In this document: one piece after another, positions 1-64,000 of the stretch
How positions within the stretch are numbered: the first letter of the stretch is position 1
Layout: each line of letters opens with the position of its first letter
DNA from: Blattabacterium sp. (Blatta orientalis) str. Tarazona
GTDB taxonomy: Bacteria > Bacteroidota > Bacteroidia > Flavobacteriales > Blattabacteriaceae
Direction: 5' to 3'
DNA length: 64,000 bases
Assembly (NCBI RefSeq): GCF_000334405.1
Contig: NC_020195.1
Location: 62,001-126,000, forward strand
Program-made: the position numbers and the translations under genes
Notes under the pieces: generated by a model
Database searches by the model: none
Told to the model about the DNA's origin: nothing
The model's input: the letters and a program-made list of their open reading frames with translations, nothing else

Positions 1-739
1 CGTTTTGTCCTCCAGATCCACTAGAACGAAATGTCTCCCATTGAATATCAGATATATTAATGTTTATATCTATGTCTTTATCTACTAAAGGATATACATA
101 AACAGAAGAAAAAGAAGTATGACGTTTTGAATTATTATCAAATGGAGATAAACGTATTAATCTATGAACTCCATTTTCTCCTTTTAAATATCCAAAAGCA
201 TATAATCCATCTAATTCTAAAGTAACAGATTTGATTCCTGTGATATCTCCAGGAAGATGATGAATGTTTTTTACAGAAAATTTATTTTTTTCAGCCCACA
301 TAATATACATTCTCATTAACATAGAAGTCCAATCACAACTTTCAGTTCCTCCTGCCCCAGAGGAAATTTGTAATACTGCGTTAAAAATATCTTCTTCTTC
401 CGAAAGAAGATTTTTAAATTCTATATTTGACAGAAGGTTTTTCGTTTTATTTAATTGAATTTTAACCTCTTTTTCTAGATCTTCTTCTTTAGATAAAGAG
501 AATAGAATTTCTAATTCTTCTAGAGCGTTTTTTAATTCAAAAAAATCTTTTATGCATGTCTTCATAGCATGCAAACGTTTTGTAAAATTTTTAGCTTTTT
601 TACAATTTTTCCAAAAATTTGGATTTGAAATTTTTTTTTCTTCTTTCTCAATAGATTCTTTAATTTGATCTATGTTTAGAACTTCTTGAAGTTTATTAAT
701 TTTTTCTGAAATAGATTGAATGTCTTCATTTTTTATCAT
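1..739 (-). CDS. prfB: Peptide chain release factor 2, C-terminus outside window
   Basis: Class I release factor that recognises UGA and UAA stop codons in the ribosomal A site and triggers peptide release. Reading down from the ATG at 739, the protein has the N-terminal helical domain, then the RF2 stop-codon tripeptide SPF at about residues 197-199 (near base 147), and the catalytic GGQ loop at the very edge of the window, so roughly the last third is missing. SPF rather than P-A/V-T makes it RF2 and not RF1. The usual programmed +1 frameshift near codon 25 is absent: the frame runs on through LQEVLNIDQI without an internal stop. It is divergent from clpB. Confidence 0.95.
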   Translation of the reverse strand, partial: MIKNEDIQSISEKINKLQEVLNIDQIKESIEKEEKKISNPNFWKNCKKAKNFTKRLHAMKTCIKDFFELKNALEELEILFSLSKEEDLEKEVKIQLNKTKNLLSNIEFKNLLSEEEDIFNAVLQISSGAGGTESCDWTSMLMRMYIMWAEKNKFSVKNIHHLPGDITGIKSVTLELDGLYAFGYLKGENGVHRLIRLSPFDNNSKRHTSFSSVYVYPLVDKDIDININISDIQWETFRSSGSGGQN

Positions 740-741
740 AA

Positions 742-763
742 TACGAAAATAAATATTTTCGTA
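742..763 (-). promoter_or_regulatory. Hairpin in the prfB leader
   Basis: A perfect 9-bp inverted repeat (TACGAAAAT / ATTTTCGTA) with a 4-base loop ends two bases before the prfB start codon. On the minus strand a run of T precedes it, so it is not a normal terminator in that direction. It could fold in the mRNA and limit ribosome access. The stem is mostly A-T, so chance is a real alternative. Confidence 0.3.
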
Positions 764-903
764 AAAAAAATAGGTACATCTAAGTTATAACACTTATTTT
801 CTACTAATTCTTGAATTTTTTGTAAATTCTGGTTAGAAAAGAAAAACTTAATTCATCCAGAAATATATGGAACTAATTTTCTATTAATAATTCCACTTTT
901 ATT

Positions 904-3540
904 ATGAATTTCAATAATAAATTTACTATAAAAACTCAAAAAATAATACAAGAAGCACAACGTATTGCTTTAAAAAATAATCAACCTTCAATTGAGAATG
1001 CACATATTTTAAAATCTCTTTTGGAAAAAGAGGAAAATGTCATTCCTTTTCTTCTAAAAAAATTAAATGTTCCCCATCAAACAATTATGATCGGTTTGGA
1101 TCGAATTATATCTTCTTATCCTAGAGTAGTAAGTGGAACAGTCACTAAACAACATTTAAGCCATTCAGTTACACAGATGTTCAATATAGCGGAAAATTAT
1201 GCTAAAACATTAAAAGATGAATTTATTTCTCTTGAACATATTTTCTATGGAATTTTTATGACTTCGGATGTGACTTCTAAACTTTTGAAAGATCAAGGAA
1301 TTACAGAATTCAAGATAAAAATTTTGATTGAAAATATTAGAAAAAAAAGCGGAAATGTTATTTCTCAAACAGAAGAAAATACTTATAATGCTTTAGATAA
1401 ATATGCAAAAAATCTTAATGAATGGGCATCTAAAGGAAAATTAGATCCTGTTATTGGACGTGATGAAGAAATTCGTCGAGTTTTACAAATTTTGTCCAGA
1501 AGAACGAAAAATAATCCTATTTTAATTGGAGAGCCAGGAGTAGGAAAAACCGCCATAGCTGAAGGATTAGCTCATCGGATTATTAATGGAGATATTCCAG
1601 ATAATTTAAAAGATAAAAGAGTTTTTTCATTGGATATGGCTTCTCTCATTGCAGGAGCTAAATATAAAGGAGAATTTGAAGAACGTCTTAAATCTGTTGT
1701 AAAAGAAGTGACTTCTTCAGATGGAGAAATTATTTTATTTATTGATGAAATACATACTTTGGTAGGTGCGGGAGGTGGAGAAGGAGCTATGGATGCTGCA
1801 AATATTCTAAAACCTGCATTGGCTAGAGGAGAACTTCGTGCTATAGGAGCAACGACTTTAAATGAATACCAAAAATATTTTAGAATAGATAAAGCTTTAG
1901 AAAGAAGATTCCAGCAAGTATATGTAGATGAGCCTTCAGTCACTGATGCCATATCCATATTGCGTGGAATTAAAGAAAAATATGAAAGTCATCATAAAGT
2001 GAGAATTAAAGATGAGTCTATTATTGCAGCCGTAGAATTATCTCAGCGTTATATTAATGAACGTTTTTTACCGGATAAAGCTATTGATCTTATTGATGAA
2101 GCAGCTTCAAAACTTAGGATGGAGATTAATTCTAAACCAGAAGAATTGGATGTATTGCATAGGAAAATTATGCAAATGGAAATACAGATAGAAGCCATAA
2201 AAAGAGAAAAAGATGAAAAACAATTGGTACTTTTAAGAAAAAAATTAGCAAAATTGAATGAAGAAAAAATTCAATTACAATTTCAATGGCAAAAGGAAAA
2301 GGATTTAGTTGAAGGAATCCAAAAGTCTAAGGAAAAAATAGAAAATTTCAAATTTGAAGCAGAACAAGCAGAAAGATCCGGAGACTATGGAAAGGTTGCG
2401 GAATTAAGGTATGGAAAAATTAAAGAAGAAGAAAATAAAGTCAAATCGTTTGAAATAGAATTAAAAAAGCAGGAAGATAAAGGAAAAAAAATGATCCAAG
2501 AAGAAGTTTCTAAAGAAGATATCGCTCAGGTTGTATCTAAGTGGACAGGAATTCCTGTTACTAAAATGTTGCAAAGTGAAAGGGAAAAATTACTTTTTTT
2601 AGAAAAAGAATTACACAAAAGGGTTATCGGTCAAAATGATGCCATTCAATCTGTTGCAGATGCAATAAGGCGTTCTAGAGCAGGGCTTCAAGATGAAAAA
2701 AAACCCATAGGCTCCTTTCTATTTATGGGAAGTACAGGAGTGGGGAAAACGGAATTAGCCAAAACACTAGCCGAATATCTATTTGATAACGAAAACAACA
2801 TGGTCCGTATAGATATGAGTGAGTATATGGAACGTCATTCGGTAAGCAGACTTATTGGAGCCCCTCCTGGATATATTGGATACGAAGAAAGCGGACAATT
2901 AACAGAAGCCATACGTCGACGCCCTTATAGCGTTATTCTCTTAGATGAAATAGAAAAAGCTCATTCAGATATATTTAATATCCTTTTACAAGTTTTAGAT
3001 GATGGAAGATTAACAGATAATAAAGGTCGTACTGTTAATTTTACCAATACTATTATTATCATGACTTCCAATATAGGAGCAGATATTATTCAGGAAAATT
3101 TAGATCCGGAAATGTCTATCAACAGAATGGAAACAACAAAAAATGCTTTGATCGACTTGTTAAAAAATATAATGAGACCAGAATTTATTAATAGAATTGA
3201 TGAAATCATTTTATTTAAACCTATTTCCAGAAAAGAAATTAAAGAAATCGTCAAATTACAAATGAAAAAATTTGCTGATTTATTATCTCATAAAAATATT
3301 CATATAGAAGCAACTAATGAAGTTATAGATTATTTATCAGAAAAAGGTTATGATCCACATTATGGAGCCAGACTCTTAAAAAGGGTCATTCAACACGAGA
3401 TCCTCAACAATCTTTCTAAAGAAATATTAAAAGGAAAAATACATGATAACCATAGGTTATTAGTGGATTTTTTTAAAGAAAAAGGAATTGTATTTAGACA
3501 ATCTGATCCTGTCAATGTGCAAGGAAAAATTAATACATAA
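904..3540 (+). CDS. clpB: ATP-dependent disaggregase ClpB
   Basis: Hexameric AAA+ chaperone of the cytoplasm that pulls polypeptides out of aggregates together with DnaK. At 878 residues it is full length for the family. Domains in order are the Clp N domain (about 1-145), the first AAA+ module with Walker A GEPGVGKT at 209-216 and Walker B FIDEIHT, the long coiled-coil middle domain (about 400-530) typical of ClpB rather than ClpA or ClpC, and the second AAA+ module with GSTGVGKT at 609-616 followed by the D2-small domain. The gene is divergent from prfB, and its last 26 bases overlap the start of era. Confidence 0.97.
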
Positions 3541-4432
3541 ATCTGGTTTTGTAAATATTATAGGATTTCCTAATGTAGGAAAATCTACATTAATGAATTC
3601 TCTTGTAGGAGAGGATCTTTCTATCATCACACATAAACCACAAACAACTCGTCATAGAATACTAGGAATATTGGATAAATATAATGCCCAAATTATTTTT
3701 TCTGATACTCCTGGGTTTATGATAAAAACAGCATTCTTTATGCAAAAAATTATGATGAAATATATAGAAAGATCATTAGAAGACGCTGATATTGTTTTAT
3801 TTACAACGGAAATAGGAAAATTCTTTATTTCCGATAAATATTTTCCTATTTTAAATTCTCTTAAAAATATTAAAAATAATAAACCTTTTCTTATTTTAAT
3901 CAATAAAATAGATAAAATTGGAATAGAATGTGATGAAAAAATATTATATGAGACAATCAATTATTGGCATAGAATTTTTCCTCATTCAGAAATATTACCA
4001 ATATCTGCATTGAAAAACATAAATCAAGATTTATTAATGGATAAGATTTTAGGTTTATTATCGGAACATCCTCCTTATTACCCTAAGGGGTTCTTGAGTG
4101 ATAGATCAAAACGATTTTTTGTGAATGAAATAATTAGGGAAAAAATATTTCTTCTTTATAAAAAAGAAATTCCTTATTCTGTAGAAATTTTCACAGAAAC
4201 ATTTAAGGAAAATGAAATGTTTCTACATATATTTTCTTCTATATATGTAGAAAAAAACTCTCAAAAAGGTATTCTAATTGGAAAAAAAGGGAATTATATA
4301 AATAAGTTAGGAGCTTTATCTATAAAAGGAATAGAAAAATTTTTTAAGAAAAAGGTCTGGCTAAAATTAAATGTGAAAATATGCAAAAATTGGCGTTCAG
4401 ATTACAAAATCTTAAAAAAATTTGGATATTAA
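3515..4432 (+). CDS. era: GTPase Era
   Basis: GTP-binding protein that binds the 3' end of 16S rRNA and assists 30S subunit maturation. The G motifs are clear: GFPNVGKS at residues 17-24, DTPG, NKID and SAL. The C-terminal half carries the KH RNA-binding domain with GKKG. I chose the ATG at 3515, giving 305 residues, because it puts the G1 motif at the usual distance from the N-terminus; an in-frame ATG at 3488 would add nine residues. Either start lies inside the end of clpB, so the two are probably translationally coupled. Confidence 0.93.
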   Translation: MCKEKLIHKSGFVNIIGFPNVGKSTLMNSLVGEDLSIITHKPQTTRHRILGILDKYNAQIIFSDTPGFMIKTAFFMQKIMMKYIERSLEDADIVLFTTEIGKFFISDKYFPILNSLKNIKNNKPFLILINKIDKIGIECDEKILYETINYWHRIFPHSEILPISALKNINQDLLMDKILGLLSEHPPYYPKGFLSDRSKRFFVNEIIREKIFLLYKKEIPYSVEIFTETFKENEMFLHIFSSIYVEKNSQKGILIGKKGNYINKLGALSIKGIEKFFKKKVWLKLNVKICKNWRSDYKILKKFGY

Positions 4433-4440
4433 ATTCATTC

Positions 4441-4467
4441 AACTTTTATAATAAAAAAGTTTTTTTT
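4441..4467 (+). terminator. Probable intrinsic terminator of era
   Basis: A 7-bp stem (AACTTTT / AAAAGTT, loop 4448-4454) is followed by six T on the plus strand, nine bases after the era stop. The stem is weak, and it overlaps the end of the convergent tyrS by a few bases. Confidence 0.4.
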
Positions 4468-5717
4468 CCAAATTGAAATAAGATATATTTTTTTCCTATT
4501 AAGTTTTCTTTATGAATAAGAATATTTTTTTTGATGAGTTTTTTGTTGATAGAAATGGAATTTAAATTCAAAGCACGATTTGCTTCACTTTTGGAAGCAA
4601 AAAGACTGCTTTTTTTCAAAATGTCTAATAAAAAAACTCCTTTTTCAAATTCTTTATAAGGGAGTTTCATATGTGGAATATTCTCATATATAGAAAAAAA
4701 TATTTTTTCATCTAAAGAAAGTAATAGTTCGTTGATATATTTTTTTCCAAATAAAACATGCGATATTTTAACTACTTCTTCATAAGCCTTTTTTCCATGA
4801 ACCCATTGAGTGATTTCTTCCGCTACTCTTTTTTGTAAAAATCTTTTTTCAGGATTTTTTCTATGTTTTAAAATAAAAGATTCTATTTTTTCTTTTGAAA
4901 AAAAAGTATAAATTTTAATAAATTTTTCAATTTCTTTATCTGAAACATTCATCCAAAATTGATAAAATTTGTATGGAGTAGTACGTTTTCTATCTAACCA
5001 GATATTTTCTCCTTTTTCACTTTTTCCAAACTTTATTCCATCAGATTTTGTAACCAAAGGAAATGTTATTCCATATGCTTTTTTTCCTGTAATTTTTCTA
5101 ATAAGCTCTATTCCAGTAGTTATATTTCCCCATTGATCGGATCCACCTATTTGCAGTAGACAGTCTTTTTCTTTGTTTAAATAAAGAAAATCATATCCTT
5201 GTATAAGAGAATAAGAAAATTCCGTAAAAGACATTCCGTTATTCTTATTGTTATCAATCCTCTTTTTTACAGAATCTTTAGACATCATGTAATTTATAGG
5301 AAAGTGTTTTCCTACATTCCGTAGAAAATCTAAAAGGGATATGTTTTTTATCCAACTAAAATTGTTTAATAATTCTGTCTTTTCTGAATAAAAATCTAGC
5401 AATTTAGATAGTTGTTTTTTTATAGATTCTGTATTTTTTTGTAAAGTTTCTAGACTTAAAAAAATTCTTTGATCTTTTTTTTCTGACGGATCTCCTATAA
5501 GACCTGTAGCTCCTCCAATTAACGCTATGGATTTATGTCCAAGTTTTTGAAAATGTATCAATATAATAACAGGAAGTAAGCTCCCTAAGTGTAAAGAATC
5601 TGAGGTAGGATCAAAACCTATATATATAGTCGTACGCTTTTTTAATTGTTTTTCTACACCAGGAACCTTATTTTGTATTAATCCTCTCCAGGAGAGTTCA
5701 TCAATAATGTTTTTCAT
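4446..5717 (-). CDS. tyrS: Tyrosine--tRNA ligase
   Basis: Class I aminoacyl-tRNA synthetase that charges tRNA-Tyr. The 423-residue protein has the HIGH-type motif HLGS at 43-46, the tyrosine-pocket region SDQWGN, and the KMSKS-type loop as KFGKS near residue 230. The C-terminal 65 residues form an S4-like RNA-binding domain. Length is normal for the bacterial TyrRS group. The gene is convergent with era and divergent from the small membrane-protein gene upstream. Confidence 0.97.
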   Translation of the reverse strand: MKNIIDELSWRGLIQNKVPGVEKQLKKRTTIYIGFDPTSDSLHLGSLLPVIILIHFQKLGHKSIALIGGATGLIGDPSEKKDQRIFLSLETLQKNTESIKKQLSKLLDFYSEKTELLNNFSWIKNISLLDFLRNVGKHFPINYMMSKDSVKKRIDNNKNNGMSFTEFSYSLIQGYDFLYLNKEKDCLLQIGGSDQWGNITTGIELIRKITGKKAYGITFPLVTKSDGIKFGKSEKGENIWLDRKRTTPYKFYQFWMNVSDKEIEKFIKIYTFFSKEKIESFILKHRKNPEKRFLQKRVAEEITQWVHGKKAYEEVVKISHVLFGKKYINELLLSLDEKIFFSIYENIPHMKLPYKEFEKGVFLLDILKKSSLFASKSEANRALNLNSISINKKLIKKNILIHKENLIGKKYILFQFGKKTFLL

Positions 5718-5778
5718 GTGAAAAATTAATAAATAACATTATTTTATTTAGGTTTTGTACAGTTCAACGAATTTTTCC

Positions 5779-6120
5779 ATGATGATTAAAAAAATTATAC
5801 TTTATAATCTTTTAACTGTTTTTTTTGCTTGCATTCATATAGTTAGTAATTTTCTTCTTTTTGAAAAAGATTTATCTTTGTTAAAAATATATATTTTTTT
5901 ATTGCCTTTCAGTAGTTTTTTTTTCTTTTTTTCGTTGTTCACAATAAATAAAAAACCCAATGTAGCTGTATTTGTTTATATTATAGGTGGAATTATAAAG
6001 TTTTTTTTTAGTATTTGTGTATTTTTTTATTTCATCCTGGAATATTTGAATATCTTTAAGACCCTTTTGGATTTCGTTTTTTCATATTTTATGATTCTTT
6101 TTTTAGAACTTTTTTCTTAA
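5779..6120 (+). CDS. Small integral membrane protein, unknown function
   Basis: I do not recognise this 113-residue protein with certainty. It is strongly hydrophobic with about four predicted transmembrane helices, short basic loops and a Phe-rich composition. I chose the ATG at 5779 (MMIKK); a TTG at 5755 extends the same frame. Small four-helix proteins called DUF6168 or AtpI-like occur next to F-type ATPase genes in free-living flavobacteria, and this could be a relative, but no ATPase gene is adjacent here. It lies between tyrS (divergent) and a helical-repeat gene (convergent, 13-base gap). Confidence 0.6.
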   Translation: MMIKKIILYNLLTVFFACIHIVSNFLLFEKDLSLLKIYIFLLPFSSFFFFFSLFTINKKPNVAVFVYIIGGIIKFFFSICVFFYFILEYLNIFKTLLDFVFSYFMILFLELFS

Positions 6121-6133
6121 TGAAGGAAATAAA

Positions 6134-7684
6134 CTAACAATGGTTTTTTATAAATTTTTCTTTTATAATCATCTCCACAGATTTATTTTCTATTTTAGAA
6201 GTTAACCAAGAAATAATATCTAAATACAAAAAAGTTCTTTTTTCATAAGGATGATCAGAATATTTCAGGAGTCTTTCTCTCAATTTTTTGAATTGTCCTT
6301 TAATTTGATGTGGGTATACATTGCCTAAATTTTTAAAAAAATGGATAATTTTTTTTTTTACGATGTACCAATCATCCATTTGAATAAAAAATTTATATGC
6401 GGATTGAATTTTTTTATCCATATTTTCATCTAATCCACTTTCGTAACAAGCGATTATATGTAGAAGTCTGGCAAAACATTGTAAATCTTGTCGTATATTT
6501 TTTTCTTGATTTTCCATAATTTTTAATAAATATAAAATAGTATTTTTATTATCTCCACTCCCAAAATACAAACAAGCAATTTTATAATAAAGAACCATGA
6601 TATAATGAGAATCCAAACGATTATAAATTTTATTAAAATCTTTTAATAATGGAGGAATCACTTTTTTCACTCCTTCTGAAAAGGTTCCTTCCATATAATG
6701 TTTATTAATACGATTAGTATATTTATACATGAAAATTAATATTCTAGTATTTCCATTTAAAATTATTTTCTCATTTTGAACTTCCTTTTCAAACTGTTCT
6801 AAAACTTTAGTGAATTTAGAATAGTGATTTAAATAAAATAAAGTATCTAACAAATAATGATATCCTTTCAGATAGCTTACAGGAGCTATTTTTTTTGCTT
6901 TTTTATGATTTTGAAACAATTCCACCCATTTACAAGATGATCTATAACACATGATAAAATCCTGTCTAATATAATGATACCAAACTTGAGCTTGATATAA
7001 AAATAATTTTTCATAAAAACTAAGTTTTTCGATATCAAATTTTGGAAGGTTAGTACGAAAGTAGGTTTCTATAAATATTTTATCTTTTTCATTTCTTACG
7101 TATCCAACTTTTAAATATAATCCATATAATTCCAAGGAAAGACTGGATAGAGCGTCATGACATTGAACTCGTTCAATTAGTTCTTTGGATTCTACAGATA
7201 ATTCTCCAGATCTAGAATAAAGACTTCTAGTTATGTGTTGAGATTCTATCATTTTTTCAAATTCAACTAATTCTAAAAGAATGGTATTAGATTCATAACA
7301 TCTAGCAATGATTTTTGCTTTTCCTAAAAATTTTAAACTTTGTATATACAACCCTTTGTTGTATAAAATTTTAGAAAAATCTAAATATTCACGTATTTGT
7401 AGATCGTAGTTTTCTTCAGTATGTTGTAATCGGAGACTAATTAAAATTTGCTTGTATAAATGGGCTTTCATATTGGATAATTGTATTTTGCTTATAGGGG
7501 TGTTTTCCAAAATTTTTTTTTCATTATAACAATGTATTTTACTCATAATTTCAAATAGTTTTATAAATTTTGCATTTTTATTTCGTTTTATACGACCTGC
7601 ATAAAGTTTAAAATTTATTTTTTCTGATTTTGATAAAGACTGAATCAATAGAAAAAGATGATCTAATTTATTATGATTTGACAT
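6134..7684 (-). CDS. Large helical-repeat protein, function unknown
   Basis: A 516-residue soluble protein with no signal peptide and no membrane segment. Its sequence is almost entirely amphipathic helices with repeated Y/L/A-spaced pairs such as YNKGLYIQSLKFLGKA and LYGLYLKVGY, resembling a TPR-type superhelical scaffold. Such proteins are common in Bacteroidota, but I cannot assign a family or partner. That such a long gene stays open in a shrinking genome argues that it is under selection. It is transcribed away from leuA. Confidence 0.75.
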   Translation of the reverse strand: MSNHNKLDHLFLLIQSLSKSEKINFKLYAGRIKRNKNAKFIKLFEIMSKIHCYNEKKILENTPISKIQLSNMKAHLYKQILISLRLQHTEENYDLQIREYLDFSKILYNKGLYIQSLKFLGKAKIIARCYESNTILLELVEFEKMIESQHITRSLYSRSGELSVESKELIERVQCHDALSSLSLELYGLYLKVGYVRNEKDKIFIETYFRTNLPKFDIEKLSFYEKLFLYQAQVWYHYIRQDFIMCYRSSCKWVELFQNHKKAKKIAPVSYLKGYHYLLDTLFYLNHYSKFTKVLEQFEKEVQNEKIILNGNTRILIFMYKYTNRINKHYMEGTFSEGVKKVIPPLLKDFNKIYNRLDSHYIMVLYYKIACLYFGSGDNKNTILYLLKIMENQEKNIRQDLQCFARLLHIIACYESGLDENMDKKIQSAYKFFIQMDDWYIVKKKIIHFFKNLGNVYPHQIKGQFKKLRERLLKYSDHPYEKRTFLYLDIISWLTSKIENKSVEMIIKEKFIKNHC

Positions 7685-7764
7685 TGTAATTATATTTTTT
7701 TATTTGTTTTGATTGACAATAAAATATAAAATAGTTTTATCAATTAGATATTGTAAATATGTAA

Positions 7765-7819
7765 ATTATTTGATATGATTTTCTTTTTGGAAAAAATAGT
7801 TTTGGAATTATCAAATAAT
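7765..7819 (+). promoter_or_regulatory. Inverted repeat in the leuA leader
   Basis: An 11-base sequence ATTATTTGATA at 7765-7775 is repeated as its exact complement at 7809-7819, three bases before the chosen leuA start. Folded in mRNA this would place the start codon at the foot of a stem with a 33-base loop. It may control leuA translation; the arms are A+T-rich, so chance pairing is possible. Confidence 0.3.
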
Positions 7820-7822
7820 CTA

Positions 7823-9028
7823 ATGAGTATGGAAAAGAAAAGAATACAAATTTTTGACACAACACTGCGTGATGGAGAACAAGTTCCAGGATGTAAATTA
7901 AATACTAAAGAAAAAGTAAGGATAGCTAAACAATTAGAAGCTTTGGGTGTTGATGTTATTGAAGCTGGATTTCCCACTTCTAGTCCAGGAGATTATAAAT
8001 CTGTACAAGAGATTTGTAAATCTATTTCAAAACCCATTATTTGTGCATTGTCTAGAGCCATAGAAAAAGATATAGAAATAGCTGGTAACGCTTTAAAAGA
8101 TGCAAAAATGGCTAGAATACATACTGGAATCGGAACTTCTGATTGTCATATTCGTTATAAATTTAATAGTACTCCAGAAAAAATTATAGAAAAAGCAAAA
8201 CTTTCGGTTCAATACGCAAAAAAATTCGTGGAAGATGTAGAATTTTATGCAGAAGATGCAGGACGTACCAATAATGAATTTTTGGCAAAAGTTTGTGAAA
8301 CAGTTATAAAATATGGCGCAACGGTAATTAATATTCCAGACACTACAGGTTATTGTTTACCGGAGGAATATGGAAGAAAAATTCGTTTTTTGAAAGAAAA
8401 TGTTAAAGGAATTCATAAAATTATATTGTCTACTCATTGTCATAATGATCTGGGATTGGCTACAGCTAATTCTTTATCTGGAATTATGAATGGGGCTCAA
8501 CAAGTAGAATGCACCATTAATGGGATTGGGGAAAGAGCTGGGAATACCTCATTAGAAGAAATAGTAATGATCATTAGACAAAATTCTCATTTAAATTTAT
8601 TTACAAATATAAAAACAAAACTTATTTCTGAAACCAGTTATTTAGTGTCTGAATGTACGGGAATGAAAGTTCAGGCTAATAAAGCGATTGTAGGAGTCAA
8701 TGCCTTTTCTCATTCATCAGGAATTCATCAAGATGGTATAATAAAAAAGAGAGAAACTTATGAAATTATCAATCCAGAAGATGTTGGAATTGATCAATCT
8801 TCAATTATTTTAACAGCTAGGAGTGGAAGGGCGGCTTTAGCTTATCGTTATAAAAAATTGGGATATTCTTTAAATAAAAATTCTTTGGATTTAGTTTATT
8901 CTATTTTTCTGAGTTATGCAGATAGAAAAAAAGAAATTGCAGATAAAGAATTAAAGATTATTTTAGAAAAAGCGAATATTAAGAAAAAACGCATGTTACA
9001 TAATAGTGGAAGAATAAATGTTGTTTAG
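7823..9028 (+). CDS. leuA: 2-isopropylmalate synthase, short form
   Basis: Condenses acetyl-CoA with 2-oxoisovalerate, the committed step of leucine synthesis. The N-terminal motif [13 protein letters not shown] and the metal-binding histidines in STHCHNDLG mark the HMGL-like TIM barrel; SGIHQDG lies in the linker region. I start at the ATG at 7823 because homologues begin a few residues before [13 protein letters not shown]; an ATG at 7775 adds 16 residues. The protein is 401 residues, about 110 fewer than the E. coli-type enzyme, and appears to lack most or all of the C-terminal leucine-binding domain. It is first in the leuA-leuC-leuD-leuB operon, two bases before leuC. Confidence 0.93.
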
Positions 9029-9030
9029 TC

Positions 9031-10413
9031 ATGTCAAAATCATTGTTTGATAAAATTTGGGAAACACATATAGTAAAAAAATTTGAAAATGGAGTAGATG
9101 TTCTGTATATTGATAGACATTATATACATGAAGTGACTAGCCCTCAAGCTTTTTTAGAAATAGAAACAAGAGGGGTCCCTGTTTTTAGACCAGAAAAAAT
9201 TATAGCGACGGCGGATCATAATGTTCCTACTATTAATCAACATTTACCCATTTCAGATCCTCTTTCTAAAAAACAAATAGATTTATTAATCAAAAATTGT
9301 AAAAAATTTGGAATAACGTTGTATGGATTAGGACATGAGAATCATGGAATTGTTCATGTTATTGGTCCAGAATTAGGTTTAACATTACCTGGAATGACCA
9401 TAGTTTGTGGAGATAGTCATACTTCTACTCATGGAGCTTTTGGAAGTATTTCTTTTGGAATTGGAACTAGTCAAGTAGCCATGGTTATGGCTAGTCAATG
9501 TTTATTAGTATCTAAACCGAAACAGATGAGAATTCAATTAAAAGGAAAATCTTTAAAAAAAGGGGTGACTCCAAAAGATGTTATTTTATACATGATATCC
9601 AAGCTTGGTGTAGATATAGGGACTGGACATTTTATAGAATATACGGGACCTATCATTAAAAATATGAGTATGGAAGGTCGAATGACTATTTGTAATATGA
9701 GTATTGAAATGGGAGCAAAAGGGGGATTAATAGCTCCAGATGAAATAACTTTTGATTATCTTAAAAATCATACTTATTTAAAAAAAAATAATCATAAAAA
9801 ACATCTAGAGCATTGGACCACATTAAAAACAGATGATCACGCAGTTTTTGATAAAGAATATGTCCTAGATGCTGAAGAGATTGAACCTATGATTACCTAT
9901 GGGACCAACCCTGGAATGGGAATGAAAATTTCTGATCGTATCCCGAAATCAACTGAATCTCAACAAAAAAAATCTTTGTATTATATGGGATTCAAATCCG
10001 GAGAATTCCTAATTGGAAAACCCATTAATTATATTTTTATAGGAAGTTGTACAAATTCTAGAATAGAAGACCTCCGATTAGTGGCTTCTGTAGTAAAAGG
10101 AAAGAAAAAAGCTGATCATGTAACAGTTATGGTAGTTCCTGGATCGCAAAGAGTTATTCAACAGGCTAAAAAGGAAGGATTAGATCAAATTTTTAAAAAT
10201 GCTGGGTTTGAATTTCGTCAACCAGGATGTTCTGCTTGTTTAGGAATGAATGAGGATAAAATTCCTTCTGGAGAATATTGTGTTTCTACATCTAATAGAA
10301 ATTTTGAAGGAAGACAAGGGCCAGGAGTTCGTACTCTATTAGTAAGTCCTTTGACTGCTTCTATCATAGCAATTGAAGGAAAAATTGTAGACATTAAAAA
10401 ATATAATCTATGA
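9031..10413 (+). CDS. leuC: 3-isopropylmalate dehydratase large subunit
   Basis: Large subunit of the [4Fe-4S] isomerase that converts 2- to 3-isopropylmalate. The three cluster cysteines are visible in SCTNSR and in CSACLG near the C-terminus. Other aconitase-family landmarks are [18 protein letters not shown] and PGSQRV. At 460 residues it has the usual length. Its stop overlaps the leuD start in ATGA, as expected for two subunits made in equal amounts. Confidence 0.97.
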
Positions 10414-11009
10414 AAAAATTTACTGTAATAATAAGTAAAGCTATTCCCTTACCTGTAGAGGATATAGATACAGATCAAATTATCCCCGCTCGTTTTTTGA
10501 AAGAAACTAAACGCGAGGAATATGGAAAAAATCTTTTTAGAGACTGGCGGTATTCTAATGATGGATCTTTGAAAAAAGATTTTATTTTAAATAATCCACT
10601 TTTTTCTGGAAAAATCCTTTTATCAGGAAGGAATTTTGGTTGTGGTTCTAGTCGTGAACATGCTGCTTGGGCTCTTTTTGATTATGGGTTTCAAGTAGTT
10701 ATCTCTAGTTTTTTTGCTGATATTTTTAAGGAGAATGCATTAAATAATGGATTACTTACTGTAGAAATATCCGAAAAATTTTTGAAAAATTTATTTGATC
10801 TAGTTAATAAAAAACCGGATACTAATATTAAAGTTGATTTAATAGAACAGCTTATTACAATAATGGAAACAGGAATTTCTGAAAAATTTTCTATCCATCC
10901 ATATAAAAAAAATTGTTTTATAAATGGTTATGACGATATAGATTTTTTGGTTTCCATTAAAAAAGACATAGAGAATTTTAGAAAAAAAAGAAATCCCATT
11001 AAAATATGA
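10410..11009 (+). CDS. leuD: 3-isopropylmalate dehydratase small subunit
   Basis: Small swivel subunit that pairs with LeuC. The family motif [13 protein letters not shown] is intact, and the N-terminal [14 protein letters not shown] substrate segment is typical. It has 199 residues, the normal length. It overlaps both neighbours by four bases (ATGA at each end), giving a tightly coupled leuC-leuD-leuB unit. Confidence 0.97.
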
Positions 11010-12067
11010 AAAAGAATATTGTTGTAATCGAAGGAGATGGGGTAGGACCAGAGGTAATAAAACAAGCCATAAAAGCTTTGAATTCAATTGGGAATAGATT
11101 TCACCATGAGTTTTCTTATCAAAAGGTTTTAGCAGGATCTAAAGCCATAGAAACGTTTGGAGGTCCTATGCCAAAAGAAACTATAGATAGTTGTTTAAAA
11201 TCAGATGCTGTTTTATTCGGATCTATAGGAGATCCAAAATACGATTCTTATCCAAGAGGGATGAGACCTGAAGACGGATTATTAAAACTTAGAAAAGAAA
11301 TGGACTTATATTGTAACATTCGTCCTATAGTTACTTATCCAGAAATTAATAAATCCCCTATAAAAGAAAGAAAATTAGAAGGAGTTAATTTTGTTATATA
11401 TCGAGAATTAACAGGAGGAATTTACTTTGGAAAAAAAGGTCGTTCTAAAAATGGAAAAGAAGCATATGATTATTGTGTGTATTCAGAAAAAGAAATTGAA
11501 CGTATTGGAGAAATGTCTTTTAAAGCAGCACGTTCTCGTAATAGAAAAATGACTTTGGTAGATAAAGCTAATGTTCTAGAGACATCTAGGTTATGGCGTG
11601 AAGTTATTCAAAAAATGTCTTTAGATTATTCTGATGTGGATTTAGAATTCTTATATATAGATAATGCAGCTATGCAAATTCTTATTAATCCTAGAAAATT
11701 TGATGTAATTTTAACGGATAATATGTTTGGAGATATTCTATCAGATGAAGCCAGTATATTAACTAGTTCTTTAGGATTACTTCCATCTGCTTCTATTGGG
11801 AATAAAAAATCTTTGTTTGAACCTATACATGGATCTTATCCTCAAGCAAAAGGAAAAAATATCGCAAATCCATTAGGTTGTATACTTTCCGTATCTATGA
11901 TGCTAGAATATTTTGAAATGCCTAAAGAAAAAAATCTTTTAGAAGAAGCTGTGAAAAGCTCTATCCAAGAAAAAATATGCACTCCAGATATTATTCTAGA
12001 TGATAGAAATTCTTCTTCTACTGAAGAAGTGGGAGATTATATAGAAAAATACATTAAAAATCATTAA
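11006..12067 (+). CDS. leuB: 3-isopropylmalate dehydrogenase
   Basis: NAD-dependent decarboxylating dehydrogenase that turns 3-isopropylmalate into 2-ketoisocaproate, the direct precursor of leucine. Visible family signatures are EGDGVGPEV at the N-terminus, the arginines of the RELTGG segment, the metal-binding aspartates in LTDNMFGDILSDEAS, and the nucleotide-binding HGSYPQAKG. Length is 353 residues, normal. It is the last gene of the leu operon; its final 14 bases overlap the convergent nuclease gene. Confidence 0.97.
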   Translation: MKKNIVVIEGDGVGPEVIKQAIKALNSIGNRFHHEFSYQKVLAGSKAIETFGGPMPKETIDSCLKSDAVLFGSIGDPKYDSYPRGMRPEDGLLKLRKEMDLYCNIRPIVTYPEINKSPIKERKLEGVNFVIYRELTGGIYFGKKGRSKNGKEAYDYCVYSEKEIERIGEMSFKAARSRNRKMTLVDKANVLETSRLWREVIQKMSLDYSDVDLEFLYIDNAAMQILINPRKFDVILTDNMFGDILSDEASILTSSLGLLPSASIGNKKSLFEPIHGSYPQAKGKNIANPLGCILSVSMMLEYFEMPKEKNLLEEAVKSSIQEKICTPDIILDDRNSSSTEEVGDYIEKYIKNH

Positions 12068-14708
12068 TCTTTTTTTCTTCTATTGGAATTTTTGGATCCA
12101 AAATTTCGTAAATTCTATTCATCAAATATGGTAAAAATTCTTTTATATAATTTTCATATGTAATTTGATGAAAAAAATTTATAGGAATGGTTTGTATAGA
12201 ATTTTTTTTATTTTTTTCAGGTGAAACAAGAGTTATAACTGGAGGATTTTTTTTATGACTATGAAATGATTTAAACCATAAATACATGTAAATAAGTAAT
12301 TGCATAATATTTCCATAATGAGGATCTTGAAAGATTTTTTCTCTTTTATTTAAAGAAATATGGATTTTATTTATTTTTGATATTCCTATTTTATAATCAA
12401 GAATCCGTGTAGTTCCGTCACATTCATCTATACGATCTATGATTCCGTATAAATTAACTTTTTTATTAGATCCAATATCTAATAGAGTTGACACTTTGCA
12501 TTCTAATTCTTTGATAAAAATTTTATGTCCTTTATGAAAGTTTTTTTCCTCCCAAGAAATAAAATTTTTTATGTAATTATTTACTATTGAATTAATTAAA
12601 ATATTTCTTTCTTCTGTATTTTTTTTGTTTTCTGATATTATCTTTTTTATAATAGATTCATAATTTTTTTTCATTGTATCAATTCCATCTATAGTAATAA
12701 AATTTCCCTTAATAGGATGATATAATACTTCCAAGATTTTGTGTATAATTTTTCCTATTCTTTGTTTAAGAGATATTTTTTCTATGTTTAATCCAAGTAC
12801 TTTTTTGTAGTAAAAAAGAAGAGGATTATAATTGTACAAATGGATGGAGGAAGGAGATAAACCATGAGTAGCTAGTTCATACAAACGTTGTATCATGGAT
12901 TTTGTTTTTTTTATTACAATAGGAGAGATGGGGGAGATTTTAGTACTTAGAATAAGCGGATGATTTTTTCTCTCTTTTATGGAAAAGTTTGAAATCATTT
13001 CTATTTGATGAATGAAACGGCTTTTTTCTCCAGAATTTAGCTCATCAGGTTTATTTTTATATATCAAATAAATATTTTTTGAATTTTCCAAAAGGTTTCT
13101 AAAATGATGAGAATAAAAATTCTCATTTTTTTGAGAACTAGATAAATTAAATCTATTACGAATATCATTTGGTATCATTGTTTTATAAAAAAAATCTTCT
13201 TTATTGGGAGGGATAATTCCTTCATTAACGGAAGTCATAATTGTGGTTTCAAAACTTTCAAAATAAGAACCTAAAAATCCTATTAAATGGATTCCTTTTG
13301 AATTTTTATGTATATAAGAAATTTTTTCTGTTTTTATAAATTGTTGATAAATATTAAATAAATCTTTTATTCCAAAAAAAGAACATTCTGTTTTTCTGAT
13401 TACAATTTTTATTCTTTGCATATAATTTTCTAATTCCGATAGAAATTTTAATTCTAACAGATGTTTTTTTGTATTTATGAAAAATAAATTTTTTAATTTT
13501 CTAATAAAACTCATAATACCAAGAAAAGCTTTCTTAGCATTATGAGTTGGGATTTGAAAAATGATATTTAGATTATTTTTGAATAAATATTTGTTTATAT
13601 TTTCTTCTGAAATAAGATTGGAATTTTCTATCTCTAATTTCTCTATAAGAGAAAGATCTTTTTTAAGGAATAATTTTTGGATGTATCCATCTAACAAAAC
13701 TCTTAGTATATCTTTTTTATAAAAATTTTTTAATTTTTCTTTTTTTAATAATAGCTGAAAAATTGAATCTAAAGTATAATGAATCGGAAGATTTTTTAGG
13801 GGATAATCTATGGATATAGATGGATAGATTCCTGAAATTTTTTTTATAGAATGTAATAAAGGAAAAGTTAAATAGGAATCTCCTAAGACAAGAACAATTT
13901 TAGATAGTTCTTGTCTGTTTTTAACAAGTTTATCAACTAATTCTTCTACTATTTTCACTTGTTCTATTTCGTTAGAAACGCTGATGATTTTTAGATTATT
14001 TAATTGATTATTAATCAGTATTGGTTCATCCTGGAGATTGATATAAAAATCATCAGATTTTTTGATCTGTATATCGCATATACTATGTAATTGAATAGAC
14101 TCTTGATTTATTTGAATAATTTTTTTTATAAAAAGTTTTTCATATTCAGGAAGTAGATTGAATTTGTAAATCAATAAGATTATTTTTATATCCGTTTTTT
14201 TGGAAAAAAATTTTTTTAGACGAGAAATAGCTATTCGGAATAGGAACCCCTTATAACCTATTCCTTTTTTCAATAGTTTCTCCTGAAAAAGGTTGTAATA
14301 TTTATAAATTTCCTCCCAAAATAGGTAATTTTTTTTTTCTTCTATATCCACTTTTTCCAAAGGATTGATATGCCATTTTTTCATTTTCTCGGTGGAAATA
14401 ATGTAAGAAAAAAAACACTCAATATTTATCAGATGAATATCTAAATCTTGAAAATCATTTATAATATTAGGAGCCCAATTCAAAAAATCGTTCAAGTTTT
14501 TCGATAAAACACTATTTTCCTTTCTCAAGAAGAAAAAAAAATAAAAAAGAATCTGATTTACAGAGCATGGAGATAAACCGGATATTTTCTCAAGAAGTTT
14601 ATCCATTGTATAAGTTTCAGGAAAATAACTAAAATCCGTATAGTACTTTTTTCTAATATATTCTATAATAAAGTTATCCGATGAAACTAATAGAAATTTT
14701 TTTTTCAT
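12054..14708 (-). CDS. AddB-like PD-(D/E)XK nuclease protein
   Basis: An 884-residue protein with the architecture of AddB/RecB-family nucleases of Bacteroidota, which act with an AddA helicase in double-strand-break processing. The C-terminal nuclease shows the upstream histidine (KIIHKILEVLY), then GIIDRIDE and the DYK catalytic end (ILDYKIG). A middle segment TSVNEGIIPPNKEDFF resembles the inactive helicase fold of AddB. I see no Walker A near the N-terminus and no obvious iron-sulphur cysteine set, unlike Bacillus AddB. The AddA partner is not adjacent; neighbours are leuB (convergent, overlapping) and ribF (co-directional, 33-base gap). Function is inferred from the nuclease domain and overall layout. 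Confidence 0.75.
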   Translation of the reverse strand: MKKKFLLVSSDNFIIEYIRKKYYTDFSYFPETYTMDKLLEKISGLSPCSVNQILFYFFFFLRKENSVLSKNLNDFLNWAPNIINDFQDLDIHLINIECFFSYIISTEKMKKWHINPLEKVDIEEKKNYLFWEEIYKYYNLFQEKLLKKGIGYKGFLFRIAISRLKKFFSKKTDIKIILLIYKFNLLPEYEKLFIKKIIQINQESIQLHSICDIQIKKSDDFYINLQDEPILINNQLNNLKIISVSNEIEQVKIVEELVDKLVKNRQELSKIVLVLGDSYLTFPLLHSIKKISGIYPSISIDYPLKNLPIHYTLDSIFQLLLKKEKLKNFYKKDILRVLLDGYIQKLFLKKDLSLIEKLEIENSNLISEENINKYLFKNNLNIIFQIPTHNAKKAFLGIMSFIRKLKNLFFINTKKHLLELKFLSELENYMQRIKIVIRKTECSFFGIKDLFNIYQQFIKTEKISYIHKNSKGIHLIGFLGSYFESFETTIMTSVNEGIIPPNKEDFFYKTMIPNDIRNRFNLSSSQKNENFYSHHFRNLLENSKNIYLIYKNKPDELNSGEKSRFIHQIEMISNFSIKERKNHPLILSTKISPISPIVIKKTKSMIQRLYELATHGLSPSSIHLYNYNPLLFYYKKVLGLNIEKISLKQRIGKIIHKILEVLYHPIKGNFITIDGIDTMKKNYESIIKKIISENKKNTEERNILINSIVNNYIKNFISWEEKNFHKGHKIFIKELECKVSTLLDIGSNKKVNLYGIIDRIDECDGTTRILDYKIGISKINKIHISLNKREKIFQDPHYGNIMQLLIYMYLWFKSFHSHKKNPPVITLVSPEKNKKNSIQTIPINFFHQITYENYIKEFLPYLMNRIYEILDPKIPIEEKKINDF

Positions 14709-14741
14709 ACTTTTTCTTGAAACAACAAATGTTGAATAATT

Positions 14742-15698
14742 CTATCTATTTTTTTTATCACAATAAATAATTTGGTTAAAAAAATTTTTTATTTTCATTT
14801 TGTCTTGACTTATTTGTCTTTTTAAATCATGAAGTGTTTGAAATTTCATTTCATCACGAAAAATTTGAACGATTAAGACATCAATTTTTTTACCATATAT
14901 ATTTTGATGGAAATCAAAAATATGTACTTCTATTTTTATCTTCTTATTAAATAAGTGAATAGTAGGACATATCCCAATGTTCATCATTCCTTGATAAATT
15001 TGATTCAAATAATTAATTTTTACAGCATACACCCCTTTTTTTGGAATTAGTTTTTTTTTATCCACTTGAACATTAGCAGTTGGAAAATTTAAGGTTCTTC
15101 CTATCCCTCTTCCTTTTATGACATATCCAGAAAGGGTATATAAATATCCTAAAGCTTTATTGGCCCATTCTATGTTTCCTTTTAGAAGAGATTTTCGTAT
15201 ATAAGTGGAACTTATGATCTTTTTTTTTAGTTTATGAGGACTTACTTGATAAAGCTTGAATCCATAAATTTGAGAAAATTTTTTTAGTTGATGGGAAGAT
15301 CCGTCTCTATCTCTTCCAAGATGAGAATCATATCCAGTAATAATTTGCTTAATCTTTAGTTTGGAAAACAAAATTTTTTGTAAAAAATCTTTTGCACTTA
15401 ATTTGGAAAAATTTGTAGTAAAAGGATGAATAATTAAATGTTCTATTCCTGTTTTTCGTAAATGACATATTCTTTCAGAAAGAGTATTTAAATAAAGTAT
15501 TTTTTTTCCTGGATTTAGAACTTCTTTGGGATGTGGATTAAAAGTAAGCAAAACAGAGCAATATTCTTCTTTTTTTTGCTCGAAAATTAAATTTTGAATA
15601 ACTCTTTGATGTCCTCTATGAACTCCATCAAAAAAACCAAGTGTAAATACACATGGAGAAAAGGATGAAAATTCATCAATAAATGAATAAATTTTCAA
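14742..15698 (-). CDS. ribF: Riboflavin kinase / FMN adenylyltransferase
   Basis: Bifunctional enzyme that makes FMN and then FAD from riboflavin. The N-terminal adenylyltransferase domain has TLGFFDGVHRGHQ, and the flavokinase domain starts near residue 185 with the GRGIGRTLNFPTANV motif and continues through GVYAVKI and MNIGICPT. At 318 residues it is full length. It probably shares a promoter region with the divergent atpD and reads toward the AddB-like gene. Confidence 0.96.
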   Translation of the reverse strand: MKIYSFIDEFSSFSPCVFTLGFFDGVHRGHQRVIQNLIFEQKKEEYCSVLLTFNPHPKEVLNPGKKILYLNTLSERICHLRKTGIEHLIIHPFTTNFSKLSAKDFLQKILFSKLKIKQIITGYDSHLGRDRDGSSHQLKKFSQIYGFKLYQVSPHKLKKKIISSTYIRKSLLKGNIEWANKALGYLYTLSGYVIKGRGIGRTLNFPTANVQVDKKKLIPKKGVYAVKINYLNQIYQGMMNIGICPTIHLFNKKIKIEVHIFDFHQNIYGKKIDVLIVQIFRDEMKFQTLHDLKRQISQDKMKIKNFFNQIIYCDKKNR

Positions 15699-15780
15699 AA
15701 TTTTTTATCTTTTTCTCTTACCTTTACAAAGATAAAGGATTCATATATACTACTCCTTATATCTGGGAATCTTTTTTTAG

Positions 15781-17301
<1,521 letters not shown>

Positions 17302-17313
17302 ATCTTTTTTCTC

Positions 17314-17550
17314 ATGCAAGTAACAATTATCAATTTTGAAAAAATCTTTTATCAAGATAAAGTTTTATCTATTGTAGCTCCTGGATTAAATGGTTATTTT
17401 CAAGTATTAGAAAATCACGCTCCATTTATTTCTATATTAAAAGACGGAATATTAAAATTGAAACCTATCTATGATAGAAAAAATTTTGAAATACAAATAG
17501 AAGGTGGAATCTTACAAGTAAAAAAGAATATGGTTTCTATTATTTTATAG
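17314..17550 (+). CDS. atpC: F-type ATP synthase epsilon subunit, short form
   Basis: Epsilon subunit of the F1 central stalk. Only the N-terminal beta-sandwich is present (78 residues), including APGLNGYFQVLENHAPF and the GGILQV end. The C-terminal helical hairpin that inhibits ATP hydrolysis in E. coli is missing; short epsilon subunits are common in Bacteroidota, so this need not be a truncation. It follows atpD directly and ends one base before the convergent pdxA. Confidence 0.93.
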   Translation: MQVTIINFEKIFYQDKVLSIVAPGLNGYFQVLENHAPFISILKDGILKLKPIYDRKNFEIQIEGGILQVKKNMVSIIL

Positions 17551-17551
17551 A

Positions 17552-18583
17552 TCATATTCCATTTTCATTCATATATTCCTTTCTATTTTTGAATATTTTT
17601 ATAGCACTAAAAATAGCTTCTTCAAAAGAATTTTCATTAGCAATACCTTTTTTTGCTATATCATATGCTACTCCATGATCTGGAGATGTACGTATGTGAG
17701 AAAGACCTGCAGTGAAATTAACTCCTTCATTAAAAGTTAGTGTTTTAAAAGGAATCAAACCTTGATCGTGATACATAGCTAAAACAGCATCGAAATTTCG
17801 ATAATTTTGATTTCCAAAAAAACCATCTGGAGAATAGGGGCCAAAAACTAAAAATCCTTGTTTTTGAAATAAACTATCAATAGCTGGTTTTATCTTCGTT
17901 TTTTCTTCGTCTCCTATTAATCCATTTTCCCCTGAATGAGGGTTACATCCTAAAACTGCAATTTTAGGTTTTTCTATAGAAAAATCCATTATTAAAGATT
18001 TATGCAAAATTTTGATAGATTTTATAATTTTCTTTGCAGTAATTTCATGAGTGACATTTTTTAATGGTAAGTGATTAGTAACTAAGGCGATTTTTAAAGT
18101 ATCATGAATCATGAGCATTAATGATTCCCCCTCTAAAATATTTTGCAAATATTCAGTATGACCAAAAAAAGAAAATCCTTTGTAATTCATCCAATTTTTA
18201 TTAACTGGGGCTGTAACAAGAACATCTATTTTTCCTTCTTTCAAAGCTTTTGTGGCTTTTTTTAAAGATAAAATAGGATATCTTCCTGAATCTTGGTTAA
18301 TTTTTATCAAATCAAATTTTATATCTTCTTTCCAAATATTTAGAACATTTATTTTATAATCTACAATATCTTTTAAATTTTTTATTTCTCGCATATTATT
18401 TACTTCAATATTTAGAATTTTTTTGTAATAGGAACATAATTTGATAGATCCAAATAATATAGGAGTAAAAAAATCCAAAAGTTTTTTTTTACGACATACT
18501 TTTAAAAAAATTTCTATTCCAATCCCATTGATGTCTCCTGTGGAAACACCTACTTTAATTTTCTTTTTTCTATAATTCATCAT
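17552..18583 (-). CDS. pdxA: 4-hydroxythreonine-4-phosphate dehydrogenase
   Basis: Oxidises 4-phosphohydroxy-threonine in the DXP-dependent route to vitamin B6. The N-terminal STGDINGIGIE matches the family pattern (usually GDPAGIGPE). The metal-binding histidines are visible in GHTEYL, in YHDQGLIPFKTL and in TSPDHGVAYDIA. The 343-residue length is normal. The start is one of two adjacent Met codons at 18583 and 18580. It is divergent from ribE. Confidence 0.95.
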   Translation of the reverse strand: MMNYRKKKIKVGVSTGDINGIGIEIFLKVCRKKKLLDFFTPILFGSIKLCSYYKKILNIEVNNMREIKNLKDIVDYKINVLNIWKEDIKFDLIKINQDSGRYPILSLKKATKALKEGKIDVLVTAPVNKNWMNYKGFSFFGHTEYLQNILEGESLMLMIHDTLKIALVTNHLPLKNVTHEITAKKIIKSIKILHKSLIMDFSIEKPKIAVLGCNPHSGENGLIGDEEKTKIKPAIDSLFQKQGFLVFGPYSPDGFFGNQNYRNFDAVLAMYHDQGLIPFKTLTFNEGVNFTAGLSHIRTSPDHGVAYDIAKKGIANENSFEEAIFSAIKIFKNRKEYMNENGI

Positions 18584-18645
18584 ATGAATAATATAAATAT
18601 GAAATAAATATCTTAATTTAAAAAAATTATGAATAATTTTTAATC

Positions 18646-19248
18646 ATGTTTACTGGAATTATAGAATGTACTACTCAAGTACATGGATTAGATTATCAAA
18701 AGAAGAATCTTTGTATTACTTTTAAAAATCCATTTTCAGATATAATAAAAATTAATCAAAGTATATCTCATAACGGAGTCTGTTTCACAATTATAGATGT
18801 AGAAAAAAAAACTTACTCCGTAATTGCTTCAGAAGAAACTTTACGTTGTACTAATTTAAATGTTTTAAAGATGAAAGATGAAGTTAATTTAGAACGTAGT
18901 ATGAAAATTAATGAAAGATTTAATGGCCATATAGTACAAGGACATGTAGATACAACAGCCGAAGTTTTGGATATAGAAAAAAAAAATGGAAGTTGGTTAT
19001 TTTCTTTTAAGTCTAAAAAAAATTTATCTGGATTATCTGTAGAAAAAGGCTCCATTGCTGTAAATGGGATTAGTCTGACTATAATAAAATGTACCCAACA
19101 CATATTTAATGTTTCTATAATCCCTTACACATATGAAAAAACTAATCTCCAATTTATAAAAATTGGAGATGTTGTTAACATAGAATATGATATACTTGGA
19201 AAGTATGTAAGGGAATATATGAATTTGAATAGTAAACTATATAACTAA
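18646..19248 (+). CDS. ribE: Riboflavin synthase alpha chain
   Basis: Dismutates two 6,7-dimethyl-8-ribityllumazine molecules into riboflavin. The N-terminal MFTGIIE is diagnostic, and the two homologous lumazine-binding domains can be followed: one to about residue 95 with SHNGVCFTI and a second with NGHIVQGHVDTTA and VNGISLTI. At 200 residues it is complete. Together with ribF it indicates a retained flavin pathway. Confidence 0.97.
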   Translation: MFTGIIECTTQVHGLDYQKKNLCITFKNPFSDIIKINQSISHNGVCFTIIDVEKKTYSVIASEETLRCTNLNVLKMKDEVNLERSMKINERFNGHIVQGHVDTTAEVLDIEKKNGSWLFSFKSKKNLSGLSVEKGSIAVNGISLTIIKCTQHIFNVSIIPYTYEKTNLQFIKIGDVVNIEYDILGKYVREYMNLNSKLYN

Positions 19249-19255
19249 CTAGAAT

Positions 19256-20839
19256 TTAGTGTTCTATTTTTGGTTCTTCATAGGAAATATTTTTATCCGC
19301 ATATTTTCTATATGTATCAAAATTTTTTATGAATTTATTGACTAGTTTTTCTACTTGATTTTGATATAGTTTCTTATTTTTCCAAGTTTTTTTTGGATTT
19401 AATATATCAGAAGAAATACCTGGACAATATTTAGGAATTTGAAAATTAAAAATCGGATACCTTTCATAATGAACTCTAGACAAACATCCATCTAAAGCAC
19501 ATTGTACAAGTTTTCGTGTATCTTTTAATTTAATACGAAAACCTAAAGTTTCTCCCCCAGATATTAATCCCGTATTTACCATCCATACGTTTATTTTTGG
19601 ATTTTTTAATTTTTCTATTAGCATTTTTGTGTATGTAACTGGATGTAACGGCATAAATGGAGCTCCAAAACAAGAAGAAAAAGTGGCCTGTGGTTTCTTT
19701 ATATTTAATTCTGTTCCAGCAACTTTAGAAGTATATCCCAATAAAAAATAATAGGAAGATTGTTCTTTATTTAGTTTAGCTATAGGAGGTAACACTCCAA
19801 AAGCATCATAGGTTAGAAAAAAAATATTCCTTATATTGGAGGATAATAATTTTTTTTCAATATTCTTTATGAAATAAATAGGATAACTTATTCGCATGTT
19901 TTGTGTGATAGAATCATTGAAAAAATCTACTTCTTTAGTTCCTTTTTTAAAAACAACGTTTTCCAACATAGCCCCCTTTTTTATGGCATGATAGATCATC
20001 GGCTCTCTTTCTTTGGAAATACCCAGTATTTTTGCATAACAACCTCCTTCAAAATTGAAAATAATATCATCATATGTCCATCCATGTTCATCGTCTCCTA
20101 TCAATTTCCTATTAGAATCGTTGGAAATAGTTGTTTTACCGGTTCCGGACAATCCAAAAAAAAGAGCGGTATCTTTTGTCTGCTTCCCAATATTTGCTGC
20201 ACAATGCATAGGAAATACGTTTTTATACGTAGGAAGCATAAAATTTAAAACAGAAAAAATGGATTTTTTTATTTCTCCCGTATATCCTGATCCACAAATC
20301 AGGATAATTTTTCTTTGAAAATTTAATATGGTAAAATTTTTTTCCGTGTTCCATCCATTTTTGGATGAGCTTGAAATCCTGGAGCGCATAATAACAACCA
20401 ATCTGGTAAAATTTTTTCTATTTTGGAATTCTAAAAAAAGATTGTGTACAAAAAGATCTGACCATGGGTATTCACTAATGGAACGAATGTTTAGTTGATA
20501 ACGTTTATCTGAACAAAGATATCCATCTCTTACATAGAGTTCTTTTCCAGATAAGTATCTGATTACTTTTTCATATAAATTATCAAATTTTTTTGGATCA
20601 AAAGGTTGATTGAATTTTTCATCCCACCAAACTTTATTTTCTGTAATATGATCCTTCACAATAAATCGATCTTTAGGGGATCTACCAGTGAAAACTCCGG
20701 TATTAACAGCTAAAACTCCTGATTTTGTTTCTTGACCCATTCCATTTTGAATGATTATATTTTGTAATTTTTCCGGAGATAATTGCCAATTTTTTGAAGA
20801 ATTAAAAATTCCATAATTTTCTAAAGAAAGAGAACTCAT
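19256..20839 (-). CDS. pckA: Phosphoenolpyruvate carboxykinase (ATP)
   Basis: Interconverts oxaloacetate and phosphoenolpyruvate using ATP, linking the TCA cycle and gluconeogenesis. The P-loop GLSGTGKTTIS lies near residue 235, the metal-binding DDEHGW follows, and an N-terminal GVFTGRSPKDRFIV segment is typical. The 527-residue length is normal for the ATP type. In a symbiont fed amino acids by the host, this enzyme would allow sugar-phosphate synthesis from C4 acids; that role is inferred. It is divergent from acpP. Confidence 0.97.
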   Translation of the reverse strand: MSSLSLENYGIFNSSKNWQLSPEKLQNIIIQNGMGQETKSGVLAVNTGVFTGRSPKDRFIVKDHITENKVWWDEKFNQPFDPKKFDNLYEKVIRYLSGKELYVRDGYLCSDKRYQLNIRSISEYPWSDLFVHNLFLEFQNRKNFTRLVVIMRSRISSSSKNGWNTEKNFTILNFQRKIILICGSGYTGEIKKSIFSVLNFMLPTYKNVFPMHCAANIGKQTKDTALFFGLSGTGKTTISNDSNRKLIGDDEHGWTYDDIIFNFEGGCYAKILGISKEREPMIYHAIKKGAMLENVVFKKGTKEVDFFNDSITQNMRISYPIYFIKNIEKKLLSSNIRNIFFLTYDAFGVLPPIAKLNKEQSSYYFLLGYTSKVAGTELNIKKPQATFSSCFGAPFMPLHPVTYTKMLIEKLKNPKINVWMVNTGLISGGETLGFRIKLKDTRKLVQCALDGCLSRVHYERYPIFNFQIPKYCPGISSDILNPKKTWKNKKLYQNQVEKLVNKFIKNFDTYRKYADKNISYEEPKIEH

Positions 20840-20912
20840 ATTCTATTGTATTACTACTACTAACTACTATTGCTTACCAAGACAAATTTATATAGGATTT
20901 ACAAAAGTTTAC

Positions 20913-20920
20913 TAATTTTG
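20913..20920 (+). promoter_or_regulatory. Possible -7 element ahead of acpP
   Basis: TAATTTTG matches the Bacteroidota -7 consensus TAnnTTTG and lies 28 bases before the acpP start. I find no TTG at the expected 17-23 base distance upstream, so this is weak. Confidence 0.25.
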
Positions 20921-20948
20921 TACCAGAAAAAACAAAAATTATGATTCT

Positions 20949-21224
20949 ATGTCGGATATTGCATCAAGAGTCAAAGCACTTATCGTAGAAAAATTAAATG
21001 TAGAAGAAAGTGAAATTCTTCCTACTGCTAGTTTTACTAATGATTTAGGAGCAGATTCCTTAGATATAGTGGAACTTATTATGGAATTTGAAAAGGAGTT
21101 TAATATTAGCATTTCTGATGAAAAAGCAGAGAAGATAACTACTGTAGGTGAAGCTATACAGGCTATAGAAGATCTCTTAAATAACCAAAATAAAATGGAA
21201 AAAAAGGATATACCTTCTGATTAA
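20949..21224 (+). CDS. acpP: Acyl carrier protein
   Basis: Small acidic carrier of acyl chains in fatty acid synthesis. The phosphopantetheine-attachment serine is in [15 protein letters not shown]. The first 78 or so residues are a standard ACP; about 12 extra residues ([11 protein letters not shown] and a few more) extend the C-terminus. It opens the acpP-fabF-rnc cluster common in Bacteroidota. Confidence 0.97.
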
Positions 21225-21250
21225 ATAACCCCTTGATTATTTCTTTATTT

Positions 21251-22513
21251 ATGATGAAGAAATTAAAGAGAGTAGTAGTTACTGGTGTTGGTTCTATTAC
21301 CCCAATAGGAAATAATGCAGAAGAATACTGGATATCTCTTATTAGTGGAAAAAACGGATCCGCACCTATTACCTATTTCGATACTAAAAAATATAAAACG
21401 AAATTTGCTTGTGAGTTAAAAAATTATGATCCAGATATTTTTTTCAGTAAAAAAGAACAAAGAAAACTGGATCCTTGTGCACAATATGGGATTGTCGCCT
21501 CATCTGAAGCCATAAAGAATAGTGGAATAAATTTTTCTAAAGAAAAAAAAGAACGTATTGGTGTAATTTGGGCGTCTGGAATAGGCGGGCTTTTGAATTT
21601 AGAAGAGTCTATTTCGGATTATGTAAATGGAGGAAAAAATCCTAGATTCAGTCCTTTTTTTATTCCGAAAATGCTTATAGATATTACGGCTGGTTTTATT
21701 TCCATGAATTATGGACTTCACGGTCCTAATTATGCAACTGTTTCAGCTTGCGCCTCATCTTCTAATGCAATTGTGGATGCTTATCATTTAATATGTTTGG
21801 GAAAAGCTGATATTATGGTAACTGGTGGGTCTGAAGCAGCGATCACGCAAAGTGGAGTAGGAGGGTTTAATGCTCTACACGCTTTATCCACTAGAAATGA
21901 GGATTATAAAACTGCTTCACGTCCTTTTGATAGGGATAGAGACGGATTTGTCTTGGGAGAAGGGGCTGGATGTCTTATTCTGGAAGAATACAAACATGCT
22001 AAAAGAAGAGGGGCAAATATCTATGCGGAAATAGGAGGAGTTGGGATGTCTGGAGATGCCTATCATATTACAGCCCCCCATCCAGAAGGAAAAGGAATAG
22101 TTCTAGCTATGAAAACGGCTATAGAAGATGCTGGAATTGGGTATGAGGAAGTGGATCATATCAATGCACATGGGACTTCTACTATTTTAGGAGATAGGGC
22201 GGAGGTTAAAGCTATTCAAGAAGTTTTTCATGAAAATGTCTATAATATTGATATCAATTCTACTAAATCTATGACAGGTCATTTATTGGGTGCTGCAGGA
22301 GCTATAGAAGCTATAGCGGCTATACTCCCTTTAAGTAAAAAAATAATACCTCCAACTATTAACTTATTTCATATAGACAAAAAAATAGATCCAAAAATTA
22401 GTTTCACTCAAAATAAGGCAATAAATAGAGAAGTGAAAATTAGCATATGTAATACTTTTGGTTTTGGAGGACATAATGTTTGTATTTTATTTAAGAAAAT
22501 AGATGTTATCTGA
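21251..22513 (+). CDS. fabF: 3-oxoacyl-ACP synthase II
   Basis: Condensing enzyme that elongates acyl-ACP. The catalytic triad is visible: Cys in SACASSSNA, His in NAHGTSTILGD and His in KSMTGHLLGAAGA, plus the C-terminal NTFGFGGHN. I start at the ATG at 21251 (MMKKLKRVVVTG), giving 420 residues; the open frame can be extended from a TTG at 21233. It sits behind acpP, and its last 11 bases overlap rnc. Confidence 0.96.
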   Translation: MMKKLKRVVVTGVGSITPIGNNAEEYWISLISGKNGSAPITYFDTKKYKTKFACELKNYDPDIFFSKKEQRKLDPCAQYGIVASSEAIKNSGINFSKEKKERIGVIWASGIGGLLNLEESISDYVNGGKNPRFSPFFIPKMLIDITAGFISMNYGLHGPNYATVSACASSSNAIVDAYHLICLGKADIMVTGGSEAAITQSGVGGFNALHALSTRNEDYKTASRPFDRDRDGFVLGEGAGCLILEEYKHAKRRGANIYAEIGGVGMSGDAYHITAPHPEGKGIVLAMKTAIEDAGIGYEEVDHINAHGTSTILGDRAEVKAIQEVFHENVYNIDINSTKSMTGHLLGAAGAIEAIAAILPLSKKIIPPTINLFHIDKKIDPKISFTQNKAINREVKISICNTFGFGGHNVCILFKKIDVI

Positions 22514-23258
22514 TGATATTACTTTTCAAAAAGAGGAAAAAAATTCTATTTTAGTTAGTAGATTAAAAAAAATATTAGGATTTTGTCCAAAAAATTTAAA
22601 ACTTTTGAAAGATGTATTCATCTACAGTTTTTCGACAAAAAGAAAGACTTTGGATAAGAATTATTTTTTAGATTTTCAAAGATTAGAATTTTTGGGAGAT
22701 GCGGTATTGAATTCTATCATTTCACATTTTTTATGTGAAAAACTTCCAGAGAAAAAAGAAGGAGAGTTAACTCAAGTTCGATCTAAAATTGTATGCAGAA
22801 AAAATTTAAATGAAATTTCTAAAAAATTGACCCTTACAAAAGTTTTTTTTCAAAAAAATCAACCCATTATATCTGAGAATATATTAGGAAATACTTTAGA
22901 AGCTTTAATAGGATTTATTTATTTAGAGATAGGGTATCAAGGTTGTAAAAATTTTGTCTATAAAAAGATATTACATTATCATGTAAACATCACGCAATTA
23001 CAAAAGGAAATTTCTAGTTATAAAGTTTGGGTAATAGAATGGTCTCAAAAAAATAAATTCATTATAAATTTCAACACTTTTAGGGAAACAAAAGAAGAAA
23101 TTGGAAATAAACATGTGATCACTTATTTTTCTGAATTTACTATATCTGAATGTGGAATAAAAACGGAAGGAAGAGGCACTTCAAAAAAAAAATCGGAAGA
23201 AATGGCTGCAAAGGCTGCTTATTTTCTTATTCAAAAAAGATGTAAAGAAAATACTTAA
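22503..23258 (+). CDS. rnc: Ribonuclease III
   Basis: Double-strand-specific endoribonuclease for rRNA and mRNA processing. The signature RLEFLGDAVL is at residues 60-69, and the C-terminal dsRNA-binding domain includes GRGTSKKKSEEMAAKAA. The second metal-binding segment reads GNTLEALIGFIYLE, so the position that is Asp114 in E. coli is Asn here, while the glutamate three residues on is kept. Length is 251 residues. It overlaps fabF by 11 bases. Confidence 0.94.
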   Translation: MLSDDITFQKEEKNSILVSRLKKILGFCPKNLKLLKDVFIYSFSTKRKTLDKNYFLDFQRLEFLGDAVLNSIISHFLCEKLPEKKEGELTQVRSKIVCRKNLNEISKKLTLTKVFFQKNQPIISENILGNTLEALIGFIYLEIGYQGCKNFVYKKILHYHVNITQLQKEISSYKVWVIEWSQKNKFIINFNTFRETKEEIGNKHVITYFSEFTISECGIKTEGRGTSKKKSEEMAAKAAYFLIQKRCKENT

Positions 23259-23287
23259 TATTTTGTATTTCTGATATATAATATGTT

Positions 23288-24070
23288 ATGTTCATTCTTA
23301 ATAAAGAAAAAAATTTTATAAAAGAGGGATCAGGTCATCCATTAGTATTGCTTCATGGATTGATGGGCGGTTTAAGTAATTTTAATGCTCTTTTAGATTT
23401 TTTCCCAAAAAAAGGATATAAAGTAATTATTCCTAGACTTCCTCTTTATAACATGCCTCTATTTCTTACAAATATTTCTAACTTATCTAAATATGTGATT
23501 CAATTATTGATAGAAATAGGAATTGAAAAAGCTACATTAATAGGAAATTCTCTTGGAGGACATATAGCTTTAATTGTAGCAAAAAAAAGAATAGATTTAG
23601 TACATTCTGTAGTTCTTACAGGAAGTTCTGGTTTATTTGAAAAAGCTTTTGGAGATGCTGTTCCTAAAAGAGAAAATTATGAATATATTAGAAAAAAATC
23701 TCAAGAAGTTTTTTATGATCCTAAAATAGCTACAAAAGAATTAGTAGATGAAGTATTTCACATTGTTAATGATAAAAAGAAAGGGATGAAAACTTTATAT
23801 ATTGCAAAGAGTGCTATGAAATATAACATGTCTAAAGATTTATCTGTTATTCAACAGCCGATTTGTTTGATTTGGGGAAAACAAGATCATGTCACTCCAC
23901 CAGAAGTCGCGGAAGAATTTCATAGGTTACTGCCTCATTCAGAATTATATTGGATAGATAAATGTGGACATGTCCCTATGATGGAACATCCTCAAGAATT
24001 TATAAAAATATTAGAAAAATGGCTTTCTAAATTTAATTTAAATCATGAAAATTACTTCTGTAAAATTTGA
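23288..24070 (+). CDS. Alpha/beta-fold hydrolase
   Basis: Serine hydrolase of unknown substrate. The oxyanion-hole segment LLHGLMGGLSNF, the nucleophile elbow GNSLGG, the acid in WGKQDHVTPP and the histidine in CGHVPMMEHP form a complete triad within 260 residues. There is no signal peptide, so it is probably cytoplasmic. The 3' end overlaps engB by 26 bases, a pairing I recall from other flavobacteria. Candidate roles include carboxylesterase or a menaquinone-type thioesterase, but nothing here decides. Confidence 0.85.
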   Translation: MFILNKEKNFIKEGSGHPLVLLHGLMGGLSNFNALLDFFPKKGYKVIIPRLPLYNMPLFLTNISNLSKYVIQLLIEIGIEKATLIGNSLGGHIALIVAKKRIDLVHSVVLTGSSGLFEKAFGDAVPKRENYEYIRKKSQEVFYDPKIATKELVDEVFHIVNDKKKGMKTLYIAKSAMKYNMSKDLSVIQQPICLIWGKQDHVTPPEVAEEFHRLLPHSELYWIDKCGHVPMMEHPQEFIKILEKWLSKFNLNHENYFCKI

Positions 24071-24674
24071 AGGAAGTAAGATTCAATCAAATCAATTATT
24101 TCTTTCTAATTTTCCTGAATATGCTTTTATTGGACGTTCTAATGTAGGTAAATCAAGTTTAATTAATTGGATCACTAATCGAAGGAAATTAGCTAAAGTT
24201 TCTTCTACTCCAGGAAGAACACAATTCGTAAATCCTTTTTTAATCAATCATAAATGGTATTTAATAGATTTACCTGGATACGGATATTCTTCTATCTGTC
24301 AAAAGAAAAAAGAGAAAACACAAAAGTTAATGATGGATTATATTTTTTATAGAAAAAATTTAGTCAATCTATTTCTATTGATAGATAGCAGAATATTTAT
24401 GCAGAAATCGGATATACATTTTATAAAAAAATTGAAAATTTTTCAAATTCCTTTTTGCATTGTTTTTACAAAAACGGATAAAATACATCCAAGGATTCTT
24501 AATAAGAATATAGAATTTTGCAAAAAGGAATTTGAAAAAATCCTTTTTGAAATGCCTAAATACTTTAAAGTATCCATAAAAAATAGAATTGGAAGAGATA
24601 AAATTATCCAATATATTCAAAATATTAATGAAATTTTTAAAAAAATTTTACAAGGAAAAACTAAAGACCCCTAA
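24045..24674 (+). CDS. engB: Ribosome biogenesis GTPase YihA/YsxC
   Basis: Essential GTPase of 50S subunit assembly. G motifs are GRSNVGKSS at residues 30-38, the DLPGYGYS switch, and TKTD. The 209-residue protein is full length. Its start lies inside the upstream hydrolase gene, which suggests coupled translation, and its last 27 bases overlap the end of the convergent aroQ. Confidence 0.95.
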   Translation: MKITSVKFEGSKIQSNQLFLSNFPEYAFIGRSNVGKSSLINWITNRRKLAKVSSTPGRTQFVNPFLINHKWYLIDLPGYGYSSICQKKKEKTQKLMMDYIFYRKNLVNLFLLIDSRIFMQKSDIHFIKKLKIFQIPFCIVFTKTDKIHPRILNKNIEFCKKEFEKILFEMPKYFKVSIKNRIGRDKIIQYIQNINEIFKKILQGKTKDP

Positions 24675-25073
24675 TTCATAAGATTTTAATCCAAAACCGA
24701 AAATAGTTCCCTGACAAACAGAAGATAAAAATGATTTTTTTCTGAAAAATTCCCTTGAATGAATATTGGAAATATGAATTTCTATGACGGGAGAAGGAAT
24801 AGATTTGATAGCATCAGCAATTCCCAAAGAAGTATGAGTATAAGCTCCCGCATTGAGAACGATTCCATCTGATTGAAACCCTATAGCATGTAAAATATCT
24901 ATAATTTTTCCTTCATGATTACTTTGATAATAAGTAATGTCCATCTCAGAAAAAATTTTTTTCTTTTTTAGTTTTTTTAAATAATCTACAAAATTTTCTG
25001 TTCCGTATAATTCTGGCTCTCTTTTTCCCAAAAGATTTAAATTAGGACCATTGATTATGCTTATTTTTTTCAT
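24648..25073 (-). CDS. aroQ: 3-dehydroquinate dehydratase, type II
   Basis: Third step of the shikimate pathway. The type II signature INGPNLNLLGKREPELYG holds the active-site Tyr at residue 23 and Arg; NAGAYTHTS and EIHISNIHSREFFR supply the other active-site residues. At 141 residues it is complete. It indicates retained synthesis of aromatic precursors. It overlaps engB tail to tail. Confidence 0.96.
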   Translation of the reverse strand: MKKISIINGPNLNLLGKREPELYGTENFVDYLKKLKKKKIFSEMDITYYQSNHEGKIIDILHAIGFQSDGIVLNAGAYTHTSLGIADAIKSIPSPVIEIHISNIHSREFFRKKSFLSSVCQGTIFGFGLKSYELGVFSFSL

Positions 25074-25112
25074 GGAATAAATTTTTTACAGTATGATTTA
25101 CTTCTTGTTTAC

Positions 25113-25817
25113 TTAAAAACACCAGCTTCCTATTTTAAGATTTTTATTAGTAAATCCTCCAAAATGAATTCTTTCCAGTTTGATTACTTGATAGGTGAGT
25201 TTTTTAAAAATACGTCTAATTACTCTATTCCATCCTATATGTAATCCAATTTTTACTATATTTTTTGCATATTTATGAAGAAAATCTATTTTTACTCTTC
25301 CTTCATTCAGATATATTTTTCCTTGTCTGATTTTATCTAAATCTTGATAATGGATGGTTTTATTCAATACAACTAGATATATTTTTTGGACTTTATATTT
25401 TGGATGAGTTAATTTTTCAGTTATAAGTCCATCGTTAGTAATAAGTAAAACTCCTGTAGTTAAACGATCTAATCTACCAACAGGATAAATTCTATAATTC
25501 TGGAAATTTGGAATCAAATTCATGACAGTTTTTCTGTTAAAAGGATCACGCGTAGAAGTAATATATCCTTTAGGTTTATTAAGAAGTATATATATTTTTT
25601 TCTTGTTTTTTATTCTACTTCCATGAAATTTGATGACATCATTTTTATGGACAACAGTGCCAAATTTGGTAACGATTTTTCCATTAACCTCTATGAGACC
25701 TGATTGAATTAATTTATCTGCTTCTCTTCTAGAAGTAATCCCAGCATTAGACAAGTAATGATTTAATCTGATAAACTTCTCTTCTTCTATCTTTTTTTGA
25801 TTCATTTTCATTATCAT
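25113..25817 (-). CDS. rluB: rRNA pseudouridine synthase, RsuA/RluB family
   Basis: Modifies uridine in rRNA, most likely 23S rRNA. An S4 domain (RLNHYLSNAGITSRREADK) precedes the catalytic domain with the Asp motif GRLDRLTTGVLLIT. The C-terminal segment VIRRIFKKL is typical of the family. Length is 234 residues. Assignment to RluB rather than RsuA or RluE is inferred from the family in related bacteria. It is co-directional with the upstream mevalonate kinase gene, 3 bases apart. Confidence 0.88.
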   Translation of the reverse strand: MIMKMNQKKIEEEKFIRLNHYLSNAGITSRREADKLIQSGLIEVNGKIVTKFGTVVHKNDVIKFHGSRIKNKKKIYILLNKPKGYITSTRDPFNRKTVMNLIPNFQNYRIYPVGRLDRLTTGVLLITNDGLITEKLTHPKYKVQKIYLVVLNKTIHYQDLDKIRQGKIYLNEGRVKIDFLHKYAKNIVKIGLHIGWNRVIRRIFKKLTYQVIKLERIHFGGFTNKNLKIGSWCF

Positions 25818-25820
25818 TTA

Positions 25821-26762
25821 TTAAAAACGAAAAAGAACTTCTGTTGCATATTGTTTTAATTTTTCTCTAGATATTTCATAATTTGGAGTAAAACCTAAGA
25901 TAAATCCACCTCCTCCAGATCCACATAATTTTAAATAATGAAGATTAGTAAAAAGGCCTTCTTCCCATATTTTCAAGAAATTTTTTGGAATCATAGGACG
26001 AAAATGATGAAAAACCCAAGTAGAAAGTAATTTAACGTTTTTAAGTAGAATCTTGAAGTCTCCTTTTAGAAAAGATTCAATGCATTTTTCATTGTATTTC
26101 ATAAACTCTTCTTTTAGTATAGTTTTAAAACTATCGTGTTTTAATTTTACGAAAAAAAATTCTATCATGGAAGAGGTTTTCCTGGGAAAACCAGAATCGA
26201 TTAAAAAAATCGCTCCTCCTCCTTTTCCTTGAAAATTATTCTTTTCAGGAATTCCTATGGAAGAAATATCTGTTTCTGAACGAATGAGCAGAGGAAGATT
26301 TAAGTAGCAAATTAAGGGGTCTATTCCAGAACTTTTTCCATGGAAAAAAGATTCCATTTGGCTAAATATTTTTTTTAGACTTATTATGTTTCTCTTTTTT
26401 AAACAAAGTTTATTTTTTGCATATTTATCATAAACAGCGGCAACTAATGCTCCTGAACTTCCTATTCCATATCCTTGAGGGATATTAGAATGAAAAGAAA
26501 TTCCCTTTTGAATATCTTCATAGAAGTTCTTAAGATCAATTTTTGCTAAGTTTTTTTTTTTTTGTTCCAAAAACAACAAAAATTTGTAATATTTTTCCAA
26601 TTGAGAATTAGAATGTAAAAACTCTTTGTTAAAAGATAAATTAGAATGGAATTTCAAAGTCCCTTGATAAAAATTATGAGGAATGGAAAGTCCACTAGCA
26701 TTTTCTATTATTCCGTATTCTCCAAATAAGAGAACTTTTGCAGGAAATAAAGATTGTTTCAT
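25821..26762 (-). CDS. mvk: Mevalonate kinase (GHMP family)
   Basis: Probable ATP-dependent phosphorylation of mevalonate on the way to isopentenyl diphosphate. The three GHMP motifs are clear: KVLLFGEYGIIENASGLSIP, the phosphate loop IPQGYGIGSSGALVAAV and the C-terminal KLCGSGGGGFILGF. FFHGKSSGIDP provides the catalytic aspartate region. The whole layout matches the flavobacterial mevalonate kinase type of about 310 residues. UppS nearby uses the downstream isoprenoids. Other mevalonate-pathway genes are not in this window. Confidence 0.85.
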   Translation of the reverse strand: MKQSLFPAKVLLFGEYGIIENASGLSIPHNFYQGTLKFHSNLSFNKEFLHSNSQLEKYYKFLLFLEQKKKNLAKIDLKNFYEDIQKGISFHSNIPQGYGIGSSGALVAAVYDKYAKNKLCLKKRNIISLKKIFSQMESFFHGKSSGIDPLICYLNLPLLIRSETDISSIGIPEKNNFQGKGGGAIFLIDSGFPRKTSSMIEFFFVKLKHDSFKTILKEEFMKYNEKCIESFLKGDFKILLKNVKLLSTWVFHHFRPMIPKNFLKIWEEGLFTNLHYLKLCGSGGGGFILGFTPNYEISREKLKQYATEVLFRF

Positions 26763-26836
26763 TTTTTATTTTTAGAGAAACAAATTTAATAAAAAATGAA
26801 GTAATCTTTATTTTGTTAGATCAACGTTTACCAATT

Positions 26837-26864
26837 TTGGTTACATATAAACTGATTAATTTTG
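26837..26864 (+). promoter_or_regulatory. Bacteroidota-type promoter of nadK
   Basis: TTG at 26837-26839, a 17-base spacer and TAATTTTG at 26857-26864 match the -33/-7 promoter pattern known for Flavobacterium (TTG, 17-23 bases, TAnnTTTG). It lies 53 bases before the nadK start in a divergent 155-base spacer. Confidence 0.5.
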
Positions 26865-26917
26865 TAGTTCTTCTTTTTGTTTTTTTGCAGAAAATTATTT
26901 TAAACTAATTATTTATA

Positions 26918-27802
26918 ATGAAAATAGCCCTATATGGACAAAAATTTGGAAAAAAAAATATCCCATACATGAATCAGTTCATTGGCTATGTGTCCAGTCA
27001 TTCTATAGAAATTTACATTGAAAAATCTTTTTTTAATATTTTATCTTCCTTTGAAGAGTTTAAAAATCTAAACTTCCCTATCTTTTCTCATTATAAGGAA
27101 TTAACTAAGGATTTTAGTTTAATGTTTACTTTTGGGGGAGATGGGACCATATTGTCTGCTATTACTTTTATTAGAGATTCTGGAATTCCTATTGTTGGAG
27201 TGAATACAGGAAAATTAGGGTTTTTAGCCACTTTTAACAAAGATGTTTTTATAAAAAAAATGGATAAAATTTTTCATAAAAAATTTCATTTAATTCCTCG
27301 CAGTTTGTTATGGTTAGAAACCTCTATCATGAATGATAATCAATTTTTTAATTTTGCATTAAATGAAATCGTTATCCTCCGTAAGGAAACAGTTTCTATG
27401 ATCACTATAGAGGCTTATATAGATAATGAGTTTTTAACTTCTTATTGGGCTGATGGATTAATTATTTCTACTCCTACTGGTTCTACTGGATATTCTTTAA
27501 GTTGTGGAGGCCCAATCATTACTCCTGGAAATAAAAATTTTGTTCTTACCCCTATATCTCCACATAATTTATTTTCCCGTCCATTGATTATTTCGGATCA
27601 TCAAAAAGTGCATTTAAAAATACATAGTCGTGGAAAGTATTATTCTTTATCTATGGATACTAGACTTACTTCTTTAAAAAAAGATAATGAGTTATACATT
27701 AAAAAAGCTCCATTTTACATATATCTTCTTCAAGAAGAAAAACATACATATTATAAAACTTTACGAGAAAAATTATTGTGGGGGATGGATCAAAGAAATT
27801 AA
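26918..27802 (+). CDS. nadK: NAD kinase
   Basis: Phosphorylates NAD to NADP. The catalytic FGGDGTILSA is at residues 72-81, followed by GVNTGKLGFL and the second signature ADGLIISTPTGSTGYSLSCGG. At 294 residues it is complete. It opens the run nadK - small ORF - uppS - bamA - skp, an order that I recall as conserved in flavobacteria. Confidence 0.97.
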   Translation: MKIALYGQKFGKKNIPYMNQFIGYVSSHSIEIYIEKSFFNILSSFEEFKNLNFPIFSHYKELTKDFSLMFTFGGDGTILSAITFIRDSGIPIVGVNTGKLGFLATFNKDVFIKKMDKIFHKKFHLIPRSLLWLETSIMNDNQFFNFALNEIVILRKETVSMITIEAYIDNEFLTSYWADGLIISTPTGSTGYSLSCGGPIITPGNKNFVLTPISPHNLFSRPLIISDHQKVHLKIHSRGKYYSLSMDTRLTSLKKDNELYIKKAPFYIYLLQEEKHTYYKTLREKLLWGMDQRN

Positions 27803-27806
27803 AAAA

Positions 27807-27896
27807 ATGGAGAAAAAAATAAGAAGTCTATATTTTTTTACTTTTTATTTTCTTTTATATTTGTTGATTAAAATGATGGATTATGATTTTTTATGA
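27807..27896 (+). CDS. Tiny hydrophobic ORF, possible remnant
   Basis: A 29-residue ORF (MEKKIRSLYFFTFYFLLYLL and nine more residues) fills the gap between nadK and uppS. It starts four bases after the nadK stop and overlaps the uppS start by ATGA, so it could couple the two. It looks like a signal peptide or single membrane helix. Free-living relatives have an outer-membrane DUF6089 gene of about 230 codons at this place, so this may be what remains of its first exported segment. Function unknown; it may not be a real protein. Confidence 0.35.
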   Translation: MEKKIRSLYFFTFYFLLYLLIKMMDYDFL

Positions 27897-28624
27897 AAAA
27901 TTTATTAGAACAAATAGATTTAAATAATATTCCTCATCATGTAGCCATCATTATGGATGGAAATGGACGTTGGGGTGAGAAAAGAGGACAATTGAGAACT
28001 TTTGGACATCAGAATGCTATGCAATCTGTGAGAGATTCCATAAATGGATGTAAAGAATTAGGAATCCCTTATATGACTCTATACGTTTTTTCTTCAGAAA
28101 ATTGGAATCGTCCTAAAAAAGAAATAGATGATTTAATGCATTTATTTCATTCTAGTTTAAAAAATCATTTAGAAGAAATACACGATAGTAATGTAAGAAT
28201 TATTCCTATAGGAGAGGTAGAAAAATTTTCTGATGTAATTCAGGAAGAATTATTTTTTTTTAGAAAAAAAACAAAGCATAATACATCTGTAACATTAATT
28301 TTAGCATTAAGTTATGGAGCTAGAGAAGAAATTTTAAGAGCTACAAAAACTATAGCTAAAAAAGTTTGTATGGGGCACTTATCCTTGGGAGACATAGATA
28401 ATTCCTCTTTTAAAAATCATTTATATACTAAAGAAATTCCAGATGTAGATCTTCTTATCAGAACCAGTGGAGAACAGAGAATTAGCAATTTTTTGCTTTG
28501 GCAATCTGCTTATGCAGAACTATATTTTACGAAGGTATTATGGCCAGATTTTCGTAAAAAAGATTTTTTCAAAGCCATAATAAATTATCAAAAAAGACAA
28601 CGCCGTTTTGGAAAAGTTGGATAA
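27893..28624 (+). CDS. uppS: Isoprenyl transferase, UPP synthase
   Basis: Cis-prenyltransferase that makes undecaprenyl diphosphate, the lipid carrier for peptidoglycan. The catalytic Asp22 is in AIIMDGNGRWG, followed by the FSSENWNRP segment and the C-terminal DLLIRTSGEQRISNF motif. The 243-residue length is normal. Its start overlaps a tiny upstream ORF, and its last 17 bases overlap bamA. Confidence 0.96.
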   Translation: MKNLLEQIDLNNIPHHVAIIMDGNGRWGEKRGQLRTFGHQNAMQSVRDSINGCKELGIPYMTLYVFSSENWNRPKKEIDDLMHLFHSSLKNHLEEIHDSNVRIIPIGEVEKFSDVIQEELFFFRKKTKHNTSVTLILALSYGAREEILRATKTIAKKVCMGHLSLGDIDNSSFKNHLYTKEIPDVDLLIRTSGEQRISNFLLWQSAYAELYFTKVLWPDFRKKDFFKAIINYQKRQRRFGKVG

Positions 28625-31100
28625 AAAATTAAAAAATTTATTCTTATTTACGTTAATTTTTTTTCTTATGCATATCCCCTCTTCTAATTCTAAAACAGAA
28701 AATAGAACGGATAATTTGATGCGTTTCAACCAAGAAAATCATGAATTTTCTTCCACTTCTTCCAAGATAAGAAATATTTATGTTATGGGAAAAACTAAAT
28801 ATAACAGTTCTTTTGTTTCAAGTTTATCCCATATTTTTCCTGGAGAAGAAATTTCTATACCTGGAAATAAGGTTGATGAAGCTATCATAAAATTATGGAA
28901 GAGTAATCTTTTTGGGAAGATATCCATTTATAAAAAGAATATCTCTAAAAATGAAATTGATCTATTTTTTGATTTAGAAGATTTAATAGAAATTCATAAA
29001 ATAAATGTTGAAGGAATAGGAAATATGGTATTTCCTATTATACAAAAAATACATCCAGGAGATAAAATCCCGGAACATTTGATTCAAAATATTAAAAATG
29101 ATATTAAAAACTATTATGTCAAACAAGGATATCCTGAAGTGTCTATAAAAAGTCAATTAACTATTCAAAATAACAAAAACATATTAAATATATATGCAAA
29201 AAAAGGAAAGAGAATTGGGATAAAATATATTTTATTTGATGGGAACCAATCACTTTCTAAAAATGCTTTACTCAATCTAATGGAAAAAACTAGAAAGAAA
29301 ATCCATATTCCTATCATAGAAAAATCCTCCTATTTTGTATACGAAAACATAAAAGAAGATTTAAAAAATATTCGATCTAAATATCAATCAATGGGATTTA
29401 TAGATGTTCAAGTTATTTTAGATTCTATATGGAAAAATGAAACGGGAGATTACGGAATAAAAATTAAGATAATTGAGGGGAAAAAATATTATTTAGGAAA
29501 TATTGATTTTATAGGAAATATTATTGTAAAAACGGATTTTTTGAGAAAAATACTATCCTATAAAAAAGGAGATATTTATGACAAAAATGGAATTAATAAT
29601 AACATTTTAAATACAAATATTTCCAGCATAATTTCACATTATTTAGATTTAGGATATTTATTTGTTAAAATAGTTCCTGTAGAAAAAATGATCGAAAATA
29701 ATAAAATTCATTTAGAAATAAAAATAGAAGAAAATCAACCAGTATATATAAATAAAGTGCACATATCGGGCAATACGATTACCAAGGATCATGTTATTAG
29801 ACGTGAATTAAACATTTATCCAGGTGATCTTTTTTCTCCTAAAAAAATAAAATCTAGTTTATTTCGTTTAATAAATTTAAATTTATTTGACAACAGTAAA
29901 ATATATCCATATATCCAAACAAATAATAATAAAACCGTAGATATAGAATGGCGTTTAACAGAAAAAAGCGCTAATCAAATTCAATTGTATGGAGGATATG
30001 GAAAGGAAAAACTGCTTGGAAATCTCCAATTAAACTTTGGAAATTTTTCTCTTAGAAATCTTTTTCAGTTAAAATCATGGAAACCAATTCCTCAAGGAGA
30101 TGGACAAAAACTTATATTGTCTTGTCAATTTGGAAAATATTTTCAATCTTATGGTTTTTCTTTTACAGAACCTTGGATAGAAAAAGATAAACCAACCTCC
30201 CTTTCTTTGAATATAAAGTATTCCAAAAAAAAGGTAAATCAAACTGAGGATATTTATTTTATTCCTTTATTCAATGAAAAAATTCCTCATGATGGATTTT
30301 TAAAAAGAATAGGGACTTCCGTCAAATTAAATAAACTTTTAACCTTTTTAGACCCTTACACTAAAATAGAATTATCCATGAATTATGATAAATTTTCCTA
30401 TGAGAAAAATTTATTCATATTAAATAATTTGAATTATTTAATCTCTTTACAAAGATTTTCAGGTGAACCTGATTTCGTTTTTCCTTTAAGAGGATCAAAA
30501 ATACAATTGAATAGTATATTTACCCTTCCTCATTCCATCTTATTTAAAGAAAGTGGATCAGAATGGATAGAGTTTTTTAAATTTAAAATCAATTCTTATT
30601 GGTTTAAAAAAATTATAGACAAAATGATCATGAAAATAGGTGGAGAATTTGGTTTGTTAGGAAAATATCATACAAAAAATTTGTTTTCATTTCAAAAATT
30701 TTATATGGGAGGGGTAAAAAATCCGACGGATTTCAAATTAGTAGAAAATATAGACTATATTCCATTAAGGGGTTATTCTTCTCATGTAAATGATCCAGAT
30801 TATATTACACCAAAGAATGGTGGAATTATTTATAATAAATTAATTTTAGAAATTCGTTATTTGATTAAGGATTTTTCTAATTTATCTAAATTATGGACAA
30901 ATTTTTTTATAGAAGGAGGAAATGTTAGTGATTCTTATCAAGAATTTAATCCATTGAAAATGAAAAAATCTTTTGGATTTGGATTTCGTTTTTTTTGGTT
31001 ACCAATAGGGTTTTTTGGAATAGATATAGGTTACCCCATAGATGGGAAAAATATTAAATCCAAATGGAAACCCCATTTCATTATAGGTCAAGATTTATAA
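28608..31100 (+). CDS. bamA: Outer membrane assembly factor BamA
   Basis: Omp85-family protein that inserts beta-barrels into the outer membrane. An N-terminal hydrophobic segment (KNLFLFTLIFFLMHIPSS) is a likely signal peptide, followed by about five POTRA repeats (for example IYVMGKTKYNSSFVSS and VHISGNTITKDHVIRREL) and a C-terminal barrel with GYGKEKLLGNLQ, FTEPWI and the MGGVKNPTDFKL region. The frame is taken from a TTG at 28608 inside uppS; TTG at 28617 is also possible, while the first ATG (28668) would remove most of the signal. At 830 residues it is near full length for the group. Confidence 0.94.
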   Translation: MEKLDKKLKNLFLFTLIFFLMHIPSSNSKTENRTDNLMRFNQENHEFSSTSSKIRNIYVMGKTKYNSSFVSSLSHIFPGEEISIPGNKVDEAIIKLWKSNLFGKISIYKKNISKNEIDLFFDLEDLIEIHKINVEGIGNMVFPIIQKIHPGDKIPEHLIQNIKNDIKNYYVKQGYPEVSIKSQLTIQNNKNILNIYAKKGKRIGIKYILFDGNQSLSKNALLNLMEKTRKKIHIPIIEKSSYFVYENIKEDLKNIRSKYQSMGFIDVQVILDSIWKNETGDYGIKIKIIEGKKYYLGNIDFIGNIIVKTDFLRKILSYKKGDIYDKNGINNNILNTNISSIISHYLDLGYLFVKIVPVEKMIENNKIHLEIKIEENQPVYINKVHISGNTITKDHVIRRELNIYPGDLFSPKKIKSSLFRLINLNLFDNSKIYPYIQTNNNKTVDIEWRLTEKSANQIQLYGGYGKEKLLGNLQLNFGNFSLRNLFQLKSWKPIPQGDGQKLILSCQFGKYFQSYGFSFTEPWIEKDKPTSLSLNIKYSKKKVNQTEDIYFIPLFNEKIPHDGFLKRIGTSVKLNKLLTFLDPYTKIELSMNYDKFSYEKNLFILNNLNYLISLQRFSGEPDFVFPLRGSKIQLNSIFTLPHSILFKESGSEWIEFFKFKINSYWFKKIIDKMIMKIGGEFGLLGKYHTKNLFSFQKFYMGGVKNPTDFKLVENIDYIPLRGYSSHVNDPDYITPKNGGIIYNKLILEIRYLIKDFSNLSKLWTNFFIEGGNVSDSYQEFNPLKMKKSFGFGFRFFWLPIGFFGIDIGYPIDGKNIKSKWKPHFIIGQDL

Positions 31101-31142
31101 TTATATTTAGGATATCATTCTATAACCAAAATAAATAATTAT

Positions 31143-31655
31143 ATGAAAAAAAACACGATTCTTTATTGTTTATTGTTTTTTTTGTTTTTTGGAATATTTG
31201 GAAAAGGAAGGTTTTTGCATTCCAAGGAATGCAATCAGAAAATTGTTTGTCTTAATAGTTTGATTCTTGTGGAAAAAATGCCTGAATTTTCTAAAGCTCA
31301 GAAAGAGCTAGATAAATTAAGTAAAAATCATGAGAATACATTGGAAAAATTAGCAAAAGAATTCCATAAAAAAGCGGAAAAATTTCAGAAAAATAAAAAT
31401 CCAATTCTTAAAAAAGAACTGGAAATATTACAAGCTAGAGCTCACGCATATCAGAAAAACGCAGCAGACGATTTAGCTAAAAAACAAAATAAATTATTAA
31501 ATCCTATCTATAAAAAAATAGAAAATGCTATTAACAGAGTTATGGATAAAGATCAAACGATTATACGAGTTGATGATTGTAGCCCTGGAAAAGGAGTATT
31601 GGTTAATAAAGGAGTAGACATCACGGAAGAAGTTAAGAAAGAATTAGGCATTTGA
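31143..31655 (+). CDS. OmpH/Skp-family periplasmic chaperone
   Basis: Probable periplasmic holdase that delivers unfolded porins to BamA. Residues 1-30 form a signal peptide with a long hydrophobic core. The mature part is mostly charged coiled coil (about residues 45-130, rich in Lys and Glu), the tentacle helices of the family, ending with the conserved beta strand IIRVDDCSPGKGVL. Free-living relatives usually have two copies here; only one is present. It follows bamA by 42 bases and is convergent with tRNA-Phe. Confidence 0.85.
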   Translation: MKKNTILYCLLFFLFFGIFGKGRFLHSKECNQKIVCLNSLILVEKMPEFSKAQKELDKLSKNHENTLEKLAKEFHKKAEKFQKNKNPILKKELEILQARAHAYQKNAADDLAKKQNKLLNPIYKKIENAINRVMDKDQTIIRVDDCSPGKGVLVNKGVDITEEVKKELGI

Positions 31656-31660
31656 TTAAA

Positions 31661-31733
31661 TGGTATCTCCCGGAATCGAACCGGGGACACAAGGATTTTC
31701 AGTCCTTTGCTCTACCTACTGAGCTAAGATACC
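31661..31733 (-). tRNA. tRNA-Phe (GAA)
   Basis: A 73-base cloverleaf on the minus strand: acceptor GGTATCT pairs with AGATACC, D arm GCTC/GAGC, anticodon stem AAGGA/TCCTT with loop CTGAAAA (anticodon GAA), and T arm CCCGG/CCGGG with loop TTCGATT. The discriminator is A and CCA is not encoded. Confidence 0.96.
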
Positions 31734-31767
31734 AACCAAAGAACAAAAATACAATAATAATAAGTAA

Positions 31768-32306
31768 AAAACTAAAAAGTTTTATAAGTATTATTTTTTT
31801 TGTTTATTTTTTTCTCTTTTTTCTTGTTCTGAAACAAAAAAAGAAATTCTAAAGAAAAAGAATAGAAAGGAAATTCCTTATAGAGTTTTTATTCGTACTA
31901 GTATTCTATATAAAGAAAAAGGCCTTGTTCGGTTTTTTATTTATTCTCCAATTATGGAAGAATATCCTATTTATACTTTGTTTCCAAATGGATTGCAATT
32001 ATTTCTTTATGAAAAAGGAAAAGATAAGTATACTTATCTTAGTGCAAATTGGGTTAAATCAACTGAAAAATTCTTTTATCATCTTAAAGGAAAGATAATC
32101 ATTATGAATCCTAATGGAGATTTTTTAAAGACGGAGGAAATATACTGGAACAGAAAACGGAAAAAATATTTAATAACTTATCTACAGTTATCTATTGTTC
32201 TGATGGAACAATATTACATGCAATGAATGGATTGGAGGCGTCTGAAGATTTCAAAAAATTAGACTAAAAAATATTAGTGGAATTTTTCCTATATGAAAGA
32301 AGTCCT
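31768..32306 (+). pseudogene. lptC: Broken lptC (LPS-export lipoprotein)
   Basis: This 570-base stretch between tRNA-Phe and the CorC-like gene holds a decayed gene in the place where flavobacteria carry lptC. One frame begins without any start codon as a lipoprotein signal ending in SLFSCSETKKE, then reads through RVFIRTSILYK and MEEYPIYTLFPNGLQL to KTEEIYWNRK. The homology then moves to another frame (KTEKIFNNLSTVIYCSDGTI, HAMNGLEASEDFKKL) and meets a TAA at 32265. So it lacks a start, has one frameshift and one stop. The EEIYWN and NGLEASEDF segments resemble the OstA/LptC fold. Confidence 0.75.
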
Positions 32307-33578
32307 ATGATTTTTCATATTAGTATAGTTATTGTTACTATACTTCTATCTGCTTTTTTTTCTGGGATGGAAATGGCTCTAATTTCTTCTAGTTTGTTTC
32401 AAATAGAATTAGAAAAAAAGAAAGGATCTTTGCGTTCTAAACTTCTTTCTGAAAGTATTAAACAACCAAAGAAATTTATCACTACAATGCTAATTGGGAA
32501 TACTATATCTTTGGTGATATATGGAATATATATGGAAAAATTATTTTTATATATTCTTTCTAAATGGTTTTTAATTCACGATAATTCTTTCTGCATTTTG
32601 TTGTTAGAAACAGTAGTATCCGCTACTATTATTCTTATAATTGGAGAATTTATTCCTAAAATGATATTTAGCCTGTATTCCAATGAATTGTTAAGTTTGT
32701 TTATTGTTCCAGTATATATTATATATAAGATTTTTTATCCTATCACAAATTCTATTATTTGTATTTCTAATGTTTTTTTAAAAATTTTAGGAGAAAAAGA
32801 AGATGATAAAAAAAAAATTTTTGATAAAGAGGATTTAAGTTATTTCGTTTCAGAAAACATAAAAAATAACATTCAAGGCATAGTAGAATCTGAAGTGGAA
32901 ATCTTTCATAAAGCTTTAGATTTTTCTGAAAAAAAGGCAAGAGAGTGTATGGTCCCTAGAAAAGAAATGGTTTCTTCTAATATATACACTTCTTCTATTG
33001 AGAAGATTCGTCATATATTTACGGAAAAAGGACTTTCAAAAATTTTGATTTATAAAAACAATATAGACAACATTATAGGATATATTCATTATTTGGAAAT
33101 TTTAAAAAAACCAAAAAATATAGAATCTATAATTAGACCCGTAGAATTAGTTCATGTAACTACACCTGTTCGAGAGATAATGGATCTCCTTATTAAGAAA
33201 AAAAAAGACATAGCTATTGTATTAGATGAGTATGGAGGAACAGCCGGGATGATAACTATAGAAGATATTTTAGAAGAATTTCTCGGAGATATAAAAGATG
33301 AACATGATGAAACTAAATTTGTGGAAAATAAATTCAATGATAATGCATTTTTATTTTCTGCTCGTCTAGAAATTGATTTTCTTAATGCTAAATATAGCTT
33401 AAGTCTTCCTAAATCCGAAGAATACGAAACTTTAGGAGGTCTAATTGTTTTTCATACAGGATATATTCCAAAAAATGGAGAAAAAATAATCATTAATGAT
33501 ACTTGGGATATTGAAATAAAAAAAGTTTCTAAAAATAAAATAGAGGAAGTTTTTCTTAAAAAAAGAATTTATAGATGA
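32307..33578 (+). CDS. CNNM/CorC-family membrane protein with CBS domains
   Basis: Integral inner-membrane protein of the hemolysin C/CorC group, linked in other bacteria to magnesium or cobalt transport; the flavobacterial relative GldE belongs to the same group. The N-terminal DUF21 domain has about four helices with SAFFSGMEMALIS, then two CBS domains (MVPRKEMV onward, and VLDEYGGTAGMITIEDILEE), then a C-terminal CorC_HlyC domain. I start at ATG 32307; the open frame upstream belongs to the decayed lptC. It overlaps ppiD by ATGA. Confidence 0.88.
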   Translation: MIFHISIVIVTILLSAFFSGMEMALISSSLFQIELEKKKGSLRSKLLSESIKQPKKFITTMLIGNTISLVIYGIYMEKLFLYILSKWFLIHDNSFCILLLETVVSATIILIIGEFIPKMIFSLYSNELLSLFIVPVYIIYKIFYPITNSIICISNVFLKILGEKEDDKKKIFDKEDLSYFVSENIKNNIQGIVESEVEIFHKALDFSEKKARECMVPRKEMVSSNIYTSSIEKIRHIFTEKGLSKILIYKNNIDNIIGYIHYLEILKKPKNIESIIRPVELVHVTTPVREIMDLLIKKKKDIAIVLDEYGGTAGMITIEDILEEFLGDIKDEHDETKFVENKFNDNAFLFSARLEIDFLNAKYSLSLPKSEEYETLGGLIVFHTGYIPKNGEKIIINDTWDIEIKKVSKNKIEEVFLKKRIYR

Positions 33579-35707
33579 ATTTTTTAGAAAAAATTAGAAA
33601 AAATACATGGATTTTATTTTTCCTTATAGGAATAGCCATGTTTGCTTTTATATTAGATCCTCATGTCCTATTTAAATTTTTTTCTGAAAAATCCAGTATT
33701 TTTGGAAAAGTAAACGGAGAAAATATTTCTATAAAAGAATATGTTGATTGTTTTCAATTTTTAAAACAATTTCGTCAAGGAGAATCAGATTCCCATTTAA
33801 AAAAGGAAACTTGGAATTTATTGATTCATGAAAAATTGTTAAATCAACAAGCTATGAAACTAGGAATACAAAATACAAAAAAAGATTTTTGGGATGCTAT
33901 ATCTAGACAATCTATATATAGTTATATCCCAGAATTACAGGATAACTTCGGAAAGTTAGATCTCAAAAAATTTCAATTATACCTAAAAAATTTAGAAAAT
34001 GCATCTCATGTTTCCCATTCTCAAATGGAAATAGAAAAGAATGTTTGGTCTTATGAAAAAAATAGTATTCCCAAAAGAATTCTTGCAAAGAAATATGTAG
34101 AAATGTTAATGTATGGATTAAATACTTCTTTAATAGAAGGAGAATTAAATTATAAGGAAAAAAACTTTTTTTCCATCATTGATTATATTTTTATTCCTTA
34201 TTCAGAAATAGAACATAAATATAACATGTTTTTAATAGAAAAAAATGAAATTAAAAATTTTATTAGAAAACATAAGTTTCTTTATAAAAGAGAAAATTTA
34301 AGGAGTCTTAGTTTTGCAATTTGTAGATCAAAACCATCTTTGGAAGATGAAAAGAATATGAAAAATAAAATGGAAAAATTATTTCATAAATTTAAATCGA
34401 CCAATAAAAATTATATGTTTGTTTTAACAAAGTCTGAGAAACCTTTTGATTCAAATTTTTATTTTAAAAATAATCTTCCTCCTATTTTGCAAAATTTTGT
34501 TGTGAAAAATAATAAAATTGGAAGTATGTTTAGTCCTATAAAAGAAAACAATACATATGTTATGGCAAAAATTATTGGAAAAAAAATGATTTCTGATTCT
34601 GTTTTATCTAGTCATATATTGATTTCTCATAAAGAGGCTATACGTTCTTCCAATAAGAGAACTAAAAAAGAAGCGGAGGAAATAGCTAATAAAATCTATA
34701 AAATTCTTCAAAAAGATCCATCTAAATTTGAAGAATTAGTGATAAAAAAATCTGATGATTTAATTAATGCAAAAAAAAATCAAGGAAGTTTAGGATGGTT
34801 AAAATATAATGAACAGAATTCTATTGGAAAATTTAATATTTTTGATTCGGAAAATAAAAAGAGGATGATAGGACTTACTGAAACTAAATTCGGTTATCAT
34901 ATTATTAGAATAGATGATAAAAGTATCCCAAAACCTGCTTATCAATTTGCTGTAATTGTAAAAACACTTATTCCATCCAAAAAAACAGAAGATCTACTTT
35001 ATAGTCGTGTCAGAAAATTTTTTGGAAAAAATAAACATCATAAACTAAATACATTTATTAATAATGCAAGAAAAGAGGGGTATGAAACTATATTTTTAAA
35101 ATATGTTAGATCTTCTCAATGGGATATAGATGATTTGAAAACAGAAGTAGATAAAGAAATCATTGATTGGTCTTTTGATAAAAATAGAAAAGAAGGAGAC
35201 TGTCATATTTTTTCCACTTCCAATAAAGACTATATTATAGTTTATCTTTCCAATATTCAAAAAGAAGGATTTTCTATGGAAGAAATAAAAAATAATTTGA
35301 TTCCTTTTCTTAAAAGAAAAAAAATAAATAGGCTTTTATCCAATATAGAAAAAAGGAAATTTTTTACTAGAAATTTAGAAGAAATAGCATCTTATTTTTC
35401 CAAGAAAATCAGAAAAAATTGCAAAATAAATTTTTATGATTCTATGGTTAATGACTATAAAGAACCAAAAGTGGTTGGTTCTGCCTCTTCTTTAAGATTA
35501 TATGAAACATCTAAACCAATTTTAGGAGAAAAAGGAGTCTTTTTTGTAAGACCATCAAGACATATTTTTCCTTCTAAAAAACCTTCTTATTTTTCCCATG
35601 AAATAGAAATGTTAAATGCTCTTTTGAGGAAAAAAATGTTAGAAAATATAGGAAATGTATTAATCAAAAAATCAATAATAAAAGATTATAGGAAACATTT
35701 TCAATGA
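33575..35707 (+). CDS. ppiD: Periplasmic peptidyl-prolyl isomerase, PpiD/SurA type
   Basis: Membrane-anchored folding helper for exported proteins. One N-terminal helix (residues about 12-30, ILFFLIGIAMFAFIL) anchors it, followed by a SurA-like N domain (GKVNGENISIKEY) and a parvulin domain at about 345-450 (SSHILISHKEA ... NQGSLGWLKY ... ETKFGYHIIRIDD). The rest is a long chaperone-like region. At 710 residues it matches the flavobacterial PpiD group. It is coupled to the CorC-like gene and convergent with tatA (7-base overlap). Confidence 0.9.
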   Translation: MNFLEKIRKNTWILFFLIGIAMFAFILDPHVLFKFFSEKSSIFGKVNGENISIKEYVDCFQFLKQFRQGESDSHLKKETWNLLIHEKLLNQQAMKLGIQNTKKDFWDAISRQSIYSYIPELQDNFGKLDLKKFQLYLKNLENASHVSHSQMEIEKNVWSYEKNSIPKRILAKKYVEMLMYGLNTSLIEGELNYKEKNFFSIIDYIFIPYSEIEHKYNMFLIEKNEIKNFIRKHKFLYKRENLRSLSFAICRSKPSLEDEKNMKNKMEKLFHKFKSTNKNYMFVLTKSEKPFDSNFYFKNNLPPILQNFVVKNNKIGSMFSPIKENNTYVMAKIIGKKMISDSVLSSHILISHKEAIRSSNKRTKKEAEEIANKIYKILQKDPSKFEELVIKKSDDLINAKKNQGSLGWLKYNEQNSIGKFNIFDSENKKRMIGLTETKFGYHIIRIDDKSIPKPAYQFAVIVKTLIPSKKTEDLLYSRVRKFFGKNKHHKLNTFINNARKEGYETIFLKYVRSSQWDIDDLKTEVDKEIIDWSFDKNRKEGDCHIFSTSNKDYIIVYLSNIQKEGFSMEEIKNNLIPFLKRKKINRLLSNIEKRKFFTRNLEEIASYFSKKIRKNCKINFYDSMVNDYKEPKVVGSASSLRLYETSKPILGEKGVFFVRPSRHIFPSKKPSYFSHEIEMLNALLRKKMLENIGNVLIKKSIIKDYRKHFQ

Positions 35708-35943
35708 CGTTTTATAGAAGAAGAATGTATTTTATTTTCTTTGTTGAGAATAGATCTTTTTTTTTCTACTATATTACTCCGTCTCATCTCATTTTGAATT
35801 TTATTTTTCGCATTTTTTAAATATCTTACCCCTTCTCCCATTCCACGAGCTATATCCGGTATTTTTTTTGGGCCAAATATAATAATAGCTATAAGAATAA
35901 TGAAAAAACTTTCTTCGAAACTAATAAATAAAGGATTTATCAT
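35701..35943 (-). CDS. tatA: Twin-arginine translocase TatA
   Basis: Pore-forming component of the Tat pathway. The 80-residue protein has one N-terminal helix (FFIILIAIIIF), the FGPKKIPD hinge and the amphipathic helix IARGMGEGVRYLKNA, all diagnostic of TatA/E, then a short charged tail. TatC is not in this window. Its start overlaps the secDF stop by ATGA, so both export components are translated together. Confidence 0.92.
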   Translation of the reverse strand: MINPLFISFEESFFIILIAIIIFGPKKIPDIARGMGEGVRYLKNAKNKIQNEMRRSNIVEKKRSILNKENKIHSSSIKRH

Positions 35944-38801
35944 TTTTTTTCTTTTTTTTTAGAAAGATCATATACTATGGAGGATGCGATAAATATAGAA
36001 GAATAAGTTCCAATACTTACTCCAAACAACAAAGCTAACATAAAACTACGAATAGTAGTTCCTCCAAAGAATAAAATAATACATATAGCCCATATGGTAA
36101 TAAATGAGGTATTCATGGTTCTTGTTAAAGAACTATTAATCCCCTTGTTTATAATTTCTTTTATGGAAAACGATTCAGTCCCTGAAAATTTTCGAATCTT
36201 ATCATACACAATTACTGTATCATTGATAGAATAACCTATTATTGTTAACAATGCGGCGATGAAAGATTGATTTATTTCTAAAACAGAAAAACGTTCATGA
36301 AATATGGAAAATAACCCAAGTACAATTATTGTATCATGTAACAAAGAAACCAAAGCTCCTAAACCAAATTTCCATTTTTTAAATCTGATAAAAATATAAA
36401 AAAATATTCCAAATAAGGACAAAAGTATTGAAATAAAAGCATTCTTAGTTATATATTTTGCTATAACAGGTTCTACTTTTTCTGATGACAATATTCCTAA
36501 AGATTTATCTTTATCTATAGTTTTAAAATCCTGGAAATCTATCGTATGAAAATACGGTTTTAATGCCAAAACATTTTTCAAAATTTCTTGATCTATTTGG
36601 TTGTTTTCATTCCATATTTTGTATTTAGTTACTATTTTCATTTTATTTTCTTCTCCAAAAGGAAGAACTTTTGGAGAAGAAGGCTTCCCGTTTTCTATAA
36701 AATATTTGGATAAAAGAAAAGAAATGTGATCTGGTAAGACCTTACGATCAAAACGAATAATATAAGTACGACCTCCTACAAAGTCTATTCCAAGATTTAA
36801 TCCTTTATAATAAAAGGAGATAAGACTTCCTAAAATGCATATAAAGGAAATAGCATAAGAAAATTTTCTTTTAGATAAAAAATCCCATGAAACTTTATTA
36901 GAATTCCATATTCTAAAGAATATTTTTTTATACTTATTTAAGTGCCACTCTAAAAATAATTTTCCCAAACATATAGAAGAAAAAAAAGAGGTAAAAATTC
37001 CAATAATTAAGGTAGTAGAAAAACCTTTAATAGGTCCTATTCCAAAGAAAAATAAGATAATTCCGCATAATAAAGTAGTAACTTGTCCATCAATAATAGA
37101 TGATAAAGCTCCTTGAAAAGTGTAACTATTATGTATAGCTGAACGAATAGATGTTCCATTTCTCATATCTTCTTTAATTTTTTCATAAATTAGAACATAC
37201 GAATCCATGGACATGGCTAATGTTAATATAATACCTGCAATTCCAGGAAAGGTTAATACAGAATTAATGGAAATAAGAAAACCAAGTATAAATACAAAAT
37301 TAAAAATTAATGCTATGTTAGCATATAATCCTGGAATTATATAATAATAAAACATCCAAATAAATACAAAAATAATGGCTATAAAAAAAGAAAATATTCC
37401 TTTCCGTATAGTTTCCTTTCCCAAAGAAGGACCCACTACTTCTGATTGAATTATTTTGACTGAAGTAGGCAATCTACCTGTACTTAGTACATTTACTAAA
37501 TCTTCAGATTCTTGTAAAGATAAATTTCCAGATATTTGAGATATTCCATTAGGAATGACTGATTTTACAAAAGGTGCTGTGTAAACTAAATCATCAAGAA
37601 CTATAGCTATGTTTCTTCCAATATTTTTTTCAGTAAATATTTTCCAATTTTTAGCTCCTTCCTGATTCATTTTTATATTGATGAATATTTCGTTGAAAGG
37701 TCCAAAAGATTTATATACACTAGTAATAATATCCCCATTCAAGGAATTATTTTCTTCTTTTACAGCAAATAACGGAACATATTTTTCCTGATTATATTGA
37801 TAGGTTTTAGATCCCCATAAAAATTTTATATTTCGTAAAGTATATGGTAAATATTCTACTACGTCCATAGAGTTTAAAAAATAGGTAATCTTGTTCATCT
37901 CCTTCTTATGGACTAATCCTACAACAAGATTATTATCCATCTTGTTTATTTTGGAAATGTTTAACATTTCTATGAAAGACCTAGTTTTTCTTGCAGAGGA
38001 AAAATTATTCGGTTCAAATCGTTCTAATTTTTCATTTTCTGAATAAATTTTATTTATTTTTTCAAAATAAGGAAAAATTTCTCGAAAATTGTATATTTCA
38101 AAGAAGTGTAATTCTGCTCTTTTTTGTAAAATATTTTTTACTCTATCTATATTTTCTATTCCAGGTAATTCTATTAAAATCCGATTGGATTTCTTGATTC
38201 TTTGTACATTCGGTTGGACTACTCCAAATTTATCCATTCTAGATATAAGAATGTTATGAGTATCAGAAATAGATAATTCTATTTTTTTTCTAATAACCTT
38301 TTCAAGGTCTCTATCTGTATAGTTTATTTCATCTACATAAGATCTATTTACAAAAAAATCTGAAATAGAAAAATCTGTTTGGATTTTCTTTTTATTCCTA
38401 TAAAAAAAGTTTAGAAAAGAAGAAAAATAATCTACATTAGGATTTTTTTCTTTTTCTTTATCTGCATGATTTAATGCTTTTAAAAAAACAGGATTTTTGG
38501 AATTATTAGAAAATTTTTTTAATAAATCTTTTTCAGATATTTCTAAAATAAAGCTGATTCCTCCTCTTAAATCTAAACCTAAATTTAAAACTTTATTTCT
38601 TGCACTAAAATGATTATATTTTAATAATCCTATTCTTTTTTTAGATTCAAGATATTTTTTTTCTATTTCTAAGTTTCCTTTAGAATACAAATAAGCATCC
38701 CTTTCTAATTTATAAACATAAAGGCTAAAAAGAATGTAGTATAAACAAATAACAGTAAGTAAAGAGACGATAAAAATCGTAAAAAAATTTCTTATCCGCA
38801 T
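35940..38801 (-). CDS. secDF: Fused protein-export subunits SecD and SecF
   Basis: Proton-driven membrane protein that pulls polypeptides through SecYEG on the periplasmic side. The single 953-residue chain contains SecD first (NLGLDLRGGISFILEI near residue 75, a large periplasmic P1 region, VEYLP, LSTGRLPTSVKII and the TM4 region LTLAMSMDSYVLIYEKIKED), then SecF from about residue 640 (GLNLGIDFVGGRTYIIRF and GYSINDTVIVYDKIRK). Fusion into one polypeptide is normal for Bacteroidota. About twelve membrane segments are visible. Confidence 0.97.
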   Translation of the reverse strand: MRIRNFFTIFIVSLLTVICLYYILFSLYVYKLERDAYLYSKGNLEIEKKYLESKKRIGLLKYNHFSARNKVLNLGLDLRGGISFILEISEKDLLKKFSNNSKNPVFLKALNHADKEKEKNPNVDYFSSFLNFFYRNKKKIQTDFSISDFFVNRSYVDEINYTDRDLEKVIRKKIELSISDTHNILISRMDKFGVVQPNVQRIKKSNRILIELPGIENIDRVKNILQKRAELHFFEIYNFREIFPYFEKINKIYSENEKLERFEPNNFSSARKTRSFIEMLNISKINKMDNNLVVGLVHKKEMNKITYFLNSMDVVEYLPYTLRNIKFLWGSKTYQYNQEKYVPLFAVKEENNSLNGDIITSVYKSFGPFNEIFINIKMNQEGAKNWKIFTEKNIGRNIAIVLDDLVYTAPFVKSVIPNGISQISGNLSLQESEDLVNVLSTGRLPTSVKIIQSEVVGPSLGKETIRKGIFSFFIAIIFVFIWMFYYYIIPGLYANIALIFNFVFILGFLISINSVLTFPGIAGIILTLAMSMDSYVLIYEKIKEDMRNGTSIRSAIHNSYTFQGALSSIIDGQVTTLLCGIILFFFGIGPIKGFSTTLIIGIFTSFFSSICLGKLFLEWHLNKYKKIFFRIWNSNKVSWDFLSKRKFSYAISFICILGSLISFYYKGLNLGIDFVGGRTYIIRFDRKVLPDHISFLLSKYFIENGKPSSPKVLPFGEENKMKIVTKYKIWNENNQIDQEILKNVLALKPYFHTIDFQDFKTIDKDKSLGILSSEKVEPVIAKYITKNAFISILLSLFGIFFYIFIRFKKWKFGLGALVSLLHDTIIVLGLFSIFHERFSVLEINQSFIAALLTIIGYSINDTVIVYDKIRKFSGTESFSIKEIINKGINSSLTRTMNTSFITIWAICIILFFGGTTIRSFMLALLFGVSIGTYSSIFIASSIVYDLSKKKEKK

Positions 38802-38927
38802 TCTATTTCCATGATTTTACGGTAAAAATATAAAAATTATAGATGAAATAAACCTTTGATATTATTGCTATTCGTTCACTTATAAAATTTTATAATTATC
38901 TTTGTTCAGTGTACTTAAAGAAATTAA

Positions 38928-40156
38928 ATGAATGCACTTGGAAAAATTTTAGATTATTCAAAATCTTATAAAGATCATTTTTTAATTTTTTTAAAAAAAA
39001 TTTTCTCATATAAATATGGAAAAATGAAAACGCTTGGAATCTTATGCCTTTTTATCATTTTTCTTTTTTTATTCGTAATATCTTTAGGTATTTAGATGAA
39101 TATTTCATGAGAGGAGCTAAAAATCAATTGGGAAAATTTTTTCCTGTGATAGAAGAACCTTTAAATTCTACAAAAATTAGAAATATTTTTAATGCTGAAA
39201 ATAAAATGCAAAAACGTTTTGAAAATATATCTGAATGTCAAAGAAAACTTTCCGCTCGTGTTGTTGTGTTTTTTTTTGTAAATCGTAAAAAAGAATTAGT
39301 TTCTCCTGTTAGTGAATTTCTAGGTTCTCTCACAATGATTTTGATTGTTTGGGATGGAGGAAAACTTTTTTTATAAAAAAAATGAATGGCACCAGAAATC
39401 CTTTTTTCTTTTGTTGGATTAATTTTTCAAATTATTAATCCAGCAAAAAATTTAGTTAATTCCATATCGAATATTCAAAATCGAATATTCAAAAATGAAA
39501 AGCTACAGCAGAACGTATTGTGGAAATCTAAATGTCTCTCAAAAGAACAAACACTATCTAAATCCATTTTATAAATTTGACATATAATAAATTAGTTCTA
39601 ATTAAAAATTTAACTTTCTCTTTAAAAAAGGAAAAACTATAACTTTATTAGGAAAATCTGGAAGTGGAAAATCTACTATAGATAATTTACTGGCTAATTT
39701 TTATGAGGTGTACTCAGGAGAAATAACTATTGACGGAATCAATATTAAATATTTAAAAACTAGAGAGTACAGAAGATTATTGGGAATGGTGACGCAAGAA
39801 CCTGTTCTTTTTTTAATGATTCTGTTTTCAATAATATTGCTTTATGTCTAGAAAGAGTTTCTATAAAATCCGTTATTGGATATAATAGAAACAAAGTTGT
39901 CTATGGGACAAATACAAAGAATTAGCATATCTATAACGGTGTTGAAAAATTCTCCAATCTTTAAATAAAATGTTTAAAACATGTTTAAAAACAGGACTTC
40001 ATTAGTTATTTTCCATCGATTTTCTTCTACTATTAGACAAAATGCAGATCATCTTATTGTATTAGAGAAAGGAAAAATAATAGAACAAGGAAAATACAAA
40101 GTTTTAATTTCAAAAAAGAAACTTACAGAAATTTACTTTCTTTACAAAGTTTTTAA
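38928..40156 (+). pseudogene. Eroded MsbA-type ABC exporter
   Basis: The 1.36 kb between secDF and terC holds the debris of one ABC exporter (permease plus ATPase). The start (MNALGKILDYSKSYKDHF) runs 57 codons to a TAG. Later pieces in other frames are SARVVVFF, the late permease segments SPVSEFLGSLTMILIVWDGG and IINPAKNLVNSISNIQ, the ATPase with Walker A GKSGSGKST, GMVTQEPVLF, an altered signature LSMGQIQRISI, and the tail [10 protein letters not shown] ... [11 protein letters not shown] ending SLQSF-stop at 40156. Walker B and roughly 200 permease residues are deleted. Intact relatives are about 600 residues, so one third is gone. Confidence 0.88.
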
Positions 40157-40164
40157 TAGTCAAA

Positions 40165-40878
40165 ATGAAGGACTTTTTCTTAAATTCTATTATAGATATA
40201 GTAGAGAATCCTCTCATCTCCATTTCCATTATAGGAAATTTATTTTTTATAGAAAGTATTTTATCAATAGATAATGCGGCTGTGCTAGCTTCTATGATTA
40301 TGGATTTGAAGAAAGAAGATAGAAAAAAAGCTTTTAAATACGGAATTTTTGGAGCTTATTTTTTTAGAGGGATTGCGCTTTTATGCGCTTCTTTCTTAAT
40401 TAAAATTTGGTGGTTAAAACCATTAGGAGGGTTATATTTAATTTACCTTGGATTAAATTATTTTTTTTCATCAAAGAATTCTTCTTTTAAAAAAAACAAG
40501 GATAGAAAACTTAGAAATTCCTTTTGGATGGTTCTTCTTTCTATAGAAATAATGGATTTAGCTTTTTCTATTGATAATCTATTTGCTGCTGTAGCTTTAT
40601 CAGAAAATTTTTTATTAATTTTTTTAGGAGTTTTTATAGGAATCTTAGCTATGAGATTTGCAGCTCAAGGATTTATTAAATTACTGGAATTATATCCATT
40701 TTTAAAAAATTCAGCATTTTCCGTAATTTTGTTACTTGGAATAAAACTTTTATTATCTCCTTTTATACATTCCATTTTCTCGAATAAAAATTTTTCTTTG
40801 GAGGGTTTTTTTTCTATTTTTTACCGTAGCCATATTTTTATTTCCAATGATTATTTCCTGGATATTTTCTACTACTAA
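40165..40878 (+). CDS. TerC-family membrane protein, C-terminus frameshifted
   Basis: Seven-helix integral membrane protein of the TerC/YkoY family, linked in other bacteria to metal (manganese) export and in some to loading of exported proteins. Paired acidic motifs [13 protein letters not shown] and [15 protein letters not shown] are conserved. The first 214 residues look normal. After that the frame breaks at eight T (40806-40813): the present frame ends [15 protein letters not shown] and a few more, while the +1 frame reads [18 protein letters not shown] and on to a TAA at 40883-40885, the expected last helix. With seven T the protein would be 239 residues. Hence genuine frameshift, slippage-corrected gene, or sequence error. 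Confidence 0.8.
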
Positions 40879-40886
40879 AAAATAAA

Positions 40887-42074
40887 TTAAACTAATATGA
40901 GGATTGGATCTTCTAACAGGTTTTTTAAATGCTTAAGAAAATTACTTCCTGTAGATCCATCTATTATTCTGTGATCACAAGATAAAGTTACTTTCATGAC
41001 ATATCCGATTGAAATTTCGGAATTTTTTACAATAGGTTTTTCTGTAATGGTTCCTATAGAAAGAATAGAAGAATTAGGAATATTAATAATAGAAGTAAAA
41101 AATTCTATTCCGTACATTCCTAGATTTGAAACTGTAAACGTACTATTTTCTATCTCTTCAGGCTTTATTTTTCTAGACTTTGAACGTAAAACTTTATCTT
41201 TGATTTCTTGGGATATTTGTAGTAATGATTTTTGATCCGCATTGTGGATCACTGGAACAATTAACCCTTCTTTTACTGCTACTGCCACTCCAATATTAAT
41301 GAAAGAATGATAGATTATTTCTTCTTCTTTCCATGAAGTATTTACATTAGGATTCTTTTTCAAAGAGATTGCAACTGCTTTAATAATAATATCATTAAAA
41401 GAAATTTTTTCTTCGGTAGAGAGTTTTTCATTTAAATCTTTTCTTAATTGTATCATTTTTCCTACATCAATTTCAATAATGAGATAATAGTGAGGAGCTG
41501 TAAATTTTGAATGAGTTAAATGTTCAGCTATTTTTTTTCTCATAGAAGAAAGAATGACTCGTTTATCATCTATTTGTTCATGGACTATTCTTCTATTATT
41601 ATCATCTAATGTTTTTTCGTATGTTTCAATATCTCTTTTAATGATCCGACCGTGATCTCCACTTCCTTTTATCTTTCTGATAGAAATCCCTACTTCTTTG
41701 GCCATTCTTTTTGCTAAAGGAGAGATAAATATCCTGTCTTTATTCTTTTTTCTATTCTCATTAGAAAGTATTTTTTCTCCCTTTTTCTCCTTTATTTTTT
41801 CTTTTGAATTTTTAATAAGATGGCTAATATCTTCTCCTTCTTCACCAATGATGGCTAATATATCATTGACACGTGTTTTTTTCCCTTCTTCTACACCAAT
41901 AAAAAGAAGAATTCCACTAACGTCAATTTCAAAATCTTGAGTAGCTTTATCCGTTTCGATTTCTGCTAAAATATCTCCTTCGGAAACTTTGTCTCCTACT
42001 TTTTTATTCCATTTAATTATAGTCCCCTCTTCCATCGTATCACTCAATTGGGGCATGGATATTATTTCCGCCAT
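40887..42074 (-). CDS. pdhC: Pyruvate dehydrogenase E2, dihydrolipoamide acetyltransferase
   Basis: Acetyl-transfer core of the pyruvate dehydrogenase complex. One N-terminal lipoyl domain carries the lipoylated Lys in EIETDKATQDFE, then a flexible linker, an E3-binding domain (ISPLAKRMAKEVGISI, HGRIIKRDIE), and the catalytic domain ending in DHRIIDGSTG. At 395 residues it has one lipoyl domain, fewer than many flavobacterial enzymes, which often have two. It lies 44 bases after pdhA. Confidence 0.96.
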   Translation of the reverse strand: MAEIISMPQLSDTMEEGTIIKWNKKVGDKVSEGDILAEIETDKATQDFEIDVSGILLFIGVEEGKKTRVNDILAIIGEEGEDISHLIKNSKEKIKEKKGEKILSNENRKKNKDRIFISPLAKRMAKEVGISIRKIKGSGDHGRIIKRDIETYEKTLDDNNRRIVHEQIDDKRVILSSMRKKIAEHLTHSKFTAPHYYLIIEIDVGKMIQLRKDLNEKLSTEEKISFNDIIIKAVAISLKKNPNVNTSWKEEEIIYHSFINIGVAVAVKEGLIVPVIHNADQKSLLQISQEIKDKVLRSKSRKIKPEEIENSTFTVSNLGMYGIEFFTSIINIPNSSILSIGTITEKPIVKNSEISIGYVMKVTLSCDHRIIDGSTGSNFLKHLKNLLEDPILILV

Positions 42075-42118
42075 GATTTTTCAGATATTTATTATAAAAC
42101 AAGTAACATCACAACAAA

Positions 42119-43123
42119 TCAGGAAGGTATCACTTGATCCAAAAAAGGATAATTTGATTCGTTATAAACAACATCATACATATGTTCTAAAGAAGGATCA
42201 TCCGAATTTTCTGCAAATTCTACACAAGAATCTACTTCTTTTTTTATTTTATTTTCAATAGAATTTAATCTTTCTATGGTTTCCCACTTATTTTGTATAA
42301 TGATTTTTTTCAATTTCAAAATTGGATCCTTTTTTTTATAGGAATGAACTTCTTCTTTACTACGATATGATTCAGTATCAGACATAGAATGGCCCCTATA
42401 TCTGTAAGTTTTAATATCCAAAAAAGTAGATCCATTTCCACTTCTAGCTCTTTCAATGGCTATATAAGCAGCTTTAGCTATTTTTTCAGGATCCATTCCA
42501 TCTACAGGAAAAGATGGCATTCCATACGAATGACCAATTTTATAAATTTCTTCTATATTTGTACTCCTTTTTACGGATGTTCCCATAGCATATTGATTAT
42601 TTTCACATATAAAAACAACAGGAAGTTTCCATATCATAGACATGTTAAAAGTTTCATGTAAAGCTCCTTGTCTAACGGCCCCGTCTCCCATAAGTGTAAG
42701 CGTTACTGCATCTCTATTGAAATATTTATCTGCGAAAGCAATCCCAGCTCCTAGGGGAATTTGTCCTCCTACAATTCCATGTCCACCATAAAAACGATGT
42801 TTTTTGCTAAAAATGTGCATAGACCCTCCAATCCCATGAGATGTCCCTGTAACCTTTCCTAGGAGTTCTGCCATAACTTTTTTTGGATTCACTCCCATAG
42901 AAATAGGTAAAATATGACATCTATAAGCGGTAATAATCTTATCTTTAGACATATCCATAGCATGAGTCAACCCAGCAGGAAGTGCTTCTTGTCCATTATA
43001 TAAATGTAAAAATCCTCTAATTTTTCGTTTTAAGTATAGGGAACGACATTTGTCCTCAAATTTTCTCCAAAAAGACATATCTTGAAACCACTTTAAGTAA
43101 GTTTCTGTGGTAATTTCTTTCAT
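42119..43123 (-). CDS. pdhA: Pyruvate dehydrogenase E1 alpha subunit
   Basis: Thiamine-diphosphate-dependent alpha chain that decarboxylates pyruvate. The thiamine-binding motif GDGAVRQGALHETFNM, HGIGGSMHIFS and the phosphorylation-loop-like YRYRGHSMSD are intact. I start at ATG 43123 (MKEITTETYLKWFQ), 334 residues; the open frame can run 18 residues further upstream. The beta subunit gene is not adjacent, a split also seen in free-living flavobacteria. Confidence 0.95.
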   Translation of the reverse strand: MKEITTETYLKWFQDMSFWRKFEDKCRSLYLKRKIRGFLHLYNGQEALPAGLTHAMDMSKDKIITAYRCHILPISMGVNPKKVMAELLGKVTGTSHGIGGSMHIFSKKHRFYGGHGIVGGQIPLGAGIAFADKYFNRDAVTLTLMGDGAVRQGALHETFNMSMIWKLPVVFICENNQYAMGTSVKRSTNIEEIYKIGHSYGMPSFPVDGMDPEKIAKAAYIAIERARSGNGSTFLDIKTYRYRGHSMSDTESYRSKEEVHSYKKKDPILKLKKIIIQNKWETIERLNSIENKIKKEVDSCVEFAENSDDPSLEHMYDVVYNESNYPFLDQVIPS

Positions 43124-43183
43124 TAACTTTATGAAATTATCGTATACAAATTTAATCTTTAAGATATAAATCCACAAAAGAAT

Positions 43184-44485
43184 TTAGATGAAATGAATCA
43201 GACTTTCTAAGGAATTTTTTCTAGATCCTTTAATTAGGATATAATCTGCTTTTAGAGAATTGCTTTTTATCCATTGAATAAAAATATTTTTATGAGAAAA
43301 TATTCGGATTCTATTAGAGGAATTTCTATTTGTATTAGAAAATATTTCCCCAATTAAGAAAATTGCATTTATATTGCTCTTTTCTAAAAATGAAATGATT
43401 TTCGCATGTTCTTTCTTAGAAAAAGATCCCAATTCTAACATATCTCCTAATATAGCTATTTTATTTCCTTGAATTTTATTAAAAAAGGTAAGAGTTTCTA
43501 TCATACTGCTAGGATTTGCATTATAACAATCTACTATGATTTTTACATTTTCTTTCTCTAAAATTTGAGAACGATAATTATTTGGAATATAGCCTTCTAC
43601 AGCTTTTTTTATTTTTTTTAAAGGAACTTTAAAATAATTTCCAATAGTTATAGCAGAAGCTATATTATACAAATTATAAGAACCAACCAATGAAGAAACT
43701 ATTTGCATGTCTTTAATACATAATACAGATTTTAAATCTGTTTTGTTCCAAAAATATTTAATAGGAACATTTACATCCGAATTAACTCTTTCCGAAAAAA
43801 TATATCTTTCAATACCTAAACTATGAATTAATTGAATAGGATCATCTCCATTTACAAAAACTTTTTTTTTGTTTTTTTTAAAAAAATTGTACAATTCCAA
43901 TTTTCCACGAATCACTCCTTTTATATTTTTAAATCCTTCCAGATGAGCTTTTCCGAAATTAGTTATATATCCATAGTTTGGATGAATAATAGAACACATT
44001 TTTTGTATTTCTTTTTCTTGATTTGCTCCAATTTCTACAACAGAAATCTGTGTATTTTTAGGCATAGATAACAAGGTTAATGGAATTCCTATATGATTAT
44101 TGAAATTTTTTTCAGTAGAATGAACTACTTCATATTTTTTAGAGAGAATAGCTGTTGTTAATTCTTTAGTCGTCGTTTTTCCATTACTTCCTGTAATGGC
44201 TATAATAGGAACTCTATTAAGTTGTAATCTGTGATATAGAGCCAACTCTTGTAAAGAAGATAAAGCATTTTTTACAAAAAAAATGTTTTTATGAGGAAAA
44301 GAATATTTTATATTATCTACAATGGCTATCATGGCCCCATTTGAAATCGCTTCATGAGCAAACTGATTTCCATCAAAATTTTTTCCTTTTAAAGCAAAAA
44401 AAATGGAACCATTTTTTACTTTTTTACTATTTATTTCTATCCCGGAAGAAATAGTATACAATCTATACAAATCTTGTATTTTCAC
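43184..44485 (-). CDS. murF: UDP-MurNAc-tripeptide--D-Ala-D-Ala ligase
   Basis: Adds D-alanyl-D-alanine to the peptidoglycan precursor in the cytoplasm. The ATP-binding motif TGSNGKTTTKE is at residues 98-108. VEIGANQEKEI, NFGKAHLEGF and DCYNANPSSM follow in the order expected of Mur ligases. Length is 433 residues. It shows that the symbiont makes a peptidoglycan stem, in line with uppS. Upstream lies cdaA in the same direction, 15 bases away. Confidence 0.96.
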   Translation of the reverse strand: MKIQDLYRLYTISSGIEINSKKVKNGSIFFALKGKNFDGNQFAHEAISNGAMIAIVDNIKYSFPHKNIFFVKNALSSLQELALYHRLQLNRVPIIAITGSNGKTTTKELTTAILSKKYEVVHSTEKNFNNHIGIPLTLLSMPKNTQISVVEIGANQEKEIQKMCSIIHPNYGYITNFGKAHLEGFKNIKGVIRGKLELYNFFKKNKKKVFVNGDDPIQLIHSLGIERYIFSERVNSDVNVPIKYFWNKTDLKSVLCIKDMQIVSSLVGSYNLYNIASAITIGNYFKVPLKKIKKAVEGYIPNNYRSQILEKENVKIIVDCYNANPSSMIETLTFFNKIQGNKIAILGDMLELGSFSKKEHAKIISFLEKSNINAIFLIGEIFSNTNRNSSNRIRIFSHKNIFIQWIKSNSLKADYILIKGSRKNSLESLIHFI

Positions 44486-44500
44486 AAATGTAATTTTTTT

Positions 44501-45289
44501 TTACAGAATATCCTTTTCCAGTTTCATTTTTAAATTATTAATGTTAGTAATCACTGTTCTTTTTTGATCTTTAATATAAGAAATATAACCTGTTTCTTCG
44601 GAAATAACTAAACAAATGGCGTCTGTTTTTTCGGATAACCCGATAGCAGCTCTGTGACGAAGACCTAAACGAGATGGAATTTCTTTATTGTAAGAAACGG
44701 GAAGTATTGCTCTTGTTCTTACTATTTTATCTCCTATAACAACTACAGCCCCATCATGTAATGGACTATTTTTATAAAAAATGCTTTCTAAAATAGGAAT
44801 GTTCACTTTCGCTTCCATTTCATCTCCATTCTGGATAAATTCTTTTATATCTTGATGCATTTGAATAACAATTAATACTCCTGTTTTATCTCCTGATAAA
44901 ATAGCACAAGCCTTCACGATACTATCTATTGTTTCGGTTTTCACAGAAACACCGGATTTTCTAAAAAGAGAAATAATAAATTTTTTAAAAAAAATTCTGC
45001 TCCCAACTATGAGAAGAAATTTTCTAATTTCTGGTTGAAATAGAATAATTAAAGCTAAAAAACCTCCTTTAAAAAAAGCACTCATTACTATACTCAGGTA
45101 TTTCATTTCATATGCTTCGACTATTTTCCAGAAAACAAAAGTCGCAATAATTCCGTAAAAAATATTTAAAACCGCTGTGTTATAGACAAGTCTATATACT
45201 TGTAAGAAAATCATGGCTACTAGAAAAACATCTAAAATATCAATGAAAGAAATTTTCAAAAAAATATAATAATGAAAAAACGGATTCAT
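44501..45289 (-). CDS. cdaA: Diadenylate cyclase CdaA
   Basis: Membrane-bound enzyme that makes cyclic di-AMP from two ATP. Three N-terminal helices (about residues 10-85) anchor it, and the DAC domain carries both catalytic signatures, HDGAVVV with DGA at 179-181 and LRHRAAIGLSE with RHR at 211-213. At 262 residues it is complete. CdaA is usually tied to cell-wall and potassium balance; here it lies directly upstream of murF, 15 bases apart, and downstream of folP, 40 bases apart, all on the minus strand. Confidence 0.95.
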   Translation of the reverse strand: MNPFFHYYIFLKISFIDILDVFLVAMIFLQVYRLVYNTAVLNIFYGIIATFVFWKIVEAYEMKYLSIVMSAFFKGGFLALIILFQPEIRKFLLIVGSRIFFKKFIISLFRKSGVSVKTETIDSIVKACAILSGDKTGVLIVIQMHQDIKEFIQNGDEMEAKVNIPILESIFYKNSPLHDGAVVVIGDKIVRTRAILPVSYNKEIPSRLGLRHRAAIGLSEKTDAICLVISEETGYISYIKDQKRTVITNINNLKMKLEKDIL

Positions 45290-45329
45290 ATAAAAAAAAT
45301 AATATACGTTTTTTAATGGTAGACTGATA

Positions 45330-46160
45330 TTATATTCTATTCCTATAATACTGGACCAATTTTATACACTCTACAGCTTCTTTTACATCATGTACACGTA
45401 AAAAATTAACTTTCTTCAAGAGAGCTATAGTATGGATGATCGAAGTAGCATTTAAAGATTCTTCAGAAGAAATCCTTAGAATTTTTTGAATCATAGACTT
45501 TCTAGAAATACCTACTAAAATTAGGTAATCTCCAAATCCTAGCAAAGATAAATGTTTCAATAATTGAAAATTTTGTTGTAATGTTTTTCCAAAACCAAAA
45601 CCAGGATCTATAATTATATCATTGATTCCATGTTTTTTCAACATGGAAATTTTTCGAGAAAAAAAGTTGTTTATTTCTATAATTGTATTCTGATAACATG
45701 GTTTTTTTTGCATATTAAGAGGAATCCCCTTCATATGACATAATATATATGGAATACGAAATTTAGAGAATAAGGAAAACATTTTTTTATCTAGATTTCC
45801 TCCAGAAACATCATTTATAATTAAAGCTCCTTCTTCTACAGCCATTCTGGCTACTTTACTACGGAAAGTGTCTATAGATATTTTAGTATTTGGAAATGTT
45901 TTTAGGATGGAACGAATAAACGGAATAACCCTCTTTATTTCTTCTTCTTCTGTAGGAAATTTAGACCATGGACGAGTTGAACAACCTCCAACATCGATAA
46001 AATCAGATCCTTCTTCTAATAGATTTTCTACATGTCGTAGCATATGAAGTTCTGATTTTAGCTTTCCTCCATCATAAAAAGAATCAGGAGTTAGATTAAC
46101 TATCCCCATAATTTTTGGTTCTTTAAAACACAATAAGGTTCCTCCACAATTAATTGTCAT
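45330..46160 (-). CDS. folP: Dihydropteroate synthase
   Basis: Joins p-aminobenzoate to the pterin diphosphate in folate synthesis. Signatures are GIVNLTPDSFYDGG, the DVGGCSTRPWS loop, IINDVSGG, DPGFGFGKT and the C-terminal RVHDVKEAVE. Length is 276 residues. It is the first of folP-cdaA-murF and divergent from the DUF1599 gene across a 47-base spacer. Confidence 0.96.
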   Translation of the reverse strand: MTINCGGTLLCFKEPKIMGIVNLTPDSFYDGGKLKSELHMLRHVENLLEEGSDFIDVGGCSTRPWSKFPTEEEEIKRVIPFIRSILKTFPNTKISIDTFRSKVARMAVEEGALIINDVSGGNLDKKMFSLFSKFRIPYILCHMKGIPLNMQKKPCYQNTIIEINNFFSRKISMLKKHGINDIIIDPGFGFGKTLQQNFQLLKHLSLLGFGDYLILVGISRKSMIQKILRISSEESLNATSIIHTIALLKKVNFLRVHDVKEAVECIKLVQYYRNRI

Positions 46161-46207
46161 TAAAAAATTATTTTTACACCTACATCCATATATAAAATTA
46201 AAATGAT

Positions 46208-46708
46208 ATGAATCATATTTCTATTGATTTTCTCATGAGAAAATGTGAAGAATTATTTAAAGAAAAATTAAAAGTTTATGATCTTTCATGGAAAGAGATC
46301 AAAATATCTTCTATAATAGATCAAATTTTCATTAAAGTAGTTCGGATTCAAAATATTCAAGAAAGAGGATTTCAAGAAGTAGAAGAAGAGAAAGTTATAG
46401 ATACATTTATAGATGTGATTAATTATATTGTAATTACATTAATAAAATTAAATATTGATTTTAAAAAAAAGGTTTCTCATTCTGAAGTCATGAACATTTA
46501 TATTCAAAAATTTGATAAAATCAAAGAATTATATGATGATAATAACCAAAAGGAAAGTATTTCAATAGAAAATCTATTAGAAGAAATTTTGTATTTGAAA
46601 CAAAAAGAAACAAAAATTTTATACAAAAAATTAGAAAATATCTGTTTAAAAATGTTAAATATGACTATATTCTTATTAATGAAAAATATTCCTAAAAAAA
46701 GAAATTAA
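46208..46708 (+). CDS. DUF1599-family protein
   Basis: A 166-residue soluble, helix-rich protein that fits the Bacteroidota DUF1599 group, named in some databases a nucleotide-modification-associated domain. The EKVIDTFIDVINYIVITLIKL segment and the location between folP and tpiA support this. No catalytic residues can be named, and the function is unknown. It is co-directional with tpiA, 19 bases apart; the DoxX-like gene often found between them in free-living relatives is absent. Confidence 0.72.
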   Translation: MNHISIDFLMRKCEELFKEKLKVYDLSWKEIKISSIIDQIFIKVVRIQNIQERGFQEVEEEKVIDTFIDVINYIVITLIKLNIDFKKKVSHSEVMNIYIQKFDKIKELYDDNNQKESISIENLLEEILYLKQKETKILYKKLENICLKMLNMTIFLLMKNIPKKRN

Positions 46709-46727
46709 AATAGAATTAAGAATAGAA

Positions 46728-47492
46728 ATGAAAAAAAAAATTGTAATTGCAAATTGGAAAATGAATCATGATTTCTATGAAACCACTTCTTTTCTCAGAA
46801 ATTTATTTAAAAATTTTTTTTATGAAAAAAAAATAAATAACAAAAAGAAAGTAATTATTGCTCCATCTTTTCCTTTCTTGCATATTTCAAATCAAATATT
46901 ACAGGGGAGTTCTTTGAGTCTTGCGGCACAAAATATTTTTCAAATGGAAAATGGATCTTATACGGGAGAAGTATCTGCTTCCATGTTAAGATCCATAGGA
47001 ATTCATAAAGTAATATTAGGACACAGTGAGCGAAGAAAATATTTTTCTGAAAAAAATGAGATATTGCTAAAAAAAATTAAAATAGCATTAAAATATGGTT
47101 TTCATATTATTTTTTGTATCGGAGAAACTGCTTTGGAAAGAGAAAAAAACGAACAATTTTTGATAGTCAAAAAACAATTGGAAGAAACTGTATTTCATTG
47201 TTCTTCTTTAGAAGAAATTAGTTATTTTATCATAGCATATGAGCCTATATGGGCCATTGGGACCGGAAAAACAGCAACTTCTGAAGAAGCTCAGACCATG
47301 CATCGATATATTAGATCCTTATTTCTAGATAAATATGGAGAAAAAGTTTCCAAAAAAATGTCTATCTTATATGGAGGAAGTATAAACGATCTTAATGCAA
47401 GAAATCTTTTTGCTCAAGAAGATATAGATGGAGGACTTGTAGGAAATTCTTCACTAGAAATAGAAAAATTTTTGACAATTATTCAATCTTAA
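46728..47492 (+). CDS. tpiA: Triose-phosphate isomerase
   Basis: Interconverts dihydroxyacetone phosphate and glyceraldehyde 3-phosphate. The lysine in ANWKMNHD (residue 11), the catalytic histidine in ILGHSERR, the glutamate in AYEPIWAIGTGKT and the phosphate-binding GGSIN are all present. Length is 254 residues. It precedes tRNA-Arg on the same strand by 24 bases. Confidence 0.98.
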   Translation: MKKKIVIANWKMNHDFYETTSFLRNLFKNFFYEKKINNKKKVIIAPSFPFLHISNQILQGSSLSLAAQNIFQMENGSYTGEVSASMLRSIGIHKVILGHSERRKYFSEKNEILLKKIKIALKYGFHIIFCIGETALEREKNEQFLIVKKQLEETVFHCSSLEEISYFIIAYEPIWAIGTGKTATSEEAQTMHRYIRSLFLDKYGEKVSKKMSILYGGSINDLNARNLFAQEDIDGGLVGNSSLEIEKFLTIIQS

Positions 47493-47516
47493 TATCTTTG
47501 TGTGGGTTATGCATTA

Positions 47517-47590
47517 GGCCTCGTAGCTTAATAGGATAGAGCATCTGACTACGGATCAGAAGGTTATGGGTTCGAATCCCTTCGAGGTCT
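47517..47590 (+). tRNA. tRNA-Arg (ACG)
   Basis: Cloverleaf with acceptor GGCCTCG/CGAGGTC (one G-U pair), D arm GCTT..GAGC, anticodon stem TCTGA/TCAGA and loop CTACGGA (anticodon ACG, to be read as ICG after deamination), T loop TTCGAAT. The T stem ATGGG/CCCTT holds one U-U mismatch and the discriminator position is T. CCA is not encoded. Confidence 0.92.
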
Positions 47591-47597
47591 CATATTA

Positions 47598-48461
47598 TTA
47601 TCCTAAATAAGGTTTTAGGATTTTGCTTCTAGAAGAATGTTTCAATCTTTTTAAAGCTATGCTCTCAATTTGTCTTACCCGTTCTCTGGTTAAATCGCAA
47701 GATTGTCCAACTTCTTCCAGAGTCATAGGTGGAGATCCATTCAATCCAAAATGTAATATGATAACACGACGTTCTCTTTCGCTTAAAGTTTCCAAAATTC
47801 TTTTTATATCTTTGCGAAGAGATTCTCTTTCTAAATACTCATCTGGACGAGGAGATTCATCGGACCTTACCAAATCATACAAATTAGAATCCTCTCCTTC
47901 TATTAAAGGAGCATCCATAGAAACATGTCTTCCTGAATTTTTGATAGACTCCTCCACATCTTTTTCATTCATATCTAAATGTTCTGCTATTTCTCTTGCA
48001 GAAGGCGTTCTTTGAAGTTCTTGTTCTAATTGAGCTAGAGTTTTTAGTATTTTGTTCAATAAAGCTAATTTGTTTGTAGGTTGACGAATCGAACGGGACT
48101 GTTCTGCTATAGCTTGTAAAATAGCTTGTCTGATCCACCAAACCACATAAGAAATACATTTAAATCCTCTAGTCTCATCAAAACGTAAAATTCCTTTTAT
48201 TAAACCTAAATTTCCTTCATTAATTAAATCACATAAACTTAATCCTTGATTTTGATATTGTTTAGCCACAGAAACTACAAAACGTAAGTTTGCATTAACA
48301 AGTTTTTCTATAGCAGAAGAATCTCCTTCTCTTGCTCTACGAGCGTATTCAACTTCTTCTTCAGGGGTTAATAGGGGAATTTTTCCTATTTCATGAAGGT
48401 ATTTATCTAATGATTCAGATTCACGATTTGTTACTTGTTTAGTAATTTTAAGTTGTCTCAT
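47598..48461 (-). CDS. rpoD: Primary sigma factor RpoD, short Bacteroidota type
   Basis: Housekeeping sigma factor of RNA polymerase. It has region 1.2 (SLDKYLHEIGKIPLLTPEEE), region 2 with the core-binding and -10-recognising NLRFVVSVAKQYQNQGLSLCDLINEGNLGL and SYVVWWIRQAI, region 3, and region 4 with the helix-turn-helix TLEEVGQSCDLTRERVRQIE. At 287 residues it lacks region 1.1, normal for Bacteroidota and consistent with their unusual promoters. It lies 15 bases after pnp. Confidence 0.97.
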   Translation of the reverse strand: MRQLKITKQVTNRESESLDKYLHEIGKIPLLTPEEEVEYARRAREGDSSAIEKLVNANLRFVVSVAKQYQNQGLSLCDLINEGNLGLIKGILRFDETRGFKCISYVVWWIRQAILQAIAEQSRSIRQPTNKLALLNKILKTLAQLEQELQRTPSAREIAEHLDMNEKDVEESIKNSGRHVSMDAPLIEGEDSNLYDLVRSDESPRPDEYLERESLRKDIKRILETLSERERRVIILHFGLNGSPPMTLEEVGQSCDLTRERVRQIESIALKRLKHSSRSKILKPYLG

Positions 48462-48476
48462 GTATTTTTATTATTT

Positions 48477-50606
48477 TTAATTCTTTGGACGAGGTAAAAG
48501 TACTTTTCTAGAAAGTTTCATTTTTTTATTTTTCTCATCCATTCCCATAAATTTTACTTCAATGATCTCTCCAATGTGCAATTCCTCTTCTATATTATTT
48601 AATCTTTTCCATCCTATTTCAGAAATATGCAATAGCCCTTCCACTCCTTTAGATATTTCTACAAAAGCTCCAAAATCTTTTATAGACTTTACTTTTGCTT
48701 TATAAACCTTTCCAATTTCAGGAACAAAAGTAATTTCTTGAATTCTATTAATGGCTTGTTTCATTTTTTGATAATCCTTTCCTATAATTTCAATAGCCCC
48801 CATATCTCCTTTTTCTTCAATAAGGATACTGGTATCTGTACAAGATTGTATTTCTTGAATCACTTTCCCACCAGGACCAATAACCGCACCTATGAAATCT
48901 TTAGGAATATTGAAAGTATATATTTTAGGAGCGTTAGGTTTTGGTTTATTTCTATATTTTGGTAAAGTTTCCAGCATTTTTTTTAGAATAAACAGACGAC
49001 CTTCTAAAGCTTGCATTAAAATTTTACTTAAAAGATCATTAGTCAATCCTTGTATTTTTTTTACATCCATTTGACATGCGGTTATTCCATTTTTTGTTCC
49101 TGTTATTTTCAAATCAAGTTCTCCAAATCCGTCTTCCTCTCCCATTATATCAGATAGGATTACTTTTTTTTCTTTATCTGTAAATAATCCCATAGAAATC
49201 CCGGAAACAGGATTTTCAATAGCTATACCTGCATCCATTAAGGCTAAACTTGCTGCGCAAACTGTTGCCATAGAAGAAGACCCATTAGATTCTAAAATAT
49301 CTGAGACTACACGAATTGTATATGGATTATTATCAGGAATCACATTTTTTAAAGCACGTTGTGCTAAATTTCCATGGCCTACTTCACGCCTAGAGACTCC
49401 TCTAATTGGACGTATTTCTCCTGTAGAAAAAGGAGGAAAATTATAATGGAGATAAAATTTTTCCTGGTTTTCCATAATAACATTGTCAATCTTATTGACA
49501 TCCAAAGAGGAACCTAATGTGACAGTAGTTAACGATTGAGTTTCTCCTCTCGAGAATAAAGCGGAACCATGAACTCCAGGAAGATAATCCACAATACTCC
49601 ATATAGGACGTATTTGTTGGTTGTTTCTCCCATCTAGTCGAATCCCTTCTTCCAAAATCATATGTCTGACTACTCTTTTTTTAATCTCTTCATAATATTG
49701 ATCAATAAAAATTTCATTTTTTTCCCTCTCTTCTATGGATAATTTTTTTTTAAAATTGTTTAAAATAGTTTTTTCTTGAATAGACCTGGTTTTCTTATCC
49801 AAAAGATCTTTATATATTCCATAAGTTTTTCGTAAGAAAAAGAAAAAGTTCTTTTCTAAAAATTCCTTTTCTAAGGAAGGATTTCCCCTATTGTTCTCTT
49901 TAAAGTCAAAGAAACGATTTTTTGGAATTTTTTTACCTAATTTTTTTTGAGCCTCTATTTGAGGTTTTATTGCGTTATGAGCTATATTTATGGCTTGTAG
50001 AAATTCTTTTTCTGTAATTTCTTTCATTTCTCCTTCTATCATGATAATGGAATGCTCAGAAGCTCCTACTATTAAATCTATATCTGCTTTTTCTAATTGA
50101 TCTAAACTTGGATTTATAATGAATTTCCCATTTACGCGTATAATCCGGATTTCGGATATAGGCCCATTGAATGGAATTCCAGCTACGGATAAAGCTGTGG
50201 AAGCGGCTAATCCAGCTAATTCATCTGGTAAAACTGTTTTATCATATGATAAGAGGGAGATCATGATTTGTATTTCATTTCGAAACGATTCGGAAAAAGT
50301 AGGCCTTAAGACACGATCAACTAATCTCATAGTTAAAATTTCCTCATCGGAAGGTCTTCCTTCTCTTTTTATAAATCCACCAGGAATTTTACCACTTGCA
50401 GAATATTTTTCTCTGTAATCTACTGTTAATGGTAAAAAATTAATCTCATTTTTTATTTCTTTAGAAACTACTACAGTAGCTAATAGGATGGTGTTTTTCG
50501 CCCGAACAATGGCTGCCCCATCTGCTTGTCTAGCTATTTTTCCTGTTTCTATAACAATAGGGGCCCCATCTTCTAAAGATATGATTTCTTTTAGTGTATC
50601 TGGCAT
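48477..50606 (-). CDS. pnp: Polyribonucleotide nucleotidyltransferase
   Basis: Phosphorolytic 3'-5' exoribonuclease of RNA turnover. Two RNase PH-like cores are separated by a helical domain; GHGNLAQRAL and SNGSSSMATVCAASLAL belong to the second core. The C-terminus has the KH domain (IPKDFIGAVIGPGGKVI) and the S1 domain (GKVYKAKVKSIKDFGAFVEI). At 709 residues it is complete. The rpsO-pnp order is widespread in bacteria; rpoD follows here. Confidence 0.97.
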   Translation of the reverse strand: MPDTLKEIISLEDGAPIVIETGKIARQADGAAIVRAKNTILLATVVVSKEIKNEINFLPLTVDYREKYSASGKIPGGFIKREGRPSDEEILTMRLVDRVLRPTFSESFRNEIQIMISLLSYDKTVLPDELAGLAASTALSVAGIPFNGPISEIRIIRVNGKFIINPSLDQLEKADIDLIVGASEHSIIMIEGEMKEITEKEFLQAINIAHNAIKPQIEAQKKLGKKIPKNRFFDFKENNRGNPSLEKEFLEKNFFFFLRKTYGIYKDLLDKKTRSIQEKTILNNFKKKLSIEEREKNEIFIDQYYEEIKKRVVRHMILEEGIRLDGRNNQQIRPIWSIVDYLPGVHGSALFSRGETQSLTTVTLGSSLDVNKIDNVIMENQEKFYLHYNFPPFSTGEIRPIRGVSRREVGHGNLAQRALKNVIPDNNPYTIRVVSDILESNGSSSMATVCAASLALMDAGIAIENPVSGISMGLFTDKEKKVILSDIMGEEDGFGELDLKITGTKNGITACQMDVKKIQGLTNDLLSKILMQALEGRLFILKKMLETLPKYRNKPKPNAPKIYTFNIPKDFIGAVIGPGGKVIQEIQSCTDTSILIEEKGDMGAIEIIGKDYQKMKQAINRIQEITFVPEIGKVYKAKVKSIKDFGAFVEISKGVEGLLHISEIGWKRLNNIEEELHIGEIIEVKFMGMDEKNKKMKLSRKVLLPRPKN

Positions 50607-50703
50607 ATTTTATTCTTTATGGATTATTAATAAACAAAAAGAAATATTTATATATTATTATTTGTTTGATGATATAATAGAAGAAATCACATGCATGCAA
50701 TGA

Positions 50704-50964
50704 TCATTTTCTTAATCCTAGGAGTTGAATAATTTTTTTATAACTATTTACATCCTTTTTTTCTATATATTTCAGTAATTTTTTTCTTTTTCCTACTAAT
50801 CTTACTAGTGCTCTTTCTGTATTAAAATCCTTTTTGTTATTCTTAAGATGCTTGCTTAAATGATTAATACGATAAGTAAATAAAGCTACTTGAGCTTTGG
50901 AAGAACCTGTGTCGAAAACAGAGGTCCCATAAGTTTTAAATATTTCTTTTTTTTTTCTCTGCAT
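50704..50964 (-). CDS. rpsO: Ribosomal protein S15
   Basis: Small-subunit protein that binds the central domain of 16S rRNA. TGSSKAQVALFTYRINHLSKHLK and the C-terminal RLVGKRKKLLKYIEKKDV are typical. It has 86 residues, the usual size. It lies 97 bases upstream of pnp, a spacer that in other bacteria carries an RNase III-processed hairpin; I see no strong stem here. Confidence 0.97.
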   Translation of the reverse strand: MQRKKKEIFKTYGTSVFDTGSSKAQVALFTYRINHLSKHLKNNKKDFNTERALVRLVGKRKKLLKYIEKKDVNSYKKIIQLLGLRK

Positions 50965-51046
50965 TCAAATACATACATATAATCTTTATTTTCTGAGAAT
51001 AAAGTTAAAAATATTTTGCTAATATGTCTTTTTTTTTATTATTTTA

Positions 51047-52552
51047 TCATTTCATGTTTAGCAGAGAATCTATATATTTTCTATCATTGGAGAGGCGTGG
51101 AATTTTATTTTGACCACCTAGTTTTCTGTGTTTTTTTAACCAATCGTAAAATAATCCATTTCTAGCTACGAATATTACTGGAGGACGTAATATCATGTTT
51201 TTATATCTTTTAATTTCATAATCAGAATTCAAGGACTTTAATTCCTTATCTAAAGTATCCCTAAAATAACATAAATCTTTTGGTGGTTTTTTGAATTCTA
51301 TAATCCATTCATGAGCTCCAGAATTTTTTTGATTCATATAAATAGGGCCAGCTGTATATTCATGAATGATAGAATCTGTTTTTATGCAAGTTACATTTAA
51401 AGCTTTTTCTGCATTTTCTATGATTAATTCTTCTCCAAAAGTATTAATATAGTGGTTTGTTCTTCCAGAAATAGAAATTCTGTACGGGGATAAACTGGTA
51501 AATTTAATAGTATCTCCAACTATATATCTCCAAAGTCCAGCATTGGTAGAAACCACTAAGGCGTAATTTTTTTTTAATTCCACTTTTTCAATGGGAATTA
51601 TTTTTGGATAAGGATTATGAATTTCTTCCATAGGAATAAATTCATAAAAAATTCCATGATCTAATAAAAGTAAAAGATCTTCTACGTTTTTCTGATCCTG
51701 TACCGCAAAAAATCCTTCTGAAGCACTATATACGTCATAGTAATTTACAGAAGGACTAAATAAATCATTATATTGTTCTCTATATGGGTTAAAACTTACG
51801 CCTCCATGAAAGATGACCTCTATGTGGGGCCAGATATCATTGTATTTTTTTTTTTCAAATTTTTTTAATAAATGATTTAAAAAGATTAGAAGCCAAGAAC
51901 AAACTCCTAATAAAAGACGAACATCTTTTTTTTCCGTTTCTTTAACAAGAGTTTCTAATTTCTCTTCCCATTCACTCATAAGAGCTATTTTTTTTCTAGG
52001 AATACTAATATATTCTGCCCAAAAAGGTAGATTTTTGATTAAAATAGAAGACAAATCTCCATAAAAAGTATTATAATTTCTATATAATTCGTGGCTTCCT
52101 CCTAAACGCAAAGCTTTTCCAAAGAATATTTTTGTTTTTGGATGATTATGAATATATATAGACAACATGTCCTTTCCTGCTTTGTAGTGACATTCATGCA
52201 TGGATAATTTTGTGACAGGAATATATTTACTTTTCGTACTTGTAGTTCCAGAAGATCTAGCGAACCATTTTACTTTTCCTGGCCATAATAAGTTCTTTTC
52301 TCCTTTACGAATTCTTTCAATTATAGGTTGTAAATCTGGGTATTTGCATATAGGTATTCTTTCAGAGAATTGTTGATATTTTTTTATATCGAAGAATCCA
52401 TATTTTTTTCCAAATTCCGTATTTTTAGCATAAGCAATCAGTTGATGAATTAATTTGTATTGTATTTCTATTGGATTACGAATGATAGACTCTATTCTTT
52501 TTATTCTTCTTTTAAGAAAAGCAGAAGTGAAATATCCAGACAAATACTTCAT
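51047..52552 (-). CDS. GH3-family protein (acyl-adenylate-forming)
   Basis: A 501-residue member of the GH3 superfamily, best known from plant enzymes that conjugate jasmonate or auxin to amino acids. The nucleotide-binding WFARSSGTTSTKSKYIPV and the YDVYSASEGFF segment, where the AMP-ligase glutamate sits, are present, and the C-terminal WRYIVGDTIKFT is typical. Bacteroidota carry this gene widely, but its substrate is unknown to me. It follows menG by four bases on the same strand. Confidence 0.85.
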   Translation of the reverse strand: MKYLSGYFTSAFLKRRIKRIESIIRNPIEIQYKLIHQLIAYAKNTEFGKKYGFFDIKKYQQFSERIPICKYPDLQPIIERIRKGEKNLLWPGKVKWFARSSGTTSTKSKYIPVTKLSMHECHYKAGKDMLSIYIHNHPKTKIFFGKALRLGGSHELYRNYNTFYGDLSSILIKNLPFWAEYISIPRKKIALMSEWEEKLETLVKETEKKDVRLLLGVCSWLLIFLNHLLKKFEKKKYNDIWPHIEVIFHGGVSFNPYREQYNDLFSPSVNYYDVYSASEGFFAVQDQKNVEDLLLLLDHGIFYEFIPMEEIHNPYPKIIPIEKVELKKNYALVVSTNAGLWRYIVGDTIKFTSLSPYRISISGRTNHYINTFGEELIIENAEKALNVTCIKTDSIIHEYTAGPIYMNQKNSGAHEWIIEFKKPPKDLCYFRDTLDKELKSLNSDYEIKRYKNMILRPPVIFVARNGLFYDWLKKHRKLGGQNKIPRLSNDRKYIDSLLNMK

Positions 52553-52556
52553 TATA

Positions 52557-53288
52557 TTAGATTATTTTTTTGGATAAATAAATAGATACAATTCCAAATG
52601 TTAGTTTTTGTGAATGTATGGGATTAAATCCGTAATATTTTAAAAATTTTTTCATTTTATTTCCACAATAAGAAAAAGATTTAATAGATTCTTGTAAGTA
52701 ATTGTAAGCAAAATTATTTTTGGATAAAAAATTTCCTATTCTAGGAAGAATAGAATGAGAATAAAAATGATAAATTTTTTTTATATAAGGATTCGATGGT
52801 TTAGAAAACTCTAATATTTCCAAAATTCCCATTGGTTTAAGAATTCTATATATTTCTTGAAAAGAAAGATGAAAATTCTGAAAATTTCTTACTCCAAAGG
52901 AGATGGTAACTACGTCAAAAGTAGCGTTTTCGAAAGGCATATTTTGTGAATATCCCTGAATAAATTGGATTCTTTTTTTCAATAAATTATCTTTTATTTT
53001 ATTTCTGGCTATTTTTAGCATTTCTTTAGAAGGATCCAATCCGATAACATAAGTTTTGTGAAATTTTTTAGCTATCAAAAGAGCCAAATCTCCTGTTCCT
53101 GTAGCTATATCTAATACCTTTTGGATGTTTTTTGTACTAAATTTAGTTAGTAGTTCTATTACTTGTTTTCTCCATATGAAATCTATTCCAAAAGATAAAA
53201 GGTGATTAAGAAAATCATATTTGGATGAAATATTATCAAACATTTTTGTTAATTCTTCTTCTTTCGAAGAGAAAGGATATTTGTTCAT
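52557..53288 (-). CDS. menG: Demethylmenaquinone methyltransferase
   Basis: SAM-dependent C-methylation that finishes menaquinone (the same enzyme family makes ubiquinone, UbiE). The SAM motif VLDIATGTGDLALLIA lies near residue 75, ISFGVRNFQN and the signature YDFLNHLLSFGIDFIWR at the N-terminus are diagnostic. Length is 243 residues. Menaquinone is the quinone expected in Bacteroidota; no other men genes are in the window. Confidence 0.93.
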   Translation of the reverse strand: MNKYPFSSKEEELTKMFDNISSKYDFLNHLLSFGIDFIWRKQVIELLTKFSTKNIQKVLDIATGTGDLALLIAKKFHKTYVIGLDPSKEMLKIARNKIKDNLLKKRIQFIQGYSQNMPFENATFDVVTISFGVRNFQNFHLSFQEIYRILKPMGILEILEFSKPSNPYIKKIYHFYSHSILPRIGNFLSKNNFAYNYLQESIKSFSYCGNKMKKFLKYYGFNPIHSQKLTFGIVSIYLSKKII

Positions 53289-53384
53289 AATATTATTTAT
53301 ATGTATAATTTAATTTACTTAAGAAAAACGATTCTTTGCAAAGTAATTTTTTTTACTTTTTAGTTATTATTTACAAATAAAAAA

Positions 53385-54491
53385 ATGATTCGATCAATCA
53401 TTACAGGGACTGGGCATTATTTTCCAGAAAAGGTTATAAAAAGTAATCATTTTTTAAAACATACGTTTTACAATAAGAAGGGGTTAAAAATTGATAAATC
53501 AAATGAAGATATTATTAAAAAGTTTCAAAAAATTACAGAGATCAAAGAAAGAAGATATGTAAATAACACTTTATTTAATTCTGATATGGCCACTATAGCT
53601 GCAAAAAGAGCTTTAGTTAATTCAAAAATTTATAAAGAAAAAATAGATTACATTATATCTGCCCATAATTATGGAGATATACATCCTATTTCTTTTCAAT
53701 CTGATTTAGTGCCTTCTATAGCTGCTAGAGTAAAAAATAAACTTCAAATAAGAAATAAGAAATGTCGTCCCTATGATATGATTTTTGGTTGTCCAGGATG
53801 GATAGAAGGAATGATATTAGCTGATCAATTATTAAGATCTAAATACGCAAAAAATATACTGATTACTAGTTCTGAAACCTTATCTAAAGTAATAGACCCA
53901 CATGATAGAAATGCTATGATTTTTTCAGATGGAGCGGGGGCAGCCGTTTTGTCTGCTATTGAAATAAAAGGAGGAAATCACGGAATTCTTTATTATGACT
54001 CTCAGTGCGATAATAATGAGGAATTACATTATTTGACTAATGGACCTTCTTTAAACCCTAACTATAAAAAATCTTTAGTAAATATTAGAATGAATGGAAG
54101 ACGGATCTATGAATATGCATTGACAGAAGTTCCAAATATGCTAAAAAGTATATTAGATCGTGCAAATTTACATCTTAAGGATATAAAAAAAATTCTTATT
54201 CATCAAGCTAATGCAAAAATGGATTATGCCATCTTAAAAAGATTATTGAAATTATATGATTATTCATCTTTTAACAAAGATTTTTGTAAAAATTTAATGC
54301 CTATGACTATTCAAAAATTAGGAAATTCTTCTGTAGCCACGGTCCCAACTTTGTTAGATTTGATTCTTCAAGGAAAAATGCCTCCTCATGAAATTCAACC
54401 TGGAGATACCATCATGATGGCTTCGTTAGGGGCAGGAATGAATATAAATGGGATGATTTATCGTTTTCCTACAAAAAAATTATTATTATGA
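53385..54491 (+). CDS. 3-oxoacyl-ACP synthase III-like protein
   Basis: Thiolase-fold condensing enzyme of the FabH group. The catalytic Cys136 is in FGCPGW, His in LIHQANAKMD and Asn in KLGNSSVATVP, so the triad is complete. At 368 residues it is longer than the roughly 320 residues of the housekeeping FabH, with an N-terminal insertion around residues 25-50. It could be the initiating KAS III or a paralogue with another acyl substrate. It overlaps rpmE2 by ATGA. Confidence 0.85.
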   Translation: MIRSIITGTGHYFPEKVIKSNHFLKHTFYNKKGLKIDKSNEDIIKKFQKITEIKERRYVNNTLFNSDMATIAAKRALVNSKIYKEKIDYIISAHNYGDIHPISFQSDLVPSIAARVKNKLQIRNKKCRPYDMIFGCPGWIEGMILADQLLRSKYAKNILITSSETLSKVIDPHDRNAMIFSDGAGAAVLSAIEIKGGNHGILYYDSQCDNNEELHYLTNGPSLNPNYKKSLVNIRMNGRRIYEYALTEVPNMLKSILDRANLHLKDIKKILIHQANAKMDYAILKRLLKLYDYSSFNKDFCKNLMPMTIQKLGNSSVATVPTLLDLILQGKMPPHEIQPGDTIMMASLGAGMNINGMIYRFPTKKLLL

Positions 54492-54745
54492 AAAAAAAAA
54501 TACATCCTGAAAATTATCGACCTGTAGTCTTTAAAGATATTAATAATGAAAAAATGTTCATTTGTAGATCTACAGTGAAAACTAAAGAGACTATTCAAAT
54601 AGATGGATCTAGCTATCCACTATATAAAATGGAAATCTCTAGCTATTCCCATCCTTTTTTTACTGGAGAAAAGAGATTTTTAGGAAGAACAGGACCAGCA
54701 GAAAGATTTAAGAAAAAATATGAAAAATATAAAAAAATTGGATAA
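54488..54745 (+). CDS. rpmE2: Ribosomal protein L31 type B
   Basis: Large-subunit protein. It has 85 residues, lacks the zinc CxxC of the type A form, and shows the type B landmarks HPENYRPVVFKD, SSYSHPFFTG and RFLGRTGPAERFKKKY. Overlap by ATGA with the KAS III-like gene, and a stop directly followed by the next start. Confidence 0.95.
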   Translation: MKKKIHPENYRPVVFKDINNEKMFICRSTVKTKETIQIDGSSYPLYKMEISSYSHPFFTGEKRFLGRTGPAERFKKKYEKYKKIG

Positions 54746-55948
54746 ATGGATTCTTTTATATTATATGATGGAAGTACAGAATGGAAAAATTTGCGGCCTA
54801 TTACCTTGACCAGGCCTATATCAGAAATTCGTTTAGGAATTTTAACCATAAGAGAAAGATGGGAAAAATATTTTGGAGGAAAAGCTTTTGTTCTTACTAA
54901 GCCATATCTTTCAAAAAAATATGGAATGGAAAAAAATACTACTACTGTTAAAGACGTTTTCAAAAATATATTGCTAATCAATTCTTCATTTATTCCTAAT
55001 GAAGAATTGATTTCAATAATCTATAAGTTGAAAGAGGATGAAGCTATATTTTTCAAGGAGAAAATGGTAGCAGTACGAAGATCTCACTATAGATATAGAA
55101 TAGATCCTCCCTATCTGAAAAAGTATAAAAAAATATATCATATTAATCAAGTGATTTATATCCAATATCCATGGGATATTTTTATCAAAAATGAAATTGT
55201 ATTGAAACAAGATTTTTCTTTTTTAACAAAAGGAAAAAATTCCTTTTCTTTGTTTGGAAAGAATAACCTACTTTTTAAGGAAAAGATATTTTTAGAAGAA
55301 GATATCATAGCAGAAAATATCGTATTAAATGCAAAATTAGGTCCAATATACCTTGAAAGAGGAGTTCAAATTATGGAAGGATCTATGATTAGAGGCCCGG
55401 TAGCTATTTGTAAAAAATCTACATTAAATATGGGAACTAAAGTGTATGGATCTACAACTATTGGTCCATTTTGTAAAGTAGGGGGGGAAATAATCAATTC
55501 TGTAATATTTTCTTATTCTAATAAAGCTCATGATGGTTTTTTGGGAAATACTATTTTGGGAGAATGGTGTAATTTAGGTGCTGGAACTAATATCTCTAAT
55601 TTAAGAAATGATTATTCTAAAGTGACAGTTTGGAATTATGAAAAAAAAGACTTTTTTCCTATTGAGGTTCAATTTTTTGGTTTAATTATGGGAGATTATT
55701 CGAAATCTTCGGTTAATACTCAATTTAATACAGCTACAATAGTAGGCATAAATGCTAATATTTTTGGATATGGATTTCCACCTAGATACATTCCTTCTTT
55801 CACCTTAGGTGGAATACAAGAAAGAAAAGTAATTTCTTTTAAAAAAGTATGTGAAACAGCTGAAAGGATGATGAAGAGAAGAAATGTTCCTTTTTCTCTT
55901 TCAGATAAGGAGATTTTAGAATATTTATATAATTCTATGTATGAATGA
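54746..55948 (+). CDS. GlmU-like sugar nucleotidyltransferase family protein
   Basis: A 400-residue protein with an N-terminal nucleotidyltransferase-like domain and a C-terminal left-handed beta helix of hexapeptide repeats (about residues 185-365, such as IRGPVAICKKSTLNMGTKVYG). The usual signature GxGTRM is replaced by a DGSTEWKNLRP segment followed by TRPISEIRLGILTIRERW, a form that I know only from the Bacteroidota GlmU family protein. Its substrate is not established. It starts right after the rpmE2 stop. Confidence 0.82.
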   Translation: MDSFILYDGSTEWKNLRPITLTRPISEIRLGILTIRERWEKYFGGKAFVLTKPYLSKKYGMEKNTTTVKDVFKNILLINSSFIPNEELISIIYKLKEDEAIFFKEKMVAVRRSHYRYRIDPPYLKKYKKIYHINQVIYIQYPWDIFIKNEIVLKQDFSFLTKGKNSFSLFGKNNLLFKEKIFLEEDIIAENIVLNAKLGPIYLERGVQIMEGSMIRGPVAICKKSTLNMGTKVYGSTTIGPFCKVGGEIINSVIFSYSNKAHDGFLGNTILGEWCNLGAGTNISNLRNDYSKVTVWNYEKKDFFPIEVQFFGLIMGDYSKSSVNTQFNTATIVGINANIFGYGFPPRYIPSFTLGGIQERKVISFKKVCETAERMMKRRNVPFSLSDKEILEYLYNSMYE

Positions 55949-56048
55949 AATATATTTTTTATTTCTTTTTCTATAAATAATGGTTATATAAACCCTTAAT
56001 TTTTTTAGTTATTTAGTTTAGATTGTATATAATAAATAAAATGATTTT

Positions 56049-58385
56049 ATGCTGAAACATAATTTAGGTTATCCTCGTATAGGAATCCGAAGGGAATTAA
56101 AAAGAGCTTGTGAAGCTTACTGGAATCATAAAATTACTCCTAATGAATTATTCCACATTGGTAAAAAAATACGGGAAGAAAATTGGAAAATGCAAGAAAA
56201 ATCTGGTTTAGATTTGATTCCGTGTAATGATTTTAGTTTTTATGATCAGATATTGGATATGTCTCTATTATTGGGAGTAATCCCAGAATCCTATTCTTCA
56301 ATTCCCATCATACATGATGATATTGATCTTTATTTTTCTATGGCTAGAGGATTTCAAAAAAATGGATGGGATATCAAGGCGATGGAAATGACTAAATGGT
56401 TTAATACGAATTATCATTATATAGTTCCAGAATTTCAAAAAGATCAAAAATTTCATGTTTTCTCTAAAAAAGTATTCGAAGAGTTTGAAGAAGCTAGAAA
56501 ATTTTTAGAGAATGGAATTCCAAAACCAGTTTTGATTGGTCCTGTTTCTTTTCTTTTTTTGGGAAAGGAGAAGAATAAATCTTTTCATAGAATGGATTTA
56601 ATAGAAAACATTCTTCCTACTTACATACAAATAATACAAAGATTGATAGATCAAGGAGCTGTTTGGATTCAAATAGATGAACCCATTTTAGTTTTAGATT
56701 TAACTAAAAAAGAAATAGAGGCTTTTCAATATGCCTACCAAAAAATATCCAATATTTTTTCCGGAATTAATATTTTATTAACATCTTATTTCGATGGAAT
56801 TTCTGAAAATCTATTTCTTCTTAGGGATATTTCTATAAAGGCTTTACATATTGATTTGATAGAAAATCCAGAACAATTGGAAGAGATATTGAATTTCTTA
56901 AGAAACAAAGATATGATGTTATCTTTAGGATTAATCGATGGAAGAAATATTTGGAAGAATAATTATATGAATTCCATTAAACACATAGAAAAAGCAATCA
57001 AAATTTTAGGAGAAAAAAAAGTGATGATTGCACCTAATTGTTCTCTTTTACATGTTCCTTTAGATATAGAAGAAGAGAGATCTATTCATCCAGATGTAAA
57101 AAACAGAATGTCTTTTGCAAAACAAAAAATTTATGAATTAAGTGATTTAGAAAATATCATAAAGGGAAATCAGAAGATTTTATTGAAAAATTTTGATTCT
57201 TTGGAAAAAGCAAAAGATTCTTCAATTATTCACAATAAAGAGGTAAAAAAAAGAGTTTTACAAGTAAAAAAAGAGGAGACAAAAAGGAAAAGTCCTTTTA
57301 AAATACGTCAGAAAAAACAGAATAAAAAATTTCTTTTTCCTTTGTTTCCTACTACTACGATCGGCTCTTTTCCTCAAACAAAAGAAATTCGTACTTTAAG
57401 GAGTAAATTTCGGAAAAACGAATTAAGTCAAGAAGAATATGAAAAAAGAATTGAAGAATTTATTATAGATCTTATTCGAAAACAAGAAGAAATAAATCTA
57501 GATGTTTTTGTGCATGGAGAATTTGAGAGAAATGATATGGTAGAATTTTTTTCAGAAAAATTAAAAGGATTTCTTACTACTGAAAATGGATGGGTTCAGA
57601 GTTATGGAAGTCGTTGTGTGAAGCCTCCTGTGATTTATGGAGATGTAAGCAGATCTAATGATATGACAGTTAAGTGGATTTGTTTTGCACAGTCTAAAAC
57701 AAATAAGTTAATGAAAGGAATGTTAACCGGACCTGTGACTATCTTACAATGGTCTTTTGTCAGAGATGATCAACCCCTTTCTACTACTGCTTATCAGATT
57801 GCTTGGGCTATTAGAGATGAAGTAGAATCTTTAGAAAAATCTGGAATTCAAATAATTCAAATAGATGAACCAGCTCTTAGAGAAGGACTTCCCTTAAAAA
57901 AAAAGGATTGGAAAGGATATTTTGATTGGTCTATTAAAGCTTTTCGTATTTCTTCAAGCGGGGTAGAAGATGAAACACAAATTCACACACATATGTGTTA
58001 TAGTGAATTTAATGATATATTAGAACATATAGCGGATTTGGATGCCGATGTCATTACTATGGAAACTTCAAGGTCTAAAATGGAATTGCTACAGGCATTT
58101 TCAGAATTTTCTTATCCTAATGAAATTGGACCAGGAGTATATGATATTCATTCTCCAAGAATTCCTACTGTGGAAGAAATATTTGATTTAATTCAAAAAG
58201 CTTCTAATAAATTACCAATCAGAAATATTTGGATTAATCCAGATTGTGGATTAAAAACTAGAAAATGGGAAGAAGTTCTTCCTTCACTTAAAAATATGAC
58301 AGAAGCAGCAAAAAGGCAAGAGAAAAAATTAGGTAGAAAAATATCTTATCAAAAAGGATATATTTGTGTAAAATCTTTGAAATGA
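56049..58385 (+). CDS. metE: Cobalamin-independent methionine synthase
   Basis: Transfers a methyl group from 5-methyltetrahydropteroyltriglutamate to homocysteine using zinc. The N-terminal half starts with NLGYPRIGIRRELKRA, and the C-terminal catalytic half has TTTIGSFPQTKEIR, the zinc ligands in HTHMCYSEF and in NPDCGLKTR. At 778 residues it is full length. This large, oxygen-tolerant enzyme needs no B12. Its stop overlaps the sufE start by ATGA. Confidence 0.98.
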   Translation: MLKHNLGYPRIGIRRELKRACEAYWNHKITPNELFHIGKKIREENWKMQEKSGLDLIPCNDFSFYDQILDMSLLLGVIPESYSSIPIIHDDIDLYFSMARGFQKNGWDIKAMEMTKWFNTNYHYIVPEFQKDQKFHVFSKKVFEEFEEARKFLENGIPKPVLIGPVSFLFLGKEKNKSFHRMDLIENILPTYIQIIQRLIDQGAVWIQIDEPILVLDLTKKEIEAFQYAYQKISNIFSGINILLTSYFDGISENLFLLRDISIKALHIDLIENPEQLEEILNFLRNKDMMLSLGLIDGRNIWKNNYMNSIKHIEKAIKILGEKKVMIAPNCSLLHVPLDIEEERSIHPDVKNRMSFAKQKIYELSDLENIIKGNQKILLKNFDSLEKAKDSSIIHNKEVKKRVLQVKKEETKRKSPFKIRQKKQNKKFLFPLFPTTTIGSFPQTKEIRTLRSKFRKNELSQEEYEKRIEEFIIDLIRKQEEINLDVFVHGEFERNDMVEFFSEKLKGFLTTENGWVQSYGSRCVKPPVIYGDVSRSNDMTVKWICFAQSKTNKLMKGMLTGPVTILQWSFVRDDQPLSTTAYQIAWAIRDEVESLEKSGIQIIQIDEPALREGLPLKKKDWKGYFDWSIKAFRISSSGVEDETQIHTHMCYSEFNDILEHIADLDADVITMETSRSKMELLQAFSEFSYPNEIGPGVYDIHSPRIPTVEEIFDLIQKASNKLPIRNIWINPDCGLKTRKWEEVLPSLKNMTEAAKRQEKKLGRKISYQKGYICVKSLK

Positions 58386-58828
58386 CGTTACAGGATAAAG
58401 AAGAAAGAATCAAAAAAGAATTTTCTTTTCTAAGAAATTGGGAAGAAAAATATGAATATCTTATAGATTTAGGAATGAAATTACCAAAAAAATCTGATAA
58501 ATTTAGATCTGAAGATAAATTGATTCATGGATGCCAATCTAAAGTTTGGTTAGATTCTAAATTAAGAGGAAAACTGGTTTTTTTTGATGCAGATAGTGAT
58601 GCCTTATTACCTAAAGGAATGGCGGCTCTTATGATTTTTGTTTATTCTGGACATTCTCCTTTTGAAATTATTTCTTCGAAGGCGAATTTTATTTCTGAAA
58701 TAGGATTTCAAACATTTTTATCTCCGATTCGAGCTAATGGGATACTTTTATTTTTAAAAAAAATAAAGTTTTATGCCATTGCTTTTAATGTAAAATTATC
58801 TGTTAGATTGAATGGTAAAATTTCGTAA
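58382..58828 (+). CDS. sufE: Sulfur-transfer protein SufE
   Basis: Accepts sulfur from SufS for iron-sulfur cluster assembly. I start at ATG 58382, which overlaps the metE stop in ATGA; an upstream in-frame ATG at 58364 is less likely. Cys51 in IHGCQSKVW is the acceptor. KLPKKSDKFRSEDKLI and FLSPIRANGI are typical. It has 148 residues. The stop codon falls in the loop of a strong terminator. SufS and SufBCD are not in the window. Confidence 0.94.
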   Translation: MTLQDKEERIKKEFSFLRNWEEKYEYLIDLGMKLPKKSDKFRSEDKLIHGCQSKVWLDSKLRGKLVFFDADSDALLPKGMAALMIFVYSGHSPFEIISSKANFISEIGFQTFLSPIRANGILLFLKKIKFYAIAFNVKLSVRLNGKIS

Positions 58829-58846
58829 AAATTTTACCATTCTTTT
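58810..58846 (+). terminator. Strong intrinsic terminator after sufE
   Basis: Perfect 14-bp stem (58810-58823 GAATGGTAAAATTT with 58829-58842 AAATTTTACCATTC), 5-base loop CGTAA and then TTTT. The loop contains the sufE stop codon TAA, so the last sufE codons are part of the stem. It closes the metE-sufE unit. Confidence 0.85.
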
Positions 58847-58872
58847 CTTTATTTTATAAAAAAAAAGAAAAT

Positions 58873-60192
58873 ATGAGGTTTCATACTATTAATCCTGTTG
58901 ATAATCATATACTAAATACTTATTCTTTTATAGAGGATAAGGATATTATGGATAAGCTCTCTCTAGCTCAAAAAGCTTATGAAAAATGGAAAAATTTTTC
59001 CTATTCTTCTAGGATAGGATATATAATGAAATTATCTTCTTCCATGCAAGATCTCATAGACATTATAGCCTATTTAATAACTCAAGAAATGGGAAAACCT
59101 ATAACTCAATCACGTTTGGAAGTAGAAAAGTGTATCAAATTATGCGAGTATTATTCTAGTTTAGAAGAATCGATCTTTTTTCAGGATATATCTACTGAAT
59201 ATGAAAAATCTTATATTCGATTTGAATCTATAGGAGCTACATTAGGAATTATGCCTTGGAATTATCCTATTTGGCAAACCATAAGATATGCAATTCCTAA
59301 TATTTTATTAGGGAATGTAATAGTACTTAAACCTGCTACTAATACGGCTGGATGTTCTCTTCTTTTAGAAAAAATATTTATTGAATCTGGTTTTCCAAGA
59401 GGACTTTTTCAAGTTTTTTTAATAGATATACCTAAAATAAAATCTGTTATAGCTCATCCAATTATACAAGGTGTTTCTTTTACAGGAAGTCATTTAGCTG
59501 GAAGTCATATAGGATATTTATCTGGAAAATATATTAAAAAATCTGTTTTAGAATTAGGTGGAAATGATGCTTTTGTAGTTATGAGAGATGTAGAGAATCT
59601 AAAAAAAACGGCTAAATTAGCTACGGAATCTAGATTGAATAATACAGGACAAACATGTATTTCCGCTAAAAGATTTATAGTAGATAATTTTATTGTAGAT
59701 GATTTTATAGATCTGGTTATTCAAGAAATGAAACAGTATCATAGGGGAGATGTACATGAGGAATCTACTAAAATAGGGTATATTTCTCGTGTAGACTTAT
59801 CTGAAAAATTATATAAACAATATAAAGATATTATTTCAAATGGAGGAAAAGTATGTTTACAAACTACAAGAGATGAAAATTTTTTTTCTCCTTGTTTATT
59901 GAAAATGGAAGATAAGAATTTTTCTTACAATCAAGAGGAAATATTTGGACCAATAGGAATCGTTTATACTTTTTCTAATGAGGAAGAAATTCCTTCTATG
60001 GTAAATGCAACCTGTTATGGTCTAGGGGCTTCTCTTTGGACTAAAGACTTAAAAAAAGCGGAATTTTTATCCAAGAAAATAAATACAGGTATGGTTTTTA
60101 TCAATGAAATAGTAAAATCTGATCCTCGTTTTCCTTTTGGAGGAATAAAAAAAATCTGGATACGGAAGAGAACTATCTGTTCTATCTCTTAA
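58873..60192 (+). CDS. Aldehyde dehydrogenase (succinate-semialdehyde type), C-terminus frameshifted
   Basis: NAD(P)-dependent aldehyde oxidation, closest by eye to succinate-semialdehyde dehydrogenases of Bacteroidota. PWNYP with Asn130, the general base Glu227 in ELGGND and the nucleophile Cys262 in GQTC are intact, as is EEIFGPI. After FPFGGIKK the frame breaks at eight A (60147-60154). The present frame ends IWIRKRTICSIS; the alternative reads SGYGRELSVLSLKEFSN and ends at 60232, the usual C-terminus. With seven A the protein would be 452 residues. The catalytic centre is complete, but the missing tail takes part in oligomer contacts in this family. Confidence 0.85.
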   Translation: MRFHTINPVDNHILNTYSFIEDKDIMDKLSLAQKAYEKWKNFSYSSRIGYIMKLSSSMQDLIDIIAYLITQEMGKPITQSRLEVEKCIKLCEYYSSLEESIFFQDISTEYEKSYIRFESIGATLGIMPWNYPIWQTIRYAIPNILLGNVIVLKPATNTAGCSLLLEKIFIESGFPRGLFQVFLIDIPKIKSVIAHPIIQGVSFTGSHLAGSHIGYLSGKYIKKSVLELGGNDAFVVMRDVENLKKTAKLATESRLNNTGQTCISAKRFIVDNFIVDDFIDLVIQEMKQYHRGDVHEESTKIGYISRVDLSEKLYKQYKDIISNGGKVCLQTTRDENFFSPCLLKMEDKNFSYNQEEIFGPIGIVYTFSNEEEIPSMVNATCYGLGASLWTKDLKKAEFLSKKINTGMVFINEIVKSDPRFPFGGIKKIWIRKRTICSIS

Positions 60193-60235
60193 AGAGTTTT
60201 CTAATTGTAAAACTATTATTATCAATAAATGATTC

Positions 60236-61702
60236 TCAAAGGATTTTTCTCATTCTTGCAACTGGAATTTGCATTTGGTCTCTATATTTAGCTACAGTCC
60301 TACGGGCCACCAGATAACCTTTTTTTTTGAGAATTTTCGATAATTTTTCGTCAGTTAGTGGTCTTCTTTTATTTTCTTTAGCAATAGATTCTCCCAATAA
60401 CTTTTTTATTTCAATAGAAGAAATTTCTATCCCTTCTTCGTTTATCATTTTTTCAGAAAAAAAACTTTTGATCAAAAAAGTTCCATATGGGGTATTGACA
60501 TATTTACTATTGGCAACACGAGATACAGTGGATATCCCTACACCTATTTTTTGAGATATATTTTTTAAAATCATCGGTTTTATTTTATATGGATCTCCAG
60601 TGAAAAAGTATTCTTTTTGATAATCCATAATGGCATTCATTGTTAACATTAATGTATTTTGACGCTGTTTTATAGCGTCTACGAACCATTTTGCTGAATC
60701 TATTTTTTGTTTTAAAAACAAAATCGTATTTTCATTTTTTTTCATGTTCCTCTCTTTTGAACTTTTATAAGATTTTAACATGTCTAAATATAAGGAGGAT
60801 ACTTTTATTTCTGGAGTATTTCTATGATTTAAAGATAATTCTAATTTTCCATCTGAAATACAAATAGTAAAATCTGGAATCAGATGATCTAAATTTCTAG
60901 GATTTCCAGAGTAAATTTTTCCTGGTTTTGGATTTAATTTTTCTATTTGATAGATAGCTTTTCGTAAATCATTCTTTGTTGTTCCTAATTTATTTTGCAG
61001 TTTTTTATAATTTTTTTTGTAAAAAATTCGAAATTGTTTCTTATTATCCTTTTTGCTAAGTTTACATCGTGTGTATTTTTTTTTATTTTCTAATTGGATA
61101 AAAAGACATTCTTGTAAATTCCTAGCTCCTATTCCTATGGGTTCTAGTTTTTGGATATAATTTACAAGTAGTTTTTCCACTTTTTCTGCAGTTACTGGAA
61201 TCCCAAGTATCAAAAGAATATCATCTACGATGGCTGTAATTTTTCTTCTTATGTAGCCATCTTCGTCTATATTTCCTAATATAAAATCTGCAATTAACAA
61301 ATCTTCTTGATTTAAACGAAAAGTATGTAATTGACTTTTTAAATATTCTTGAAAAGAAATTCCAGAAACTATGGGGATATATTTTTCTTCATTGTGATTA
61401 TTTTTGTTATTATTTTTGAAATCTAGAATTTCATCATCACTTAAATATTCATCTATATTTATTTCAGAAATATCTATGGATTTATCTTCTTGTTCTGGAA
61501 GATCAAAATCAATGACAGATGTATCTGACTCTTCTATAGAAGAAGGCTCTTCTTCTATTTCTTCTAATGCTGGATTTTCTTCCAATTCTTGTTTCACTCT
61601 TTGTTCAAAATCTAAAGTAGATAATTGCACTAATTTCATTAGTTTTATTTGTTGTGGGGAAAGTTTTTGTTGTCCTTTTTGTAAAAATTTCTGTTTTAAC
61701 AT
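60236..61702 (-). CDS. rpoN: RNA polymerase sigma-54 factor
   Basis: Alternative sigma factor that needs an AAA+ enhancer-binding activator. Region I is Gln/Leu-rich (KLSPQQIKLMKLVQLSTLDFEQRV), the core-binding domain is in the middle, and the C-terminal RpoN box ARRTVAKYR that reads -24 promoters is intact. At 488 residues it is full length. It lies three bases after the end of the convergent dehydrogenase frame and 3 bases from asnS, co-directional. Confidence 0.95.
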   Translation of the reverse strand: MLKQKFLQKGQQKLSPQQIKLMKLVQLSTLDFEQRVKQELEENPALEEIEEEPSSIEESDTSVIDFDLPEQEDKSIDISEINIDEYLSDDEILDFKNNNKNNHNEEKYIPIVSGISFQEYLKSQLHTFRLNQEDLLIADFILGNIDEDGYIRRKITAIVDDILLILGIPVTAEKVEKLLVNYIQKLEPIGIGARNLQECLFIQLENKKKYTRCKLSKKDNKKQFRIFYKKNYKKLQNKLGTTKNDLRKAIYQIEKLNPKPGKIYSGNPRNLDHLIPDFTICISDGKLELSLNHRNTPEIKVSSLYLDMLKSYKSSKERNMKKNENTILFLKQKIDSAKWFVDAIKQRQNTLMLTMNAIMDYQKEYFFTGDPYKIKPMILKNISQKIGVGISTVSRVANSKYVNTPYGTFLIKSFFSEKMINEEGIEISSIEIKKLLGESIAKENKRRPLTDEKLSKILKKKGYLVARRTVAKYRDQMQIPVARMRKIL

Positions 61703-61705
61703 TTT

Positions 61706-63130
61706 TTAGAATTCTGCATTATGTGGAGTTCTTGGAAAAGGAATAACATCCCGAATATTTTTCATCCCTGTAATGAATTGAACTAAACGATCAAATCCTA
61801 GGCCAAATCCACTATGAGGAACAGAACCAAAACGACGTGTATCTAAATACCACCAAAGTTTCCTATCATCTATGTTTTTATCTTTGATACGCTTTAATAA
61901 AATATCATAACGTTCTTCCCGTTGAGAGCCTCCAATGATTTCTCCTATTTCTGGAAATAAAATATCCATAGCTCTAACTGTTTTTCCATCATTATTTATA
62001 CGCATATAAAAGGCTTTAATACAAGAAGGATAATCAAAAACAATTACAGGGCATTGAAAACATTTTTTTACTAGATATTGTTCATGTTCTGATTGTAAAT
62101 CCATTCCCCAAATAACTGGATGAACAAATTTTACCATTTTTTTCTGGATGCTTTTTTCCAGAATATTTATTACTTCCGTGTAACTAATTCTTTGAAACGG
62201 AAATTTTAATATAAGCTCTAATCTTTCTAAAAGTGTAGATTTCTGTTTTTGATTCCATTTTTTTATATGGTCCTTTAAAAAGGATAGATCTTCTATACAA
62301 TTTTCAATGGTATATCGTATAACAAATTTTAAAAAATCCTCAGCTATATCCATATTTTCTTCTAAATGATAAAAGGCCATTTCTGGTTCTATCATCCAAA
62401 ATTCAGATAAATGTCGTGAAGTATTGGAATTTTCTGCACGAAAAGCAGGTCCAAATGTATATACTTTTCCTAAAGCTAAAGAAGCGGTTTCTGCTTCTAA
62501 TTGTCCAGATACACTCAAGTAGGTTTTGCACTGAAAAAAATCTTTTGCATAATCTACATTTTCTCTTATATGTGGAATATTTTTTAAATCCATAGTTGTT
62601 ACCTGAAACATTTTTCCAGCTCCTTCAGCATTTGAAGTGGTAATAATTGGAGTATTGATGTAAAAAAAACCATGTTCATGAAAATATTTATGTATAGAAA
62701 AAGCTACATGATGACGGACACGCATAATACTACTAAAAATATTTGTACGAAAACGTAGATGTGCTTGTTTTCGTAAGGTTTCTAAACTATGTTTTTTCGG
62801 TTGTAAAATAGTTTTTTGAAAACTTTTTTGGTCTACTTCTCCATAGATCCTTATATCTAAAGATTTTAATTCTATAGATTGTTTTTTTCCTAAACTTTCT
62901 ATGATTATACCTATAACTTTAATGGAACTCCCAATGGTAATTTTTTTCAAAAACTCCTTTTCTAAATTTTTAGATAAAATAATTTGAATATTTTTTATTG
63001 TTGATCCATCATTTAATGTGATGAAAATGGAATTTCGAAAAGAACGAATCCATCCCTCAACTAAAACTTTTTTATTTAAAAATTTTTTTCCTTTTTCCAA
63101 TAATTCTTTAATTGAATATTTTTCTATCAT
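61706..63130 (-). CDS. asnS: Asparagine--tRNA ligase
   Basis: Class IIb synthetase that charges tRNA-Asn. It has an N-terminal OB fold (KVLVEGWIRSFRNSIFITLNDGS), motif 2 around FRAENSNTSRHLSEFWMIEPE, and the class II motif 3 SGFGLGFDRLVQFITG. The sequence SGQLEAETA and IGGSQREERYD support AsnS rather than AspS. Length is 474 residues. It is 11 bases after frr. Confidence 0.96.
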   Translation of the reverse strand: MIEKYSIKELLEKGKKFLNKKVLVEGWIRSFRNSIFITLNDGSTIKNIQIILSKNLEKEFLKKITIGSSIKVIGIIIESLGKKQSIELKSLDIRIYGEVDQKSFQKTILQPKKHSLETLRKQAHLRFRTNIFSSIMRVRHHVAFSIHKYFHEHGFFYINTPIITTSNAEGAGKMFQVTTMDLKNIPHIRENVDYAKDFFQCKTYLSVSGQLEAETASLALGKVYTFGPAFRAENSNTSRHLSEFWMIEPEMAFYHLEENMDIAEDFLKFVIRYTIENCIEDLSFLKDHIKKWNQKQKSTLLERLELILKFPFQRISYTEVINILEKSIQKKMVKFVHPVIWGMDLQSEHEQYLVKKCFQCPVIVFDYPSCIKAFYMRINNDGKTVRAMDILFPEIGEIIGGSQREERYDILLKRIKDKNIDDRKLWWYLDTRRFGSVPHSGFGLGFDRLVQFITGMKNIRDVIPFPRTPHNAEF

Positions 63131-63141
63131 GGATCAACGAA

Positions 63142-63693
63142 TTATATACTTAATATTTCTTTTTCTTTGGAAAAAAAAAGAACATCTATTTTTTGAATAG
63201 AGACCTTGGTAATTTTTTGTATACGATTTTCTCCTGTTTTAGATAAATCTTCAGATATTTTCAATCTTTTTATAGATTGGTTATACTTTTTTCGTGTGGT
63301 TCTCACGAATATTTTGCTTTTCTGTTTTTGTTTTAATTTTTTCATTAAGTTCTTTCTTCCTTCTTCCGTAAGAATAGGAAGACGAATGTGAATGGATTCT
63401 CCTTTATTGGTTGGCATAAAACCAAGATTTTCATCTATAATTGCTTTGTCTATATAGGAGATGATAGCACGATCCCAAGGATGAATCGTAATATTCATAT
63501 TATCTACAATGGTAATTGTGGCCACTTCAATTAAAGGAAAAAAAGAAGCATAACACTTTATTTTTATTTTTTCTAAAAGGGGAACAACGGATTTGCTTCC
63601 CAATCGAATGCGATGGATTTCTTCTTGAAGTTGTTTAAAAATTTTCTCCATATCTTTTTTGCAAGAAAAAAAATTTACATTTAATTCATCCAT
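63142..63693 (-). CDS. frr: Ribosome recycling factor
   Basis: Splits the post-termination ribosome with EF-G. Long helices, EIHRIRLGSKSVVPLLEKIK at the N-terminus and the GESIHIRLPILTEEGRKNL segment are diagnostic. It has 183 residues. It follows pyrH by eight bases; pyrH-frr is a widespread pair. Confidence 0.97.
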   Translation of the reverse strand: MDELNVNFFSCKKDMEKIFKQLQEEIHRIRLGSKSVVPLLEKIKIKCYASFFPLIEVATITIVDNMNITIHPWDRAIISYIDKAIIDENLGFMPTNKGESIHIRLPILTEEGRKNLMKKLKQKQKSKIFVRTTRKKYNQSIKRLKISEDLSKTGENRIQKITKVSIQKIDVLFFSKEKEILSI

Positions 63694-63701
63694 AATTTTT
63701 T

Positions 63702-64000
63702 CTATTTTTCGTTAGAAACCAGAGTTCCTATCTCTTCTCCGGAAATTACTTTTTTAAAATTTTCTTTTCTATTTATATCAAAAATAATAATAGGTAAATT
63801 ATTTTCATTTCCTAAAATAAAAGCTGTTTGATCCATTACCTTGATTCCCATTTGATAAGCCATATCAAAGGATATTTTCTTAAGTTTTTTAGCATATTTA
63901 TCTTTTTCTGGATCCTTGGTATAGATTCCATCTACTCTGGTTCCTTTTAATAAAACATCGGCTTTAATTTCTATAGCACGTAATACGGCAGCTGTATCTG
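63702..64000 (-). CDS. pyrH: UMP kinase, N-terminus outside window
   Basis: Phosphorylates UMP to UDP. Only the last 98 residues or so are visible, reading on the minus strand to a TAG at 63702-63704. DTAAVLRAIEIKADVLLKGT, VDGIYTKDPEKD and the FDMAYQMGIKVMDQTA region are typical of the amino-acid-kinase fold of PyrH. It lies directly upstream of frr. Confidence 0.94.
   Translation of the reverse strand, partial: DTAAVLRAIEIKADVLLKGTRVDGIYTKDPEKDKYAKKLKKISFDMAYQMGIKVMDQTAFILGNENNLPIIIFDINRKENFKKVISGEEIGTLVSNEK

Follow-up and report, generated by a model that had tools for sequence, protein, structure and literature searches.

We favour, with a probability of about one half, the reading that a dispensable aldehyde dehydrogenase (ALDH) gene in the Blattabacterium symbiont of Blatta orientalis has recently been inactivated by homopolymer slippage at replication. 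An A7 run would have gained one A on this symbiont's terminal branch, so that 12 foreign residues and a stop codon take the place of the conserved C-terminus. Because the SGxGRE motif and the C-terminal strand are missing from the predicted product, the truncated enzyme is most likely inactive, which would place ALDH at the first step of decay. This reading takes the additional base to be real, the protein to be inactive and any rescue to be of no use, all of which we infer.

The gene lies in a stretch of 64,000 nucleotides, here called the window, of the Blattabacterium genome from Blatta orientalis (NC_020195.1; chromosome 634,449 bp, plasmid 3,735 bp, nine pseudogenes counted; PMC6039017 Table 1). 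The genome that contains the window is denoted G000; G067, G031 and similar handles denote congeners.

Reading frame, active site and C-terminus of ALDH

The features at the locus are as follows (window coordinates).

58810..58842, + strand: hairpin of 14 pairs with a loop of 5, then TTTTCTTTAT; between the sufE-like gene and ALDH
58873..60192, + strand: ALDH (SSADH-like) frame as written, 439 aa; from the sequence, the ORF list and profile searches
60147..60154, + strand: A8 run; A7 in the sister G067, AAAGAAA in G031
60155..60232, + strand: conserved ALDH C-terminus and stop, one frame away; from translation and congener comparison

The ORF matches the Pfam Aldedh profile (PF00171) with 334.7 bits (gathering cut-off 23) and covers positions 9-440 of 461, whereas the intact G031 ortholog (452 aa) fills the profile to 461/461. 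NF006915, the equivalog model for NADP-dependent succinate-semialdehyde dehydrogenase, gives 336.7 bits, below its curated cut-off of 730. The first-pass annotation had claimed that the catalytic Asn, Glu and Cys are all present, and they are, in motifs starting at 128 (Asn in PWNYP), 226 (Glu in LELGGN) and 259 (Cys in GQTC). With A8 at 60147-60154 the frame closes at 60192, and the final 12 residues, IWIRKRTICSIS, are out of frame and foreign to the family. When compared with PF00171, the encoded protein does not contain the complete C-terminus with the SGxGRE motif. Translation one frame away recovers it behind the A8 run, where a SGYGRELS C-terminus had been proposed: SGYGRELSVLSLKEFSNCKTIIINK is encoded at 60155-60229 and is followed by a stop codon at 60230-60232, where the first-pass annotation had placed the end of the feature. 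The further claim that seven A's would yield 452 residues, the family norm, agrees with the length of the intact G031 ortholog. The nearest solved homolog, 4it9, has the same SGYGREL tail.

The hairpin at 58810-58842 with its T-rich tail is terminator-like and may serve the upstream gene; the search by ALDH found 1 hairpin versus 0.7 expected in shuffles. No Rfam element was found at the ALDH locus, and a search of the plasmid collection for ALDH returned one distant ALDH only.

The frameshift across the genus

The ALDH gene was found in 45 of 49 genus genomes (35 of the 37 first searched and 10 of the 12 added later). The frame is kept in all 44 other gene-bearing genomes, which have at most seven A's at the site; G000 is the sole exception. 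By their longest A run at this position, the 45 copies divide into 21 with A7, 23 with A6 or shorter and one, that of G000, with A8. The ALDH tree joins G000 and G067 as sisters (support 97/88), and G031 is the next closest. At the site G067 reads ATAAAAAAATCTGGATACGG, which is A7 and in frame. Since the 44 others are in frame and the sister has exactly A7, the transition is, on this comparison, a single +1 event private to G000 or else an over-call by one base.

The tails of G000 and G067 are identical in 25/25 residues (0 nonsynonymous and 2 synonymous differences), so that the frameshift can be regarded as beyond chance. Compared with G031, the tail has one amino-acid change, I to L, which G000 and G067 have in common. 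Because G067 has A7 and shares this change, the frameshift postdates the G000/G067 split.

Dispensability and selection

Four of the 49 genomes (G026, G034, G063 and G064) gave no ALDH match. In G026 and G034 the gap between rpoN and the sufE-like gene is now about 70 and 190 bp, which indicates that ALDH was cleanly deleted. With the gene lacking from four genomes, two of which were checked as clean deletions, ALDH looks dispensable in some lineages. The frameshift, its absence from gene-bearing relatives, the A7 of the sister and whole-gene loss in congeners are firm at the level of the genomes compared. A disabling lesion private to one lineage, in a gene that its relatives can dispense with, is the pattern of a pseudogene. 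A backup copy in G000 was ruled out, as ALDH has one match in its own genome.

On the G000 branch the ALDH body has 9 nonsynonymous and 3 synonymous changes; for the other genes of the window the figures are about 485 and 541 (Fisher p = 0.08, not significant). G000 also carries I123T, at a position where the 44 others all have I or L. Both may be taken as weak hints of relaxed selection.

The A8 run and the out-of-frame tail

An A8 run by itself is not unusual in this genome. The window has 63 sense-strand coding A8 runs and another 30 that reach A9 or more, and almost all of these runs lie in open genes. The 255 kb of G000 that were surveyed (see below) contain 250 coding sense A8 runs and 137 longer ones, and their host genes are open apart from the broken ones named here; with A and T counts summed, coding A/T runs of 8 or more number roughly 500.

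Since the split from G067, a wholly unconstrained 25-codon tail would be expected to gain on the G000 branch between 0.7 amino-acid changes (at the ALDH synonymous rate) and 2.7 (at the window average). None is seen (P = 0.52 at the ALDH rate to 0.07 at the window average), and tail constraint after the shift is indistinguishable from neutrality. The branch is so short that zero changes are expected even if selection is absent, and the intact tail is therefore no sign of restoration; it would be equally expected from a recent, genuine and unrescued indel. The first-pass annotation had argued that a one-base difference in the mRNA or the read would produce just this picture, a full active site with a tail that is intact but out of frame. 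Its read-error half still stands as a candidate; its mRNA half is unsupported, given a tail P of 0.07-0.52 and a frameshifted state that is found in 1 of 45 genomes and is thus not conserved. The G000 case shows how weakly an intact tail in another frame argues for recoding when the branch is short.

Other broken genes

The window and 191 kb of neighbouring stretches of G000 (255 kb) were compared with G031. Most raw matches of the frameshift scan were judged, after inspection of the longest ones, to be shadow frames or changes upstream of the start codon. Four further broken genes were found.

Window about 38850-40153, + strand: decayed ABC transporter pseudogene with many stops and frame changes; 611 aa and intact in G031
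Window 25045-25817, - strand: RluB-like pseudouridine synthase; last 25 residues lost via T6 to T5 relative to G031
G000:C1:142402-142882 (L131): SNase-like pseudogene with at least two indels
G000:C1:153660-154750 (L132): fatty-acid desaturase; near the start, a single A is inserted at each of two sites 17 bp apart

The SNase-like gene was matched in 7 of 49 congeners and, among these matches, is intact only in G031 and G067, with remnants in a few others. The desaturase was likewise matched in 7 of 49 Blattabacterium genomes, and some of the matches of these two genes are also broken. The RluB-like gene was found in 49/49 congeners; its tail, one frame away, is still 23/25 identical, and the lost part lies outside the matched Pfam domains. 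The RluB-like lesion is also a one-base homopolymer change, but a loss. Taken together, the broken genes look like ongoing erosion of dispensable functions.

Discussion

The A8 call could be an over-call in sequencing or assembly, the true genome having A7 and an intact ALDH. We regard this as possible, though on balance doubtful. The site is one homopolymer base away from the A7 of the sister, and ALDH has no second disabling lesion besides the frameshift, which counts against decay. The 255 kb hold roughly 500 coding A/T runs of 8 or more, and a single over-called run among them is a plausible error rate that would not be surprising for reads that are weak at homopolymers. Conserved frame transitions mark programmed ones, whereas one-offs are mostly errors or indels, and one-off frameshifted genes with continuous homologs were deemed likely read errors in the same survey (PMC3711429). 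The transition in G000 is, from the genus comparison, such a one-off. However, elsewhere in the compared stretch long coding runs either keep the frame or belong to genes that resemble real losses, and the broken genes cluster in dispensable functions. Because the broken genes are mostly dispensable, a genuine ALDH indel seems likelier than a random read error. The RluB-like gene tempers this argument: being present in 49/49 genomes, it indicates that not all frameshifts strike genes that relatives have dropped.

The frame, as deduced from the codons, is restored only by removing one A or adding two. RNA polymerase might drop one A in some transcripts, so that A7 mRNA and a certain amount of full-length enzyme are made, a rescue that we consider unlikely. 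Tamas and co-workers reportedly described, in 2008, Buchnera and Blochmannia poly(A) frameshifts that are partly corrected by transcriptional slippage. For such endosymbiont genes with long poly(A) runs, 12-50% of transcripts are corrected (review PMC5009743; also PMC3017870). ALDH has a poly(A)-tract indel with continuous homology on both sides and a tail that is still perfectly conserved, but an intact tail is expected without selection. Nor is the frameshifted state kept across species, as it is in the long-lived Blochmannia cases; it occurs in one lineage only. For E. coli RNA polymerase, no one-base deletion was detected on the poly(A) runs examined, and runs under eight A's showed no slippage in either direction (PMC6260861), although the Blattabacterium polymerase may differ. 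That ALDH is kept functional by deletion slippage on only eight A's is, in our judgement, quite improbable. A reversible A7/A8 polymorphism in the symbiont population, akin to phase variation and caught by the assembly with A8 in the majority, would exploit a slippage-prone tract that is standard here (A7 in 21 of 45 genomes). We give it very little credence: the gene concerned is a metabolic one, the symbiont is clonal and inherited vertically, both mutS and mutL are matched in open frames, and A8 is found in no other genome. The open mutS and mutL frames also led us to reject lost mismatch repair as the cause. Programmed ribosomal frameshifting at A_AAA_AAA, a classic -1 slippery heptamer within the run, is scarcely credible. 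Frame arithmetic rules out the -1 event, which would enter an unrelated frame (NLDTEENYLFYLLKS...) and not the ALDH tail; a +1 shift is required, no known +1 signal was seen, and the arrangement is missing in 44/44 intact congeners.

If recent inactivation of ALDH is correct, the most that the case offers is a date for the loss of one gene in a cockroach symbiont. Were rescue to be true instead, poly(A) rescue would be known from a Bacteroidota endosymbiont as well, and on a shorter run than those reported to be efficient. G000 and G067 form a clean A7/A8 sister pair for testing slippage of the Blattabacterium RNA polymerase on poly(A).

Comparison with known systems

The window ALDH resembles its family (PF00171; 4it9) in the profile match over positions 9-440 and in the Asn, Glu and Cys. 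It differs in that the predicted product ends 21 Pfam positions early and so is without the SGYGRE motif, which 4it9 and all congeners have. With the poly(A) frameshifts of Buchnera and Blochmannia (Tamas et al. 2008; Wernegreen et al. 2010; PMC3017870) it shares an AT-rich insect endosymbiont as its setting, a single-base indel and a gene that is otherwise intact. Unlike these, it is confined to one lineage, the gene is dispensable in congeners and the case is known here from DNA alone; moreover, the run is only A8, whereas tracts of 9 or more are counted as long (PMC3017870). Pseudogenes that arise by homopolymer indels in endosymbionts represent initial events of gene erosion (PMC3017870). 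ALDH differs from these early pseudogenes in having no second lesion yet, so that its decay would be at the very start (or not real), and it is like them in that the change is of one base, appears to be recent and affects a gene that has been lost elsewhere in the genus.
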